Origin: a virus
Reading direction: 5' to 3' (one strand)
DNA: 51,028 nucleotides
IMG/VR virus record: IMGVR_UViG_3300022074_000070
Span: 1-51,028 of that record
In this document: one piece after another, positions 1 through 51,028 of the stretch
Layout of the letters: each line of letters opens with the position of its first letter
Position numbering within the stretch: position 1 is the stretch's first letter
Translations under genes and position numbers: made by a program
Notes under the pieces: generated by a model
Told to the model about the DNA's origin: nothing
Database searches by the model: none
What the model saw: only the letters and a program-made list of their open reading frames with translations

Positions 1-503
1 AGTTCTTCACTAATCCTGCCTTCTGCAGTTTCCTTTAGTTTAGCAACTTCCTTTGATACCTTTGCAGATACTGCAGCCTCAAAGACTGTTGTTGCTTTCT
101 TTTGGAATTCTTCGTCTAAGTCAGCACCGCTTAGAATAGCTGCGATGTCTTCTGAGACTTCTTCTTCGGTGATTGCTTCACCTTCTGTTTCTACATCATC
201 GAAGATTTTGCCACTAAGTGCACCAGGCATTGCTGATGACGCACCAGATGGTTTTGTCTTGATTGTAGAATCTCCTGTTGTTCCTACTGGAGCAGCTGCC
301 TTAGCACCTACGTTATCAGGACCTTCAGGTTTTTCTTTTGTTGATCCACCAACTTCAACTGCACTGTTTTTCAGATCAGATGGTTGTGCTGGAACTGCCC
401 CTTTCTTGATGGCGGTGTCGCCAGTGGCAGCATCTTCTTTTACTTCTTCAGGAGACGCGGATTCTGCGATCACCTTTTTGAATTTTTCATCAATACTTGA
501 CAT
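1..503 (-). CDS. gp22: Prohead core scaffolding protein gp22 (3' part outside window)
   Basis: Internal scaffold of the prohead, normally degraded by the gp21 protease before DNA packaging. The reading frame opens with ATG at 503 and stays open to the left edge, giving about 167 visible residues. The protein begins MSSIDEKFKKVIAES, passes through an Ala/Pro/Gly-rich acidic linker, then enters the segment LDEEFQKKATTVFEAAVSAK, which resembles the conserved FEA-type helix of T4-like gp22, and a charged helical region. The start is supported by AAGGAG about 7 nt upstream (on the minus strand) and a perfect TATAAATA late promoter at 554-561. It directly follows gp21, as in T4. The long acidic linker before the conserved helix is absent in T4 gp22. 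The C-terminus is not visible. Confidence 0.85.
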   Translation of the reverse strand, partial: MSSIDEKFKKVIAESASPEEVKEDAATGDTAIKKGAVPAQPSDLKNSAVEVGGSTKEKPEGPDNVGAKAAAPVGTTGDSTIKTKPSGASSAMPGALSGKIFDDVETEGEAITEEEVSEDIAAILSGADLDEEFQKKATTVFEAAVSAKVSKEVAKLKETAEGRISEE

Positions 504-553
504 TTACGTACTCCTTACGGATAAAATTAGATTGCGTTAAGATTTAATAATAT

Positions 554-561
554 TATTTATA
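554..561 (-). promoter_or_regulatory. Late promoter box TATAAATA upstream of gp22
   Basis: Perfect match to the T4-type late promoter -10 element on the minus strand, in the short gap between the gp21 stop (564) and the gp22 start (503). It would give a leader of roughly 45 nt. Established knowledge: T4 late promoters consist only of this element, read by gp55 with the gp45 clamp. Confidence 0.65.
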
Positions 562-563
562 AA

Positions 564-1211
564 TCAAAGACTTCTTAGCAGAGCATTGAACGCGGCAATC
601 TTTCGTTCTGCTAGTTCTTGAGTTGAAGGAGCGTTGTCAAGCGACTGCTTAACTGCTTCTAATTGTGCCTCTTTAATCGCACCATCAACTAAACACCATT
701 CCTTCCCTTCGTATATACCTTCAACAAAAGCATCAGGTGCGGAGGGATCAGCAACAATATCTGCTGCTGTAGATAGTATAAAGTCGTCAGCGACGATTTG
801 TGATGTTCCTTCTCTTTTGATGGAACCAAGACCACGTGATGACACACCTAGTTGTACACCTTCTTCAAGTAAATTCTTAGCGATCTTACCCATAGGTGTT
901 TCCAATAGTTTTGCCTTACCCATAAAGTTTGTTCCTTCTGGGGTCAACTGAACTATCTTATGTGACACACGATCTAGATTAATTGTAGGACCGTCGGGAT
1001 GACCTAATTCACCTAACGCTCTTCCGCGTTTGACGAATTCTTCATTGTACTTGTTAACCTCTTTCGCCATGGTGTCGAACTTATACATTCTTCCATTGCG
1101 ATTAGTGATCTCGGTCTGCAAAAAGATACCCTTAATATAGGTGTTCTTCTTACCGTCCTTTTCTTCGGTTAGAATTTCAACTGGTTCAATTTGTTCCGTG
1201 ATCAGTTTCAT
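564..1211 (-). CDS. gp21: Prohead core protease gp21
   Basis: Serine protease (T4 gp21 / U9-S78-like prohead protease family) that matures the prohead by cleaving scaffold and capsid proteins. It is 215 aa, close to T4 gp21. The family signature NRNGRMY lies near residues 37-43. The catalytic histidine block GELGHPDG places His at residue 71, and the serine block GVSSRGLGS places the nucleophile at residue 124 or 125. Start ATG at 1211 has GAGGAA just upstream and overlaps the 3' end of the preceding small core gene by 26 bp, suggesting translational coupling. Neighbours (portal upstream, scaffold downstream) match T4 synteny. Confidence 0.95.
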   Translation of the reverse strand: MKLITEQIEPVEILTEEKDGKKNTYIKGIFLQTEITNRNGRMYKFDTMAKEVNKYNEEFVKRGRALGELGHPDGPTINLDRVSHKIVQLTPEGTNFMGKAKLLETPMGKIAKNLLEEGVQLGVSSRGLGSIKREGTSQIVADDFILSTAADIVADPSAPDAFVEGIYEGKEWCLVDGAIKEAQLEAVKQSLDNAPSTQELAERKIAAFNALLRSL

Positions 1212-1458
1212 CGGTTTCCTCTTCTGTTTCTACATCGTTACGGTTGATAACGTCTGCTGTTTCCTCTGGTGACGCTTCTCCCTCTGGAGGAAGACCATCA
1301 TCAGGTACATGTGGAAACATACGATTTGCAACGTCTAGTTTGCTCGCATCAACAGATGCTGCAGCTTTTACTTGCAGCATATCTTTGAGTTTATCTAAGG
1401 CATCTGCCCTATCGTTGTCCCAAAGTAAGTCAACGATTTCTCGTTCTTGTGTAGCCAT
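1186..1458 (-). CDS. Small acidic prohead core protein (gp67/gp68 position)
   Basis: A 90-aa protein between portal and protease, where T4 carries core genes 67 and 68. The N-terminal half (EREIVDLLWDNDRADALDKL) is predicted helical. The C-terminal third is very acidic (EGEASPEETADV, then an ETEEETDE run), as expected of a cleavable internal core peptide. Similar small proteins sit here in cyanomyoviruses. The role in prohead core assembly is inferred from position and composition, not from clear sequence similarity to T4 gp67 or gp68. Its 3' end overlaps gp21 by 26 bp. Confidence 0.75.
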   Translation of the reverse strand: MATQEREIVDLLWDNDRADALDKLKDMLQVKAAASVDASKLDVANRMFPHVPDDGLPPEGEASPEETADVINRNDVETEEETDETDHGTN

Positions 1459-1478
1459 AATTTAATGTTACCTAACTT

Positions 1479-3149
1479 TTATTTATTACCGTTCCCATTT
1501 TGAGACGCGGAAGATTTACGAGGATCCTGTCTACCATTCATTTTTGGTGGAGATTCCCCGTTAGCAGCTGCAGTTTTTTGCTGTGCAATCTGCACGTCTT
1601 TCATCTCTTGATCTTTCGGTATGTTTTCTATGTCCGCGTTTATTGTATCTTGATCTAATGCTACTTGACTTGCAGGATCTATTGCTCTTCCACTTTCTAT
1701 ATCATCTGTCATTTGAACATCCATCTCTTCCATTTGTATCTCTGTCTGACCTAAGATCTCAGAACGGATGTATTGAGTAGAAAAATACTTGCCAACATAA
1801 GGATCCATAGCAGCGATAACATTGAGTTTTTCAGTCATCATTTCAAGATTCTTAAGTTCTGTAAAGTGATTGTCATAAAGATAGTCATATTGTATATGCT
1901 CTTTCATATCATCCCAGTCTTCTGGGGTGATAACACTCTTCAGGATTAACTGTGTTTTCAGGGTGTCATGGAATATGTCACTAAACTTCTTGCGGAGTTT
2001 TCCAACAAACTTAGTAAACTTTAATTCATCTCTTGTTATCTCTGCAGATCTACCAACATTAAATTGTTGTGTTGAATCTAATCTTCCTGCAGGAACATTT
2101 AATGCTTTGTATAATTTAGTTTGAAAGTATTGGACGTCTGTAAGTTCTCCAAGGTTCTGACCACCTGGCAACGTAGTAATTTCAGTTCCTCTGCCACCTT
2201 CTCTACGTGGTAACCAGAAGTCTTCCATCATTGACATGTATTTTCTGTCGTCTCTTACCTCTCCAGTATTAGCATCGTATACTAATTTGTTTCTATAACG
2301 ACCCATTACTTCACGGAGATATGCTTCCGCTTTTTGTTTTGGTAGATTACCTACATCAATATAAAATATTCTACGTTCTGGTGCTCTTGATATTCTGTAG
2401 ATAACAAGAGAGTCTTCAATCATACGTAACTGATTGAGAACTTTGATACCTTTATGTAAGTAAGATAATACAATATTCCTATTTGTATCCATCAAACCTG
2501 ATGTGCAATATGTAATTGCGTCTTTTGCAATTCTGATTCCACTATTTGCGGAAGTATTATTTAAACCTTTAGGGTTGTATAGGAAATACTCTTCGCCTTT
2601 ACCGAAGTCATATTTCATAAACTCATCTGCAGTTTTTGGTTTTGTTATCTGCCTTACTTTCTTAATCTTATGTGGGTCTACGTATCTTAATTCTTTAATA
2701 CCATCAGCAGGATTATCTAAATCAATTACCTTATGATAATACATACGCCCATCAACGTACCACCTACGGAACATCTCATGAGCTTTACTATCAAATCCAA
2801 ATAGATTTTTAATATAATCAAACTCCTCTCTAATTATATTTTTTACTGGATCACTTACATCAAGGTTATCCAAGTTAATCTGAACAGGACTATCGTTCTG
2901 GTCAGCAACTATTGCTTCATGTATAATATCTTCAATTGCTTCATCCACTTCTGGGTGCATCGCCATTGTACGATACTTCTTCACCATGTCATACTCAGTC
3001 TTGAAGTTACCGTCTAGGTCAAGATATTGACCATAGTAACCCCCTGCAATATAACTAGTAGCTCCATCGTCAGAAGAAGGTTGGATTGGAGACGGAGCAC
3101 GACTCTTACCTTCCTTCTTCTTAAACGAGAAACCGAATAACTCTGCCAT
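1479..3149 (-). CDS. gp20: Portal vertex protein gp20
   Basis: Dodecameric portal of the head, through which DNA is packaged and to which the neck attaches. It is 556 aa, against 524 aa for T4 gp20. The sequence carries blocks typical of T4-like gp20: VDEAIEDIIHEAIVAD near residues 68-83, MFRRWYVDGRMYYHKVID and RISRAPERRIFYIDVGNLP in the middle, and LNVPAGRLDS around residues 350-360. The C-terminal tail after about residue 480 is low-complexity, Gln/Asn/Lys-rich and probably variable. This gene family is the usual marker for cyanomyovirus diversity surveys. It lies between tail tube gp19 and the core genes, as in T4. Confidence 0.97.
   Translation of the reverse strand: MAELFGFSFKKKEGKSRAPSPIQPSSDDGATSYIAGGYYGQYLDLDGNFKTEYDMVKKYRTMAMHPEVDEAIEDIIHEAIVADQNDSPVQINLDNLDVSDPVKNIIREEFDYIKNLFGFDSKAHEMFRRWYVDGRMYYHKVIDLDNPADGIKELRYVDPHKIKKVRQITKPKTADEFMKYDFGKGEEYFLYNPKGLNNTSANSGIRIAKDAITYCTSGLMDTNRNIVLSYLHKGIKVLNQLRMIEDSLVIYRISRAPERRIFYIDVGNLPKQKAEAYLREVMGRYRNKLVYDANTGEVRDDRKYMSMMEDFWLPRREGGRGTEITTLPGGQNLGELTDVQYFQTKLYKALNVPAGRLDSTQQFNVGRSAEITRDELKFTKFVGKLRKKFSDIFHDTLKTQLILKSVITPEDWDDMKEHIQYDYLYDNHFTELKNLEMMTEKLNVIAAMDPYVGKYFSTQYIRSEILGQTEIQMEEMDVQMTDDIESGRAIDPASQVALDQDTINADIENIPKDQEMKDVQIAQQKTAAANGESPPKMNGRQDPRKSSASQNGNGNK
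1480..1487 (-). promoter_or_regulatory. Candidate late promoter AATAAATA upstream of the small core gene
   Basis: One mismatch from TATAAATA, in the form NATAAATA. It overlaps the end of gp20 and lies about 22 nt before the 90-aa core gene start at 1458. It could feed the core protein and gp21 separately from gp20. Confidence 0.4.
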
Positions 3150-3174
3150 AATATTTGTGGTCTCTTATATTTAC

Positions 3175-3182
3175 TATTTATG
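3175..3182 (-). promoter_or_regulatory. Candidate late promoter CATAAATA upstream of gp20
   Basis: NATAAATA box in the gap between gp19 (stop at 3190) and gp20 (start at 3149), giving a leader of about 20 nt that contains AAGAGA. Confidence 0.5.
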
Positions 3183-3189
3183 TGGGTTT

Positions 3190-3804
3190 TTAAACGAGAG
3201 TATCGTTTCCTGATTGTCCTACGTCTACTGCTTTAGATGTGTGGAATTGATATGCAAACTCAACATCAAACTCTTCATAAGAATCATTATTGTCGTATGC
3301 AACTGATACCTGAGATACAGATACAGGGAACGAGGAGAATAATTCGTATTGACGAATTACTTTTAAGTTCTGTCCATCACCATCAAATTTACTTAGTTGA
3401 TCAACTTTTATATTCTTAAGAATACCATCAGCATCACTACTAATTCCTGCAGTTGCAATGTTTGCACCTACACCGTTTGTTAGTTCGATCCATTTTTCGT
3501 ATGCTGCACGTAACTCGAATGCATCATCCATATAGAATGTTCCAGTCCATGTCTCATAAGTTCTGTCGCCAGGCACTTTGAGAACTCTACCTCTAAAAGG
3601 TAGTTCTACTGTTCCTACATTTGTTGCGGGTAAAGCTGCTGCTTTACACATGTAAGTTACTGCTTCTTCTGGTTTTCCAGTTCCGTCAACTGTTGGTTCT
3701 GCTACTCCACTTGGGAATCCATGTTCCACTGAGAACAGGTTAGGGCGAACACCGCCCTTAATTGCTGATTGGAAAGTAAGTAAACCTAATCCTTTCTTTG
3801 CCAT
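3190..3804 (-). CDS. gp19: Tail tube protein gp19
   Basis: Major subunit of the inner, non-contractile tail tube surrounded by the gp18 sheath. It is 204 aa, longer than T4 gp19 (163 aa) but usual for cyanophages. Recognisable parts are the N-terminal block GVRPNLFSVEHGFP, the central VELPFRGRVLKVPGDRTYE and TWTGTFYMDD, and the C-terminal YEEFDVEFAYQFH. Start ATG at 3804 has GGAG about 10 nt upstream. It follows gp18 by 18 bp and is probably cotranscribed with it. Confidence 0.95.
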   Translation of the reverse strand: MAKKGLGLLTFQSAIKGGVRPNLFSVEHGFPSGVAEPTVDGTGKPEEAVTYMCKAAALPATNVGTVELPFRGRVLKVPGDRTYETWTGTFYMDDAFELRAAYEKWIELTNGVGANIATAGISSDADGILKNIKVDQLSKFDGDGQNLKVIRQYELFSSFPVSVSQVSVAYDNNDSYEEFDVEFAYQFHTSKAVDVGQSGNDTLV

Positions 3805-3822
3805 TGTTAAATTGCTCCGTTG

Positions 3823-5832
3823 TTATCTGCGAGGGGTTACTTCTTCAAATGATACACCTGTTCGTGTAGCAATGAAGGTTAGTGTGATAAAGTTAATTGA
3901 ACGTGCAGGCTTGATAAAGAAATCTGCCTTAAATTCGTTCGCGTCGATGACTGCACCAGTGTTATTGGTGTCATCACACACAACTAAGAAGTCTGTAATT
4001 CCTCTTTCAGCTTGAATGCCTCTAAGGAATGGTTCAACAACATTCTTAAAGTTGTTACGTGTGAACTCATCATTAAGTTCAAAAAGGACTCCCTTCGCAG
4101 CGTTGCCGATAGTCTTTTCTATCACATTGAAAAGACGTCTGACATTGATGCGATCAAATGCAGATGGTGAAGCGAGAGCAGTTTTGTCTCCGAAAAGAAC
4201 AATACCTTGACCAGGTAAACTGGTTACTGGATTGACTCTTTTTTGATACAGTGTATCTCTTTCGGATTTAGTTGGTGAGAATGCTAGTTTTACAGCACCT
4301 CTGATTGCACCACGATTCAATCCTGCGGGAGAGAACCATGGAGTACCGTTTGCAGTTACACTTGCACATAATCCTGCAACGTCTCCGTTAAGAGGAACGT
4401 AACGATACTTGTCAGCAAATCTGTCGTAGATGTATTTCCAACCACTATCAAACACACCGAATGATGTTGCTTGTAAGTTAGAATAGAAATCTACTACATT
4501 ACTTGTTTGTGTTGCTGAAGATGTAACTCCAACGACATCTCCGTAGTAAGGGGAGAGGAAACCAACACAGTCTTTTCTGCCAGAACAGATTGTAAGAACT
4601 TTAGCAGCGATTGCTTGAGAGTTTGTTTTGCTTGATGCATCTCCTCCTCCCATGAGTAAGTAATCAATATCTACAGTCTCAGTATCTGCAAACTCAGTAA
4701 GACCAGTCATGATCTCTCCAGATGTTGCACCTAATGTTTCAGCACCCTTTACAAAAGTATAACTTCTGTTAGCAGAATCTGATGAGAATAAATCAAATGT
4801 AGTTGTGCTTGGATTTCCTGCATTGTTTGTGCCACCGAAGTTAGCAAGAGAAGTAATCTCAGCATTTCCACTTACATCATAAGCATTGTTCTCATGTGAA
4901 CCCCAGTATACATACTGAGATTTATTAAGAATAACTGTAGGATAGTAATTTACTGCACCAGATGAAGTCTTAGCATTGTTTGCTTTAGAAACATATATGA
5001 ACTTCTCTAGTAATGTATTTGGTTTACCAGTAATAACTCCTGTTGAATCATATACAACAATGTGCATTTCATCATTAGCACCACCACGTTCTGCAACGTA
5101 AGGTGAAGTGCCAGGTCTAGGAGCGATTGATGCCCAACTTATACCACCAAATGCAATTTGACTATCATACCATTCTGCCTTTGCTGTTACGTTAAGGTCG
5201 GTTACCCCATTTTCAATAACGTCAGTAGCAACCCATGTGTCAGAAGTAATTAAGGAGACTTTATTATTGACTGAATCCCATTCGTAAATGAATCCAGATT
5301 TTGAACCATTTGGAGATCCAGATGCAGTTTGAACTTGAGTTCCTACAACAAATGTTCCTAATGCACCGTCAAGTGAGAGAGTTACGTCAGCACCTTTATC
5401 AATGATTGCAACTTTGATAGCGTTTGAATCACTACCAGGACTTCTTGATGCCCACTTAAATGGGTTTGATGCAGCAGAAGCGTAAGTTGCTTCGTATACT
5501 TCTACTGTTGGGATGGAAAGTGTATAAGGAGATGTAACGTTATCGTCGGATGCAGTTAGTTGTCCACTTGTAGATACTCGGACAACATCTAAAACTCCAC
5601 CGTACTGTAAAAAACTTGCAGCCGTCCACCACTCGTTTGCATTACTATCGGTTGGTTCACCGAACTGTTCAATTAGTTGAGATTCTGATGTAATACGAAC
5701 TGGTTTAAGAACAGGTCCTTTGGAAAAGGCACCCGCTATTGCTCCTACGTTTACTTCAACCGTCTCAATCGACCCGACAGTCAGATCCCTCTCTTGAATC
5801 TCGACTCCTGGCGATAGAAGCGTGCTAGCCAT
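3823..5832 (-). CDS. gp18: Contractile tail sheath protein gp18
   Basis: Sheath subunit that contracts to drive the tube through the host envelope. It is 669 aa (T4 659 aa). The N-terminus MASTLLSPGVEIQERDLT is the standard T4-like sheath opening. The C-terminal core with LPGQGIVLFGDKTAL, FDRINVRRLFNVIEKTIG and TGVSFEEV matches the conserved sheath domain involved in intersubunit contacts. The middle (about residues 100-450) is the protruding, more variable part. Start ATG at 5832 has AGGAG 7 nt upstream. Confidence 0.97.
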   Translation of the reverse strand: MASTLLSPGVEIQERDLTVGSIETVEVNVGAIAGAFSKGPVLKPVRITSESQLIEQFGEPTDSNANEWWTAASFLQYGGVLDVVRVSTSGQLTASDDNVTSPYTLSIPTVEVYEATYASAASNPFKWASRSPGSDSNAIKVAIIDKGADVTLSLDGALGTFVVGTQVQTASGSPNGSKSGFIYEWDSVNNKVSLITSDTWVATDVIENGVTDLNVTAKAEWYDSQIAFGGISWASIAPRPGTSPYVAERGGANDEMHIVVYDSTGVITGKPNTLLEKFIYVSKANNAKTSSGAVNYYPTVILNKSQYVYWGSHENNAYDVSGNAEITSLANFGGTNNAGNPSTTTFDLFSSDSANRSYTFVKGAETLGATSGEIMTGLTEFADTETVDIDYLLMGGGDASSKTNSQAIAAKVLTICSGRKDCVGFLSPYYGDVVGVTSSATQTSNVVDFYSNLQATSFGVFDSGWKYIYDRFADKYRYVPLNGDVAGLCASVTANGTPWFSPAGLNRGAIRGAVKLAFSPTKSERDTLYQKRVNPVTSLPGQGIVLFGDKTALASPSAFDRINVRRLFNVIEKTIGNAAKGVLFELNDEFTRNNFKNVVEPFLRGIQAERGITDFLVVCDDTNNTGAVIDANEFKADFFIKPARSINFITLTFIATRTGVSFEEVTPRR

Positions 5833-5871
5833 GTATTTACTCCTGATGTAATAACAATTTTTGTCTAATAT

Positions 5872-5879
5872 TATTTAGA
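5872..5879 (-). promoter_or_regulatory. Possible variant late promoter TCTAAATA upstream of gp18
   Basis: One mismatch to TATAAATA (C at position 2). It sits about 40 nt before the gp18 start in the 60-bp gap after gp17. The same CTAAATA core recurs before two other transcription units (18228-18235 and 41021-41028). Confidence 0.35.
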
Positions 5880-5892
5880 AATATCTTGTTCT

Positions 5893-7575
5893 TTAGCGAT
5901 AGTCCCACAGACTTGCCATGTCTCCATACTCATCTAACTTCCATTTTTCTTGATTTTCTTCGTTCATATCAATAGTCCATATGTTACCTTGGGTATCTTT
6001 TACTTGTTCTTGTTCTAATCCATCATCTATAAAACCAAATGGTGCCATATCTTGTTCAATAGCATTTTTTTGCTCCTCATATATACGTCTTCTGATGTCC
6101 TGATCGGTCATCTCTTTAAAATACTCTTGCTGTGCTAACCATGCAAAGATAACCAAACACATCACAAGGTCATCATTGTACCCCTCATCTGCCTCAAATG
6201 ATTGTTTATTTTGTATGAAGGTAGTCAGTTCTGATACAATGTTGTAATCCTTAACAAGTAACTTGTCATCTTCTATAAGAGTCTTGAGGTTAGAGCATCC
6301 TTGTGCTTTGACAGTCTTGCTCATTTTTACACCCATCTGGACTTTGTTGCCTGAGAATCCCTGTCCGACTATTTGCCCTGCTCTACCACGCATAGCACAC
6401 ATCAATACATTTTCATATTCTAGATCATAGAATAAACTAGCAGATACTGCTTCTCCGATATCATTTACCTCAGTAAGGACATATGCTTTATTATAGTTTG
6501 TTGCTACGTTGAATATTATATTAGGATATACCATTGGTCTGACATCATGGTCACGATATTTTGCCACCAGTCTCCACGGTGCATGAGTAATATCAATTAC
6601 CACAAAGGCAGAGTAATCCTGTGCGAGACCACGAGATACGTCCACACATATAATATAATCATGATCACGTATAGGATTTTCATATACGTCGAGAGATCCG
6701 TTGGTCGTAAGGGGGTCATCGTAAGTTAATACTCTAAGTTTACTTGCTGTTATTAATGTATCAACAGATCCTAGGAACTCGCACTCAAATTCCTGTGTGA
6801 ACTGTCGTTCAGATGTATTTGCTATAGTTGTCTCTTTCCACTTCGCATCTCTACCTGGCACTTTTGACCAGTGAACCTCAGACCATGCATATCCATTTCT
6901 ACCTTTCTGTGCATCTACCCATAACTTATAGAAATGGTTCATTCCATTTGGCGTGGAAATAATGATGACTTTTGTGGATGTACCAGAAGTAATAGTAGGA
7001 TAAACGGAACTAAAGAATTGTTCTGCAATATGGTTAGGTATAAACGCAAACTCATCGAGGAAGATGATGTTGAACGACATACCTCGGACAGCAGATGCTG
7101 AAGTAGATGCAGCGAGAATCTTTGATCCATTCTCTAACTCCATACTTCCTTTATTATATACGACAATACCTTGCTGTATCCAGAGTGGTAATTGTTCGTA
7201 TGCTAGTTGTAATCTACCAAGTAGATCTCTAGCAGTAGATAACTTGTTAGCAAGAATACCAACGTTAACGTTATCATTAAAAAGTATATAGTGTAAAAGG
7301 TATGACACACAGGTAGTAGACTTACCAGTCTGTCTTGGTAGTTTTGCTATATTAAATCTATTCTCATGAAATGATTCTATAAGTTCCTCTTGAAAATCCC
7401 ACATCTTAAATGGGACTATACCTTCGTCAAGAGATATAATCTTAATATAGTTTCTAGCAAAATATACAGGATCCTCTTTACATTTAAGGTATTCCTCTAC
7501 TTGTTTTTTAGTAAATTGTATTTCCGTCCCTACCTTCTTAAGGTTAGGGTTTCCCAAATAAAAGTCTTGACTCAT
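5893..7575 (-). CDS. gp17: Terminase large subunit gp17 (packaging ATPase/nuclease)
   Basis: Motor that translocates and cuts concatemeric DNA at the portal. It is 560 aa (T4 610 aa) and has both domains. In the ATPase, Walker A LPRQTGKST is at residues 79-87, Walker B IIFLDE ends with the catalytic Glu near residue 175, and the coupling motif STPNG is at 207-211. In the RNase H-like nuclease, Asp312 lies in VDVSRG, Glu369 in LTEVND, and the Asp pair 468/469 in YNDD. The ATG overlaps the stop of the upstream 55-aa gene (ATGA), so translation is likely coupled. I see no ribosome binding site of its own. Unlike T4, gp16 is not adjacent: four small genes intervene. Confidence 0.98.
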   Translation of the reverse strand: MSQDFYLGNPNLKKVGTEIQFTKKQVEEYLKCKEDPVYFARNYIKIISLDEGIVPFKMWDFQEELIESFHENRFNIAKLPRQTGKSTTCVSYLLHYILFNDNVNVGILANKLSTARDLLGRLQLAYEQLPLWIQQGIVVYNKGSMELENGSKILAASTSASAVRGMSFNIIFLDEFAFIPNHIAEQFFSSVYPTITSGTSTKVIIISTPNGMNHFYKLWVDAQKGRNGYAWSEVHWSKVPGRDAKWKETTIANTSERQFTQEFECEFLGSVDTLITASKLRVLTYDDPLTTNGSLDVYENPIRDHDYIICVDVSRGLAQDYSAFVVIDITHAPWRLVAKYRDHDVRPMVYPNIIFNVATNYNKAYVLTEVNDIGEAVSASLFYDLEYENVLMCAMRGRAGQIVGQGFSGNKVQMGVKMSKTVKAQGCSNLKTLIEDDKLLVKDYNIVSELTTFIQNKQSFEADEGYNDDLVMCLVIFAWLAQQEYFKEMTDQDIRRRIYEEQKNAIEQDMAPFGFIDDGLEQEQVKDTQGNIWTIDMNEENQEKWKLDEYGDMASLWDYR

Positions 7576-7739
7576 GCTTTATTAGTTTTCAAATAATATT
7601 CAGCCTCTTCTTTCGTATCAAACCAATGCATATGATGATTTAACTGAACTTGAAATTTATGGGTCATAGGATCTTGTCCTATTACACCTTCGTAATCTTT
7701 CCAATCAAGATCTAGAAGATCTTCCGATACCATTGACAT
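7572..7739 (-). CDS. Small conserved-looking protein immediately before gp17 (55 aa)
   Basis: Short reading frame starting MSMVSEDLLDLDWKDYEGVI and ending EEAEYYLKTNKA. It ends in a TGA that overlaps the gp17 ATG (ATGA). GAGGAA lies about 9 nt before the ATG at 7739. The sequence is acidic at the N-terminus and contains HKFQVQLNHHMHWFDTKEEA, reminiscent of small DNA- or protein-binding folds, but I recognise no family. The coupling to gp17 and the good Shine-Dalgarno suggest a real gene. It overlaps the 3' end of the preceding 51-aa gene by 35 bp. An alternative start is the second ATG at 7733. Confidence 0.65.
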   Translation of the reverse strand: MSMVSEDLLDLDWKDYEGVIGQDPMTHKFQVQLNHHMHWFDTKEEAEYYLKTNKA

Positions 7740-7860
7740 GAGACTTTTCCTCTGCTGCTATCTCGTATTCTAGCATTGAGCGTAGAATAGTTGCACGAGT
7801 TGTTTCATTAAATGCTTCCAGAACTCTAAGTTCTGCTTGCAATTCTTCAACTCTAGACAT
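7705..7860 (-). CDS. Small coiled-coil protein between gp16 and gp17 (51 aa)
   Basis: Helical 51-aa protein MSRVEELQAELRVLEAFNET followed by TTRATILRSMLEYEIAAEEK, with heptad-like spacing of Leu/Val/Ile. The frame could be extended upstream to 7941, but that part overlaps the neighbouring 333-aa gene. The ATG at 7860 has TAGGAG 8-10 nt upstream, so I choose it. Function is unknown. Position between the terminase subunits makes a packaging role possible but unproven. Confidence 0.65.
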   Translation of the reverse strand: MSRVEELQAELRVLEAFNETTRATILRSMLEYEIAAEEKSHVNGIGRSSRS

Positions 7861-7876
7861 ATTTAGTCTCCTATAA

Positions 7877-8878
7877 TTAACAGTTCCAAGCACGAAGTGA
7901 CTTGTTGATCCGACTGTCAGGATCTCTGGCAGTCTTCGCACTTGTCAACTTCTTCTTCATACCTTTCATTCTAGCACAGAAACTTGCTCTTCGCTTGTTT
8001 CCTTTCTTCTTACTTGGTGCTTTTAAGTCAGAACCAGGATTATCTCTCTCATAAGACTTTCTCCCTTTCTCATTTAAACCACCTTCTTTATTTTTTCCTG
8101 CTTTCTTTGTCCATGCTGCACCCTCACTTACCTGATCTTGTGGGAAGTTAGGAACATCAGTTGCACCTTGTACTGCTTTTTCTTTTTTCTTCTTTTTCTT
8201 TTCGTCTGCTGCTTTGGTAAGAACTACAGTATCTTCTTTCTTAACTTTAGTTTCGTTTTCTTTTTTCTTCTTTGCTTTGTCTTTAAATTCTTCTTTAGAA
8301 TCTCCTGCATAGAAATATGTTTCTTTATGAGTCTTACCTTTCATGAGCATACCATCTGGCATTACATGATGACCCTCTGGTATAGGTTTGCACTTCTGTT
8401 CATCATTACAGAAGTATTGTCCTTTACCACATTTCTTTTCTTCAACCTGACAATCTGGATCAATCTGTTTACCATAAGTGATACATGGATCTTTACCACA
8501 ACCACAGTTTTTTGACTTATCGTATTCTTCTTTCTTATTTTTATGTTTCCATGCTGTAGCGTATGCTATACCTTCTTCACCCTTTGTCAAGTTACCATCC
8601 TTAGAATATGATTTCTTTATATGCTTTATCATCCTATCATACTTTGCACCTTTAGGTGCTTCTTCCATAGTAAGAACTACAGGTCCGTCAGTTGCATCGG
8701 ACTCATGAAATGATATTACTCTACAACCAGGATACATTTTATCACACAGTTTCTGTGCTTGAGGTCTTTGCATTTTAGAAAGACTTGCTCGGTATGCTGT
8801 GAAAGTAAACTGTCTACCTCTCCATATAAGAGAGATAACATAATATCTTCCATACATTGTAGGTATTCTTGTTGCCAT
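7877..8878 (-). CDS. Cys-rich, Lys-rich protein with conserved C-terminal domain (DUF6321-like)
   Basis: This 333-aa protein has four visible parts. (1) Residues 1-80 are a globular domain starting MATRIPTMYGRYYVISLIWR. (2) A block near 95-115 contains GEEGIAYATAWKHKNK, a motif I associate with other cyanophage virion-region proteins. (3) A Cys cluster at about 123-165 has NCGCGKDPC, then DPDCQ, KKCGKGQYFC and QKCKPIP, possibly metal-binding. (4) Lysine-rich low complexity at about 200-245 is followed by the C-terminal block with GGLNEKGRKSYE, NKRRASFCARMKGMKKKL and SRINKSLRAWNC. I recall that last part as DUF6321 of marine phages; the name is from memory. Its ATG overlaps the stop of the preceding gene (TAATG). 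Function is unknown; a basic tail suggests nucleic-acid contact. Confidence 0.85.
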   Translation of the reverse strand: MATRIPTMYGRYYVISLIWRGRQFTFTAYRASLSKMQRPQAQKLCDKMYPGCRVISFHESDATDGPVVLTMEEAPKGAKYDRMIKHIKKSYSKDGNLTKGEEGIAYATAWKHKNKKEEYDKSKNCGCGKDPCITYGKQIDPDCQVEEKKCGKGQYFCNDEQKCKPIPEGHHVMPDGMLMKGKTHKETYFYAGDSKEEFKDKAKKKKENETKVKKEDTVVLTKAADEKKKKKKEKAVQGATDVPNFPQDQVSEGAAWTKKAGKNKEGGLNEKGRKSYERDNPGSDLKAPSKKKGNKRRASFCARMKGMKKKLTSAKTARDPDSRINKSLRAWNC

Positions 8879-9135
8879 TAACCTGTTACTGCATTGTTGT
8901 CTTTATCGTGACGCTGATATGCTGCAGGAGTTCTAGTAGTGTTATTAGCATTCCTTGCCTGATATGTGCCAGGTGTTCTAGTGCTTCTATCTGCGTTACG
9001 AGCTTGGAAGTCAGCATTAAAATTTTTATATGTGACTGTACTCCAACCCTCATTTCCTGAGAATTGATTAACCGTAGTGCTGCCTGGTTGAGGACTGACT
9101 TGGTTATTGTCTTTGTCGTGTCTTACGTATGCCAT
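8878..9135 (-). CDS. Short repeat protein with RHDKDNN at both ends (85 aa)
   Basis: An 85-aa protein opening MAYVRHDKDNNQVSPQPG and closing YQRHDKDNNAVTG. Between them are tandem units FQARNADRSTRTPGTY and YQARNANNTTRTPAAY. The longer frame (to 9204) reads into gp16, so I take ATG 9135, which has AAGGAT about 10 nt upstream. No family is recognised beyond a resemblance to small cyanophage proteins in this location. It could be a small structural or decoration protein, but that is a guess. Its TAA overlaps the next gene's ATG. Confidence 0.75.
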   Translation of the reverse strand: MAYVRHDKDNNQVSPQPGSTTVNQFSGNEGWSTVTYKNFNADFQARNADRSTRTPGTYQARNANNTTRTPAAYQRHDKDNNAVTG

Positions 9136-9139
9136 AAAC

Positions 9140-9562
9140 TTATTTATCCTTTTTCTTGCTTGCCTGTTTGAGCATCTTTTGTAGATCAGCAGTGCTGCCA
9201 ACAAATAAAGAATTGTTAGTTACTTGTGTTTTAACACTCTCTTCTTTGACATTCTTTTTGTCTTTCTGTAACGCCATAAGTTTGTCAGCGACATCACCTA
9301 CATGTTTAATTAGTTGTCCTGCAACTTCATATGCACGTGGATGATCAGATGACATTGCAAGGTCAAGTGCACCATTAACTGCCTCTTGTCCTTTATCAAT
9401 CAAAGAATATAAGTTACCTCTAGCATACTCATAGTCTTTTATTATATCATCACCCTCTACTGGTTTCTTTAGATGTAATTTATTTGTTTTTGGGATAATT
9501 TCTGTAGTATCCTCTACAGCATCAAATGCTTGATCTAAACCTGACATATCTTCTTTACTCAT
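9140..9562 (-). CDS. gp16: Terminase small subunit gp16
   Basis: DNA-recognition and regulatory subunit of the packaging motor. From the ATG at 9562 it is 140 aa (T4 gp16 164 aa). The central helical hairpin DYEYARGNLYSLIDKGQEAV ... SSDHPRAYEVAGQLIKH ... KLMALQKDKK parallels T4 gp16 (DYGVVRRNM, ADSPRHMEV, EILKLHKDMK). The C-terminal NNSLFVGSTADLQKML parallels T4 IQNATVFMGSPTELM. The longer frame to 9628 overlaps gp15 needlessly. The chosen start overlaps the gp15 stop by 8 bp. No clear Shine-Dalgarno is visible, consistent with coupling to gp15. Confidence 0.88.
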   Translation of the reverse strand: MSKEDMSGLDQAFDAVEDTTEIIPKTNKLHLKKPVEGDDIIKDYEYARGNLYSLIDKGQEAVNGALDLAMSSDHPRAYEVAGQLIKHVGDVADKLMALQKDKKNVKEESVKTQVTNNSLFVGSTADLQKMLKQASKKKDK

Positions 9563-10559
9563 AATAAGATACCGATTCACTAAATCCAAAGTCATCACCA
9601 CCTGTGAGTAGTGCATCATCTTGAACATCTATAAGATCAACTGGTGTTCCTGCAGTTGCAGCAGATGCTTTAGTTCCGTTCTGTGCTCTACGAACTGATA
9701 GTTTGTTTGGAGATGTTTTACTCTTAACATACATCACTTCATTACCAATTTCAATATATGATTGAGTTGGTATATTGACATAATCTAAAACTTCGATAGT
9801 AAGATTTCTTGCAGTAATTGCTCCTGACAATTCTGTAGTTCCATCTTGGTTTTGATCAGAAAGTGCCTTTGGTGCAACTTGATAAGCAACTTGTCTTGTA
9901 GTAGCAACGTCTTTCATGTCGGTATACATATCGACCTTTGCCTTCTTGATTGGTGCTGCAGTTCCTACAGGTCCGAAGATATATGCTTTGACTGTAAATT
10001 GCATTGTAATCAAAGTAATCTTTTTCTCGTCAAAAGATCCTTCATAGTCATCACTATAGTTGATGCTATTTAATATAATAGGGACATCCCTAAAGTCTGC
10101 CATGTCATCAACTAACTTAATAGTCATTTGATAAGAGGGTTGGAAAATAGGAACTATCTGTTCTGTTATTTCTAATGCTTCGTCGTTTGTTTTAGATATT
10201 ATATTTAATTCAAAATCAATATTATAAGGAACAGGTGTGAATTGTTTCTTAACTGCATTTGCTGTATTTGCTTTTAATGTAAGTGTTGTGGGTGCAAGTT
10301 TTCTAACACTATCATATGATATCCCTGTCATTTCAAATGACAAACGGGGAACTGTGATAGCAACCTTCTGATTAAGATCTGCTTGTTGTTCTAGTCTTGC
10401 TAAGAATTTTTGTCTAGGACCATATGCCAAAGGCACCTTCATCCTACTATATACTGACCCGTCTTTATTTTCCTTTCTACATTCTATATTGTTAAAAAGT
10501 GTACCAAATCCAATGACACACTTTCTAAGAATTTTGTTATACGTGTATGATCCTAACAT
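9555..10559 (-). CDS. gp15: Tail terminator / sheath stabilisation protein gp15
   Basis: Forms the hexameric ring that caps the tail tube and sheath and joins the tail to the neck. It is 334 aa (T4 gp15 272 aa). The N-terminus SYTYNKILRKCVIGFGTLFN corresponds to the T4 gp15 opening, followed by RMKVPLAYGPRQKFLARL and the EITEQIVPIFQPSYQMTIKL block, the family's best signature. The extra length is mostly a C-terminal insert (about residues 250-310) with the motif IEIGNEVMYV ... VRRAQNGTKA, a module also seen in two other virion proteins here. Start ATG 10559 lies 6 bp after gp14. Confidence 0.92.
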   Translation of the reverse strand: MLGSYTYNKILRKCVIGFGTLFNNIECRKENKDGSVYSRMKVPLAYGPRQKFLARLEQQADLNQKVAITVPRLSFEMTGISYDSVRKLAPTTLTLKANTANAVKKQFTPVPYNIDFELNIISKTNDEALEITEQIVPIFQPSYQMTIKLVDDMADFRDVPIILNSINYSDDYEGSFDEKKITLITMQFTVKAYIFGPVGTAAPIKKAKVDMYTDMKDVATTRQVAYQVAPKALSDQNQDGTTELSGAITARNLTIEVLDYVNIPTQSYIEIGNEVMYVKSKTSPNKLSVRRAQNGTKASAATAGTPVDLIDVQDDALLTGGDDFGFSESVSYYE

Positions 10560-10565
10560 AATTTT

Positions 10566-11894
10566 TTAAACCATTCCAAATGGGTTGCCTTCGCTGAAGT
10601 CAATAATGTCGTCACCTAAACTTTCAAAGGTTACGCTCTCTGAATATTTAGGGTCAGCAGTTGCTTGCTCATCTCTATTGTCCAGAACTATCTGTGCTCC
10701 AGACTCCGATCCCACAATCAATTCACCGATAGCAAATGATCCAGTAGGTGTTTTGAGTTTTACAAATCCTTCTCCCGCATCCCATTCAACTAGGTTTGCA
10801 GTAGTTCCTGTTACACTTCCAGTAACTATTTCTGGAACCGTAAATGCACCTGTAATTCCTGCAGGAGCAGCAGTAAATGCAGCAGTTGCAGATGTATATC
10901 CGCTACCCGCGTTAGTAATATCTATAAGTCTTACACTCTTATAACCTGATCCACCACTTAAAATATTGATCGCAGTTAATACTCCATTAGTAAAAGTAGG
11001 AACTAATGTTGCTGCTATACCACCACTATCAGGTGCCGATACATTTAAAATTGCTCTATCTTCATCATACCCTTCTCCACCATTTATTATATTGACTGTT
11101 CTAATCTGTCCATCCTTTACCACTGATCTGATAACAGCAGATGATATCGGAGATCCGCTACTAACAGTTATATTAACCATGAATGCTTCTGCAGTTGCAC
11201 CTGTACCATCACCACTGATTGTAATTAAAGGTGTTTCATTATACTTGCTACCATTATCACTAATGTAAATATTAGTAATTGCACCACTATCTATTACAGG
11301 ATTTCCAGTTGCTGTAGTTCCGTTTGTAGTGAGGTAATAATGCTTAACAGTATAACCATAATCGACAAGTTCCTCATCATTATCAAATACATCTCCTTTC
11401 TCGTCGCTGTACTCGAATAGTTCAGCTTTCAGTTTATAAACATAACCTTTACCTAACTGATAGAAAGGTTCTTCATGTTCTACAAATTTTATCTCAAAGT
11501 AATTACTTGTTAATGGAAGATATATAAGATCTCCTTCTTGAGGTCTTTCTGGAGCTTTGAAATCTTTATTCAGTAGAAGAAATTGTGATATAAGATCCGA
11601 AAATCTTTGCTGAGATATAACCATCGTTATCTCATCAGTCTGTGCTACACCAAACTTTGTAAGCAAGTCTCCCCCACCTTGGAAACCATCAAAATTTTCC
11701 ATGTATGCTTCTATTAAATATGCATCATTAAACTCACCAATTACTTCCTCATTAAACACACCGTCCGTCTGCATTATCTCTCTAGGACAGTATAGAATAT
11801 CCATCCCAAACATTTTGAGATGCTCTTCTACTAAGTTTTGCATTAGAAACTGTTCGTTTCTAGTGCCATGTGTGAAGTAAGTGGTTCTTGCCAT
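10566..11894 (-). CDS. gp14: Neck protein gp14 with a glycine-rich module insert
   Basis: Neck subunit connecting head and tail. The first about 190 residues match T4 gp14: FGMDILYCPREI, DGVFNEEVIGEFNDAYLIEA and ENFDGFQGGGDLLTKFG correspond to T4's VYYIPRKM, DRVFNED and FDGFQGGGDFLSKFG. T4 gp14 is 256 aa. Here the protein is 442 aa because about residues 205-350 hold repeated beta-type units (SDNGSKYNETPLITISG, INGGEGYDE, LSGGSGYKS, NAGSGYTSA) of the kind seen in the tail fibres. The C-terminal DFSEGNPFGM again resembles T4-like gp14 ends. The ATG overlaps the gp13 stop (TAATG). Confidence 0.92.
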   Translation of the reverse strand: MARTTYFTHGTRNEQFLMQNLVEEHLKMFGMDILYCPREIMQTDGVFNEEVIGEFNDAYLIEAYMENFDGFQGGGDLLTKFGVAQTDEITMVISQQRFSDLISQFLLLNKDFKAPERPQEGDLIYLPLTSNYFEIKFVEHEEPFYQLGKGYVYKLKAELFEYSDEKGDVFDNDEELVDYGYTVKHYYLTTNGTTATGNPVIDSGAITNIYISDNGSKYNETPLITISGDGTGATAEAFMVNITVSSGSPISSAVIRSVVKDGQIRTVNIINGGEGYDEDRAILNVSAPDSGGIAATLVPTFTNGVLTAINILSGGSGYKSVRLIDITNAGSGYTSATAAFTAAPAGITGAFTVPEIVTGSVTGTTANLVEWDAGEGFVKLKTPTGSFAIGELIVGSESGAQIVLDNRDEQATADPKYSESVTFESLGDDIIDFSEGNPFGMV

Positions 11895-12709
11895 TATCCA
11901 ATCATGTCTAGTGGTGGTGTCTCATACTTAGATATCATTTCTTCTTCTAGTTTCTCTACCTTTGCTTTACCTTCGTTGTATATAAACTCACCGTTCATTG
12001 TAATTCCACCTGGCAACTGTGCTCCTTGGAACTTGATTAAGTTAGCACCCCACTGTCTTTGTATCAATGCAGAAACATATCTCTTCAACCAGACATCATT
12101 ATATACATCAGCAAACTGAGCAGGATCTACCGCACGATAACATTCTAAAACTAGGTATTGATCTGCAGGAACATCAGTTTTAAAATCTAAATCAAGATAC
12201 AACCTGTCACCACGCATCTGATATCTAATCTGTTTCTGTCCTTCTAACAGATAGTAGATATCTTCTAATCTTCTATTGACCATTTCATATGTAAGAATCT
12301 CTGTCTGTGTAAGATCCCAAAGGTCATTCAATCTCCACTGATACCTAACATCAAATAAGTTTGTGACATTTTTAGATGTAAAATCAAAACATTTAATAAC
12401 AGATGTCACGTATGGTGGCATCTTAAGATAGTTGTTCTGTTCAGAAAATGTAATAGTTTGATTATTGGAGGTACCAGAAGTAACAGTAGTATCAGTATCT
12501 GTTGTCATAGCATCCACCATCAACTGACTATACTTAACTTTTAGATGAGTTCTAATGTAACCATCCATGTGCCTTTCATTGTAAAACTGGACAGCATCGT
12601 CCACTAGATCATCTATCTGATCATCCTCTATGTTTATTTCTAGGACTGGTGCACCATTTTGACGTAATGCATAATCTATAAGTCCCTGTCTGGTAGCTGG
12701 TTTTGCCAT
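11894..12709 (-). CDS. gp13: Neck protein gp13
   Basis: Head-completion and neck protein, partner of gp14. It is 271 aa (T4 309 aa). N-terminal LIDYALRQNGAPVLEINI ... EDDQIDDLVDDAVQFYNERH aligns with T4 gp13 ([34 protein letters not shown]). The central ILTYEMVNRRLEDIYYL and YLDLDFKTDVPADQYLVLE are typical of the family. The start lies directly after the stop of the giant subtilase gene (1-bp gap) and has no clear ribosome binding site, so coupled translation is likely. Confidence 0.93.
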   Translation of the reverse strand: MAKPATRQGLIDYALRQNGAPVLEINIEDDQIDDLVDDAVQFYNERHMDGYIRTHLKVKYSQLMVDAMTTDTDTTVTSGTSNNQTITFSEQNNYLKMPPYVTSVIKCFDFTSKNVTNLFDVRYQWRLNDLWDLTQTEILTYEMVNRRLEDIYYLLEGQKQIRYQMRGDRLYLDLDFKTDVPADQYLVLECYRAVDPAQFADVYNDVWLKRYVSALIQRQWGANLIKFQGAQLPGGITMNGEFIYNEGKAKVEKLEEEMISKYETPPLDMIG

Positions 12710-12710
12710 G

Positions 12711-15700
12711 TTAGGTAGGGTTGATGTTGAATCTAATTCTTACATAATATGTAGTATTTGCATTAAGGTTAACAGCACCTGGTAATGTGTAAGAATTTAA
12801 GTTTGTTGAGTTACCAAGAGATTGGTGAACAATACTTGCAAATGTATTTGCAGGAGAGAACTGCCAATCACTAGAGGTATGCTGATATCCTGTTTTCATT
12901 GCAATAGAATTTACATTTATTGTTGGGTTGAATGCAGGAGTGATAACCTGTATTTCTGGTTGATCAACTAAAGGTGTTGTAAAGTTGACTGCAGCAGTGT
13001 ATGCACTCTCTAGACCAGGCGTTGCATTGTCTCTAAATTTAACTTGAACTGAATAAGAAGTATCAAAATCTAAAGTTGAAACTGGAACTGTTAGTGATGT
13101 TAAGTTACCTTCATCTCCGTTTGCAAATGACTGAACTGTATCATATACAGTCACATTATCTGCAACTCTTCTTATTCTCCAAAAACTAGAGAAGTGTGTA
13201 GATCCTGCATACTCAGGAACAAACGCACTTGTAGTAATAACTGGTTGTCTAGAATAGGTTTTATTTGTATCTGGGTCAATAGTTGGTGTGACGCTTGTAG
13301 GTCCTGATACAAACTCAGACTCATTAACAGTCAGCGTTGCAGCAGTGGATGTTACTGTGGTTGCGTTAGTGTTTGTTAATACACAACGGAACTGTTCAGA
13401 TGGAGTTGTTGGATAAACTGTAGTAGGAGTTGTATACGATGCTGAGTTTGCACCATTTATATTACTCCAGTTTGCTCCAGAGTTTAATGATTTCTGCCAC
13501 TGATAAGATACAACACCACTTGTAATCGAAGCAACAATAGTAAACGTCGCAGTGTTACCTTCAGTGACTGCAGTTGAGTTTGGTTGTGTACCAATTGTTA
13601 TAACACGTAAAACTGTTAGTTCTCCATGTGTAGAAGTAATATCTGCTGCAGCACCTACAAGAGATGCGACTGCTCTGTAACGATCTAGATTGTCATTAGC
13701 AAATACTAGAGTAGGTGTTGTATATGTTGCATTTGTTGCACCACCCACAGGACTATAGTTTGAACCACCGTCATCAGATCTCTCCCATTGGTAAGTTACA
13801 GTTCCACTGCTAGAAGTTGTTGCTAGTGTAAATTGTGCAGTCGCACCTTCATTAGCAGTTGCGTTTACTGGTTGTGATGTGATAGAAAATGTTCTTTGAA
13901 CTGTTAAAACAACCGCATTGGTTGTTGCGGGACTAGCAGCACCGACTGCACTGATAACGCAACGATACTGATCATCATGGTCATCTGCATAGTATGCAAG
14001 TCCAGTTGTATATGATGCTGAGGTTGCTCCACTAAGTGTGTTCCAAACAGCTCCACCATTATCTGATTTCTCCCACTGATATGTCACACTAGGTGTATGT
14101 GATGAGAAACCTCCTGCTTCACCGCCACCACCACCACTAGGAGTGTCAAACTGATCTGTTTCAAATGAAGATGACGCAGCGTTACCACCTACAGGTGCCA
14201 TTGTAACTCCACCCAATGTGGTAAATGTTGCAGTCTGTCCTTCATCAACTGTTGCAGGGGATGGTTGAGATGATACAACAACTGTTACAGTTTCTACTTG
14301 TAATGTAGCAGCATTAGATGGTATAGATGTAGCACCCGCACATGAAAGAACACAACGATATTGATATTCATCATACGCTGTAGTTAATGCAGGTGTAGTA
14401 TATGTTGAAGTTGTTCCACCAGTTCCTTCAGATACATTAGACCATGATGCTCCATCTGTAATAGATACTTGCCACTGGAATGTAATATCTTCTGAATCAT
14501 TATCTGATGTATTGGCAGCAACACCAAAAGATACTGTCCCTCCAACTGAACCAGTTATATTGACTGGTTGTGATGTAATATTAATTGTTCTTTGAACAAA
14601 CAATCTAGCAACAGATGAGATAACCTCACTTGCACCTGTTGCGTTTAGTTTACATCGGTAGTAATCACCGTAACTGTCATCATATGTCGTAGAACCAGTA
14701 GCATAAGTTGTAGTGTTAGCACCACTAATATCTTGATAATTTATACCATCACCGTTCTCAGATTTTTGCCATTGATATGTAACAGTAGCACTATCCAAAG
14801 TAGAACCCACTGCTGTAAATGATCCTGCAGCAGGAGAAATAGGTGTGGAGTTGACTGGTTGTGTATCTACAGTAATAGTTCTGGATACTGTTAGTGTAAC
14901 TGGGTTTGTGTAAGATGGTGCAACTGTAGTGCTAGTTTCTAACTGACAACGATATTGAAAATTATTCTTGGCATAATCATCATCTACAGTGAGTGTATTA
15001 GTAAATGCTCCACTATATCCACTACCATTAGATCCAATATACCAACCTACTCCACCATTAACTGAGATCTCCCATTGGAACATAATTGTTGATCCGTCAT
15101 CACTGATACCCGCTACAGGTCCAAAGTTAACTGTTCCACCAGATCCTGCTACGATACTTTGATTAGTTGGTTGCTGCGTAATTGTTACTAGAACTCCAGT
15201 TCCAGTTGTGGTGAATGCATATGATCTTGCATTGCTAGTTACGTTTTCTGTAACTGTAAAATTGTATGTTGTATCAAGATAATCAGAAGTAACAGTTCCT
15301 GATAAATTACCTGTTGCAGTGTTAAAGATCAAACCAGTAGCACCAATAGAGTCACCACTCAATGTATATGCTTCAAAGGTTGGTTCAGATGCAAATGTCT
15401 GTCCTGTCAAACCTAAATCTAAATTAACACTATCGCCATTATTATATGTTGCAAGAGTTCCCGCTGCTGTTGTCCAAGTTACACTTGTGTCAATGTAAGG
15501 ATAGAACATTCCACGTGATGTGGTTAACTCTGCACCAGTTCCATTGTAATTAAAGTCAACACCAGAATCTACAGGGTAATAAACTACAGGAGAACTTTGT
15601 GCAGCTGCTTCTTGTGTATCAGTAGATGATGTTAATGATGTTGATGTAGATACTACACCATCATAACTTTCATGTGTTTTTTCTTCTGTCTTAATCAGTG

Positions 15701-18212
15701 CGAGATAGTTATTAGTTCCACCACCAGTTGTACCTGCAGTAGCATTATTTGGTGCTGTAACTGTAATACTATTATTAAGAGCACTCTCTGCTTGTATGTT
15801 TAACCAACCAGATTGTGATAATGTAGATACGTTTATACCGCCAACTACTACACCACCACTACCGCCTGGTGCACTCGATACTGTGATAGTTCCTATCATA
15901 CCACCATGATTACCACACTGATAATAATAAGTTCCTGCTGTGTTTGGTGTCCAAGATACTGTTGCGTTACCTGTAGAACCTTGACCACTAGCAGTTGGTG
16001 TAGTTACGTTACTACCACCATTTGATACTCTGAGATAAAATGGGTGAATACTTGATACATTGCTTAAATTAAAATTAATTGTATCTCCAACGTATACACC
16101 TACTCCTGCGTTGCTACCACTAACAGAACCATTTCTATCTGTTCCACTAAGAGTATATACACTAGAGTTTGGTGCAGTTGTTGTTATATTATAAGTTGTT
16201 GGTGTAGAAGATCCTGCTCCTGCTGTAGATCCTGTAGTTCTAAGTTGTACTTTCCTACCTACATTTCCTAGGAAATGAGCTGAGTCAGCTGGATTGAATT
16301 TGATCTCTAAAAAACTATTTCCAGAAAGAGTGACATATGGATTGTCTATAAGTTTCTTATCTACTATGCTGTTTATGGGATAGTTCCCATGTGTACCTGT
16401 CCTAACATCACCAGTCGATCCTGTAGTTCTCGCAAATGCTTTTGCTAAACCGCATATATTATTTGTGGTTAATGTATATCCATTTTTACCGCACCACGCT
16501 GCAATAATACCCGCAGTAATAGGACCTGAGAATGATGTGCCATCTATGGTGCTATAATTTGTCGTGCTTGTATACGGTGTATTAGCAGTCCAATCATATG
16601 CAGGAAGTAATATTTTTTCGCCAGGTGCCACCGTTGTGCAACCAGATCCATAGTTAGAGAATATTGCCCATCTGTCATTATATGATGTAGCACCAACTGT
16701 AATTTTATTTTGGTTTGTATCTACATTATTAATACCACCGAGGGTATTATCAGTATATCCTGCTGTTCTTGCACCCGCTACACATTTAGTTTGTAAAGGT
16801 CCTGCAGTTACATCACTACTATTTTTAAATCCATTACCCGCAGATCTAACAATTATTATTTTATTAGATGTTGCTATAGTTCCTTCGATGTCATCTAACA
16901 TCTCTTCATCGGTTCCCGTATCATCTCCTGCATCATTCAACTCAATGTTAGGTGAGTTTGCTGTAGGAATGCCAGGTCCGAAGGATGCATTGATAACAGC
17001 TGGACGATTATTACCTTTATAGTTAGCATTACCACTGTCGTTATGATCTATAACTGCTTGATATGCTGCTAGTATTCCACTATAAGAACCAGTTACACTA
17101 CTACTAAAACACTTCAATGCATATATTGTTGCTCTTTTTGATATTCCAGCTGTCCTACCAGCTGCAAGAATAGCACACTGAGTTCCATGACCCGCATCAT
17201 CTTCATTATTAGAACCGTATGTACCAGAAAAATGACTTAACTGAAACACTCTATAGTTCTGTTGTTCAGCAGTACCATTAAGATCACTAACAAAATCAGG
17301 ATCATATAGTTCTGGATGTAGTGCTGCGTTGTTACCTGTTGGTCTACTAGCACCACGAACACCTGAGTCTAAGATGTAAATGTCTACACCATCACCATCT
17401 GCGTTTGTTCCTTGACTAAATTGTCTGTTTAAATATTGCCTATCCTGCTTTGTAATTCTATCTAAGTGCCAGAAATCGTGTATGTTTATTGTTCCATACC
17501 TATCAAGTGCTCCAGTAGTAAATCTTCCCATACCAGAATGAGTAGCACAATAATAGTATAAAATTGATGGTGTAGAAGAACTAACAGTTAATGTAGTTGC
17601 ACCATCTGTGCCAGGTGTTCCTGATACAACAACTCCAGATGTTAAGTCTCCTGTTCCACCTGTAGTATGTGTTCCATCTTGTGTTTCTGAGAATCTAAAT
17701 GGATGACCGCTGTTTGATGAGTCACTCTGATCAAATGCATAAGTTCCACCTTGTAAAAAACCTGTCTGATTATAGAACCTACTATAGGTACCACCCTGTG
17801 TTTGTGAGAAGACAAAAAAGTCACTACCACCAATATTTGAGACTTTTACATATATTGTACCAGAACCACTAGTTGTTATATTTCTTGTATTGCTTGTTGC
17901 TTGTCCTTCTGCAGGAGTATTGATATTACTAGATCCAGAGGTATCTACTGTTAGAGACGCCTCAGTAGGCATAGGATCTCCCGAATATACCTCAGCATCC
18001 CATGTAGCATTCTTAACTACATTCAACGCTCTTAATTGTGATATCAAATTACTTTGATACGCTGCAGGGCAGTCAAAAGTAACTATCTGAAATGATCTGA
18101 ATTGTTCTACAAAGGATAAGAAACCATATAATTTCAAGATCGCTGCACACGCTTGATCTATGCTATAGTTATCGTTGATCCTTACTATTACCTTCTTCAT
18201 TCTATGGTACAA
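12711..18212 (-). CDS. Giant virion-associated subtilisin-like protease with cupredoxin-like and Ig-like modules
   Basis: An 1833-aa multidomain protein just before gp13. Residues 1-76 look like a subtilase I9-type propeptide (VIVRIN ... FRSFQIVTF ... RALNVVKNATWDAEVY). Residues about 110-232 hold a cupredoxin-like module (GHPF with His170; CATHSGM with Cys222, His225, Met228). Residues about 270-600 form an S8 domain with Asp282 (YILDSGV), His342 (GHGTQ), oxyanion Asn460 (SAGNG) and Ser560 (GTSFSGP), so the catalytic set is complete. A second cupredoxin-like module lies at about 675-777 (IHPF; CGNHGGM). Six tandem Ig-like domains occupy about 1007-1634, followed by an FN3-like C-terminus. 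A TTG at 18212 is the likely start, since AAGGA lies 4 nt upstream; ATG at 18200 lacks well-placed spacing. I infer a virion protein at the neck or tail. Substrate is unknown. Confidence 0.88.
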   Translation of the reverse strand: MYHRMKKVIVRINDNYSIDQACAAILKLYGFLSFVEQFRSFQIVTFDCPAAYQSNLISQLRALNVVKNATWDAEVYSGDPMPTEASLTVDTSGSSNINTPAEGQATSNTRNITTSGSGTIYVKVSNIGGSDFFVFSQTQGGTYSRFYNQTGFLQGGTYAFDQSDSSNSGHPFRFSETQDGTHTTGGTGDLTSGVVVSGTPGTDGATTLTVSSSTPSILYYYCATHSGMGRFTTGALDRYGTINIHDFWHLDRITKQDRQYLNRQFSQGTNADGDGVDIYILDSGVRGASRPTGNNAALHPELYDPDFVSDLNGTAEQQNYRVFQLSHFSGTYGSNNEDDAGHGTQCAILAAGRTAGISKRATIYALKCFSSSVTGSYSGILAAYQAVIDHNDSGNANYKGNNRPAVINASFGPGIPTANSPNIELNDAGDDTGTDEEMLDDIEGTIATSNKIIIVRSAGNGFKNSSDVTAGPLQTKCVAGARTAGYTDNTLGGINNVDTNQNKITVGATSYNDRWAIFSNYGSGCTTVAPGEKILLPAYDWTANTPYTSTTNYSTIDGTSFSGPITAGIIAAWCGKNGYTLTTNNICGLAKAFARTTGSTGDVRTGTHGNYPINSIVDKKLIDNPYVTLSGNSFLEIKFNPADSAHFLGNVGRKVQLRTTGSTAGAGSSTPTTYNITTTAPNSSVYTLSGTDRNGSVSGSNAGVGVYVGDTINFNLSNVSSIHPFYLRVSNGGSNVTTPTASGQGSTGNATVSWTPNTAGTYYYQCGNHGGMIGTITVSSAPGGSGGVVVGGINVSTLSQSGWLNIQAESALNNSITVTAPNNATAGTTGGGTNNYLALIKTEEKTHESYDGVVSTSTSLTSSTDTQEAAAQSSPVVYYPVDSGVDFNYNGTGAELTTSRGMFYPYIDTSVTWTTAAGTLATYNNGDSVNLDLGLTGQTFASEPTFEAYTLSGDSIGATGLIFNTATGNLSGTVTSDYLDTTYNFTVTENVTSNARSYAFTTTGTGVLVTITQQPTNQSIVAGSGGTVNFGPVAGISDDGSTIMFQWEISVNGGVGWYIGSNGSGYSGAFTNTLTVDDDYAKNNFQYRCQLETSTTVAPSYTNPVTLTVSRTITVDTQPVNSTPISPAAGSFTAVGSTLDSATVTYQWQKSENGDGINYQDISGANTTTYATGSTTYDDSYGDYYRCKLNATGASEVISSVARLFVQRTINITSQPVNITGSVGGTVSFGVAANTSDNDSEDITFQWQVSITDGASWSNVSEGTGGTTSTYTTPALTTAYDEYQYRCVLSCAGATSIPSNAATLQVETVTVVVSSQPSPATVDEGQTATFTTLGGVTMAPVGGNAASSSFETDQFDTPSGGGGGEAGGFSSHTPSVTYQWEKSDNGGAVWNTLSGATSASYTTGLAYYADDHDDQYRCVISAVGAASPATTNAVVLTVQRTFSITSQPVNATANEGATAQFTLATTSSSGTVTYQWERSDDGGSNYSPVGGATNATYTTPTLVFANDNLDRYRAVASLVGAAADITSTHGELTVLRVITIGTQPNSTAVTEGNTATFTIVASITSGVVSYQWQKSLNSGANWSNINGANSASYTTPTTVYPTTPSEQFRCVLTNTNATTVTSTAATLTVNESEFVSGPTSVTPTIDPDTNKTYSRQPVITTSAFVPEYAGSTHFSSFWRIRRVADNVTVYDTVQSFANGDEGNLTSLTVPVSTLDFDTSYSVQVKFRDNATPGLESAYTAAVNFTTPLVDQPEIQVITPAFNPTINVNSIAMKTGYQHTSSDWQFSPANTFASIVHQSLGNSTNLNSYTLPGAVNLNANTTYYVRIRFNINPT
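13310..15192 (-). repeat. Six tandem Ig-like domain repeats inside the subtilase gene
   Basis: Each unit is about 90-130 residues. It opens with a TxQP box (TQQPTN, DTQPVN, TSQPVN, SSQPSP, TSQPVN, GTQPNS), has the Trp box YQW[EQ][KR]S near its middle and the Tyr-Arg-Cys box (QYRCVLS and the like) near its end, then LTV. This is the Ig fold signature. The fourth unit carries an extra Gly-rich insertion (SGGGGGEAGG). Ig-like domains on phage tails are commonly weak carbohydrate binders. Confidence 0.8.
15880..16195 (-). other. Cupredoxin-like module 2 (in subtilase gene)
   Basis: Encodes residues about 675-777 of the subtilase protein, downstream of the protease domain. Motif DTINFNLSNVSSIHPFYLRV ... 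GTYYYQCGNHGGMIGTI provides His, then Cys-x2-His-x2-Met. Confidence 0.6.
17522..17882 (-). other. Cupredoxin-like module 1 (in subtilase gene)
   Basis: Encodes residues about 110-230 of the subtilase protein. The order YAFDQSDSSNSGHPFRFS ... LYYYCATHSGMG gives the His...Cys-x2-His-x2-Met ligand pattern of type-1 copper sites (His170, Cys222, His225, Met228). It lies between propeptide and catalytic domain. Metal binding is inferred. Confidence 0.6.
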
Positions 18213-18227
18213 TAAGTCCTTCAGATC

Positions 18228-18235
18228 TATTTAGT
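18228..18235 (-). promoter_or_regulatory. Possible variant late promoter ACTAAATA before the subtilase gene
   Basis: CTAAATA-type box 16 nt upstream of the TTG start, located just after the intrinsic terminator. Because the terminator ends the upstream unit, a promoter is expected here, and this is the best candidate. Confidence 0.35.
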
Positions 18236-18247
18236 CCAAATCCTATA

Positions 18248-18280
18248 CACAAAAAAATACCCAAAAAATTTTTTTGGGAT
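18248..18280 (-). terminator. Intrinsic terminator ending the tail-fibre operon
   Basis: On the minus strand a 9-bp inverted repeat CCCAAAAAA...TTTTTTGGG is followed by TATTTTTTTG. It lies in the 95-bp gap after the 112-aa gene (stop at 18308) and before the subtilase gene. The stem is AT-heavy but has a GGG/CCC clamp and a proper U-tract in the minus direction. Confidence 0.6.
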
Positions 18281-18307
18281 ATTTGGAATCAAAAAGTCAA
18301 TTTTAAT

Positions 18308-18646
18308 TTATGAAGTTGTATCAGTTGCTTTTGCTAGTAGGTTCTGAACCTGACCCTCTGACATTTGTTGCTTACCCATTCTTTCTACAGGTTTGCAAAA
18401 TTTTATATCATGTTTCTCATCAAATACAAATTTTGTTCGTAGGTGTGTTCTATCTCTTTCTACAATTAAATGGTATGAATGTCCATACAAAGTAGTATTG
18501 AATCCAATGGATAAAATTTCTCTACCTTCGTATAAACTTCCTGTTTTAAAAGGACATGTCTCTGCAGTTCCATCAAATTTAATATGGAACTGTCTAGAGT
18601 TTACATGTTCTTGTTGTCTAAGTTCACTTGACTTCTTCAGTGGCAT
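18308..18646 (-). CDS. Uncharacterised small protein (112 aa), last gene of the fibre operon
   Basis: Protein of 112 aa with mixed charge and a probable beta-rich centre (SLYEGREILSIGFNTTLYG, YHLIVERDRTHLRTKFVF), ending SEGQVQNLLAKATDTTS. No signal peptide or membrane segment is visible. The start overlaps the preceding 61-aa coiled-coil gene by 23 bp, and a terminator follows, so it is the distal gene of the unit. I do not recognise the family. Confidence 0.7.
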   Translation of the reverse strand: MPLKKSSELRQQEHVNSRQFHIKFDGTAETCPFKTGSLYEGREILSIGFNTTLYGHSYHLIVERDRTHLRTKFVFDEKHDIKFCKPVERMGKQQMSEGQVQNLLAKATDTTS

Positions 18647-18809
18647 CTTCTTCTGGTTTCTTGAGTGTCATATTGAGTGCTTCAACTGCACCTTCTAACC
18701 TTAATACTTGTTCTTTACGATTGGCTAGTTGTTTTTCCAGTTCGACGATTGTTGCTTTTTGATCTTTCAGTTGGTCAGTAAACTCTTTGACCATTGTTTC
18801 AGCGTCCAT
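18624..18809 (-). CDS. Small coiled-coil protein (61 aa)
   Basis: MDAETMVKEFTDQLKDQKAT followed by IVELEKQLANRKEQVLRLEG is an almost uninterrupted heptad pattern, ending in an acidic KPEEDATEEVK tail. Similar small coiled-coil genes occur among cyanophage tail genes, including two others in this window (41035-41253, 38536-38742). A chaperone or trimerisation partner role for fibre proteins is a possibility only. It overlaps the downstream gene. Confidence 0.65.
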   Translation of the reverse strand: MDAETMVKEFTDQLKDQKATIVELEKQLANRKEQVLRLEGAVEALNMTLKKPEEDATEEVK

Positions 18810-18838
18810 AGTTTAGAATTACGAGAGTATAGTATATA

Positions 18839-19402
18839 TTATAGCATAACATCCTTCATATTTCTAGTCTTAAACATTAAAGTTATTCTAAGGGAATCGC
18901 AATATTGACTCACTGGTCTGACTCCGTGCCAAACATTGCCAGGAAAACCTAATACAGATCTGAATTTAGGTAGTACCGAATTGGTTATTAATCTTTTTTC
19001 TTTATCCCAAAGAATAGTTTCTCCTCCCCAATCAACATTCCAATCATTATTTACATATACAATTATAGTTTTGCTTGTATCTAAAGAGTCATCAGTATGT
19101 AATTTTTGATCTTGACCGCATGTTTGAGCATTTGCATAACAACGAATCAAAACATCTTCTGGATCTAAGTGAGATTTAATATCTTTCCATACATCAAGTA
19201 TTAGTCCATTAAGTTCATTCTCACAATTATAACAAGACTGCCCTTCTCTAGATGGTCCTCCAAAAAAGATAGACCATTTGGGTATACTTCTCGTCATTAA
19301 ACTTTTATGACTACGATATCCCCATGTCCAAGAAGATTCATGTAAAAATTTGCACAATGCAATTGCCCTAGATTCGGACAATACATTTTCATGATAAAAC
19401 AT
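18839..19402 (-). CDS. 2-oxoglutarate/Fe(II)-dependent oxygenase
   Basis: A 187-aa enzyme of the 2OG-Fe(II) dioxygenase (prolyl-hydroxylase-like) superfamily. It carries the iron facial triad HxD...H: His102 and Asp104 in LHTDDS, and His159 in GNVWHGV. The 2OG-binding Arg is at residue 172 in LRITLMF. WGGETILW near residues 125-132 is the typical strand between the two motifs. Substrate cannot be told from sequence. Such oxygenases are frequent in cyanomyovirus genomes. Here it is embedded between a fibre-like gene and small structural genes, so hydroxylation of a virion protein is one option and a host metabolite another. It starts 18 bp after the 313-aa gene. Confidence 0.88.
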   Translation of the reverse strand: MFYHENVLSESRAIALCKFLHESSWTWGYRSHKSLMTRSIPKWSIFFGGPSREGQSCYNCENELNGLILDVWKDIKSHLDPEDVLIRCYANAQTCGQDQKLHTDDSLDTSKTIIVYVNNDWNVDWGGETILWDKEKRLITNSVLPKFRSVLGFPGNVWHGVRPVSQYCDSLRITLMFKTRNMKDVML

Positions 19403-19420
19403 ATATTATTTAATTTATTA

Positions 19421-20362
19421 TTAACCGAAATGTGTTCTTGCTGAAGCTAAGAAGTTATCTACAAAACCTCTTGCATCAGCTTGACTCATATCTCCATTTG
19501 TTTGTCCTTTTGATAATAGAGCTGTCCAAACAAAACAGTTTGTTGATGTTGATTGGTAATATGAATAGTCACTATCTGAGTTACCCGCATAATCAGTAGT
19601 TGCAAATCCACCAGCTACTGTGCTACTCCAAGAAGATTGACCAACAGTACAATATAAGTGACAAACACTAGGGTCACTATTCTGGTTCCATCCTTTGTTT
19701 ACGAGCCATGCATAAACTGGACTAAAACCTGCAACAGTATCACCGTTGTATACAGTAACAGAGTTTGGTGATCCACCACCACCGTCAGCACCTAGGTTAC
19801 CACTTCTTGACCAACCATATGTGGTATTTGTATCAGTAGGAGCAACTGCAATTCCAACCAGTGGCCAAGAATATCCAAGTGGTTGATATTTAACACTACT
19901 GTATGTCTGTAGTCCACTATTATAACCCATGTTAGAAGTTTGGTTTCCATTAACTCTAAGTTGAGTATAGTTACCACTATCATACATATCAGATTGTGCG
20001 TCACCGATATAGGTATCACTAGCATCTGTTTCATACTGGAAGTTAGATCCACTTGCTGCCCAAGTCGTTTTTTGACCTTGCATGTATGAAATAAAAGCAC
20101 CAAACTGTGTTGAATCGTATAAATCGAATGGAGCAGGACCTATCTGAAACCACTCAGTTCCATTATAAAATTCTAATTTTGCGTCTGTTGTATTGAACCT
20201 AATCTCTCCTACTGCTCCAGTCGGTCTTTCTGCAGTGGTTCCTTGTGGCAATTTCCAAGCAGTGTTTGCTTGCGAACCATCTAACCCGACGTTACCAGGT
20301 ATCACAACATTTCCACTCTCACTGAGCGTTGTAATTTGATCAACTTTAATTTTAGAACTCAT
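19421..20362 (-). CDS. Tail fibre-like protein (313 aa), candidate fibre tip
   Basis: The N-terminus MSSKIKVDQITTLSESGNVV is a common opening of cyanophage fibre proteins. It is followed by GTTAERPTGAVGEIRFNTTD and LEFYNGTEW, the connector seen before C-terminal tip domains. Residues about 80-313 are rich in Gly, Ser, Tyr, Trp and Asn (MGYNSGLQTYSS, GADGGGGSPNSV, DYAGNSDSDYSYYQS), ending in a helical GDMSQADARGFVDNFLASAR. I infer a short fibre or receptor-binding component. It has its own perfect late promoter at 20412-20419. The exact T4 counterpart is unclear (gp12 or fibritin position). Confidence 0.75.
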   Translation of the reverse strand: MSSKIKVDQITTLSESGNVVIPGNVGLDGSQANTAWKLPQGTTAERPTGAVGEIRFNTTDAKLEFYNGTEWFQIGPAPFDLYDSTQFGAFISYMQGQKTTWAASGSNFQYETDASDTYIGDAQSDMYDSGNYTQLRVNGNQTSNMGYNSGLQTYSSVKYQPLGYSWPLVGIAVAPTDTNTTYGWSRSGNLGADGGGGSPNSVTVYNGDTVAGFSPVYAWLVNKGWNQNSDPSVCHLYCTVGQSSWSSTVAGGFATTDYAGNSDSDYSYYQSTSTNCFVWTALLSKGQTNGDMSQADARGFVDNFLASARTHFG

Positions 20363-20411
20363 TTTTAACTTACCGTAATTTTAGGGTCGTTTTTATATCA
20401 ACAGTTATATT

Positions 20412-20419
20412 TATTTATA
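20412..20419 (-). promoter_or_regulatory. Late promoter TATAAATA before the 313-aa fibre gene
   Basis: Perfect late box in the 73-bp AT-rich gap after the giant fibre gene, giving a leader of roughly 45 nt. It should drive the fibre, oxygenase and small genes down to the terminator near 18250. Confidence 0.65.
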
Positions 20420-20435
20420 TTATTATATAGAGGAC

Positions 20436-23400
20436 TTAATATATCGCCCACTCTCCACCTGTATTGACAGTGACTGTTGTTCCACTAGCAATACCGATAG
20501 GACCAAAACTAACAATTTCGTCTCCATTATTGACTGAAATATTTTCACTAACAGTCTTCCTAGATTTCTTGAATATACCATAAGAGTCAATGTACTGTGC
20601 GTCACCTGTTGCTCTCATAACTGTAGTCTTCTGACCATTAGAAAGTGCTTCAGTTGATTCTACGTTAAGACCGTTAGAACCACGAACGTTAACTCTGTAT
20701 GTTGTTTGTTCAGAAGCATCTCCATGGAAATTCCAAAGACCACTGCCACCCATTCTAGCAACGCTAGTTGTTCCGATCTGGAAGTATATATCATCAACAC
20801 CAGCTAATCCAGTATAACCATTATTTGAGAAGTAGAATCTTCTTTGACCATCTGTTGAGTTGATACTTGTGTTTGTAAGACCCTGTAAGTATGGTAGAGA
20901 TAATGCACTGTAACCATCAAGTAAGTCTGCGTTCAAGTTAGTGACAACTGTATTAGAAGCAACTTGGAATGGTGCAGTTCCTTGTGCAACATTAGATTGA
21001 ATTATTTTCTCAGCTCTCAATACTTCATTGACTACTAAACCACCATCTGCTCTAAGATGCATACCTTCAATAGGTGTGCCATCAGTCTCAACTCTGAAAC
21101 GCATAGCAGGAGAAGAATCACCAAGACCAGTCCATACTTGATCAAAGTAGAAGTCTCCGACGCTATTGTCATAACGCATTAAGAAACCTTCACTAGTGCC
21201 ATCATTCTGACCAGTAAATCTAATTGAAGGATCAGCATCGCTGTTAGTGTCTGATGATCCTGCAGTAATTCTAAGTTCAGCACTTGATGAACTATCACTA
21301 TAAAGATGAAGTAATGTAGATGGGTCATTTGCTTTGTTACCAACACCTACTTTCTCACCTCTCCATACCATTGTGGTATTTGAATCACTAGCTCCATACC
21401 ACATGTAAGGAAAACTATATGCTAAGTAGTTCAAGTCAGAACCAAATCGTACACCACCTAAACTACCATTACCCTTACCTTTAATTGCTAATATGTTAGT
21501 AGTAGACTTACCAAGAGTAACACCATTACTATCTGCAAGACTTAATGTTGACTCACCGTTGTTAGTAAATATACCTTGGTCACCTGTTAGATCATTAACT
21601 GTTAAGTGTCCTGATGCGTCCCTACGTGCGATTGTGTTAGCAGTAGCAGCAGTTGACTGTGTATAACCATCAATATAGTGAGCGTCTAGTTGAGATGATG
21701 CACCATCGTTTCCTGCGTGCCATACAGTGTTACCGTTAAAGGTAAAGTCTGAAGCGTTGAATCTAATAGTTCCATTTCCATCTGTGCTATTACCACCAGA
21801 GATGAGCATTTGAACGTCATAGTTTGGTGCAAGACCAGATGATCTAAAGTCTATTGTTGGAGTTGTTGATACCGCTGCTTTACCAATCTGCAACTTAGCA
21901 CCGTTTGCATCATCACGTAATCCAAAGATACTTACTGATCCACCAGAAACTTTGTTAGATGAAGATACAGTCCATTTTGTGCCAGGATTAGGTCCGAAGA
22001 CATACACATTAGCGTTTGAGTTTGCACCTACAAATGCTACAGTTCCTGTTACGAGTGAATAAATTTCACCAGTTGTATGTGTAAGTTCTTGAACACCATT
22101 TGAACCATCAACTACGATAGAACCAATGTTGTTTGTTGCACCTACATCAGAGTAGATAGTATATGTTCCACCATTATTAATATTACCACCAACACCACTG
22201 TTACAATGGAAGTCAGGAATGTAGAATGTAAACTTGTTACCTGTGTCATTAACATAGAAGTTCTCAAAGACTATCTTGTCCTGACCAAGAACCTCTGGTA
22301 AGAACATATCACCAATAGGTGATGTGATGCCACCACGTGTGTCACCTACGTTATAACCTGTTTGATACCATAGACCCTGTTTCGCATCTAATTTATCAGC
22401 ATCCAATCCACTTGCAGCACCTTGGTTATTTTCTGACCAAATCTTAAACCAGTTAGAATAAACTGCATTAATACCACTGTTACCTCTGATGTATAGATTA
22501 TTGTTATCTGTAAATCCTAATTGAGTAGAAGCATTACCTGTTGCCTGTCTTCTGTATGTTACAACACCATGTGTGGTTCCACCATCTGATAGACCATCAG
22601 CGTTGTTGTTTCTAAGTGCAGCAGCAACACCGTTTGCTGCAGAAGATGGAGCAGGGTTTGATGTAACTGATGCGGTCTCGTTAAAGATTCTGTTTGCAGT
22701 ATCAGCAGTACCAGATATTGATATATTATATGTGGTGTTTGCAAGTCTTGCGGGATCTAATGTTCCGAAGATTAAACTTCCTGCGTTCTGATAGAAGGCA
22801 CCTTGGTTACCATCTAGTTTATCAGCATTAAGTTCAGATCCTGCACCCTGATCAATTGAAACACTACCTGTGTTATCAATAATAAATCCACCTTGATCTT
22901 GGTTACCAACTGCCTGATTTGTTACGTCTTTTCTAAATCTGAATACACCGTAATTACCATGAGTTACTGCACTAGGTGTTAAGTTATTACCCTTTCTAAT
23001 ATCAATTTCAATGTTACCATAGTAACGGTTGATTGTTCCTTTGGTTGCTCCAAGTATAGCACCGCTACCACCACCAAGTTCACTTGGTATGACTACAGAA
23101 AAGTCACCTGTATATCCTGTTCCTGAGTCAGTAACAGTAGCAGATGTAATTGTTCCACTAGTTACAATATAAGTAGCACGAGCAACACTGTCACTACTAA
23201 TAGAGATATTACCACCATCCATCGGAATGTTCTGGTAAGTTCCGTCTGTATATCCTGTTCCACCGTTTGTAATAGTGATACTGTCAATATAACTACTATC
23301 TGACAAAGAACCACCAACAACAACAGCGTCTTGAGTGGTACCTCTAAGTGATTGTAATGCATACTCATATGATGAGTCACCACGTAAGAATGTGAAGGAG

Positions 23401-26400
23401 TTAGCAGCACCTTTACCCGCTAATCTTTCTGGATCAATTGTTCCCGCAACAATGTTAGAAGCATCAATATTTGTTGATGTTAACTGTGTCCAGTTTGAAG
23501 CATTTCCACCAGATGTATTAATAGCTCTAGAGATATCAATAATCCTCTTCCTTGCCATGTTACCACTATTAGTTCCGCTAGATGGGGAAGTTATAGCATA
23601 CTGAGTAGAATTGATTAGAGATATTGCATAGAAACCATCTGATGCTCCACCACTTGTAAAGTCAATATAAACTATATCAGCGTTAGATAAGTTGTGACTA
23701 CTACTCTCTGTGACAGTAACGGTAGTATCAGTCTGAGAGTATGTTCCTGTTGCTTCATTAACTAAACCTTGATCAAGTATAAAGTCACTTGACTCAAATT
23801 TAATGTTATTTGCAATGTTGATATTTACACGACCTTCAATCTGTGCAGCGATTACTGCTGTAACTCCAGATGAAACCTGTGATTGAACAGTTGGTTGTGA
23901 ATAGTAACCCTTACCCGCATTTGTAATGGTGACTTTAGTTACTGAACCATTAACAACGTTTGCTGTAGCAGCAGCTTGAACACCATTCGATGTATCATCA
24001 GGTGCAGATATTGTTAATGCAAAATCTCCACTATAACTATCACCAGCTGTGCTGATAACAAAGTTAAATATTTGACCATCGTTATATGCACTTACTGTTC
24101 CACGAGCAGTTGTAACACTACCAACTATAATATCACCTACACCGAATGTGTATGCACTGTTAGGAATGAATGCTAAGAACTGAGATTCTAAATCATTCTC
24201 AAGAATATATGATATCGCAACACCCTGTGTCTTGAATTGATGAGTTCCTGCACCTTGAGATTGTAAATTTATTACTTGGTTAGACTCAGCGTTAGATTTA
24301 GTAGTTGCAAGTTTAATATTGTCATCATCTACTTTGATAGCATAATATTCTACACCATCAGATAATCCAGTAATAAGACTGCTTCCTGATGTATATGTTA
24401 ATATATCTCCAGTATTAACACCATGTCCTACAATGGTAATTACTTCAGTGCTAGTATTAACAGAAGCAGCAGCAACGCTAAATGTTGTTGCTGTTGTTTC
24501 AATTGCAATATCACCCGCCTTTGCATCTTCAATAGCAAGTCTTTCTGCAGTAGATGCAACAGATGTAATATTGAATGGACGTAACGCAGGAATCTGGTCA
24601 ATGTTAATCTTACCAGATGATGTTAACTGAACAAGTGCAGATGGAACTGCGTTTGTAGAGTATGGTTGGTTTAGATATGGTCCTAAGTTGTTTGAAATAT
24701 AATCTCTAACAGATGCCTGTGTAGGTAGTAAGGAGTCAGATGCGAATGTTCCACCTAAGTTATCATCTTGTGAGAATCCTGTAATTGTGATGTCACCACC
24801 AACAATCTTAATAGATGATAGTTCAGAGATACTAACTGTTCCAACGAAACTGATAGCACCAGTTCTGTTGAAGATCGTAACAAAGTTACCAACTTTAAAG
24901 TCACCAAACTCGTTGGTTCCTGATGTATAAACCTGACCGAATGATTCTTCTGCTGCTTCAAATGCAGTTCCTAATCCAACACCACCGTTTTGTGGTAACG
25001 CAGCATAGGTATTACCTGATCCAGAATATTCCCAAGTGTGTGATGATGAGTTAGTAACAGATGGTCTGTGGAATCTAATTGTCTTATTAAGAAGATTACT
25101 TAGTGGTAAACTTCCTGCAGCAAATGATGGATCATTAGATGACTGATAGCGGTTAGTGCCATCAGAGTAGTCCATCGAACGGTTAGTTGTAATTTTAGCA
25201 ACAACCTGTGTTCCTGCAGAACCAGAAATAAGTTCTGTTTCTAGAATGATATGTTCAACCGCAGGGTCAGCAGATGTATAACCATCAATTTTAATAATAT
25301 AATCTTCAATTGGTATACCTGTTAATGTTGTTCCACCAACCTGTATAACTTGTCTACCCGTTGGGAGACCATTGCCATCAACATCTTCTGTGATAGTTTG
25401 TATAGTACCAATATCAAAGTCATATGCTTCTGCTCTGAATCCCGTAGCACGTAGAGAGTATGTTCCGAAGTTAGATGCTGAGTTAGTAACCGATGCATAA
25501 CCACCAGACTGAGTTAAGATACCATCTTGACAGAAGATAGCAAACACAGAAACTAACTGTGTGTAACCATCGTTACTGACGTTATACGCAGTTCCACCAA
25601 AACAAATGATGGTGAATGCGTTTGCAACCATCGACTTACCTTGTGGGTCAAACTGTGCAACAGTTGCACCTTGTGAATTCTGTTTTAGACCTGGTCTAGG
25701 AACGTTAGGTGTAGCAACTTTAGCACCATCAATTTCACAACCAGAACCACCAAGGAATGATATAAGTGAAGAGTTCTGAATATAAGGTGATGCTTCAATA
25801 ACTGGAAGATCTAAGAATGTATTTGCAAGTGGGAAACTATACTTCAATCCATCCTGTTCCACAATAAGAGGATCAGGATTTGTTACTGTTCCACTGTAGG
25901 AATTGCCACTAGACAATACATTATCAAGAATACCCCAATTTGTAGTCAATGCAGATACAACGTTAGCACACTCAGGAGCAGATGAATCTACTGTAATAGA
26001 ACCGTTTCCTCTGGGTAATATTTGTGAGAATTGACCATTCTCTAAATTATTTCTTATTGCATCTATTGCTAATTCTTTTGCTGCAGCAAATATTGCACGA
26101 GTATATGTAACCTCAGTCGCAACATGTTGTACACCACTAGCACCAGAAATATATAAGTTTGCTGCCTCTACAGTCTTCTGGTTACCACCATATCTTAGGT
26201 CATATTGGAATGCTCTAAGAATCTTCATTGTGTCATCAACACACTGTTGATCGCCAGGTGAAGATGTTCTTGTAACACTGGACACAGATCCTGCAGTAGA
26301 ACCGCTTCCTAACGCTGTTGTAACGGTGCTGAAGAAGGTTGTAATTGCTGAGATAACGTTTGCACAAGAAGGTGCAGTAGCAACTGTTCTAGTGGCATGT

Positions 26401-29400
26401 GACATGTTATCATTAGCGATAGCAGTATCAACGATTGTGAAGAAATCATCAATGAATGCTTGCTCTACAGCGGTTCCTTTATTTGTATTATCAAGAACCT
26501 GAGTAAATCCATGATTACCTTCGATAGTTCCAATAGAATCACTAATTGCAACTGTTCTAGCAAGTGTCTTTGCTATCTGGAATACTGCACGAGATTCTGT
26601 CTCTTCCCCGTCTAAAAATACAGAGTTTGTATATAACTCAGCAGCATCATAAACTTGTTCGTTACCACCGTATGCTAGGTTGTATACAACAGTTCTTAGT
26701 AAATCTAATACGTCATCAATACAGTTTTGATTTCCGCCAGGCACATTATGTGATGGGTTATCAATGTTATATCTTTGAACTGCCTCAAACGCAATTAATT
26801 CTAAGTTCTTTTGTATTAGAGTTGCAGCGTCACGACGAACTGTTCCTGCACCTGTATCAAGAGTTGCAAGATGATAATACTGTAATTTTGTAGCGTAAGT
26901 TGATCTGTATAGAGGTAGGTTTCTTCCTGCTAAAATACAAGCATCTTTTGCGTATCCAAATACCTCTACATAACGATCTCTTGTTAATGAGAAACCAGGA
27001 TCAATATAGAATTTTGCTTGGTCATATACTCTATCGTTACCACCCCACTTGAGGTTATGTGACACACATTTTTGAATAAAGTCTCTAACATCATCGTAAC
27101 ATGCTGTGCTTCCTGTAGGTATTGTGTAACTTGGATTTGCAGCAAGCATTTTATTGACTGCATAATCTGCAATCATATCTGCGTTAGCAAATAACAACTC
27201 AGAAACATCACCGTATTTGTTACCTTGATCCTTACTGTTAGGAGTTCTGAATGGTTGTTGATTATCTGTGAATGTACCACCAGTTCCAGACTGCGTGTCA
27301 GCAGCAGTTGAGTTAAGATCTATGGTAAACTCTCTATCATCATAGATGTCTTTAATACCATGAGTTCCATTAACTGTAGCATTACCAGAACTAGCAATAG
27401 TTACTTGAGATGTTAATGACTTCTTGAGTGAGTTAGTTCCTGCACTTACAAGTGTATGAGTTGAGGTGTCACTAGATACACCAACGTTAACTTCAAAGGT
27501 ATCGTTTGTTTTATTAGATATTTTTAACCACTTATCAAATGCAGGATCTGATCCTCTTGGGTAAGGATGCTGAGTTTGGTTACTATCTGTTGTACAAGTA
27601 AAGACTAATGCACCCGCATCAAATTTAATCAAGTCGCCATTACTAAATCCGTGACCAGTAATTGTTACTTCTAATACACCAGTTGCAGGGGTGTATGTTG
27701 CAGCACTTGGAGTATGCTGACTGAAACTAGGATATAAGTTGTGTCCTTTCTGAACCTTGATAGTTGCAGTCTCACCACTTACAGACCATGATGTAATTCC
27801 TCTTGCAACTGTTGCTGCTACTTGTCCAAAGTTTGTTCCACCAATAGTAAGTGCAGTACCACGAGTAGCGGATGATTCATAATAATATTTGACATAAGCG
27901 ACTGCCTCCTCTGCAATAAACTCTTGGTTGTTTTTAATATTCTCAGCACCATCTCTGAATCTATCACTAATATTGATCTTGCTAAATCCATAGGGAGAGT
28001 TACGTAGAGATGCTAAAACGTAGTTGTTAGAACCAACAACAGTCTGGTTACCAGTTGGATCAATAGATGTTCCAACCTGAGATATATTTGCTCTTACAAC
28101 AAACTGTAATGAGTAACCATCAGCACGTTCAATACGGTGTGTAATATATTTTCTACCATTAAGATCTGAAAGGTTATCAAGAACGGATACTCCAGTTCCA
28201 GATGATGTTGTTACATCACTAGCAGTATCAATGTTTGCTTGCTTTAATACAAATGTGATTGTAGTATTAGAACTATTATAACGACCATAACCTAAACCCA
28301 AATCAGAGTTTGATGGAAGTGTTGGAGTTCCAGATCCTGCAGTAAAACTACCAATAAGATATGTCTTATTAAATCTAGCGTCAGCATTAGGGAAGTTAAA
28401 TGTAAGACCCGCTTGACCTAGAGTTGCCCAATCAGCAAATAATGCACTTGTCTTTGCATTATCAACGCTAGTTATTGAAACTGTAATTTCTCCACCAGAA
28501 ATTGTATATGAACTATTTGTAGATGTTCCAAAATCTACAGAACCATTTTGGAAACCATAGATATTAACTTCTTGTCCAACTTCATAATCATGGAAGTCGG
28601 ATCCCACAGAAGAACTTGCTAAGGTAAAGATAGGACCGTTGTAAGTTGCTATAGTGTTGGTTGATGTATCAATCGTTGTGATTGTTAAAAGTTTATTTTG
28701 TAATTCAAATCTTTGGAAACCAAATCCTGTAGATGTTAGAGGTAATGTTACTGGATTATCTGCACCTGATGCATCTTTCTGTGTTGCGTTAGCAGCAGAT
28801 GATGCAAGTCTAAACCAGTTATCACTTTCTTTATAAACAAAGTATGCAGTTCCATCAACAAGACCGCCAATACCGCCCATTTGTCCTGCACGGTAAATGA
28901 CACCATCTCCAGTTGTATACTGATGATTTGTGACATAGATGTGATTATCATCTAGCATTATATTGCCAGTTGTCAACTCATGTAACTTATCGTCTGCAGA
29001 TACGCCTGTAATATCTTTTCTACCCTGAGTTATACTTGTATTGGCAATGGCATTTGCTTCTAGATCATATAATTCAATAGTATTATCATCTACCTTTCTT
29101 ACCCAATAACGTGTGCCATCAAGTAAACCTGGTAAAGGAGTTGTGTTCTCATCTATGCTGTATGCAACTTGGTCACCAGTTGAGAAACCATGTCCTGTAA
29201 TTGTAATTCTATCAAGTGTAGTATCAATATAATTTGTGCTACCTCTAAATGACACCGTTTCCACTTCAGTGTCAATAGTATGCTGATAAATTTGGTTAGA
29301 TATTGTCTCTAATTCTGGTCTTAATGACTCAGCATCAACAACGTCAAATCTATCTGATACGCTCGCATTATTGATATCAGTAATAATATCTGCTGCAACA

Positions 29401-30776
29401 TTATCATAAAATATTTTTTCAGCGTCTTGGAATACATCATTGACGTTTGATGTAACAAGAACAGTTACGTCACCTGTAGAGTATGGTGATGCTACAGGAC
29501 CTGTAAAGTTTACTCCCTGAATTGTACCAAGTGTTCCTGAAGATCCACCCTGTACAAAATCTCCAATTTCTAGAGTTGTGTTACTACCTGTGTGGTTGTT
29601 AAATGTAATTTTGAATATGTTATCACCACGATACTTGTCACCAGGCACTGCGGGAATCTGTCCCACCTCTGGTTCATAGTATAATCTTTGTTTGTCATCA
29701 AACACAAAGGCATACTTCCAAGTATGAATTACTGTACTTTGTGGGTCTGATGCGTTCTGTAATGCGTCTCTGAATACAACACCAATAATATATGTTTCGT
29801 TAGACGCCTTGATCATGTGACGATCTTGGTTTTGAGGTCTAACAATAACTCTTCTTAAGTTATCACCAACAAGTGAACAGTTTCTAGGAAGTGATATGGG
29901 GTTATCTTCTAGATACTCACCACCAGATACGATGATAGAAACGTATTCGTCACTAGGATCTGGAGTTGCTTTCTGTAATCCATAAGCAATCTGTGCTGCT
30001 TTCTTAATAGTTTTAACTGGTCTTGCAGCTGAACGACCATCGTTTAAATCACTACCAATAGTTTGTGATACATATACACGTCCACCAGTGTCATTAGTAG
30101 CAACTTGGTATACAAAATCAGTGGTTGCAACCCTTCTGGACTGATCACTTAGAGGAGGTGTGTCAGCAGTTGGAAAGAATGTTGTTCCAAAAGTCGGACT
30201 TGTTACATCTGTATCTTCAAAGTTAATTAGATTAGGACCACGAAGTTTCAACGCAGGGTTGATAATCGTGTCAATATCAAGGTTTGTGACCTGTGCAGTA
30301 TCAGAAATGATTGAACGAGTCGTTCTAATTTGTCCTTCAACGTCTAGTTCATACTCAGGATTATTAGTATTGATACCAACTCTGATGTTTTCCTGTGCGT
30401 TTTTTCCTACGAATATTGCGTCTTTTTCTAATGCACCTTGACCAACAGATATTTCTAGTGACTCGTCTCCTTGAATACTTAATGATCTTACTCTTTTATA
30501 TGATACTCCTGCACCCGCTGTAATTACACTGTTTGCGGAACCTACAAAACTTAAATTATCGTCATCTACTTTCGTTACTATAAAATTGCCATCTACTTCG
30601 CCACCAGATGTGAAGTCAAGATAAAATTTATCTGATCCTATAATACCATGTGCAACAGAGACTATGTTACCTACACCAGCTGCTGATCTGCTGTATGTGG
30701 CGTTCGTCCAATTTCCTGTTGCTTTTGATCCAGAGGCTTCAATCCTCTGTTGGTCGGCATTAATCTGAAAACTCAT
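20436..30776 (-). CDS. Giant tail fibre / beta-helix virion protein (3446 aa)
   Basis: Largest gene in the window. Residues 26-95 are an HG/YLDFTSGGxxDG module. VGINTNNPEYELDVEGQI near 150 is a fibre connector. A right-handed beta-helix starts near 230 (VYVSQTIGSDLNDGRSA ... IIVSGGEYLEDNPISLP, DUF1565/pectate-lyase-like). Three helical C..DD...YGGN modules lie around 1215-1540, and beta-helix-like sequence resumes near 1630. GTGY modules follow. LNADKLDG-type fibre repeats sit near 2650, 2790, 3030 and 3280, and the C-terminus ends GTTVTVNTGGEWAIY. AGGAA lies 6 nt before the ATG. It probably forms a long trimeric fibre for host recognition. It occupies the T4 gp10-gp12 zone but is not a clear homologue of any T4 fibre. 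Composition is Thr/Ser/Asn/Gly-rich. Confidence 0.85.
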   Translation of the reverse strand: MSFQINADQQRIEASGSKATGNWTNATYSRSAAGVGNIVSVAHGIIGSDKFYLDFTSGGEVDGNFIVTKVDDDNLSFVGSANSVITAGAGVSYKRVRSLSIQGDESLEISVGQGALEKDAIFVGKNAQENIRVGINTNNPEYELDVEGQIRTTRSIISDTAQVTNLDIDTIINPALKLRGPNLINFEDTDVTSPTFGTTFFPTADTPPLSDQSRRVATTDFVYQVATNDTGGRVYVSQTIGSDLNDGRSAARPVKTIKKAAQIAYGLQKATPDPSDEYVSIIVSGGEYLEDNPISLPRNCSLVGDNLRRVIVRPQNQDRHMIKASNETYIIGVVFRDALQNASDPQSTVIHTWKYAFVFDDKQRLYYEPEVGQIPAVPGDKYRGDNIFKITFNNHTGSNTTLEIGDFVQGGSSGTLGTIQGVNFTGPVASPYSTGDVTVLVTSNVNDVFQDAEKIFYDNVAADIITDINNASVSDRFDVVDAESLRPELETISNQIYQHTIDTEVETVSFRGSTNYIDTTLDRITITGHGFSTGDQVAYSIDENTTPLPGLLDGTRYWVRKVDDNTIELYDLEANAIANTSITQGRKDITGVSADDKLHELTTGNIMLDDNHIYVTNHQYTTGDGVIYRAGQMGGIGGLVDGTAYFVYKESDNWFRLASSAANATQKDASGADNPVTLPLTSTGFGFQRFELQNKLLTITTIDTSTNTIATYNGPIFTLASSSVGSDFHDYEVGQEVNIYGFQNGSVDFGTSTNSSYTISGGEITVSITSVDNAKTSALFADWATLGQAGLTFNFPNADARFNKTYLIGSFTAGSGTPTLPSNSDLGLGYGRYNSSNTTITFVLKQANIDTASDVTTSSGTGVSVLDNLSDLNGRKYITHRIERADGYSLQFVVRANISQVGTSIDPTGNQTVVGSNNYVLASLRNSPYGFSKINISDRFRDGAENIKNNQEFIAEEAVAYVKYYYESSATRGTALTIGGTNFGQVAATVARGITSWSVSGETATIKVQKGHNLYPSFSQHTPSAATYTPATGVLEVTITGHGFSNGDLIKFDAGALVFTCTTDSNQTQHPYPRGSDPAFDKWLKISNKTNDTFEVNVGVSSDTSTHTLVSAGTNSLKKSLTSQVTIASSGNATVNGTHGIKDIYDDREFTIDLNSTAADTQSGTGGTFTDNQQPFRTPNSKDQGNKYGDVSELLFANADMIADYAVNKMLAANPSYTIPTGSTACYDDVRDFIQKCVSHNLKWGGNDRVYDQAKFYIDPGFSLTRDRYVEVFGYAKDACILAGRNLPLYRSTYATKLQYYHLATLDTGAGTVRRDAATLIQKNLELIAFEAVQRYNIDNPSHNVPGGNQNCIDDVLDLLRTVVYNLAYGGNEQVYDAAELYTNSVFLDGEETESRAVFQIAKTLARTVAISDSIGTIEGNHGFTQVLDNTNKGTAVEQAFIDDFFTIVDTAIANDNMSHATRTVATAPSCANVISAITTFFSTVTTALGSGSTAGSVSSVTRTSSPGDQQCVDDTMKILRAFQYDLRYGGNQKTVEAANLYISGASGVQHVATEVTYTRAIFAAAKELAIDAIRNNLENGQFSQILPRGNGSITVDSSAPECANVVSALTTNWGILDNVLSSGNSYSGTVTNPDPLIVEQDGLKYSFPLANTFLDLPVIEASPYIQNSSLISFLGGSGCEIDGAKVATPNVPRPGLKQNSQGATVAQFDPQGKSMVANAFTIICFGGTAYNVSNDGYTQLVSVFAIFCQDGILTQSGGYASVTNSASNFGTYSLRATGFRAEAYDFDIGTIQTITEDVDGNGLPTGRQVIQVGGTTLTGIPIEDYIIKIDGYTSADPAVEHIILETELISGSAGTQVVAKITTNRSMDYSDGTNRYQSSNDPSFAAGSLPLSNLLNKTIRFHRPSVTNSSSHTWEYSGSGNTYAALPQNGGVGLGTAFEAAEESFGQVYTSGTNEFGDFKVGNFVTIFNRTGAISFVGTVSISELSSIKIVGGDITITGFSQDDNLGGTFASDSLLPTQASVRDYISNNLGPYLNQPYSTNAVPSALVQLTSSGKINIDQIPALRPFNITSVASTAERLAIEDAKAGDIAIETTATTFSVAAASVNTSTEVITIVGHGVNTGDILTYTSGSSLITGLSDGVEYYAIKVDDDNIKLATTKSNAESNQVINLQSQGAGTHQFKTQGVAISYILENDLESQFLAFIPNSAYTFGVGDIIVGSVTTARGTVSAYNDGQIFNFVISTAGDSYSGDFALTISAPDDTSNGVQAAATANVVNGSVTKVTITNAGKGYYSQPTVQSQVSSGVTAVIAAQIEGRVNINIANNIKFESSDFILDQGLVNEATGTYSQTDTTVTVTESSSHNLSNADIVYIDFTSGGASDGFYAISLINSTQYAITSPSSGTNSGNMARKRIIDISRAINTSGGNASNWTQLTSTNIDASNIVAGTIDPERLAGKGAANSFTFLRGDSSYEYALQSLRGTTQDAVVVGGSLSDSSYIDSITITNGGTGYTDGTYQNIPMDGGNISISSDSVARATYIVTSGTITSATVTDSGTGYTGDFSVVIPSELGGGSGAILGATKGTINRYYGNIEIDIRKGNNLTPSAVTHGNYGVFRFRKDVTNQAVGNQDQGGFIIDNTGSVSIDQGAGSELNADKLDGNQGAFYQNAGSLIFGTLDPARLANTTYNISISGTADTANRIFNETASVTSNPAPSSAANGVAAALRNNNADGLSDGGTTHGVVTYRRQATGNASTQLGFTDNNNLYIRGNSGINAVYSNWFKIWSENNQGAASGLDADKLDAKQGLWYQTGYNVGDTRGGITSPIGDMFLPEVLGQDKIVFENFYVNDTGNKFTFYIPDFHCNSGVGGNINNGGTYTIYSDVGATNNIGSIVVDGSNGVQELTHTTGEIYSLVTGTVAFVGANSNANVYVFGPNPGTKWTVSSSNKVSGGSVSIFGLRDDANGAKLQIGKAAVSTTPTIDFRSSGLAPNYDVQMLISGGNSTDGNGTIRFNASDFTFNGNTVWHAGNDGASSQLDAHYIDGYTQSTAATANTIARRDASGHLTVNDLTGDQGIFTNNGESTLSLADSNGVTLGKSTTNILAIKGKGNGSLGGVRFGSDLNYLAYSFPYMWYGASDSNTTMVWRGEKVGVGNKANDPSTLLHLYSDSSSSAELRITAGSSDTNSDADPSIRFTGQNDGTSEGFLMRYDNSVGDFYFDQVWTGLGDSSPAMRFRVETDGTPIEGMHLRADGGLVVNEVLRAEKIIQSNVAQGTAPFQVASNTVVTNLNADLLDGYSALSLPYLQGLTNTSINSTDGQRRFYFSNNGYTGLAGVDDIYFQIGTTSVARMGGSGLWNFHGDASEQTTYRVNVRGSNGLNVESTEALSNGQKTTVMRATGDAQYIDSYGIFKKSRKTVSENISVNNGDEIVSFGPIGIASGTTVTVNTGGEWAIY
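26130..27130 (-). repeat. Three helical YGGN modules within the giant fibre
   Basis: Three copies of a roughly 110-160-residue unit. Each contains a Cys-x-Asp-Asp start (CYDDVRDF, CIDDVLDL, CVDDTMKI), then NLKWGGND, NLAYGGNE or DLRYGGNQ, then an Ala-rich AAxLY helix and an Arg/Ala-rich helix (VFQIAKTLARTVA, IFAAAKELAIDAI). Between copies lies a second short element, PSCANVISAITT / PECANVVSALTT. They interrupt otherwise beta-rich fibre sequence. Confidence 0.75.
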
Positions 30777-30791
30777 TTCGTTCCTAAAAGG

Positions 30792-31325
30792 TTATGTAAC
30801 AACGGTTAATTCTAAATTACCTACCCACTTTACAGTAGATGAGGTTGTCACACTTGATACTTGAAAAGTAAAGAATGGTACTCCGCCAATTTGTATTGCG
30901 ACTGGAACCACATTCCAAGTTTCTTGACCAGGTGGATTGTTTCTAACAATTATTTTCCTTTCAGAAGCAATTGTTGGAAGTCCTCCAGATGTTGTAGTAA
31001 CTACAAGGTCAAATTTGACTGCATAAACATATGTATTGTTTGAGGTCTCTTGTCCAAAAATTGTTCCACTTGCAAAGGCAACTGAATCATTTGCTAAAGG
31101 AGGTGTATTTGTATTAAGAGGGGTCGTGCCATCTAAAGATAACTGCATAGTGTTATTAGCAGCATCTGTTTGCCTTTTAAGAATAAAAATATCTTTATTT
31201 GCATCAGTAAAATGATTACTTACCATATGCATTGCCGAGACATTTTTCAGAGCTCTATCAGTATTCATTACTTCAGTAGATGCTACTGAGTATCCTCCTA
31301 TTGATGAAAAATTCTTTACGGGCAT
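30792..31325 (-). CDS. Uncharacterised virion-region protein (177 aa)
   Basis: The N-terminus MPVKNFSSIGGYSVASTEVM leads into a mixed region, then a beta-rich C-terminal half (NTYVYAVKFDLVVTT, ERKIIVRNN, WVGNLELTVVT). It lies between the two largest fibre genes, just ahead of the 3446-aa gene (15 bp). A perfect late promoter overlaps the end of the upstream 2415-aa gene. Small beta-sandwich proteins at such sites often link fibres to the baseplate, but I do not recognise this one. Confidence 0.75.
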   Translation of the reverse strand: MPVKNFSSIGGYSVASTEVMNTDRALKNVSAMHMVSNHFTDANKDIFILKRQTDAANNTMQLSLDGTTPLNTNTPPLANDSVAFASGTIFGQETSNNTYVYAVKFDLVVTTTSGGLPTIASERKIIVRNNPPGQETWNVVPVAIQIGGVPFFTFQVSSVTTSSTVKWVGNLELTVVT

Positions 31326-31346
31326 TGTCTTAGATTACCTAGAGGT

Positions 31347-31354
31347 TATTTATA
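31347..31354 (-). promoter_or_regulatory. Late promoter TATAAATA before the 177-aa gene and giant fibre
   Basis: Perfect late box overlapping the stop of the 2415-aa gene, 21 nt before the 177-aa gene. It shares the extended context TATAAATAACC with the box before gp8 at 49434-49441. Confidence 0.65.
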
Positions 31355-34300
31355 CCTTGACTTTGGTAGTTGTGAATCTACCAGTGAAGTTTGATGATGA
31401 AGTTGCTTGACTAGATTTTGCTAGTGAGATATTCACGCTAGAACCTACAACAGAAACAGTTGCATCTATCAAATCATTGTCAGAAGTTATTGAATTAGTA
31501 ACTGTTGCATGTGCAGTTGTTCCATTTGAAGCACAGACGATTGTAACCTCAAGCATATGAACTTTATTGTCATCACTTTCAATGGTTACAAGTGTCTTAG
31601 AACCCTTAAACGAAGTTCTATCAAATGCAGTTATAGTTGCAGATGTTGGGAATGAACTTAATTGACCACCTTCTACTCGTGCTGAATCTATTTCTACAAA
31701 TGTTGCTGTAGAATCCATTACAGTTAGATAATTTTGAGTATTTCCAGCCCATCCTCTGTTAATTTTAAATCCTGCTTGTGCACCATTACTATCATATGAT
31801 AGGAATGGTTTTTCATCCATCTGTGTTACATAATCTTGAGAAACAATATCCATCCTAGAGAATGGTGGAATTGTGCTAGAGAGTGTGAGAATTGGGAATG
31901 TAATATCATCAGTAACTGCTACTCCACCTAATAGGTTACCCGCAATTTTTATAATCTCACCAACTTCATATCCAGTTCCACCAGATACAATTGTCACAGT
32001 TGATATACCACCGCTACCATTAGTAACGACAGTAAATGTTGCTCCTGTTCCTCCAAATACTCCTGTTGATGCTACGCCAGTATATGTTGCTGATAATCCG
32101 TAATTATTTCCGTTAGATGTTACAGTTCCTATGGTTGCGATTGTACCTGTTACAGGTAATGCTCTTAGTCTTAGTCCCGAAGTGCTTCCATCGCATACCT
32201 CAAAATCTTTCTTATCTCTAATTTTAACAATATCTGTTGAACCACGTTGAATAATTAATGGATCTTCAGATGAAGTAACACCATCAATTCTCAAAGTTCC
32301 TTGAACATCAACTGTCTTAGCAGTTCTAATAGTAAATTTAGTTTGACTAATTGATAATGAGTTAACACCTACATTATAAAATTCAAATGTATCTTCATCA
32401 GCAGCAGGAGCAGACTCAGTTAATATGAAAGTATCTTGGTCAACGTCACGAACACCACCAAGAGAAACAAAGTCATTTCCATTGAAACCTTCAAATTGTA
32501 ATTGACTAGTGTTAAATCTAACAGCACCAGTAATACGATCTAATGCAAGAGGACGTTCGTTTGTAGTTCCTGATGGAAGTACAAAAGATCCAGTAGTGTC
32601 ACATAATACATCGTTTCCTGCTGATGGTTTTAATACAATACCTTTACCCTCAATGTCTGATACAGTGACTGCTAATCCAGATCCACCGCCAACTGCAGTG
32701 ATTGTAAGTTGATCGCCTACTGCATAGTTCTGTCCTTTATCAACTACAGTAACTGCTGAGAATGTTCCAGAAGCAACAGTAAGTGTAACCGTGCATCCTG
32801 TTCCACCACCTGTTGATGTTGTTGCTGTTGCTGTGTATGTTCCATTGGTATATCCAGATCCAACTCCAGTAACTGTAATTCCAACAACCTCACCAAAAGA
32901 TCTTGTTGCTCCAGTGCTATTATTTGCAATTACGTTTTGTCTAATTCTTAATTTTCCTGCATCTAAGTTGCCTGAGAATGTAGCAGTTCCTGTAGATGTT
33001 TCTAATTTGAATACTTCTGTGGTTCCATCATCAACAACAAGATCAACGTTTGTTCCACCCTTAAATGTGTAGTCTCCACCACCTTTAGTATCAAAAGTTA
33101 GAGGGACATCAATATCGGTTCCTGCTGTGCTGATAGTTGTCGCATTGTTGATTTCTATTTGTGTGGCAGCAGCACCTATTGATAACTTAGGAGTTGCGGT
33201 TTCTACTTTTAGGAATGGAGTAGTAGAACCACGAGTAGAATTGACCTGTAATCCTTGTGTATCAATATAATTTGTTCCATCTAATCTAATACCTTCAGTT
33301 CCTGCAAAAGATATACCAATTGCATCTGCTCCTTGTCTGAATAGTCCTGTTTGACTTGAGTTGGTAAATGAGAGAGAGGGTGTACCTGCATCTCCGTTTA
33401 CTAATTTTACTGATGCTCTATCGACTGATGAGTCAGCACCACTTACAGTTATACCACCATTAAAGGTTGCCCTTGCTGTAAATGCAGAAGTGTCTGTTAC
33501 TGCAAAAGTTCCTGTTACAGCTATACTACCACTAGTAACGACTGAAGAAAGATTTGCTACACCAGATGAGGTAATATTCCATTGGGTCGCTGTAATAGTT
33601 CCTTCTGGAGTCAATGACATTTGTGAAGCACCACCAACACCCATGTTCAATGCACCCGCTTGAGTTAACTCAAGAGATTTGATTGGATCTAATGCTGCAA
33701 GACTGACTGATAAACCAGTTCCTTGGGGAGTGTTTGCACCACCTACAGGTCCTAAAATTAATGTGTCAGCAAGTTCATATGCTTGACCAGGATCTTGTAT
33801 ATCAATCCCAGTTACAAAACCTACATTACTTATGGTATACTGGAATCCACTACCTCCTGCTTCACCAACATCGTTGTCAGAAACACTTAATACTTCTCCA
33901 ATAGCATATCCAGATCCATCCAAAGATATGTTTGTTACGGTTGCAATACCTGTGTTACTTGAGTTAATTGTGTATTGGAATCCACTTCCACTTCCACCTA
34001 CACCTGTATTGTCAATTATTAATACATCACCAACCTTTACATTTTGACCTTGGTTAACAATTGTTACCGCAGTTACTGCACCACCAGATACAGTAATGTT
34101 TGCTGTCATTAGAGTACCACTTTGTCCTGCAGTTCCAGTTTGGAAAGCAACAGTGCCAGGTTCAATCATACCCTGACCATGAACTGTGCAGTTAAGATAT
34201 GTGGTCAATGACAATGCAGCTACACCAGGTGCTACTACTACTTCAAAATATGATCCTGCAGTGCCTAAAGTTCCTTGTGATCTTGAAGAAACTCCTGCAA

Positions 34301-37300
34301 TAGTATCTCCAAGTGCTAGAGGATGTCCTACGTTACTAGCATCTGAAGTATCAAATTTGTATGTATTGTCATCGGTTAGTGTTACACTTTGTCCCTCAAC
34401 ACCGTTGATTAAAAATCTGTTGACATTCGTGTTAGCAATATCAAGTGTGCCAGCTGCACCAGAAGTTCCACCAGTTATAGTTTCTACCCCTCCATCTACA
34501 AATGTTCCAGTTACACCACTCAAATAGATGTAATCTGTTCCAACTACGGTAACAGTTCCTGTTCCACCGCCAGCTCCACTTGTTGTTACAGTCTCACCAA
34601 CTTGGAAAGGTCCGTTTGTTATAGTTCCAGAAAAACCAAGTTTGACTCTTTGAACAACTGTTACTGTATAAGTTGTTGTTGGAGCGTTTCTAAATGTTAT
34701 TGCCTCATACGCACCACCGCCATCTTTGGCAGTATAACCAGATCCTCCTGCAGTAATAGCTCCTGCAAGACCAGGCACAGTAAATGTTGCGGTTCCATTT
34801 GTTCCTGCCGATGATCCTGTCCATGAAATATCACTGTATATGCCAGGTAGGTATCCTGATCCAGTAGCAGTTATTGCTCCAACTAGTGATTGAACTTTTA
34901 CACCAAGGGTTGCTGCTGCTCCACCACCACCATCAAGACTTAGAGTTGGATTAGATTCATATCCTTCTCCTGGCGTATTTAATGTTAAGGATGCAAGTCT
35001 ACCACTTTGTTCATCTATGGTTAAAGTAAATGTTGCAGCTAATGTTGGTGCTTGTCCAACTGGAGTTATAGTTAAAGTTGGTAAATTTCTATATCCTAAA
35101 CCTTGAGTTAATAATGTAAGTGAATCTAACCCATATCCTAATATAACAGTTCCTGCAGCACCAGAACCAGTTGTATCTCCTGTACCGAGTGTAAATGAAA
35201 GAGTAGGTGCAGATGTATAATTTCCTGCTGTGTCTATTGTAATAGTATCTACTGATTTACCATAAACAGCAGTTGCTGCTCCAGATGCTCCACTTCCTGA
35301 GTCAGTAATAATAATTGAAGGTGCGTTCTCATATCCAGATCCACCACTTGTAAGAGGTATTGCTGTAATTACTCCTGCAGAAATTGTAGGAGTTCCAAGA
35401 ACTGCTGATTGACCTTGGAAATATTGTTGTAAAGCTCCTACGGTTGTTAGTGATATTGCTGTTCCATTATTAGCATTAGTTAAATTTAATGCGAGTTTTA
35501 TTGTATTGTTATCAACTCTAATAACAAAATAATTTGTTGCTGTTGTTAATCCACCAACAGCAGTTGCAGTTGCATCAAGAGATGTCGCATCATATGTAAC
35601 TTCCATTCCAGTTTCAAATGGATGGTTAGTAAGTGTGATTGTGTTAGCAGTTGTATTGACAACTGTTGATCCTCCTGTAAAAACTACTTCAGCTGGTGCA
35701 TCTATTGTAACAGCAATTGTTCCAGATGTATATCCAGTTCCACCATCATCTATTGTTATTGCCTCAACTTTACCACCATTTCCAAGAGCAACAGTTCCAC
35801 TCGCTGTTCCTGCACTAAATGCTGCGGTTGGTTCAGCTGTATAACCAGAACCTCTGTTAGTTAAAACTATTCTTTTAACAACACCAGTTGTTTTGATAGC
35901 ACTCGATACAGTTGCTTTTAGGAAAGGATCTGTAATTGCCGATGTGGGTTGAACTCCACCCGTATATCCTGTTCCTGCACCAGTTACATTAACAGTTTTT
36001 AAACCATTTTTAATAACACTAAGTGATCTTGTTGAGAATGTGGATGCCTCTGATGAACCAAATACTGTGCTACCACCAAATCCACCAATTTTTAGTGAAC
36101 CTTTAACGTTGCTACCAAATGATATAGACTTATCAATATCAAAATATATCGCATCTTTAACAATTGTCTCTGCGTTAACAACAAAGTCTTCTTCACCAGA
36201 GGGGTCAACGATTACCTGACCTGTAGTAGATGTAATACTATTTCCTGCTAATCTTAAATTACCTGTCTCAATATATGCAGGGAATATATTAGTTGTACCA
36301 GTTGCATCACTTAAAGTAATATTTGCAGCGGACTGAGCTGTTGATGTGGCAGCAAAAGCTACGTTACCAGTTTCTTGGTCTACAGTAAATGCATCACCAA
36401 CACGAAAGTCACCGTCTTGGTCTGTAGAAGAATATAAAACTTTACCACTGTTAAGTTCTTCTACCTCATTTACCTGTATAGCAAGAGATGGGTCATTAGT
36501 ATAGTCTGCACCAGATCCAACATAACCAAAGTTATGTGCAGTAAGTATAAGTTTTGTTCCAGAACCATCTGCCTGTACACCTTTCTGACCATATACACAT
36601 GCAGATGCAACTGAACGTAACTCAGCACCGAACTGAGAATAGTCAGCAGTAATAACAGATGTAGCAGAATCTCCACCGCTAGATCTAATATCAGATATAC
36701 CACCAGAAACGTCTGTAAAGGTAGTAGAAGCGTCTGTGCCATTAGCATGTAGCAATAACACTGTATTCAGGTCAGAACCATATTCACTGGTTGTAGGGGT
36801 AAATCCTGCAGTAAAACGAGCAGATGCTTTACTAATTCTTACTTCATCAAGATGTCCATTAAATGCCTCTGAAGGAGATTCCTGATAATCAGAACCTATA
36901 ATAACTGCTTTTGTAGTTCCATAATTATTAGCGTCGCTATATGTGCCTAACTCAGTTCCATCTAAAAATAATTTTGTTGTACCACCATTTCTAGCAACAG
37001 CAACATGATACCATGTTCCTGTAGATAAAGTTCCACCATTAATGTGTGATGTATTTCCCACTCCATAATGTAATGCAGTTCCATTAAGATACATTGTAGG
37101 TGCTGTATCTGTAGCAGATGCATTTCTAAGATCAAATAATCTTTGAATACCTGATACACTGCCAGGTCTTATGAATGCTTCTATGCAGAAATTTGATGTT
37201 CCAAATCCAAAGTCTTCATCGTCTGGAACCTTTACGTTATCTTCTGTTCCATCTAATAATATAGATGCTGATCCAAATTTTTTCTGTGCTGTATCTAACT

Positions 37301-38597
37301 GTGAGTCACCAAATCTACTTAAAGTTTTTGGTAATTTGTTTGCAATTACAAATTCTCCAGTTCCCTTACCAGTAATGAATACATATGTGCCATCGTTACT
37401 TGAAACTACACCACGTGCAACTGCTTTTTTGTAAGTTACATTACTGGATGATATAGTTCCAGATCCACTAGTGTAAGTTACATTATCATTATCTACTTTA
37501 GTTACCTGATAGAATCCATCTGTAGCACCACCACTGATATGATCTGCATAGATGTAATCGTTAGATACTAAACCATGTGCAGTTCTGGTTAGAGTTACTG
37601 TAGACCCTGATCTTGTATAAGTTCCTGACTGAAAACCATTCTCTAATTGGTATGCAACTTCAGATGTAGAAAATGTTCCACTGACTCCTGATAATTTTAA
37701 TCTTGTGTTACCTGTTCCAGATTTACCAGTTGTACCTTGGACACCTTGAATACCGATAGATGCAAAATAGTTGAAACAATTCAACCACTCTACACGCATA
37801 CCATTGGTAATTTTTAAACCAACTTGATTCGGTGTAATAAATGTGCACTCATTGAATAAAACAGAACCATGCTGTGATGCAGATGCAATGTTTGCACCAT
37901 CTAGTAAAGCACCACGTCCTGCGTCTCCTTGTGCATATCCATAAGGATCTGAACCAGATACTACACTACCTTTTGTATTTACTGTAACTCTTTCAATATA
38001 TGGACTCTGTGTAGAGTTCATATTTGTTACTACGACAAATGCATATCCCTTGTCATTGCCACTATCATAAAAGAAATCTTTAATTGTTAAGTCGGAAACA
38101 TGAGCGTCTCCAGACATTATAAATGCGTTATTATTATTTGTTGCGTTTGTTGGTTTTACCGATGTTGATCTTAAATTTGTTCCACGTAATGTGACACCAT
38201 CAGTAACTGTTATTGGGAAGACTTCCTGATACTCACCTGGTGCAACTAAAATTGTATCTCCCGCAGTTGCAGTGGCAAGTGCCTTTGTAATAGTAACAAA
38301 TGGAGTATCTGGGTGCTTACCATTTGCACCACCATTTGCAAGCGTATTAACATCTGAACCAGCTGTGGCAACATAATAAGTATTTCCCTGACCATTTGTA
38401 ATGTCAGTAGAAAGCATGGTAGTAACCACTTCACCTGTGTTAGGTTTTTGGTTTGCTACCTCTATTATATTAGATCCGTTTCTAGCGTATAGTTTCCTAT
38501 CCGTTATATTGAGAGCTATCTCACCGTCAACTAGATTAGAAGTTGTCGGGACTGCTGCTGCTGTCGTCGATCTCTTTAGTTTGATTTTCGTTGCCAT
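31350..38597 (-). CDS. Large beta-helix / LamG-like / GSGY-repeat virion protein (2415 aa)
   Basis: Modular Gly/Thr-rich protein. The N-terminus MATKIKLKRSTTAAAVPTTS and LVDGEIALNITDRKLYARNG is a standard phage fibre attachment segment. Near residue 73 a beta-helix begins (YYVATAGSDVNTLANGG, DTILVAPGEYQEVFPI). Residues about 435-615 look like a LamG/concanavalin-like lectin domain (SASILLDGTEDNVKVPDD, FCIEAFIRPG, TWYHVAVARNGGTTKLFLDG, TVLLLHANGTDAS). From about 865 on there are roughly 16 GSGY-type modules, with a cupredoxin-like module at about 1395-1490 (GHPL ... NCTVHGQGM). PSGTTNERP with VRFNTSQLQF lies near 2010. A tail fibre or whisker role with glycan binding is inferred. The start overlaps the small coiled-coil gene upstream. 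Confidence 0.83.
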   Translation of the reverse strand: MATKIKLKRSTTAAAVPTTSNLVDGEIALNITDRKLYARNGSNIIEVANQKPNTGEVVTTMLSTDITNGQGNTYYVATAGSDVNTLANGGANGKHPDTPFVTITKALATATAGDTILVAPGEYQEVFPITVTDGVTLRGTNLRSTSVKPTNATNNNNAFIMSGDAHVSDLTIKDFFYDSGNDKGYAFVVVTNMNSTQSPYIERVTVNTKGSVVSGSDPYGYAQGDAGRGALLDGANIASASQHGSVLFNECTFITPNQVGLKITNGMRVEWLNCFNYFASIGIQGVQGTTGKSGTGNTRLKLSGVSGTFSTSEVAYQLENGFQSGTYTRSGSTVTLTRTAHGLVSNDYIYADHISGGATDGFYQVTKVDNDNVTYTSGSGTISSSNVTYKKAVARGVVSSNDGTYVFITGKGTGEFVIANKLPKTLSRFGDSQLDTAQKKFGSASILLDGTEDNVKVPDDEDFGFGTSNFCIEAFIRPGSVSGIQRLFDLRNASATDTAPTMYLNGTALHYGVGNTSHINGGTLSTGTWYHVAVARNGGTTKLFLDGTELGTYSDANNYGTTKAVIIGSDYQESPSEAFNGHLDEVRISKASARFTAGFTPTTSEYGSDLNTVLLLHANGTDASTTFTDVSGGISDIRSSGGDSATSVITADYSQFGAELRSVASACVYGQKGVQADGSGTKLILTAHNFGYVGSGADYTNDPSLAIQVNEVEELNSGKVLYSSTDQDGDFRVGDAFTVDQETGNVAFAATSTAQSAANITLSDATGTTNIFPAYIETGNLRLAGNSITSTTGQVIVDPSGEEDFVVNAETIVKDAIYFDIDKSISFGSNVKGSLKIGGFGGSTVFGSSEASTFSTRSLSVIKNGLKTVNVTGAGTGYTGGVQPTSAITDPFLKATVSSAIKTTGVVKRIVLTNRGSGYTAEPTAAFSAGTASGTVALGNGGKVEAITIDDGGTGYTSGTIAVTIDAPAEVVFTGGSTVVNTTANTITLTNHPFETGMEVTYDATSLDATATAVGGLTTATNYFVIRVDNNTIKLALNLTNANNGTAISLTTVGALQQYFQGQSAVLGTPTISAGVITAIPLTSGGSGYENAPSIIITDSGSGASGAATAVYGKSVDTITIDTAGNYTSAPTLSFTLGTGDTTGSGAAGTVILGYGLDSLTLLTQGLGYRNLPTLTITPVGQAPTLAATFTLTIDEQSGRLASLTLNTPGEGYESNPTLSLDGGGGAAATLGVKVQSLVGAITATGSGYLPGIYSDISWTGSSAGTNGTATFTVPGLAGAITAGGSGYTAKDGGGAYEAITFRNAPTTTYTVTVVQRVKLGFSGTITNGPFQVGETVTTSGAGGGTGTVTVVGTDYIYLSGVTGTFVDGGVETITGGTSGAAGTLDIANTNVNRFLINGVEGQSVTLTDDNTYKFDTSDASNVGHPLALGDTIAGVSSRSQGTLGTAGSYFEVVVAPGVAALSLTTYLNCTVHGQGMIEPGTVAFQTGTAGQSGTLMTANITVSGGAVTAVTIVNQGQNVKVGDVLIIDNTGVGGSGSGFQYTINSSNTGIATVTNISLDGSGYAIGEVLSVSDNDVGEAGGSGFQYTISNVGFVTGIDIQDPGQAYELADTLILGPVGGANTPQGTGLSVSLAALDPIKSLELTQAGALNMGVGGASQMSLTPEGTITATQWNITSSGVANLSSVVTSGSIAVTGTFAVTDTSAFTARATFNGGITVSGADSSVDRASVKLVNGDAGTPSLSFTNSSQTGLFRQGADAIGISFAGTEGIRLDGTNYIDTQGLQVNSTRGSTTPFLKVETATPKLSIGAAATQIEINNATTISTAGTDIDVPLTFDTKGGGDYTFKGGTNVDLVVDDGTTEVFKLETSTGTATFSGNLDAGKLRIRQNVIANNSTGATRSFGEVVGITVTGVGSGYTNGTYTATATTSTGGGTGCTVTLTVASGTFSAVTVVDKGQNYAVGDQLTITAVGGGSGLAVTVSDIEGKGIVLKPSAGNDVLCDTTGSFVLPSGTTNERPLALDRITGAVRFNTSQLQFEGFNGNDFVSLGGVRDVDQDTFILTESAPAADEDTFEFYNVGVNSLSISQTKFTIRTAKTVDVQGTLRIDGVTSSEDPLIIQRGSTDIVKIRDKKDFEVCDGSTSGLRLRALPVTGTIATIGTVTSNGNNYGLSATYTGVASTGVFGGTGATFTVVTNGSGGISTVTIVSGGTGYEVGEIIKIAGNLLGGVAVTDDITFPILTLSSTIPPFSRMDIVSQDYVTQMDEKPFLSYDSNGAQAGFKINRGWAGNTQNYLTVMDSTATFVEIDSARVEGGQLSSFPTSATITAFDRTSFKGSKTLVTIESDDNKVHMLEVTIVCASNGTTAHATVTNSITSDNDLIDATVSVVGSSVNISLAKSSQATSSSNFTGRFTTTKVKV
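33680..36000 (-). repeat. Array of GSGY-type glycine-rich modules
   Basis: Roughly a dozen degenerate units of 40-70 residues here and a few more near 31920-32860. Typical units read LTNRGSGYTAEPTAAFS, IDDGGTGYTSGTIAVTI, LTSGGSGYENAPSIIIT, LNTPGEGYESNPTLSLD and TGVGSGYTNGTYTATAT. Each contains a hydrophobic strand, a [GA]xGY turn, a P-[TS] strand and a small-residue [GA]-rich stretch. The same unit occurs in gp14, gp8, the right-edge protein and the giant fibre. Confidence 0.8.
34130..34425 (-). other. Cupredoxin-like module 3 (in 2415-aa protein)
   Basis: Motif YKFDTSDASNVGHPLALGDT ... TTYLNCTVHGQGMIEPG: His, then Cys-x2-His-x3-Met. Its first half aligns well with module 1 (FDxSDxSNxGHP), so the two genes share this unit. 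GSGY modules flank it. Confidence 0.6.
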
Positions 38598-38742
38598 CTA
38601 GAGCATTCTCAGTTTGTTGTTCAGCTTTCATACTATTTAACTGACTTTGTAAATCTTGGATTTGTGCCTCCATCATTACATTTATCAGTGTCAATTCAGA
38701 AATTTTCTTTTGTAATGTGTTAATAACGATTTGTGCATTCAT
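38536..38742 (-). CDS. Small coiled-coil protein (68 aa)
   Basis: MNAQIVINTLQKKISELTLI continues through a helical NVMMEAQIQDLQSQLNSMKA with heptad spacing, then an acidic, Ser-rich tail (KEIDDSSSSPDNF). It overlaps the first 62 bp of the 2415-aa gene in another frame, a long overlap, yet its codons give a clean coiled coil and the ATG lies 12 bp after the 561-aa fibre gene. Function is unknown; it could assist oligomerisation of a fibre. Confidence 0.6.
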   Translation of the reverse strand: MNAQIVINTLQKKISELTLINVMMEAQIQDLQSQLNSMKAEQQTENALDGNENQTKEIDDSSSSPDNF

Positions 38743-38754
38743 AATTGGTTAATA

Positions 38755-40440
38755 TCAAAAAGTTCCACCGTCTATGGTGTCAGTCCATACAGGAACACCC
38801 GCTGCAGTTACAGTTAATACCTGATATGATGTTGATACGTCAGATCCTGTGCCTGGTGAACCCATGTTTGCTGCTGCAGTAACTTGCATTGCACCCGCAG
38901 CGTTACCATAAATGATACCATTTGAGGTAAATGTGCTTGCTCCAGTTCCTCCATACTGAACCTCAAGGTCAGTATCAAGTTCCAAGTCACCTAGTACAAC
39001 TGTACCACGGTCACCTGTAACACCAAATACAGTGTTTGTATCTGTTGCATCTTCAATAAATGTCCATGCACCAGCTCCGTCAGCACCACCTGTGCGGTCA
39101 AAACCAAAGAAACCAAATTGGTTTACTCCAGCTTTATTGTAGTGAATTTTAACACCACGATCTAATGCATCATCAGCACCACTTACTGTAGCAAGAACAG
39201 AACCAGATGCCATTGTCTGAGATAAGTTGTTGCTTAAAGTAACTGCTTTAGTTCCAGTATTAATAGAATTAATAACTGTGCTATTAGGAATTCCTGCAGA
39301 TGTTGAAGTAACTGAGTCACCAACTTGTAGTTGATCTATAGCATCTACAACTACTACTGCCTGACCACCAGCTGCTTCTGCAGTTAATGTAACAGGAGTT
39401 GTAGGATCTCCTAATTCGATTGTAGGATCATTAACTGACATTGAAGCAGAGTTCACTGTAGTTGTAGTTCCATCAATCTGTAAGTCACCTTTAATGATAA
39501 CAAGACCACCCGCATCAGTTGCAGGATCGGGGTCAATTATCAATTCTTGAACAGAGTTAATAGTAGATAGTGTATTACCATCTAACTTAAGGTTATCTAT
39601 CTCAATCTTACCAGTCTGAGATGTATTACCAGAGATGTTTGTGGTTCCGTTAAAGGTAACTTGATTCTGGAAAACAGTTGTTGAATTAACTGTTAGGGAG
39701 TCTCCAACTGCAGTTCCTATAGTAGCATTGTCATCTACATTCAGATCTTTGATGTATGCTGTTGCTGCTACACCAAGACCTCCTGCAATTGCAACTGCTG
39801 CAGTAGCAACGTTAGAAGCATCTGTAGTGTTTGCAAAAGTTACTTTACTGGTTGATGTGGTTCCGATTTGAATATCAGCACCATCAATCTTTAGTTTATC
39901 ACTTGTTGTTTCATCATATGTGATAGAAGCATCTTTGTTGTTTCCAAAGATTAGTTTCATATCGTCAGCAATACGCAAGTCAGGGGTTCCTGCTACTCGC
40001 TTGACGTCTAGAACTGCATCTGAGTCATTGAATGAGAGTTCTACATCTCCTGTAGTTCCAAACTCTAGTTCTTGACCATCTTCGATTACTAACTTACCTG
40101 TGCCATTTGCACGGAAGATAAGGTCGGAATCAGTAGTAGAAGTTGTAATGACGTTTGCATCGAGGGTAATGTCGTCAACATTCCATGTGTCAATCTTTGA
40201 GTTACTATCGACTATTACAGATGAACTAGCAGTTAGTGTTCCATGAACATGATCCAACATGTCCATAAAGTATCTACCACCTACAACCTGTGCAGCACCG
40301 TTATTGTCTCCGACAAATATACGGTCTCCTGCGTTTGCTTGGGTACCATTAGCACCCGTAGTTACAGCAAGTTCACCAAAGGTAATCGAACCTGGTGCGG
40401 TAGAACCTGTGCTTCTTTTTATTAGAATATTGGATGCCAT
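38755..40440 (-). CDS. Tail fibre / fibritin-like structural protein (561 aa)
   Basis: The N-terminus MASNILIKRSTGSTAPGSIT with FGELAVTTGANG is a widespread attachment motif of cyanophage fibre proteins, paralogous to the start of the 2415-aa protein. The body is beta-repeat sequence (DLIFRANGTGKLVIEDGQEL, DVELSFNDSDAVLDVKR, VTFANTTDASNVATAAV, GGLGVAATAYIKDLNV), typical of shaft domains. The C-terminus reads VLTVTAAGVPVWTDTIDGGTF. An excellent GGAGG lies about 9 nt before the ATG. The start overlaps the stop of the preceding 73-aa gene (TAATG). It is likely a tail or whisker fibre; I cannot assign a T4 name. Confidence 0.8.
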   Translation of the reverse strand: MASNILIKRSTGSTAPGSITFGELAVTTGANGTQANAGDRIFVGDNNGAAQVVGGRYFMDMLDHVHGTLTASSSVIVDSNSKIDTWNVDDITLDANVITTSTTDSDLIFRANGTGKLVIEDGQELEFGTTGDVELSFNDSDAVLDVKRVAGTPDLRIADDMKLIFGNNKDASITYDETTSDKLKIDGADIQIGTTSTSKVTFANTTDASNVATAAVAIAGGLGVAATAYIKDLNVDDNATIGTAVGDSLTVNSTTVFQNQVTFNGTTNISGNTSQTGKIEIDNLKLDGNTLSTINSVQELIIDPDPATDAGGLVIIKGDLQIDGTTTTVNSASMSVNDPTIELGDPTTPVTLTAEAAGGQAVVVVDAIDQLQVGDSVTSTSAGIPNSTVINSINTGTKAVTLSNNLSQTMASGSVLATVSGADDALDRGVKIHYNKAGVNQFGFFGFDRTGGADGAGAWTFIEDATDTNTVFGVTGDRGTVVLGDLELDTDLEVQYGGTGASTFTSNGIIYGNAAGAMQVTAAANMGSPGTGSDVSTSYQVLTVTAAGVPVWTDTIDGGTF

Positions 40441-40661
40441 TAGAAGCTACCTCCATTTACTGTTATATCGTTTAATACGTTTGTGGCAACAAATCTTGTT
40501 GCTGCTTGATCGTATACAAGTAATGAACCATTTGCTAGTCCACCTTGGGATGTGTCTGTCAAATCTACGTCTGACATTCCACCAATTGTTCCACCACCAC
40601 CGCCTGTTGCGACGCGAGTGACCTTTGGAACTGATTGGTCTCCGAATCTTAGTCTTGCCAT
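40440..40661 (-). CDS. Small Gly-rich structural protein (73 aa)
   Basis: MARLRFGDQSVPKVTRVATG is followed by GGGGTIGGMSDVDLTDT and ends NDITVNGGSF. The closing GG[ST]F and the preceding beta pattern resemble the C-terminus of the neighbouring 561-aa fibre, so it may be a shortened relative or a capping partner. Start ATG 40661 lies directly after the stop of the 112-aa gene, with GGGAG about 11 nt upstream. The MSDVDLTDTSQGGL segment occurs in many fibre proteins as a connector. Confidence 0.7.
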   Translation of the reverse strand: MARLRFGDQSVPKVTRVATGGGGGTIGGMSDVDLTDTSQGGLANGSLLVYDQAATRFVATNVLNDITVNGGSF

Positions 40662-41000
40662 TTAAAGTGTTACTCCCTCAAGTACGCTTACTGAACCTTC
40701 TAAGACTCTGGATTTCAATCCAGTGCTAGAAGTTATTACGACGTCATATACATACCTTCCACTCTTCATAGCGGAGGTCTGGGTATTGTTTAGAGACAGT
40801 TGTATTCTCCCACTTGTAGCAGGATCTAGAACTGCAGCAGTTACAGTAGTCTCAGTGCTACTTGTATAATGCTTCTTTATCTTACTTGCTACTGTATATC
40901 CTGTAAGGTTAAAATCTGTACCGTTATCATTTTCAACTGTAAAGTCGATGATAAAGTCAGAACCTTGATATATTAGTAGATTGGATACAGCACTTGCCAT
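40662..41000 (-). CDS. Beta-sandwich structural protein resembling BppU-N-type domains (112 aa)
   Basis: The pattern LLIYQGSDFIIDFTVENDNG, FNLTGYTVASKIKKHYTSS, GRIQLSLNN and SGRYVYDVVI resembles the N-terminal baseplate-binding domain of phage upper-baseplate proteins (BppU-N / DUF2479 class): an opening strand, D-x-dG, L-tG-y, an ikk strand, then G-x-Y-x-y-D. That would fit a small adaptor that fixes fibres to the baseplate. The resemblance is by eye. Two candidate late boxes lie upstream (41021-41028, 41036-41043). Confidence 0.7.
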   Translation of the reverse strand: MASAVSNLLIYQGSDFIIDFTVENDNGTDFNLTGYTVASKIKKHYTSSTETTVTAAVLDPATSGRIQLSLNNTQTSAMKSGRYVYDVVITSSTGLKSRVLEGSVSVLEGVTL

Positions 41001-41020
41001 TCTCTAAGAATTCCATATAA

Positions 41021-41043
41021 TATTTAGCTTAACTTTATTTATC
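41021..41043 (-). promoter_or_regulatory. Candidate late promoters GATAAATA and GCTAAATA before the 112-aa gene
   Basis: Two boxes on the minus strand in the 34-bp gap: GATAAATA at 41036-41043 (overlapping the end of the upstream 72-aa gene) and GCTAAATA at 41021-41028. The first, 36 nt from the ATG, has the better match and spacing. Confidence 0.45.
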
Positions 41044-41253
41044 CTCTTTCCGAATTAAGTCTTTCACAAGTGCCTTCAATTCAGTAACTTCGTCTTGCAA
41101 ATCTTGTAAAGTGCGATCCTTTTTCTTTACATTTGCTCTTGCCTTTATATAAGCGTCATACTGTGTAGTATCAGTGTTGAGTATTGCGTTAGACGCAGGA
41201 TCCCTACCAAGGGTAGTGTGACCCTCGACAGGAATGAGTTCAATTTCTTCCAT
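41035..41253 (-). CDS. Small coiled-coil protein (72 aa)
   Basis: MEEIELIPVEGHTTLGRDPA and SNAILNTDTTQYDAYIKARA lead into a coiled coil (TLQDLQDEVTELKALVKDLI). Directly coupled to the 2213-aa gene upstream (TAATG overlap). The arrangement of an N-terminal binding segment plus helix is typical of cyanophage small tail genes. Function is unknown. Confidence 0.72.
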   Translation of the reverse strand: MEEIELIPVEGHTTLGRDPASNAILNTDTTQYDAYIKARANVKKKDRTLQDLQDEVTELKALVKDLIRKEDK

Positions 41254-44200
41254 TATGCTAATGCGATTCCTCTTAAATCCTTAACTCTTGGTACATATGG
41301 TTGATTATAATTTAGTAAACTTACCTTAATTTGGAATCCATCAAACTCATCTGCATCTTCTACAGTATATTCATAATCTGTAAATGTAACTAGATCATTT
41401 TGTGGAATTAATTCACCGCTATCTGGTCTCCCTGTAGTGTTAAAGAACTGGAATGGTAGTTCATCTAGACTATCTACGTAACCAACAGGAATTAGTTTGA
41501 ACATTACTACGATTTTAGCATCAGTCCAAGTATTTGCAGCAAGCATAACTTTAAGTCCAGTGGCACTTTTCTCTAATCTTGCAACCTTGGTGATGTAGTT
41601 TCCTGCACACTCTGTTCCAATACCAGATGTAGGTTCAACATTGTTGATTATATTACCAGTTGTGATCATGTCACATCTAGTTAAGTCAACAACAGGTGAT
41701 AAGTGTGATACTTCAGAATCAAGATTTAACTCAAGAGTAAGTGACTTAACACTATTCATTCTATTAATTTCGTTAATTTGGTTTGCAACTATCTTAGTAG
41801 CAGGGAAGTAGTTCTCTTCTCCAATAGTAACGTCTTGGAAATCACTGTCTTTTACAAAAGATACCTCAGCACTAGATCCTGATGGGAAAGGTCCACAAGA
41901 TGTACCACTTGTTCCTTGAACTCTAGCAACCATGCTAGTTCTAGGTTCTAATTGACTTTGAATCTGTGGTGTAAGAACATCCCACGAAACGTTTTGAGAT
42001 GCAACTATAGTTCCACCACCACCTTGTATACCAGTTCCTGCATTAACGCCAGAAATTTGTAAGTTGTAACTATGTGGACTGTTAATTGACTGAACACCAC
42101 TGCTATGTGTTTTATTAATCTTAGTGAGAGGTATACCATCAAAGTTATAACATTCTACCACTGCACCAGATGCATGTGCTTTTCCAGTTGATGATCCAGA
42201 TGTTCCAGTATGGTTTCTACCATTTGTGATAAAGTTAACTTGTTTATTATTAGTTCCACTTAATCCAGAGTATGCAATAATCTCGTCCTCACTACCATCT
42301 TCAGCAGCACCAAGTATTCTAATAAAACCAGGATTTGATGAACTTGCAGCAGAACCACCTATGGTAGTATGGAATCCGTTGTTTTCTGCAATCTCACAAC
42401 TAGCATCTGTAGAACTCAATCCCGATGCAAGTTGACTATTTGCTACCTCTGATATGACACCACTAATTTTTAAGTAGTTGAGTGTTGATTGCATTCCATG
42501 ATTACTATGGAATATTCTAATTAGATCACTACCCGAAGTCGTTTTAAGTGAGTTTGTTCCTAAGTTCAATGATCCACCATTACTTTCACCTAACTCACCA
42601 TTTTCTAAGATAAGTTTAGAAGGTGATGCTGTGGTTGGTAGTGTAAATTCTGCTCTGTAAATCTTAAACATCAAGTCCTCATATTGAGAAGGAGTCCAAG
42701 TAGACGCATTTTGAGACTTGAATAAGACACCGATATATGGTTGTTCAGAGATTTTCTCTCCAATGTGTGCAGCATCAATAGCATCATTACCTAATAATGA
42801 GATGAATACCTTATACTGGTTAGAATCTGATGTCAATACCATAGCATGCTCTGTTCTGTATGGTATGAATACAGGTGCTTTGAATGTAAATGTAGTTGGT
42901 TTAGAAGCATCTGTAGATGTAAATACGTCTTCTGCTTGCTTAACAACTTTAGAGAATGGTAATACTGTCTGTGTTGGATTACCATTTACTACTGTTCTAA
43001 TATCTAATGCAACAGGAATCTCTTCGTCTTTAGTAAAGAAGAATATATCAATCTTAGTTAAGAAAACTCCACCTTCAAGAGTTGAATCCTCTATTAAGAA
43101 GGTTTGTGCTAATGGGTCAACCCATCTAGTCTCTTCACTCGCACTTTCTGTAACATTTACTAGAGTTCTAGCATCAACTTGTGCTTCAGATGTTACCTTA
43201 GCATTTCTAACAGATATAATTGTTTCTTGTGTTGTCTGTAGAATACCTGATGCAGTAAATTCTGCTTCACCGCTAGAGTCTGATACTCCAACAACTTTAC
43301 TATCACTACTATCGTCACTTAGTCTGAATAATTTTGTTCCAGTCTTAAATGTAAGATTACCAGCTTTACTTGGATCATCAATAAAGAATGAACCTCTAAG
43401 ATTACCTTTCTTATCTGTAATTAAATCTTTACTAGAAACTTTTGCAACTGCACCACTTGTCTCCCCAACTAGATAATCATTTAATTTAGGAGAACCATAG
43501 TAATTACCTTTGACTTGATCTGCAAGTGACTTAGTATCAATGTTGATAAAGGTCAAGTTAGATGTATAGTCAGTGGTTGTGCTTATGTCAGTGCCATCAA
43601 GAGGGTTAATTGAAAGATTCTCGTTAGGAGCTGATATTCTTGCCTTAAATCTAAATTTACCATTTCCTTTTTTGACATAAACTGTTTCTCCTATTTGGAA
43701 TGGGATGTTGTTTGTTTTAGAATCCGTACTTGGATCTTTAACAATACCAAGTATCTTAGGTGTAATTAGTTTTTTAGGTATTGCAATACCATCAAAGAAT
43801 GCAAAGAACTTAGTTCTTGGTTTTAGTTTTTGACATACAAACTCGATGTTTCTAGAACGCATGAATTGAATATGCTCAACTGATACAACCTTACTACCCA
43901 ATGACTGTTGCTCAATCACAGGAGTAACTCTGTATCTTACACCTGTTCTTGATTGTTTTGTTGTAGTTGTAGTTGTAGTATTGATAGTTCTACGTTCTTG
44001 TCTTCTACCCTTTCCGCCAGGATCACGCCATGATCCCACCTGTTTGTTGATATCAGTTCCAGTCCATGTAGTTTTCCATGAGTTCCAATGTATAGGAGAA
44101 AAACCATTCTGGTCTGCATTGTATTCTCTAACTGTTGTTAAGAAATTACCTTCTACAACAGGACCTTGAATAGGATTAAGTGATTTGGTGTCTACCCAGT

Positions 44201-47200
44201 TATCTGACTCTGGGAATAGTTCTACATCACCAGTGTATGTAAATACGTTAAATGGGTTAACGTTTTCCACAGCTGATGCGTATGGTTGGTCAATTAATAC
44301 AGTAGATGCATATGGAAGTGTTATAATTTCATCTGTCTGCTGTACATTTGTACTACTTGTGCTGTATTGTAGAGGAACCTGTGTGGTATAGTGAGCAGGA
44401 CGCATCTGACCTCTTTCAAAGTCAGTGGACACTCTATAATCAGGATGTAATGTATCAGCAGTAGAAAGACTTGCAAAATTATCTACAATAAAACCATTTT
44501 TAAATCTATTAAGACCACTAGCATCTCTTATTTCCATATTTGCAGTATCACTCTCAAGCAATGATAATTGAGTGTAGAATTCTAGTGTTTTTATTCTATC
44601 TTCTAAGACTTGAATATCTCTAAATGTATATCTCTTAAAGTTTGTCTCTTCAATAGTAACATCTTTATCTACATCAAACACATAAGGACTGTAAGATACA
44701 GTTGCTAGAAGCATTGCATCTTCCACATCTTCTGGAGGTTGAGGTCTTGTGCTAGGTGCACCTTTTACAATCTGGAATATACTTTCTTTACTAAGGAATA
44801 GTTTATCAATACGAGGTAGATAATACTGTAAACTTAATGTGGTAGTATCACTAATGCCAGGTATTCCAACTTGATTATTTGTAAATGCTCTGTTATTAAA
44901 ATCAAAATATTTTGTAGCAGTTAATGTAAATGGAGATGACTGGGTTCCACTACCCGCTAATCCCTGTGGAACTATGGGACGAAAATCAATAACGTCTCGT
45001 AACTCAGTTCCTTCGTAAGATGGGATAATTTTATAGTCTGGTGCATTATAAGAATCAACAGTATATGGATTAGTTCCATTGGATGTAAAGAATCTATCAA
45101 ATATAACAAGTAATTTGTGTGTAGGTGCTGCTACGCCAGCTTTTCTGGTAATTCTAGAATAATCATAGAATTGATCTCTCTGACCATCATCAAGGTCAAA
45201 ATTATCAGTAATATTTGTGGCACCTTTTACAATACCGCCAGATACAATTTTAAATGTAGCATTAGGTGAAGTCATTTCCTCACCATCTGTAAACACATCA
45301 TCCTCAACAGGGATGTAATAAATTCTATTACCTGTGGTAGAAACAATTTTTGCTCTTGAACCAGAACTAACACCTTCGATTACGTCATCTGTTGCAAGAG
45401 AACCTAATAAATTTGTATACTCAAAATATGGTATTTGAGGACTAGATGAGTCTGTAGACTCAAATATTGCTTTAATCTTAAATACGTCAGCACAACCAAG
45501 AGATATAGAATTATCTTCTACTCTAGTTCCAAATCCACCAGTTACCTGATTTAAACCATTTGATGATCCTAGAGAGTCATTAATCTCTAAAACTTTCATT
45601 CTTTCTGTAGTTTTTGCCTTACCAGATCTATCTGCACTTGTTACAGTTCCTATTGCAATAATAGAAGAAGGTGCTGAGTTGAATGTAAGTGATGCTGATG
45701 ACGCATTGACACTACTGGTTGTAAATCCATTACCATTAGACATAATCTGTCCATCACCTGTTCCACTAGTAACAATTACAATGAAACTATCATTATCTGT
45801 TGCATTTACCCACTGAAGACCAGATCCCGCTGTAACAGATACAGATGTACTACTAATACCTGTGACTTCAACTGATGTTCTAAAACGTCCTGATGGGTTT
45901 ATTGTACCACCATTATTAGTATCCTTAATTGCCGAGTATCCAAGTGGTGTAAGAAGTTGTTTCTTAGTACCTTCTTTTAATTCTGGACGAGTTCTAATTA
46001 CATCACCAATTACTGCACCATTAGCAATTGTAGTGGAACCAAGGCGAGTAACATTAATATTAAAATTATCAGTAACTGTGGTAACAGTCGCTTTGTGTGA
46101 TGCACCATTATTTGAAAACTCTACTATATCTCCTTCTCTCAATTGAGACCTAAAGTTAGATAATGTAGATGTAATCGTTCCGCTAACACCACCGCCCGCA
46201 CCAGACATAATAGGACCTGAGCCAGGTAATGCTACTTTGACATCTAAAACTGAATCAGCAGTTCCATTAGAGTTAAATCCATATTGTTTAATATCTCCAA
46301 ATCCGTAAGTTCTAACACCACTAGTAGCAATCGTAGCATATGTTGAACCAGATGAGTTGTTGTTTTTTAATACCTCATCTGCTACAAATGTTCCATTAGT
46401 ATTGTATAAGTATGTTGTTGTGCTTGATGACACTGCTGCAGCAAGAAATCCTGTTGCACCACTAGTAGCACCTACAACAAAATCTCCTTGAGTTCCAGAT
46501 ACACTTCCTGTTGTGGTTATCTTTGTATAGAACTGTGTGTCAATTACGTTTACACGATACACTGAATCAGTAGCACCAGCTGATTGAGATCCTGACTCGT
46601 ATGCCACATTAAGACATCTTGTTACACCTACAGTTGAACCACCCGCAGACTCTTTCAACGATAGTGTTGAATATAGAGCTGGTGCTTCAACCATATTTGT
46701 CATAAGAACAAAGTTACCAAAGTCAGAGGTAACTGTTTTGTTGATTTCAGTTGCAAATGTTCTTGGTTTCTCTACATCTTTATATGATGTTGATAATCTC
46801 TCAGTTCTATAACCCTGAACATATGCACATCCTGAAGATAATTGTAATGATAATTTGTCTTCCGTAGGAGATACACCACCAGATGTTGTATCACTAGATT
46901 GATAAACACCACCATTAAATCCATCATCTAAATTTTCTTTCGCATCTATCTTAAATTTCTTGACATAGTAATTACCAGATTCTTCTTTTGTTCTAGTTGC
47001 TAGAATATCATTTATAAATCCTAAATCACTACGTTCTACTTTCTTTTCTACCTCACCAGTATTAGTTCTAAGCAACTCAATAAAGTCTGCTGCGTTTGGC
47101 GATGTTAGTAATTTTTTAACTAATGTTAGTGTAATCTTAAACCTATCTGCACCAGGTGCTGAGAAGTTTGTGCTTCCTATAGCATTATCATATAATGTTG

Positions 47201-47894
47201 CGTCTTCATCAGCAGTTACAATTCTCTCTTCTACCTTAAGACCAACTTTGTATGATGGGTTAGTATCATACTGATCTAAGATAATAGTTTGTTCTGCAAC
47301 ATTTACAAAATATCCTCTTGTAAAGAAGACTCCTGCACCCACACTAGCAGTAGAACCTATAGATGTAGCAGCAGAGTTAAGTAACTGTGCCACTGGTGTA
47401 CCAGCTGCAATAGTAGTTGATGCGTAGGTTATGTCACTTTCGCAAGTAAATGTTTCTCCTGCAGAAAATGTGCTAGTTGTATTATCGTCTGCTTTTTGTA
47501 AGTAATTAAGATAGAATGTAATGTTGCTTCTTGTAGATGTAGCAGCACTTATTGAGAACAAGATACGAGCACGAACACCAGAGGTAGATCCTTTGATAAT
47601 TGTACCATCTAAAGCAGTTCTATAATTTTCTACGTCTAAGTTAAGATAACTGTTTTGAATTAATATACATGACACGTCTTTGTTCAAAGTAATGCCACCT
47701 GGCACAACCATAGAACCTTCTTTATAAACACCTTGACCAAATGTATCTATCTGATCTTGTAATAAAGTTTGCAGCGTAGTAAGTTCCCTAGCTTGCACTG
47801 GGAAGCCAGGTTTAAATAATACTTTCAGAAACCCCTTGCTTTTATCGAAATCGTCGAAGTAAGGAGCTATATTGAGGTTCGTATTCTGTGCCAT
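41253..47894 (-). CDS. Large baseplate-associated virion protein (2213 aa, DUF4815-like N-terminus)
   Basis: Located directly after gp8, where T4 has gp9 and gp10. The N-terminal block IAPYFDDFDKSKGFLKVLFK and PGFPVQARELTTLQTLLQDQ is highly characteristic of a conserved family of large marine T4-like phage virion proteins (I recall DUF4815; the name is from memory). The body is a long chain of beta-type domains with SG-rich linkers (KGSTSGVRARI, VGATSGATGFLAA, IEGVSSGSRAKIVS: short SGA-type modules). The motif NGRNHTGTSGSS with AHASGAVV near residue 1900 recurs in gp15 and in the right-edge protein. The C-terminus returns to globular sequence. Start ATG abuts the gp8 stop. I infer a baseplate-to-fibre adaptor; a T4 gp10 relationship is not shown. 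Confidence 0.82.
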   Translation of the reverse strand: MAQNTNLNIAPYFDDFDKSKGFLKVLFKPGFPVQARELTTLQTLLQDQIDTFGQGVYKEGSMVVPGGITLNKDVSCILIQNSYLNLDVENYRTALDGTIIKGSTSGVRARILFSISAATSTRSNITFYLNYLQKADDNTTSTFSAGETFTCESDITYASTTIAAGTPVAQLLNSAATSIGSTASVGAGVFFTRGYFVNVAEQTIILDQYDTNPSYKVGLKVEERIVTADEDATLYDNAIGSTNFSAPGADRFKITLTLVKKLLTSPNAADFIELLRTNTGEVEKKVERSDLGFINDILATRTKEESGNYYVKKFKIDAKENLDDGFNGGVYQSSDTTSGGVSPTEDKLSLQLSSGCAYVQGYRTERLSTSYKDVEKPRTFATEINKTVTSDFGNFVLMTNMVEAPALYSTLSLKESAGGSTVGVTRCLNVAYESGSQSAGATDSVYRVNVIDTQFYTKITTTGSVSGTQGDFVVGATSGATGFLAAAVSSSTTTYLYNTNGTFVADEVLKNNNSSGSTYATIATSGVRTYGFGDIKQYGFNSNGTADSVLDVKVALPGSGPIMSGAGGGVSGTITSTLSNFRSQLREGDIVEFSNNGASHKATVTTVTDNFNINVTRLGSTTIANGAVIGDVIRTRPELKEGTKKQLLTPLGYSAIKDTNNGGTINPSGRFRTSVEVTGISSTSVSVTAGSGLQWVNATDNDSFIVIVTSGTGDGQIMSNGNGFTTSSVNASSASLTFNSAPSSIIAIGTVTSADRSGKAKTTERMKVLEINDSLGSSNGLNQVTGGFGTRVEDNSISLGCADVFKIKAIFESTDSSSPQIPYFEYTNLLGSLATDDVIEGVSSGSRAKIVSTTGNRIYYIPVEDDVFTDGEEMTSPNATFKIVSGGIVKGATNITDNFDLDDGQRDQFYDYSRITRKAGVAAPTHKLLVIFDRFFTSNGTNPYTVDSYNAPDYKIIPSYEGTELRDVIDFRPIVPQGLAGSGTQSSPFTLTATKYFDFNNRAFTNNQVGIPGISDTTTLSLQYYLPRIDKLFLSKESIFQIVKGAPSTRPQPPEDVEDAMLLATVSYSPYVFDVDKDVTIEETNFKRYTFRDIQVLEDRIKTLEFYTQLSLLESDTANMEIRDASGLNRFKNGFIVDNFASLSTADTLHPDYRVSTDFERGQMRPAHYTTQVPLQYSTSSTNVQQTDEIITLPYASTVLIDQPYASAVENVNPFNVFTYTGDVELFPESDNWVDTKSLNPIQGPVVEGNFLTTVREYNADQNGFSPIHWNSWKTTWTGTDINKQVGSWRDPGGKGRRQERRTINTTTTTTTKQSRTGVRYRVTPVIEQQSLGSKVVSVEHIQFMRSRNIEFVCQKLKPRTKFFAFFDGIAIPKKLITPKILGIVKDPSTDSKTNNIPFQIGETVYVKKGNGKFRFKARISAPNENLSINPLDGTDISTTTDYTSNLTFINIDTKSLADQVKGNYYGSPKLNDYLVGETSGAVAKVSSKDLITDKKGNLRGSFFIDDPSKAGNLTFKTGTKLFRLSDDSSDSKVVGVSDSSGEAEFTASGILQTTQETIISVRNAKVTSEAQVDARTLVNVTESASEETRWVDPLAQTFLIEDSTLEGGVFLTKIDIFFFTKDEEIPVALDIRTVVNGNPTQTVLPFSKVVKQAEDVFTSTDASKPTTFTFKAPVFIPYRTEHAMVLTSDSNQYKVFISLLGNDAIDAAHIGEKISEQPYIGVLFKSQNASTWTPSQYEDLMFKIYRAEFTLPTTASPSKLILENGELGESNGGSLNLGTNSLKTTSGSDLIRIFHSNHGMQSTLNYLKISGVISEVANSQLASGLSSTDASCEIAENNGFHTTIGGSAASSSNPGFIRILGAAEDGSEDEIIAYSGLSGTNNKQVNFITNGRNHTGTSGSSTGKAHASGAVVECYNFDGIPLTKINKTHSSGVQSINSPHSYNLQISGVNAGTGIQGGGGTIVASQNVSWDVLTPQIQSQLEPRTSMVARVQGTSGTSCGPFPSGSSAEVSFVKDSDFQDVTIGEENYFPATKIVANQINEINRMNSVKSLTLELNLDSEVSHLSPVVDLTRCDMITTGNIINNVEPTSGIGTECAGNYITKVARLEKSATGLKVMLAANTWTDAKIVVMFKLIPVGYVDSLDELPFQFFNTTGRPDSGELIPQNDLVTFTDYEYTVEDADEFDGFQIKVSLLNYNQPYVPRVKDLRGIALA

Positions 47895-49409
47895 TTAGAA
47901 TTCAATTACTACTTTTAGCTCTTCGTTTTGGTCTGCCGAACGAGTGATCGGGATCCTATTATCTAGGTATAATATTTCACCTGAGTTTAACTCAATTTCT
48001 TCGTTGGCATAACCTTCGACAAATGATAAACCTAATTCATAAACAGATACACCAATAGTTATCTGTGTTAGTGGAACGGATGCTGTTCCAAATGATGCAT
48101 TTGGTGTCGCAGTATAGTTATTTGTAGATCCAGTAATCTGATTAGCACCAGAAAAAGGAATTACGTTTCCGTTGACAGTACCATCAGTCTCATCTTGATA
48201 ATACTTTAACACTTTAGTAGTTGAATCATATGATACAACTAATCCTTGTGCATTTGTAGTTGCTTGGGTGATAGTTTCACCTGGTGCAAATGTACCACTA
48301 GGTGTTCCTGCACCTGATTGTGGGAATATCAATGCTTTCACAGCAGATCTAGTATTCTGACTACAAACAGTTGTAGTGTTATAATCAGTAGGATTTAATA
48401 CAAGACCAACTCTTCTGTAAGTCAAGTCATTAGGAAAGTCAATAAATGCACTAGTAGTTTCTAACTTACTAGCGAACATCAATCTATATGCACCCAACTC
48501 TCTTACAGAATCAAAACCATGCCCACCGTTAGGGGGAAGGATAACATCAAGAACAGCATTTGATCCATTACCAACATTAGTAATAAGACTCACATCTATA
48601 GATGCAAAACTATATCCAGAACCCGCTTGTGTAATTGTCACAGAAGATATGGAACCAGATACAATTGTAACTGTGCAAAGTGCTTGTGTTCCATTATTAA
48701 CATTATAATCACCACGAATGGGGACATTAGTAAATGTTCCATTATTATAACCAGATCCTGCATTATTGATAACAACAGTATCAACAGATCCTGTGTTTGC
48801 AGCAGATTTTACAAGTGAGTTTGATAAAACAGGAATAAACTCTGAAGTAACAAACTTTAGAATATTATCTGCGTCAATAGTATAAAGATATTTCCATCTG
48901 TATGAATATACGCCAGGACTATCTGAAGTTTCAATAATAGTTGTTGAAGTTCCTGTTGGTTCTACCAAAGAAGGACGTCCTCTTGGATAGGTGGGATCTT
49001 CTCCATTATACAAACACTTATAGACATTAAAGTCTGAGTTCATAACATAGAAATTACTATCATACAGTCTAGAAGAACCGTTTGCAGTAGTTTTTGTTGG
49101 TGCATAATCTGGTTTGTACATAGAATATGTACGTCCTACGCCACCAGTTGTTTTTGTAGGATCTGTCCAATCAACTCTAGGTATTACTAGAGCAGTGTCG
49201 GATATATCAACACGCTTAAATGCAACGGAGTCACCATAAGAAGTTCTCGCATACTCGAAGCTATCAAGAGGTTCTCCTGTGGGTGGTACATCTGAACTAC
49301 CCCAAGTTTTTGCTCTACCTACAAACATATAAACCTTGTTGGTCGCAGTTAAGGTATTTCTAAAGCTCTCTGCAGCGTATATTCTAAAATTGTCTGTAAC
49401 TAATGCCAT
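47895..49409 (-). CDS. gp8: Baseplate wedge subunit gp8 with a GSGY insert
   Basis: Wedge protein of the baseplate. The C-terminus GEILYLDNRIPITRSADQNE followed by ELKVVIEF parallels T4 gp8 (GEMIYMENRPPIIMAMDQTE, then EINILFTF). Other shared points are YMFVGRAKTWGSSD (T4 FITFGRSEPWSSNE), VIPRVDW (T4 VIPRRDW), YSYRWKYLYTI and YRRVGLVLNP. It is 504 aa (T4 334 aa). The extra length is mainly an insert at about residues 205-290 with two GSGY modules (INNAGSGYNNGTF, TQAGSGYSFASI) plus a loop near 360-430. It is preceded by a perfect late promoter (49434-49441). Confidence 0.9.
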   Translation of the reverse strand: MALVTDNFRIYAAESFRNTLTATNKVYMFVGRAKTWGSSDVPPTGEPLDSFEYARTSYGDSVAFKRVDISDTALVIPRVDWTDPTKTTGGVGRTYSMYKPDYAPTKTTANGSSRLYDSNFYVMNSDFNVYKCLYNGEDPTYPRGRPSLVEPTGTSTTIIETSDSPGVYSYRWKYLYTIDADNILKFVTSEFIPVLSNSLVKSAANTGSVDTVVINNAGSGYNNGTFTNVPIRGDYNVNNGTQALCTVTIVSGSISSVTITQAGSGYSFASIDVSLITNVGNGSNAVLDVILPPNGGHGFDSVRELGAYRLMFASKLETTSAFIDFPNDLTYRRVGLVLNPTDYNTTTVCSQNTRSAVKALIFPQSGAGTPSGTFAPGETITQATTNAQGLVVSYDSTTKVLKYYQDETDGTVNGNVIPFSGANQITGSTNNYTATPNASFGTASVPLTQITIGVSVYELGLSFVEGYANEEIELNSGEILYLDNRIPITRSADQNEELKVVIEF

Positions 49410-49433
49410 TGCAATAATATAAGCTTTATTGGT

Positions 49434-49441
49434 TATTTATA
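49434..49441 (-). promoter_or_regulatory. Late promoter TATAAATA upstream of gp8
   Basis: Perfect late box overlapping the stop codon of the upstream gene, 25 nt before the gp8 ATG. Same extended TATAAATAACC context as the box at 31347-31354. Confidence 0.65.
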
Positions 49442-51028
49442 ACGATCTCAGACGAACTTCTGGGAGGAGACTTACGTTTCCGCTTGTTGTCCGTGTGAAT
49501 GGGAATTCAACTGTAAAAGTTTGGTTCCCTGTAACAGTGATAGTGTATAAACCATCAAACCCTGTTCCACTAGTAAAGTCTAGATAAAATCTTTGACCTG
49601 TGACTAAATTATGATCACTTGATGTGGATACACTACATGCAGTTCCACTGGAATTATACGTTCCTGTAAGTATATTGTGTGCTGCAGCAGTTGTTCCTTC
49701 ATGTCCTCTACCTCCAGTTGCAACTGTCAAAGTATTGTTAGAAATATCTTTAGAACCATATAAGATTCTTTCACAAGTCCAAACTGGAGGAGTAACAGAT
49801 GCATTGTAGAATGGAATTAATACTTCACCTTCATCTGGGAAACCAGTTTTCTGAGAAGAATTAAAATATACATTTTTTAGATTGAGTGTAGTATCAGATG
49901 CATTTATATTTTGTGTTAGATATGATCCACCAAGAGATAATGAATTAGAAACAATTCTATTTCTTTGTTTTCTTTCTAATGCTAGAGGGTGTACAGCAAG
50001 AACAGTTGGTGCACTGGTATATCCAGATCCCCCCTGTAGATTTATAACTGATAAAACTCTACCACTTCCAACTTCGATTGATGTTTCAGCAGCAGCACCT
50101 TCTCCTCCACCGCCAATGAATAATAAGATCGGAGGAACTTCATAGTTAGATCCCTGATTTGTAACTGTAACTTGTGTAACTTGGCCACCTGTAACAGTAG
50201 CAGTAAACTCAGCAATAGTTGGTCTCAATCCCGTATACTCGTAACTATCAATAGTTGTAGAACTGGATATACTCGCTACACGACGATCAGATCCTTCACT
50301 AGAAATTTGAACTCTATCTTCTGGGTCAATAGAGTTAAATGTATTACTGACTAATATATCACTGGTGCTACCTGTGTAAATGTATAGAATACAATCTGAT
50401 CCTGCTCTAGGTGCTTCACTAAACTCTATAATAGAACCAGTTAATGAATATGCAATACCAGGTTCCTGATATACACCATTTAAGAATATAAGTAAGTTAT
50501 TTTGTGCTTGAACTGCAGCGTTATCACTTTCTAATGAGAATGGTTCAGTATTCTCCTTCATAGTAAATGTTTTCTTTTTATTGTCAAAGAAAGGTGCAAT
50601 CTCATCTAATTGAGTCAATTTGCCGAAATAATATCCATAGAAGTCCATACCCGCTAGAGGTGCTTCAGAAAATGTAATCTCACTACCTGTATATGTGTAT
50701 GCTTCAGTAGTTCCCTTAAGTTGTAGTGTGCTATTCAAGAATATTAAGAAATTATCGCTAGCTGGTAATACTTGTGTAGACCCACCTGACTGTGCAGTAA
50801 ATGTCTTATCATTCCCATCAAATGCGACATCTGAGACACCAATCTGGAAGAATGGTTGTTGTGATGCAGTCCTAGTAATACCTGTCAAATTACCATTGTT
50901 AGTTCCAACGTTTACTGTAATCGTTGTTCCTGTAACCGCAGTGATAGCAACTGCTGTATTATATGCAGGATCGCTTGTTCGTGGGTAAGTTTTCTGTGAT
51001 GTGTTGTTGTCATTGGCACATGTGAATG
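49437..51028 (-). CDS. C-terminal part of a large baseplate-region virion protein (gp7 position), cut by right edge
   Basis: No stop occurs in this frame up to the last base, so the gene begins outside the window; the TTG at 50888 is not needed as a start. About 529 residues are visible. The first, beyond 50888, read FTCANDNNTSQKTYPRTSDP then AYNTAVAIT, a module also found in the giant fibre. Next come two beta units with NFLIFLNSTLQLKGTTEA and NLLIFLNGVYQEPG, each ending FSEAPLAGMDF or FSEAPRAGSDC. GSNYEVPP and GGSGYTSAPT modules, a GGRGHEGTTAAAH motif, and an HNLVTGQRFYLDFTSG module at the C-terminus follow. Its position before gp8 corresponds to T4 gp7, but I see no clear gp7 similarity in this part. 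Confidence 0.8.
   Translation of the reverse strand, partial: FTCANDNNTSQKTYPRTSDPAYNTAVAITAVTGTTITVNVGTNNGNLTGITRTASQQPFFQIGVSDVAFDGNDKTFTAQSGGSTQVLPASDNFLIFLNSTLQLKGTTEAYTYTGSEITFSEAPLAGMDFYGYYFGKLTQLDEIAPFFDNKKKTFTMKENTEPFSLESDNAAVQAQNNLLIFLNGVYQEPGIAYSLTGSIIEFSEAPRAGSDCILYIYTGSTSDILVSNTFNSIDPEDRVQISSEGSDRRVASISSSTTIDSYEYTGLRPTIAEFTATVTGGQVTQVTVTNQGSNYEVPPILLFIGGGGEGAAAETSIEVGSGRVLSVINLQGGSGYTSAPTVLAVHPLALERKQRNRIVSNSLSLGGSYLTQNINASDTTLNLKNVYFNSSQKTGFPDEGEVLIPFYNASVTPPVWTCERILYGSKDISNNTLTVATGGRGHEGTTAAAHNILTGTYNSSGTACSVSTSSDHNLVTGQRFYLDFTSGTGFDGLYTITVTGNQTFTVEFPFTRTTSGNVSLLPEVRLRSL

Follow-up and report, generated by a model that had tools for sequence, protein, structure and literature searches.

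The locus examined here raised the question of why a cyanophage would carry a subtilisin-like (S8) protease within a giant gene next to the neck genes, and where such an enzyme would act. The window, in itself a virus record of 51,028 bases, includes genes for portal, sheath, terminase, gp15, gp14, gp13 and giant baseplate and fibre proteins in that order, and its DNA identity to P-HM1, P-HM2 and MED4-213 was 84-85%. Gene order and DNA identity put it close to Eurybiavirus, a group of Prochlorococcus cyanophages. The open reading frame of interest is located at 12711..18212 with the minus strand as its coding strand, the strand having not been given in the earlier note. It opens with a TTG at 18212, and the start column M1-K2 was kept across homologues, indicating that the family-conserved start is the likely ATG at 18200 (1829 aa) rather than the TTG. 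Residue numbering below counts from TTG 18212 (1833-residue chain); counted from ATG 18200 the catalytic residues are D278, H338, N456 and S556.

The gene directly downstream (11894..12709, minus strand) was identified by tblastn to annotated gp13 as the gp13 neck protein gene, and the position before gp13 given in the earlier note recurred in 45 of the 45 family loci where gp13 was in view. A gp21 prohead protease gene, with P-HM1 gp21 as its counterpart, is present at 564-1211 of the window. No paralogues of any segment of the giant S8 protein were detected elsewhere in the window at E 1e-3. The region 18839-19402 (minus strand) received the PHROG label 'DNA endonuclease V' (phrog_274, E=4e-17); its sequence (HTDD...FPGNVWHGVRPV) resembles a 2OG-Fe(II) oxygenase, an annotated 2OG-Fe(II) oxygenase is located near gp13 in S-WAM2, and the PHROG label appears to be wrong.

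A Peptidase_S8 catalytic domain was assigned to residues 242-640 (16293..17489, minus strand). Scanned alone, this region matched Pfam PF00082 at E=5.1e-24 with 85.5 bits, where 21.8 is the cut-off, and the aqualysin-1 profile at E=5e-22. Pfam and NCBIfam scans of the whole 1833-residue protein missed the domain, which is probably why relatives have been labelled 'hypothetical protein'. The residues that the earlier note had placed in S8 motifs, namely the catalytic Asp282 (17367..17369), His342 (17187..17189) and Ser560 (16533..16535) and the oxyanion-hole Asn460 (16833..16835), all on the minus strand, were borne out by the Pfam match, by alignment of D, H and S with those of aqualysin-1 and by their invariance. 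The motifs read D282SGV, H342GTQ and GTS560FS, of the DTG/HGTH/GTSMA type, and N460 falls within an RSAGNG oxyanion motif that aligned to the AAGN of P-SSM2 and S-WAM2.

All four residues were invariant across the family (64/64) and unchanged in each readable copy among 81 distinct sequences, the gaps being truncations. They were also invariant in 76 of 76 members of a distant family of standalone cyanophage S8 proteases, and a cross-family alignment had few columns in common, the active-site surroundings among them. As 144 of the 400 S8 columns (about a third) were invariant within the close family, it is the invariance across families that carries most weight. Median dN/dS was 0.15 for both the S8 and the C-terminal domains, 0.20-0.30 for other modules and 0.55 for residues 81-110, which follow the propeptide; constraint on the protein is strongest in the S8 and C-terminal domains.

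The nearest PDB sequences to the catalytic domain were aqualysin-1 and proteinase K, and the proteinase K-like subtilases (aqualysin-1, proteinase K and VPR), its closest relatives of solved structure, are secreted enzymes without an Ig arm or cupredoxin. The AlphaFold2 model of the S8 part, built from an input alignment of close homologues only, had a pLDDT mostly <50 and no formed active site, and a Foldseek search with the model found subtilisins (best E 8e-5, TMt about 0.5). An intact S8 protease, kept by selection and apparently working, is well supported by the sequence comparisons.

The N-terminal segment preceding the enzyme, residues 5-80 (17973..18200, minus strand), is a probable I9-like propeptide. 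Residues 5-71 were predicted with good confidence to fold as beta-alpha-beta-beta-alpha-beta (E-H-E-E-H-E), the I9 topology, with an AlphaFold2 pLDDT of about 80-92 over most of the segment, and pro-Tk-subtilisin was among the Foldseek matches, its alignment with the model spanning about 640 columns. The I9 propeptide pattern proposed earlier was thus retained as a predicted topology, but Pfam PF05922 gave no match and a PDB profile search was negative, so the segment is called I9-like and is not filed as I9. An hhalign comparison with the N-termini of the standalone S8 family (phrog_9158) also gave no match.

The propeptide is not joined directly to the enzyme. A cupredoxin-like module between the two was described in the earlier note, and predicted fold and Foldseek agreed, placing cupredoxin module 1 at residues 100-238 (17499..17915, minus strand; rusticyanin, E=2e-5) with ligands H170, C222, H225 and M228 invariant in 64 of 64. 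A second module absent from that note was located after the enzyme at residues 665-785 (15858..16220, minus strand; pLDDT about 90), its ligands H723, C766, H769 and M772 being invariant in 43/43 and the whole module missing from 23 relatives. Both modules carry the full set of type 1 copper ligands (His-Cys-His-Met) and matched rusticyanin and plastocyanin. Tail-fibre, baseplate-connector and virion structural proteins of cyanophages also contained the cupredoxin fold. In S-BM3 (L002:6307-14253) a cupredoxin with H-C-H-M ligands is inserted within the S8 catalytic domain at about residues 288-395, and in S-CAM4 a cupredoxin follows the S8 domain. With cupredoxins before, inside and after S8 in different phages, the module seems to move and resembles a mobile building block of virion-type proteins in cyanophages. 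The invariant ligands and the recurrent placing around phage S8 domains are compatible with a virion-borne zymogen in which the copper module between propeptide and enzyme gates activation, surface redox state or copper switching the protease on at contact, a scheme we consider very unlikely.

Beyond module 2, residues 790-890 (15543..15845, minus strand) had no confident fold (pLDDT mostly below 50) and were followed by a predicted beta-sandwich domain at residues 893-1005 (15198..15536, minus strand), the strands of which had a pLDDT of about 75-90 over most of their length. The six Ig-like repeats noted earlier were recovered at residues 1006-1632 (13317..15197, minus strand) from six [YF]QW motifs, a pLDDT of about 90 and Foldseek matches to the Ig arrays of titin and Robo2. 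These modules matched phrog_613, phrog_25852 and, weakly, phrog_4069, which are phage head, tail and Hoc-like families. The chain ends in two FN3-like domains, residues 1640-1833 (12714..13295, minus strand), predicted with moderate pLDDT and regarded as a candidate virion anchor. In a search of the phage collection their sequence was matched beyond the family only in S-BM3 (43.6%), and no link of the pair to a capsid-binding domain was found in PHROG matches or in that search. The module order of the giant protein as a whole is as given by prediction.

Parts of this layout have counterparts in T4. Hoc displays Ig-like domains on the head and has no enzyme, while fibritin (Wac), encoded before gp13 in T4, is a trimeric coiled coil, also without an enzyme; the window protein shares Ig-like domains with the former and its gene place with the latter.

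The novelty implied by the earlier note did not hold, as the gene itself is already named in related isolates. An S8 peptidase, T4-GC518, was reported by Sullivan et al. 2010 among 70 genes that P-HM1 and P-HM2 had and all other cyanophages in the set compared lacked (PMC3037559). GenBank labels the P-HM1 gene (PHM1_104) as T4-GC519, a hypothetical protein, and since PHM1_104 is the single S8 match in P-HM1, T4-GC518 and T4-GC519 are almost certainly the same. PHM1_104 and its homologues in P-HM2 and MED4-213 (phrog_27200) were 78-81% identical to the window protein over the full length, occupied the same place before gp13 and differed from it by sequence divergence only. No functional studies of cyanophage S8 proteases were found in the literature beyond the 2010 mention.

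The annotated 'peptidase S8' of S-BM3 (WDS61281.1, 2648 aa) resembles the window protein in its S8 domain (about 39%), Ig repeats and C-terminal domain. It differs in being about 800 residues longer, in having its cupredoxin within S8 and in being followed by tail-fibre genes instead of gp13. Standalone S8 genes have been annotated in S-WAM2, S-H9-1, S-H38, P-SSM2 and others. The standalone phrog_9158 proteases (S-WAM2 YP_009324356, S-CAM4 gp074, P-SSM2 PSSM2_297) likewise have an N-terminal extension, an S8 domain and the four residues, and their genes are neighbours of tail-fibre or hoc genes; in some of the proteins a cupredoxin follows at the C-terminus. They are, however, mostly about 550-1000 aa and at a different locus, their N-terminal profile does not match that of the window protein, and no Ig arm was detected in the three examined. 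The phrog_9158 family, listed as of unknown function, was represented by 80 IMG/VR loci in addition to L095:7560-9218, L096:6800-8848 and L094:7370-9205; in those isolates that were examined it lay within tail-fibre clusters, and a CxxHxxM cupredoxin motif followed the enzyme in 39.

The fused S8-Ig form was found by BLAST of the phage collection in only four phages, and of eight records of related phages tested for S8, four gave no detectable match. In ACG-2014b the gene before gp13 encodes a 1730-aa Mtd_N protein and no S8 was detectable in the genome. A 7-kb MAG contig (PBPE01000110.1, L177) binned as 'Dehalococcoidia bacterium' carried an S8 gene 72% identical to that of the window, and is probably misbinned cyanophage DNA. 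This contig was the one match in a genome scan that relies on short conserved peptides and therefore covers the less distant cellular S8s; within that reach, no cellular origin for the S8 domain was retained.

Expression late in infection is reasonably supported by the promoter region. The TAAATA core of the T4-type late promoter motif was located at 18228..18233 (minus strand), 33 to 28 bases upstream of the ATG, where the window reads ACTAAATA. The published cyanophage late promoter motif, NATAAATA (PMC2984593), was present in 44 of 57 homologues, 33-37 bases ahead of the start, and a further 12 had TAAATA, the two together lying about 31-37 bases upstream. The motif or its core therefore preceded the gene in 56 of the 57 relatives against a chance expectation of 0.008 NATAAATA per 60 bases, although the homologues are related and do not amount to 57 independent observations. 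Three of four exact TATAAATA late motifs in the window were located about 20-60 bases before minus-strand gene starts (20412-20419, 31347-31354 and 49434-49441, minus strand), the total count of exact TATAAATA in the window not being above chance. A terminator-like hairpin before the gene was no better than shuffles (z -0.35) and was discarded. A simple hydropathy scan of the giant protein detected no signal-peptide-like or transmembrane segment, which makes the Sec route of secreted subtilisins unlikely.

Both the layout and the strict conservation are suggestive of a protease carried on the virus particle. The earlier note had proposed a virion-borne, self-activating enzyme; the intact S8 domain, the probable propeptide and the Ig arm agree with this, and the virion location is indirectly supported by the late motif, the adjacency to neck genes, the lack of a signal peptide and the Ig-like, FN3-like and cupredoxin modules common to phage structural proteins. 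We infer self-activation, attachment point, virion location and substrate from these features. In the reading that we prefer, and hold at about even confidence, a late-made self-activating S8 protease is displayed on the virion via the Ig arm and probably cuts host-surface proteins at contact. The low confidence of the S8 model and the small number of phages with the fused form weigh against it. The protein would be synthesized late in infection without a signal peptide, its I9-like propeptide helping it to fold and keeping the enzyme inactive until self-cleavage, which would possibly leave cupredoxin 1 on the N-terminus of the enzyme. The C-terminal FN3-like domains would anchor it on the particle, the neck or head being the likeliest site, and the six Ig-like domains would form an arm holding the enzyme outward. 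On contact, cyanobacterial surface proteins would be cut, which would help the phage to reach or expose its receptor. The standalone S8 proteases of P-SSM2, S-WAM2 and S-CAM4 are encoded among tail-fibre and hoc genes, so that a link between protease and fibre is repeated.

The adjacency to gp13 would fit a role in assembly just as well, and virion maturation is the main, live rival to a role at the host surface. It is possible, at a rather low probability, that the enzyme processes its own chain or neck, whisker and fibre proteins late in the cell or on the new particle, beside gp21. The late promoter motif and the adjoining gp13 would suit such an enzyme, as would the S8 genes that adjoin fibre genes in other cyanophages. 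However, a prohead protease gene is already present in gp21, processing in the cell does not need a long Ig arm, and conserved neck proteins in general need no S8 enzyme since half of the related records tested had none detectable. A protease acting inside the host or after lysis, degrading host proteins for amino acids or removing a defence factor and forming no stable part of the virion, would be in keeping with the missing signal peptide and with the often broad specificity of subtilases, but is quite unlikely given the late motif and the fusion to Ig-like and FN3-like domains typical of virion proteins. Finally, the low-confidence structure model with its unformed active site could point to a catalytically dead S8 fold serving as a structural or binding domain. 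This is extremely unlikely, as the four active-site residues were invariant in about 80 sequences and in a distant family sharing few other columns.

The locus also illustrates that an enzyme domain within a giant repetitive phage protein can escape a whole-protein Pfam scan. Discussion of phage-tail enzymes usually centres on polysaccharide depolymerases; this one, if virions do display it, would instead cut protein at the host surface while held on an Ig arm, in phages whose hosts are among the most abundant photosynthetic cells.

Follow-up and report, generated by a model that had tools for sequence, protein, structure and literature searches.

The helical repeats in the tail fibre encoded by the window, which is the whole analysed stretch of 51,028 nt from IMG/VR record IMGVR_UViG_3300022074_000070, are almost certainly homologues of the beta subunits of phycobiliproteins, the antenna proteins of cyanobacteria, as judged from profile searches and predicted structures. 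Tail fibres that carry bilin are the best reading of these domains, with an even chance of being right.

The carrier, called as an ORF of the window, is related to the 'tail fiber protein' of phages P-HM1 and P-HM2. Blocks of the type C-x-D-D...[YW]GGN...A..Y lie at aa 1226-1257, 1352-1382, and 1512-1542 of the fibre (nt 27006-27101, 26631-26723, and 26151-26243, respectively). The family profile recognized copies 1, 2, and 3 with E-values of 2.2e-32, 2.1e-37, and 2.8e-31, which are not independent, as the 82 rows of the profile include these copies; a fourth, partial copy was recognized at 27867-27968 (E 5.3e-6). When the repeat region was used as a tblastn query, 318 phage records were matched at E<=1e-5, so the repeats are not a product of chance. 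The sequence-only reading had placed three copies within 26130-27130, and the motif blocks lie there, but the elements of the system reach from about 25908 to 27968. Its description of a helical, repeated insert with conserved Cys and Asp in a phage fibre agrees with the AlphaFold2 model of copy 2, which is alpha-helical, with five helices (pLDDT 89.1), and not a beta structure.

The whole fibre matched Pfam family PF00502 (Phycobilisome) with 23.8 bits at a cut-off of 22.2, and this was its sole Pfam match at E<=1. Single window copies are under the cut-off (copy 1 with 13.8 bits, copy 2 with 18.9 or 20.0 according to its cut, copy 3 with no match), which would suit a chance resemblance of a helical bundle without common descent; the frame search of the window was also under it (18.5 bits). 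Three of the six units scanned passed the cut-off, namely L055 with 30.3, L045:7513-7857 with 27.6, and L077 with 25.6 bits. PF00502 was matched at E<=0.01 by 36 of the 82 units (best 5e-7), and two other families by one unit each. In a PDB search with the profile of the 82 units, 59 of the 60 matches listed were named phycobiliproteins (best E 1.1e-6), and the remaining one was a 'bacterial fluorescent protein'; another unit profile gave the same split among its own 60 listed matches. The profile was needed for these matches, as phmmer with one window copy found nothing in PDB. Five units were scanned against NCBIfam; two had matches to ApcB, CpcB, CpcA, and CpeB under the cut-offs, and none was found for the window copy.

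The model of copy 2 (26514-26855, to helix G) was superposed on C-phycocyanin beta with Z 12.8 (2.1 Å, 106 aa), and the photocobilin globin 8j2y is one of the 50 structure matches listed for it. A complete unit of the relative L045 (AlphaFold2, pLDDT 91) was superposed on beta-phycoerythrin with Z 19.0 (2.0 Å, 143 residues), model residues 1-150 lying on chain residues 31-184 and reaching the last residues. Among the 50 matches listed for this unit, 49 are titled phycobiliproteins or phycobilisomes and the other one 'bacterial fluorescent protein'. These predicted models show the globin fold of phycobiliproteins, up to helix G in copy 2 and complete from A to H in L045. Helices X and Y, which make up about the first 30 residues of a phycobiliprotein subunit and serve alpha-beta association, are missing: overlays on phycobiliproteins start at chain residue 29-34, and the successive cores of L033 are about 18 aa apart, which leaves no room for them. 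The unit is therefore classed as a phycobiliprotein-like domain and not as a phycobiliprotein subunit, and it is unlikely to join an alpha subunit in phycobilisome rods or core, lacking X and Y and being part of an extracellular fibre. The view that no named domain exists for the repeats was thus superseded by the Pfam match and by the phycobiliproteins returned in profile and fold searches; as regards fold, they belong to a known, characterised family.

Of 359 phage records matched, 358 are named Synechococcus, Prochlorococcus, or cyanophage, and the domain is restricted to cyanophages within the phage records searched. A search of cellular genomes with one query gave 63 pattern stretches, none of which was confirmed as a relative. 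The hosts of the domain-bearing phages belong to the group that has the phycobiliprotein gene family. This restriction, together with profile matches to one family, ligand residues in the same places, and an overlay at Z 19 over most of the chain, largely excludes chance resemblance, the probability of which is negligible. The units occur many times over in structural proteins of several kinds; the carriers are in PHROG 5342, 4527, 701, and 18802, and include T4-GC513 of P-HM1, T4-GC734 of S-PM2 and Syn1, and T4-GC969 of S-SM1.

In the alignments, the conserved C-x-D-D corresponds to the Cys82/Asp85 bilin site of phycobiliproteins, and the second Cys-bearing block to Cys153 and helix H. The top beta-phycocyanin match of HMMER has a weak second segment (2.8 bits alone), in which the helix-H block lies on 6jpr_B 139-170 with its Cys on residue 153. 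Of 202 N elements, 190 have Asp39. Of 221 E elements, 207 have Cys82 and the same number have Asp85, the remaining 14 being gaps. All 154 H elements have Cys153, but these were ascertained by their Cys. At the Cys153/Asp39 site of distinct complete units, picked by a Cys-bearing model, Cys131 is kept in 38/38 and Asp7 in 37/38. Both Cys are invariant in these 38 units, but their invariance in A1/A2 is partly ascertained, because the collecting profiles were seeded on Cys-bearing copies. Judged by its residues, a complete unit preserves the two bilin sites of a beta subunit with their ligands, Cys82 with Asp85 and Cys153 with Asp39. Metal binding, which had been suggested for the Cys/Asp pair, was rejected: no metal-binding family was matched, no metal site is evident, and the bilin site explains both residues.

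The Cys82 site is not canonical, since the preceding loop, with Arg77/Arg78 in 6jpr_B, is shorter by about 7 aa in the phage units and Arg84 is mostly Asp (D 62%, R 26% across the family). In all three window copies, Cys and Asp of the C-x-R-D position are kept and Arg is replaced by Asp. The inner window domain seems to have lost its Cys153-type residue, and Cys is missing in the last copies of L042, L053, and L071. These changes, as well as the abundance of units in several kinds of structural protein, favour an apo scaffold, in which exapted phycobiliproteins would be stackable helical spacers without bilin, Cys and Asp would serve packing or helix capping, and CpeT would act on host phycoerythrin. 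Such a scaffold is possible, though not probable; against it, residues that contact bilin in beta subunits are among the best conserved, and both sites are kept together. A redox or disulfide role was also considered, in which the two Cys would form disulfides inside one nested domain, between two of them, or across the trimer and so stiffen the extracellular fibre. It would fit the partly ascertained invariance of both Cys in the 38 units and the position of 461 of the 1279 Cys of 70 domain proteins at the Cys82 and Cys153 places. In the phycobiliprotein fold, however, Cys82 and Cys153 are far apart; disulfides would not need the conserved Asp85 and Asp39 and give no reason for the link to CpeT, and this role is improbable.

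The order in which front, middle, and rear parts of the units follow one another is consistent with domains that sit inside other domains, and their nested pairing is probable (Table 1). Two Cys-bearing helix-H blocks for three cores were found by HMM in the window, with C1471 and C1603; they belong to the system beyond the three copies that had been claimed. In the nested reading, copy 3 would be the rear of an outer domain that has its front (N0) about 550 aa upstream, and it is not a full copy, as its own first helices are missing. Three copies are there, but not as a simple triplicate; the element orders in HMM searches, with the proposed pairing, point to parts of three nested domains. 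A simple tandem triplicate is disfavoured because the nested order accommodates the helix-H blocks and the half-units. In a nesting test, 28 architectures, which are related to one another, needed 40 missing symbols, against a mean of 129.7 and a minimum of 94 in 500 shuffles; eight of the 28 needed none. Taken singly, few architectures beat their own shuffles (lowest share 0.006), and L053, L042, and L060 fit the nested order no better than expected by chance. Matching numbers of parts do not by themselves assign each H to its core.

Table 1. Elements of the phycobiliprotein-like domains in the window; domains are named after the proposed nested pairing, and the HMMs behind the E-values of N, E, and H elements had window copies among their seed rows.
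Feature	Position (nt)	Strand	Evidence
Tail fibre, 3446 aa, domain carrier	20436..30776	-	ORF; PHROG 5342 tail fiber; repeat region 85% identical to P-HM2 and P-HM1 (tblastn)
N0, helices A-B (Asp39 side), proposed outer domain, aa 937-963	27888..27968	-	N-element HMM E 1e-7; A1 profile E 5.3e-6 at 27867-27968; pairing with E3 proposed
N1, helices A-B, middle domain (copy 1), aa 1184-1217	27126..27227	-	HMM E 1.2e-11
E1, Cys82-Asp85 helix to helix G, middle domain, aa 1225-1291; C1226 (codon 27099-27101), D1229	26904..27104	-	HMM E 1.5e-18
N2, helices A-B, inner domain (copy 2), aa 1311-1343	26748..26846	-	HMM E 1.2e-13; AlphaFold2 model
E2, Cys82-Asp85 helix to helix G, inner domain, aa 1350-1415; C1352, D1355	26532..26729	-	HMM E 4.6e-22; AlphaFold2 overlay on C-phycocyanin beta
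Possible degenerate helix-H block without Cys, inner domain, aa 1442-1455	26412..26453	-	HMM E 0.45 only; suggested by Cys-bearing block at matching place in L019
Helix-H block, Cys153-type C1471 (codon 26364-26366), aa 1462-1491, proposed to close middle domain	26304..26393	-	HMM E 1.5e-11
E3, Cys82-Asp85 helix to helix G, outer domain (copy 3), aa 1510-1581; C1512, D1515	26034..26249	-	HMM E 4e-26
Helix-H block, Cys153-type C1603 (codon 25968-25970), aa 1593-1623, proposed to close outer domain	25908..26000	-	HMM E 8.7e-14

CpeT (PF06206) was identified by Pfam in 14 of 26 genomes, all of them among the 17 domain-positive genomes and none among the nine domain-negative ones; the genomes were hand-chosen (S-WAM2 and S-CAM3 for having CpeT), and the counts, made without phylogenetic correction, are not independent because the phages are related. 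In the published set of 16 phages (PMC3037559), 13 have both the domain and cpeT and three have neither, when the annotated Syn1_028 is counted. The cpeT gene lies 0.7-1.5 kb upstream of the fibre on one strand in all five regions compared (S-PM2, Syn1, S-RSM4, S-WAM2, and S-CAM3), and these phages, except S-CAM3, have further domain genes elsewhere. A short CpeT far from domain genes is encoded by P-HM1, P-SSM4, P-RSM4, syn9, S-SM1, S-SSM5, S-RIM8, Syn19, and Syn33. Three of the 17 domain-positive genomes, S-SKS1, P-SSM7, and S-ShM2, have no Pfam CpeT; none was found in the latter two at E<=0.001, yet the published table lists cpeT for both. CpeT was not found in the window, which is a fragment. 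A published proposal has phage cpeT increase the phycoerythrin of the host during infection by S-PM2 (PMC2984593), as the apo scaffold would have it, and PMC3037559 regards its role as unresolved. The joint occurrence of the domain and a bilin lyase gene, which extends to phages of a host lacking phycobilisomes, argues against that scaffold.

Bilin reductase was found in six of 22 genomes and haem oxygenase in three; P-SSM2 and S-SSM7 have both without the domain, and these enzymes were rejected as strict partners. So was an S-type lyase, with PF09367 in 0/22 genomes scanned, although S-type cpcV is reported in marine cluster C phages (PMC10665884). The benefit of bilin genes to phages of Prochlorococcus, which is without phycobilisomes, is called unclear in PMC2984593. 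Expression of phage bilin genes during infection is reported in PMC3037559, where the role of pcyA/pebS is called a mystery. This would agree with a decoy in the infected cell, where new fibre chains would compete for the bilins or lyases of the host or retain pigment and any virion role would be incidental. A decoy does not need to be in the virion, however, and T4-GC969, in which the domain matches of S-SM1 fall, is reported in purified virions (PMC3037559); this explanation is very improbable.

According to the preferred reading of bilin-carrying fibres, a cyanomyovirus lineage would have taken beta-type phycobiliprotein-like globin domains into tail fibre and baseplate-region proteins, where they would have multiplied as new copies were inserted into the loops of existing ones, at the points preceding the Cys82 helix and helix H. 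In infection, a T-type lyase (phage CpeT where present) would attach bilin, most likely at the Cys153-type site, and some phages of Prochlorococcus, a host without phycobilisomes, would also bring bilin synthesis genes. The assembled fibre would then carry pigment outside the cell and could take part in adsorption as a component that responds to light or is stabilised by it. That the virion contains covalently bound bilin is about as likely as not, and some virus particles may carry a light-absorbing pigment on their tails; a role of the fibre domain in light-gated adsorption is doubtful. P-HM2 is reported to fail to adsorb in the dark (PMC7112961). It is unlikely, although conceivable, that nested bilin-loaded arrays, charged by phage CpeT and in Prochlorococcus phages also with phage-made bilins, act as a virion photoreceptor that allows adsorption only in light. 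Light-dependent adsorption may also stem from the host side.

If true, such a photoreceptor would provide a substrate for phage cpeT, pebS, pcyA, and ho1 and explain light-dependent adsorption. The purpose of cyanophage bilin genes becomes directly testable, a virion-borne, phage-encoded candidate substrate having been the missing piece. The light-only adsorption of some cyanophages becomes testable too; it is reported for P-HM2, the fibre of which is about 85% identical to that of the window in this region. Whatever its function, the fold of an antenna protein in the fibre of a virus, where it probably multiplied by inserting copies into its own loops, is a striking example of how a domain can be exapted and grow by nesting. 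Literature searches among open-licence papers found no paper with phycobiliprotein-like domains of phage fibres in its title or abstract and no earlier report of this fold in phage virions.

With CpeB and CpcB (PF00502), the phage units share the order of globin helices from about residue 31 to the C-terminus, the equivalents of Asp39, Cys82, Asp85, and Cys153, and a beta-type helix H. They differ in the lack of X/Y helices (residues 1-30), the shorter loop before Cys82, mostly C-x-D-D instead of C-x-R-D, and a nested multi-copy array in a giant virion protein with no known alpha partner. BBAGs and photoglobins, which bind bilin outside phycobilisomes, are likewise globin relatives of phycobiliproteins with non-antenna roles (PMC10151467); the same source describes biliverdin binding by BBAG-2 without the C-x-R-D motif and lyase-free loading of BBAG-1 and BBAG-3. 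These are cellular proteins, whereas the phage units, with their helix-H Cys, seem nearer to beta subunits. The domain carriers are T4-like cyanophage tail fibre and structural proteins, annotated as such in the records consulted, which nowhere mention a phycobiliprotein-like domain. Phage CpeT, a T-type bilin lyase previously discussed as acting on host phycoerythrin or as having an unresolved role (PMC2984593, PMC3037559), is the proposed partner of these domains; its gene co-occurs with them and adjoins the carrier in some phages.

Three C-x-D-D, [YW]GGN and A..Y blocks that the sequence-only reading had described in the fibre were located on the fibre ORF at the places it gave (Table). Against PHROGs the fibre hits family 5342 (tail fiber). 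In the repeat region it shares about 85% identity with the tail fibre of the Prochlorococcus phages P-HM1 and P-HM2. Among the nine other window proteins covered by the PHROGs annotation are T4-like myovirus portal, sheath, large terminase, head closure and baseplate wedge. PF00502 (Phycobilisome protein) is the only Pfam family matching the fibre, with 23.8 bits against a cut-off of 22.2. Copies 1 and 2 taken singly scored 13.8 and 18.9 or 20.0 (depending on the cut), and copy 3 alone gave no match to PF00502; because of these lower scores, relatives were collected. The IMG/VR scan gave 106 pattern stretches, 97 of them confirmed, and the best 80 were retained, representing 78 loci. Iterated profiles made 301 matches at E<1e-4 (204 distinct, including L001, a duplicate of part of the window) across 80 ORFs, each of which has between one and eight matches, full or partial. 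PF00502 was found at E<=0.01 in 36 of 82 selected units. When the 82-unit profile was compared with all PDB sequences, 159 distinct sequences matched at E<=10, with phycoerythrin beta on top (E 1.1e-6); the best 60 of them comprise 59 named phycobiliproteins and one 'bacterial fluorescent protein'. Units of loci L055, L078, L032 and L068 carry K-C-x-R-D-I-G-Y, with M or L for I in L045 and L052, a sequence close to the classical phycobiliprotein motif, and these units may be less altered copies. The highest PF00502 score seen was 30.3 bits in L055, with just 16.3 in L032 and 14.1 in L052.

Table. Coordinates of features in the fibre gene and in compared phage loci
Feature	Sequence	Position	Strand	Basis
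Fibre ORF, 3446 aa	window	20436-30776	minus	ORF call
Three repeat blocks	window	26130-27130		checked on fibre ORF
PF00502 match	window fibre	aa 1311-1373		Pfam
Candidate front of outer domain	window fibre	aa 937-963		nested reading
cpeT (Syn1_028, T4-GC338)	L105 (Syn1)	4939-5478 (record 19938-20477)		record annotation
Two tRNA genes	L087 (S-PM2)	145-303		ARAGORN

The AlphaFold2 model of window copy 2 has pLDDT 89.1 and aligns with C-phycocyanin beta over 106 residues (Z 12.8, 2.1 A; model 1-107 on chain 31-146). Phycobiliproteins fill 48 of the 50 best rows of its fold search, the rest being 8u0f and the photocobilin globin 8j2y; Foldseek likewise returned phycobiliproteins for this model. A second block, typically D-C-A-x-V-x-S-x-I-T-T-L, is located downstream of the cores (195 matches at E<1e-3 in 79 ORFs). 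A complete unit including this block, from L045, was predicted as a model of 154 aa with pLDDT 91.1 and pTM 0.88. It aligns with cyanobacterial phycoerythrin beta over 143 residues (Z 19.0, 2.0 A; model 1-150 on chain 31-184); 49 of the 50 best rows are titled phycobiliproteins or phycobilisomes, the remaining one is 8u0f, and the best Foldseek E value is 8.9e-5. By this overlay, the complete unit is predicted to be a beta-type phycobiliprotein fold lacking the first 30 residues.

For the arrangement of units, N denotes helices A-B, E the Cys82 helix to helix G, and H the Cys153 helix. The order in L033 is NENENENENENEHHHHHH, with six of each symbol. Equal numbers are also present in L029 (8 each), L031, L032, L035 and L039 (5 each), and L028 and L036 (4 each), while L019, related to the window protein, has the order NNENEHHEH. 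All these loci satisfy the rule U = N U* E U* H, which fits insertion of whole domains ahead of E or ahead of H of another domain. Over 28 architectures the rule required 40 undetected symbols, against a mean of 129.7 and a minimum of 94 in 500 shuffles preserving NE pairs. No undetected symbol was required in 8/28; L053, L042 and L060 are among those not beating their own shuffles. Pairing is not fixed by equal N, E and H counts alone. Among predicted viral structures (BFVD), an S-CAM1 tail protein and a nameless protein align with the complete unit at TM 0.89 and 0.86, respectively. The alignments span 253 and 275 columns for a query of 154 residues, as would be expected if the fold stayed intact and enclosed an insertion of about 100-120 residues. 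The window order is N0, N1, E1, N2, E2, a weak Cys-less H (E 0.45), H (C1471), E3, H (C1603); in the nested reading, copy 3 would supply the rear part of an outer domain, with its candidate front at aa 937-963 (Table).

A typical unit found 359 of 50,697 phage records by tblastn at E<=0.1, named as Synechococcus phage (282), cyanophage (60), Prochlorococcus phage (16) and 'Marine ...' (1). With window sequence as query, 318 and 332 records were found, every one carrying one of the first three names. Uncultured Caudovirales proteins with no host assignment also matched in BFVD, and no match was confirmed in bacterial and archaeal genomes scanned with a single unit as query. The domain is present in 17 of 26 genomes examined (13/22 of the first set, 4/4 added) and absent from P-SSM2, S-SM2, S-SSM7, S-TIM5, S-CRM01, P-TIM68, podoviruses 9515-10a and P-SSP7, and pelagiphage HTVC008M. 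In S-SM1 it matches gene SSM1_102 (T4-GC969), whose protein was detected in purified virions (PMC3037559).

Conserved phage residues correspond to Asp39, Cys82, Asp85 and Cys153, bilin ligands in beta subunits, in the HMMER alignment to beta-phycocyanin chain 6jpr_B; the Cys153 segment by itself gave 2.8 bits only. Among distinct complete units, Cys82, Asp85 and Cys153 are each present in 38/38 and Asp39, like several further positions, in 37/38. Separately collected elements have Asp39 in 190/202 and Cys82 and Asp85 in 207/221 (the other 14 are gaps), and Cys153 in 154/154 H elements, which were ascertained by their Cys. The loop preceding Cys82 is about 7 residues shorter than in phycobiliproteins, and the Arg position of C-x-R-D is D in 62% and R in 26% of the family, both of which count against a canonical first bilin site. 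The reading with the best support would have the fibre domains carry bilin within the virion. A T-type lyase would attach it in the infected cell, the pigment would then be carried in the virion, and there, we infer, it could gate adsorption by light.

Chief among the alternatives is an apo scaffold, in which the domains lack bilin and CpeT works on host phycoerythrin, as the literature assumes for the phage enzyme (PMC2984593). Cys153 is served by the T-type lyase CpcT, and CpeT is thought to act likewise in phycoerythrin (PMC10452541); this is the residue carried by the helix-H block. CpeT (PF06206) was found in 14/26 genomes, every one domain-positive, and in 0/9 domain-negative ones; by Pfam it was not found in domain-positive P-SSM7, S-SKS1 and S-ShM2. 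Table 3 of PMC3037559, on gene content of 16 phages, has no CpeT entry for Syn1, yet the Syn1 record annotates cpeT, and PF06206 matches it with E 1.5e-35. With this gene counted, cpeT is missing from precisely the three domain-free phages of the 16 (domain status by profile for 15, by tblastn for P-HM2). In the unamended table, cpeT and the domain have 1 mismatch, against 3 to 13 for the remaining 23 gene rows.

The carrier fibre gene of S-PM2, Syn1, S-RSM4, S-WAM2 and S-CAM3 is preceded on its own strand by cpeT, at a distance of 0.7-1.5 kb, with tRNAs and small genes in the interval; all of these phages but S-CAM3 have further domain genes elsewhere. By match positions alone, cpeT is about 1-7 kb from a domain in ACG-2014e, -h and -i, S-RIM44, S-RIM32, Sf-CH1a, Sf-CH1b, S-CAM1 and S-H9-1. 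For S-CAM4, the domain position listed is about 72 kb from cpeT, and in nine other phages with short CpeT the gene is distant from domain genes. CpeT-like ORFs are upstream of the domain gene in 9/78 IMG/VR loci and double in four. These four (L028, L029, L034, L035) have them in tandem upstream of the array gene, with weak second copies (E 2e-5 to 5e-9); possibly each Cys site has a lyase of its own. In S-RSM4, S-WAM2 and S-CAM3, the stretch from cpeT to the fibre gene contains tRNA clusters together with genes for HNH or EndoV endonucleases, which suggests a mobile cargo spot. In stretch L087 (NC_006820.1 165000-176000), the record of S-PM2, reportedly one of the light-dependent adsorbers, annotates 16 tRNA genes within the 11-kb fibre gene; ARAGORN predicted two only in this stretch, both upstream of the fibre, and the annotated positions look wrong. 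2OG-Fe(II) oxygenase genes close to domain-bearing fibre genes in Syn1, S-PM2 and P-HM1 (L083) may modify the fibre.

An S-type lyase was found in 0/22 genomes. Bilin reductase is present in 4/4 domain-positive phages isolated on Prochlorococcus (P-SSM4, P-SSM7, P-HM1, P-RSM4) and in 0/9 other domain-positive phages of the first 22 genomes, which have Synechococcus hosts except S-RSM4, with no host entry; domain-negative P-SSM2 and S-SSM7 also have it. What makes light-gated adsorption an attractive role is that P-HM2 fails to adsorb in darkness, whereas domain-free P-SSP7 infects without light (PMC7112961); light-dependent adsorption is also reported for several marine cyanomyoviruses (PMC2984593). 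A pigmented, light-sensing virion is the bolder reading and is considered unlikely. No mention of the fold in phage virions, of its nested multiplication or of a link with phage bilin genes was found in the open-licence papers searched; the phycobiliprotein fold itself is already known.
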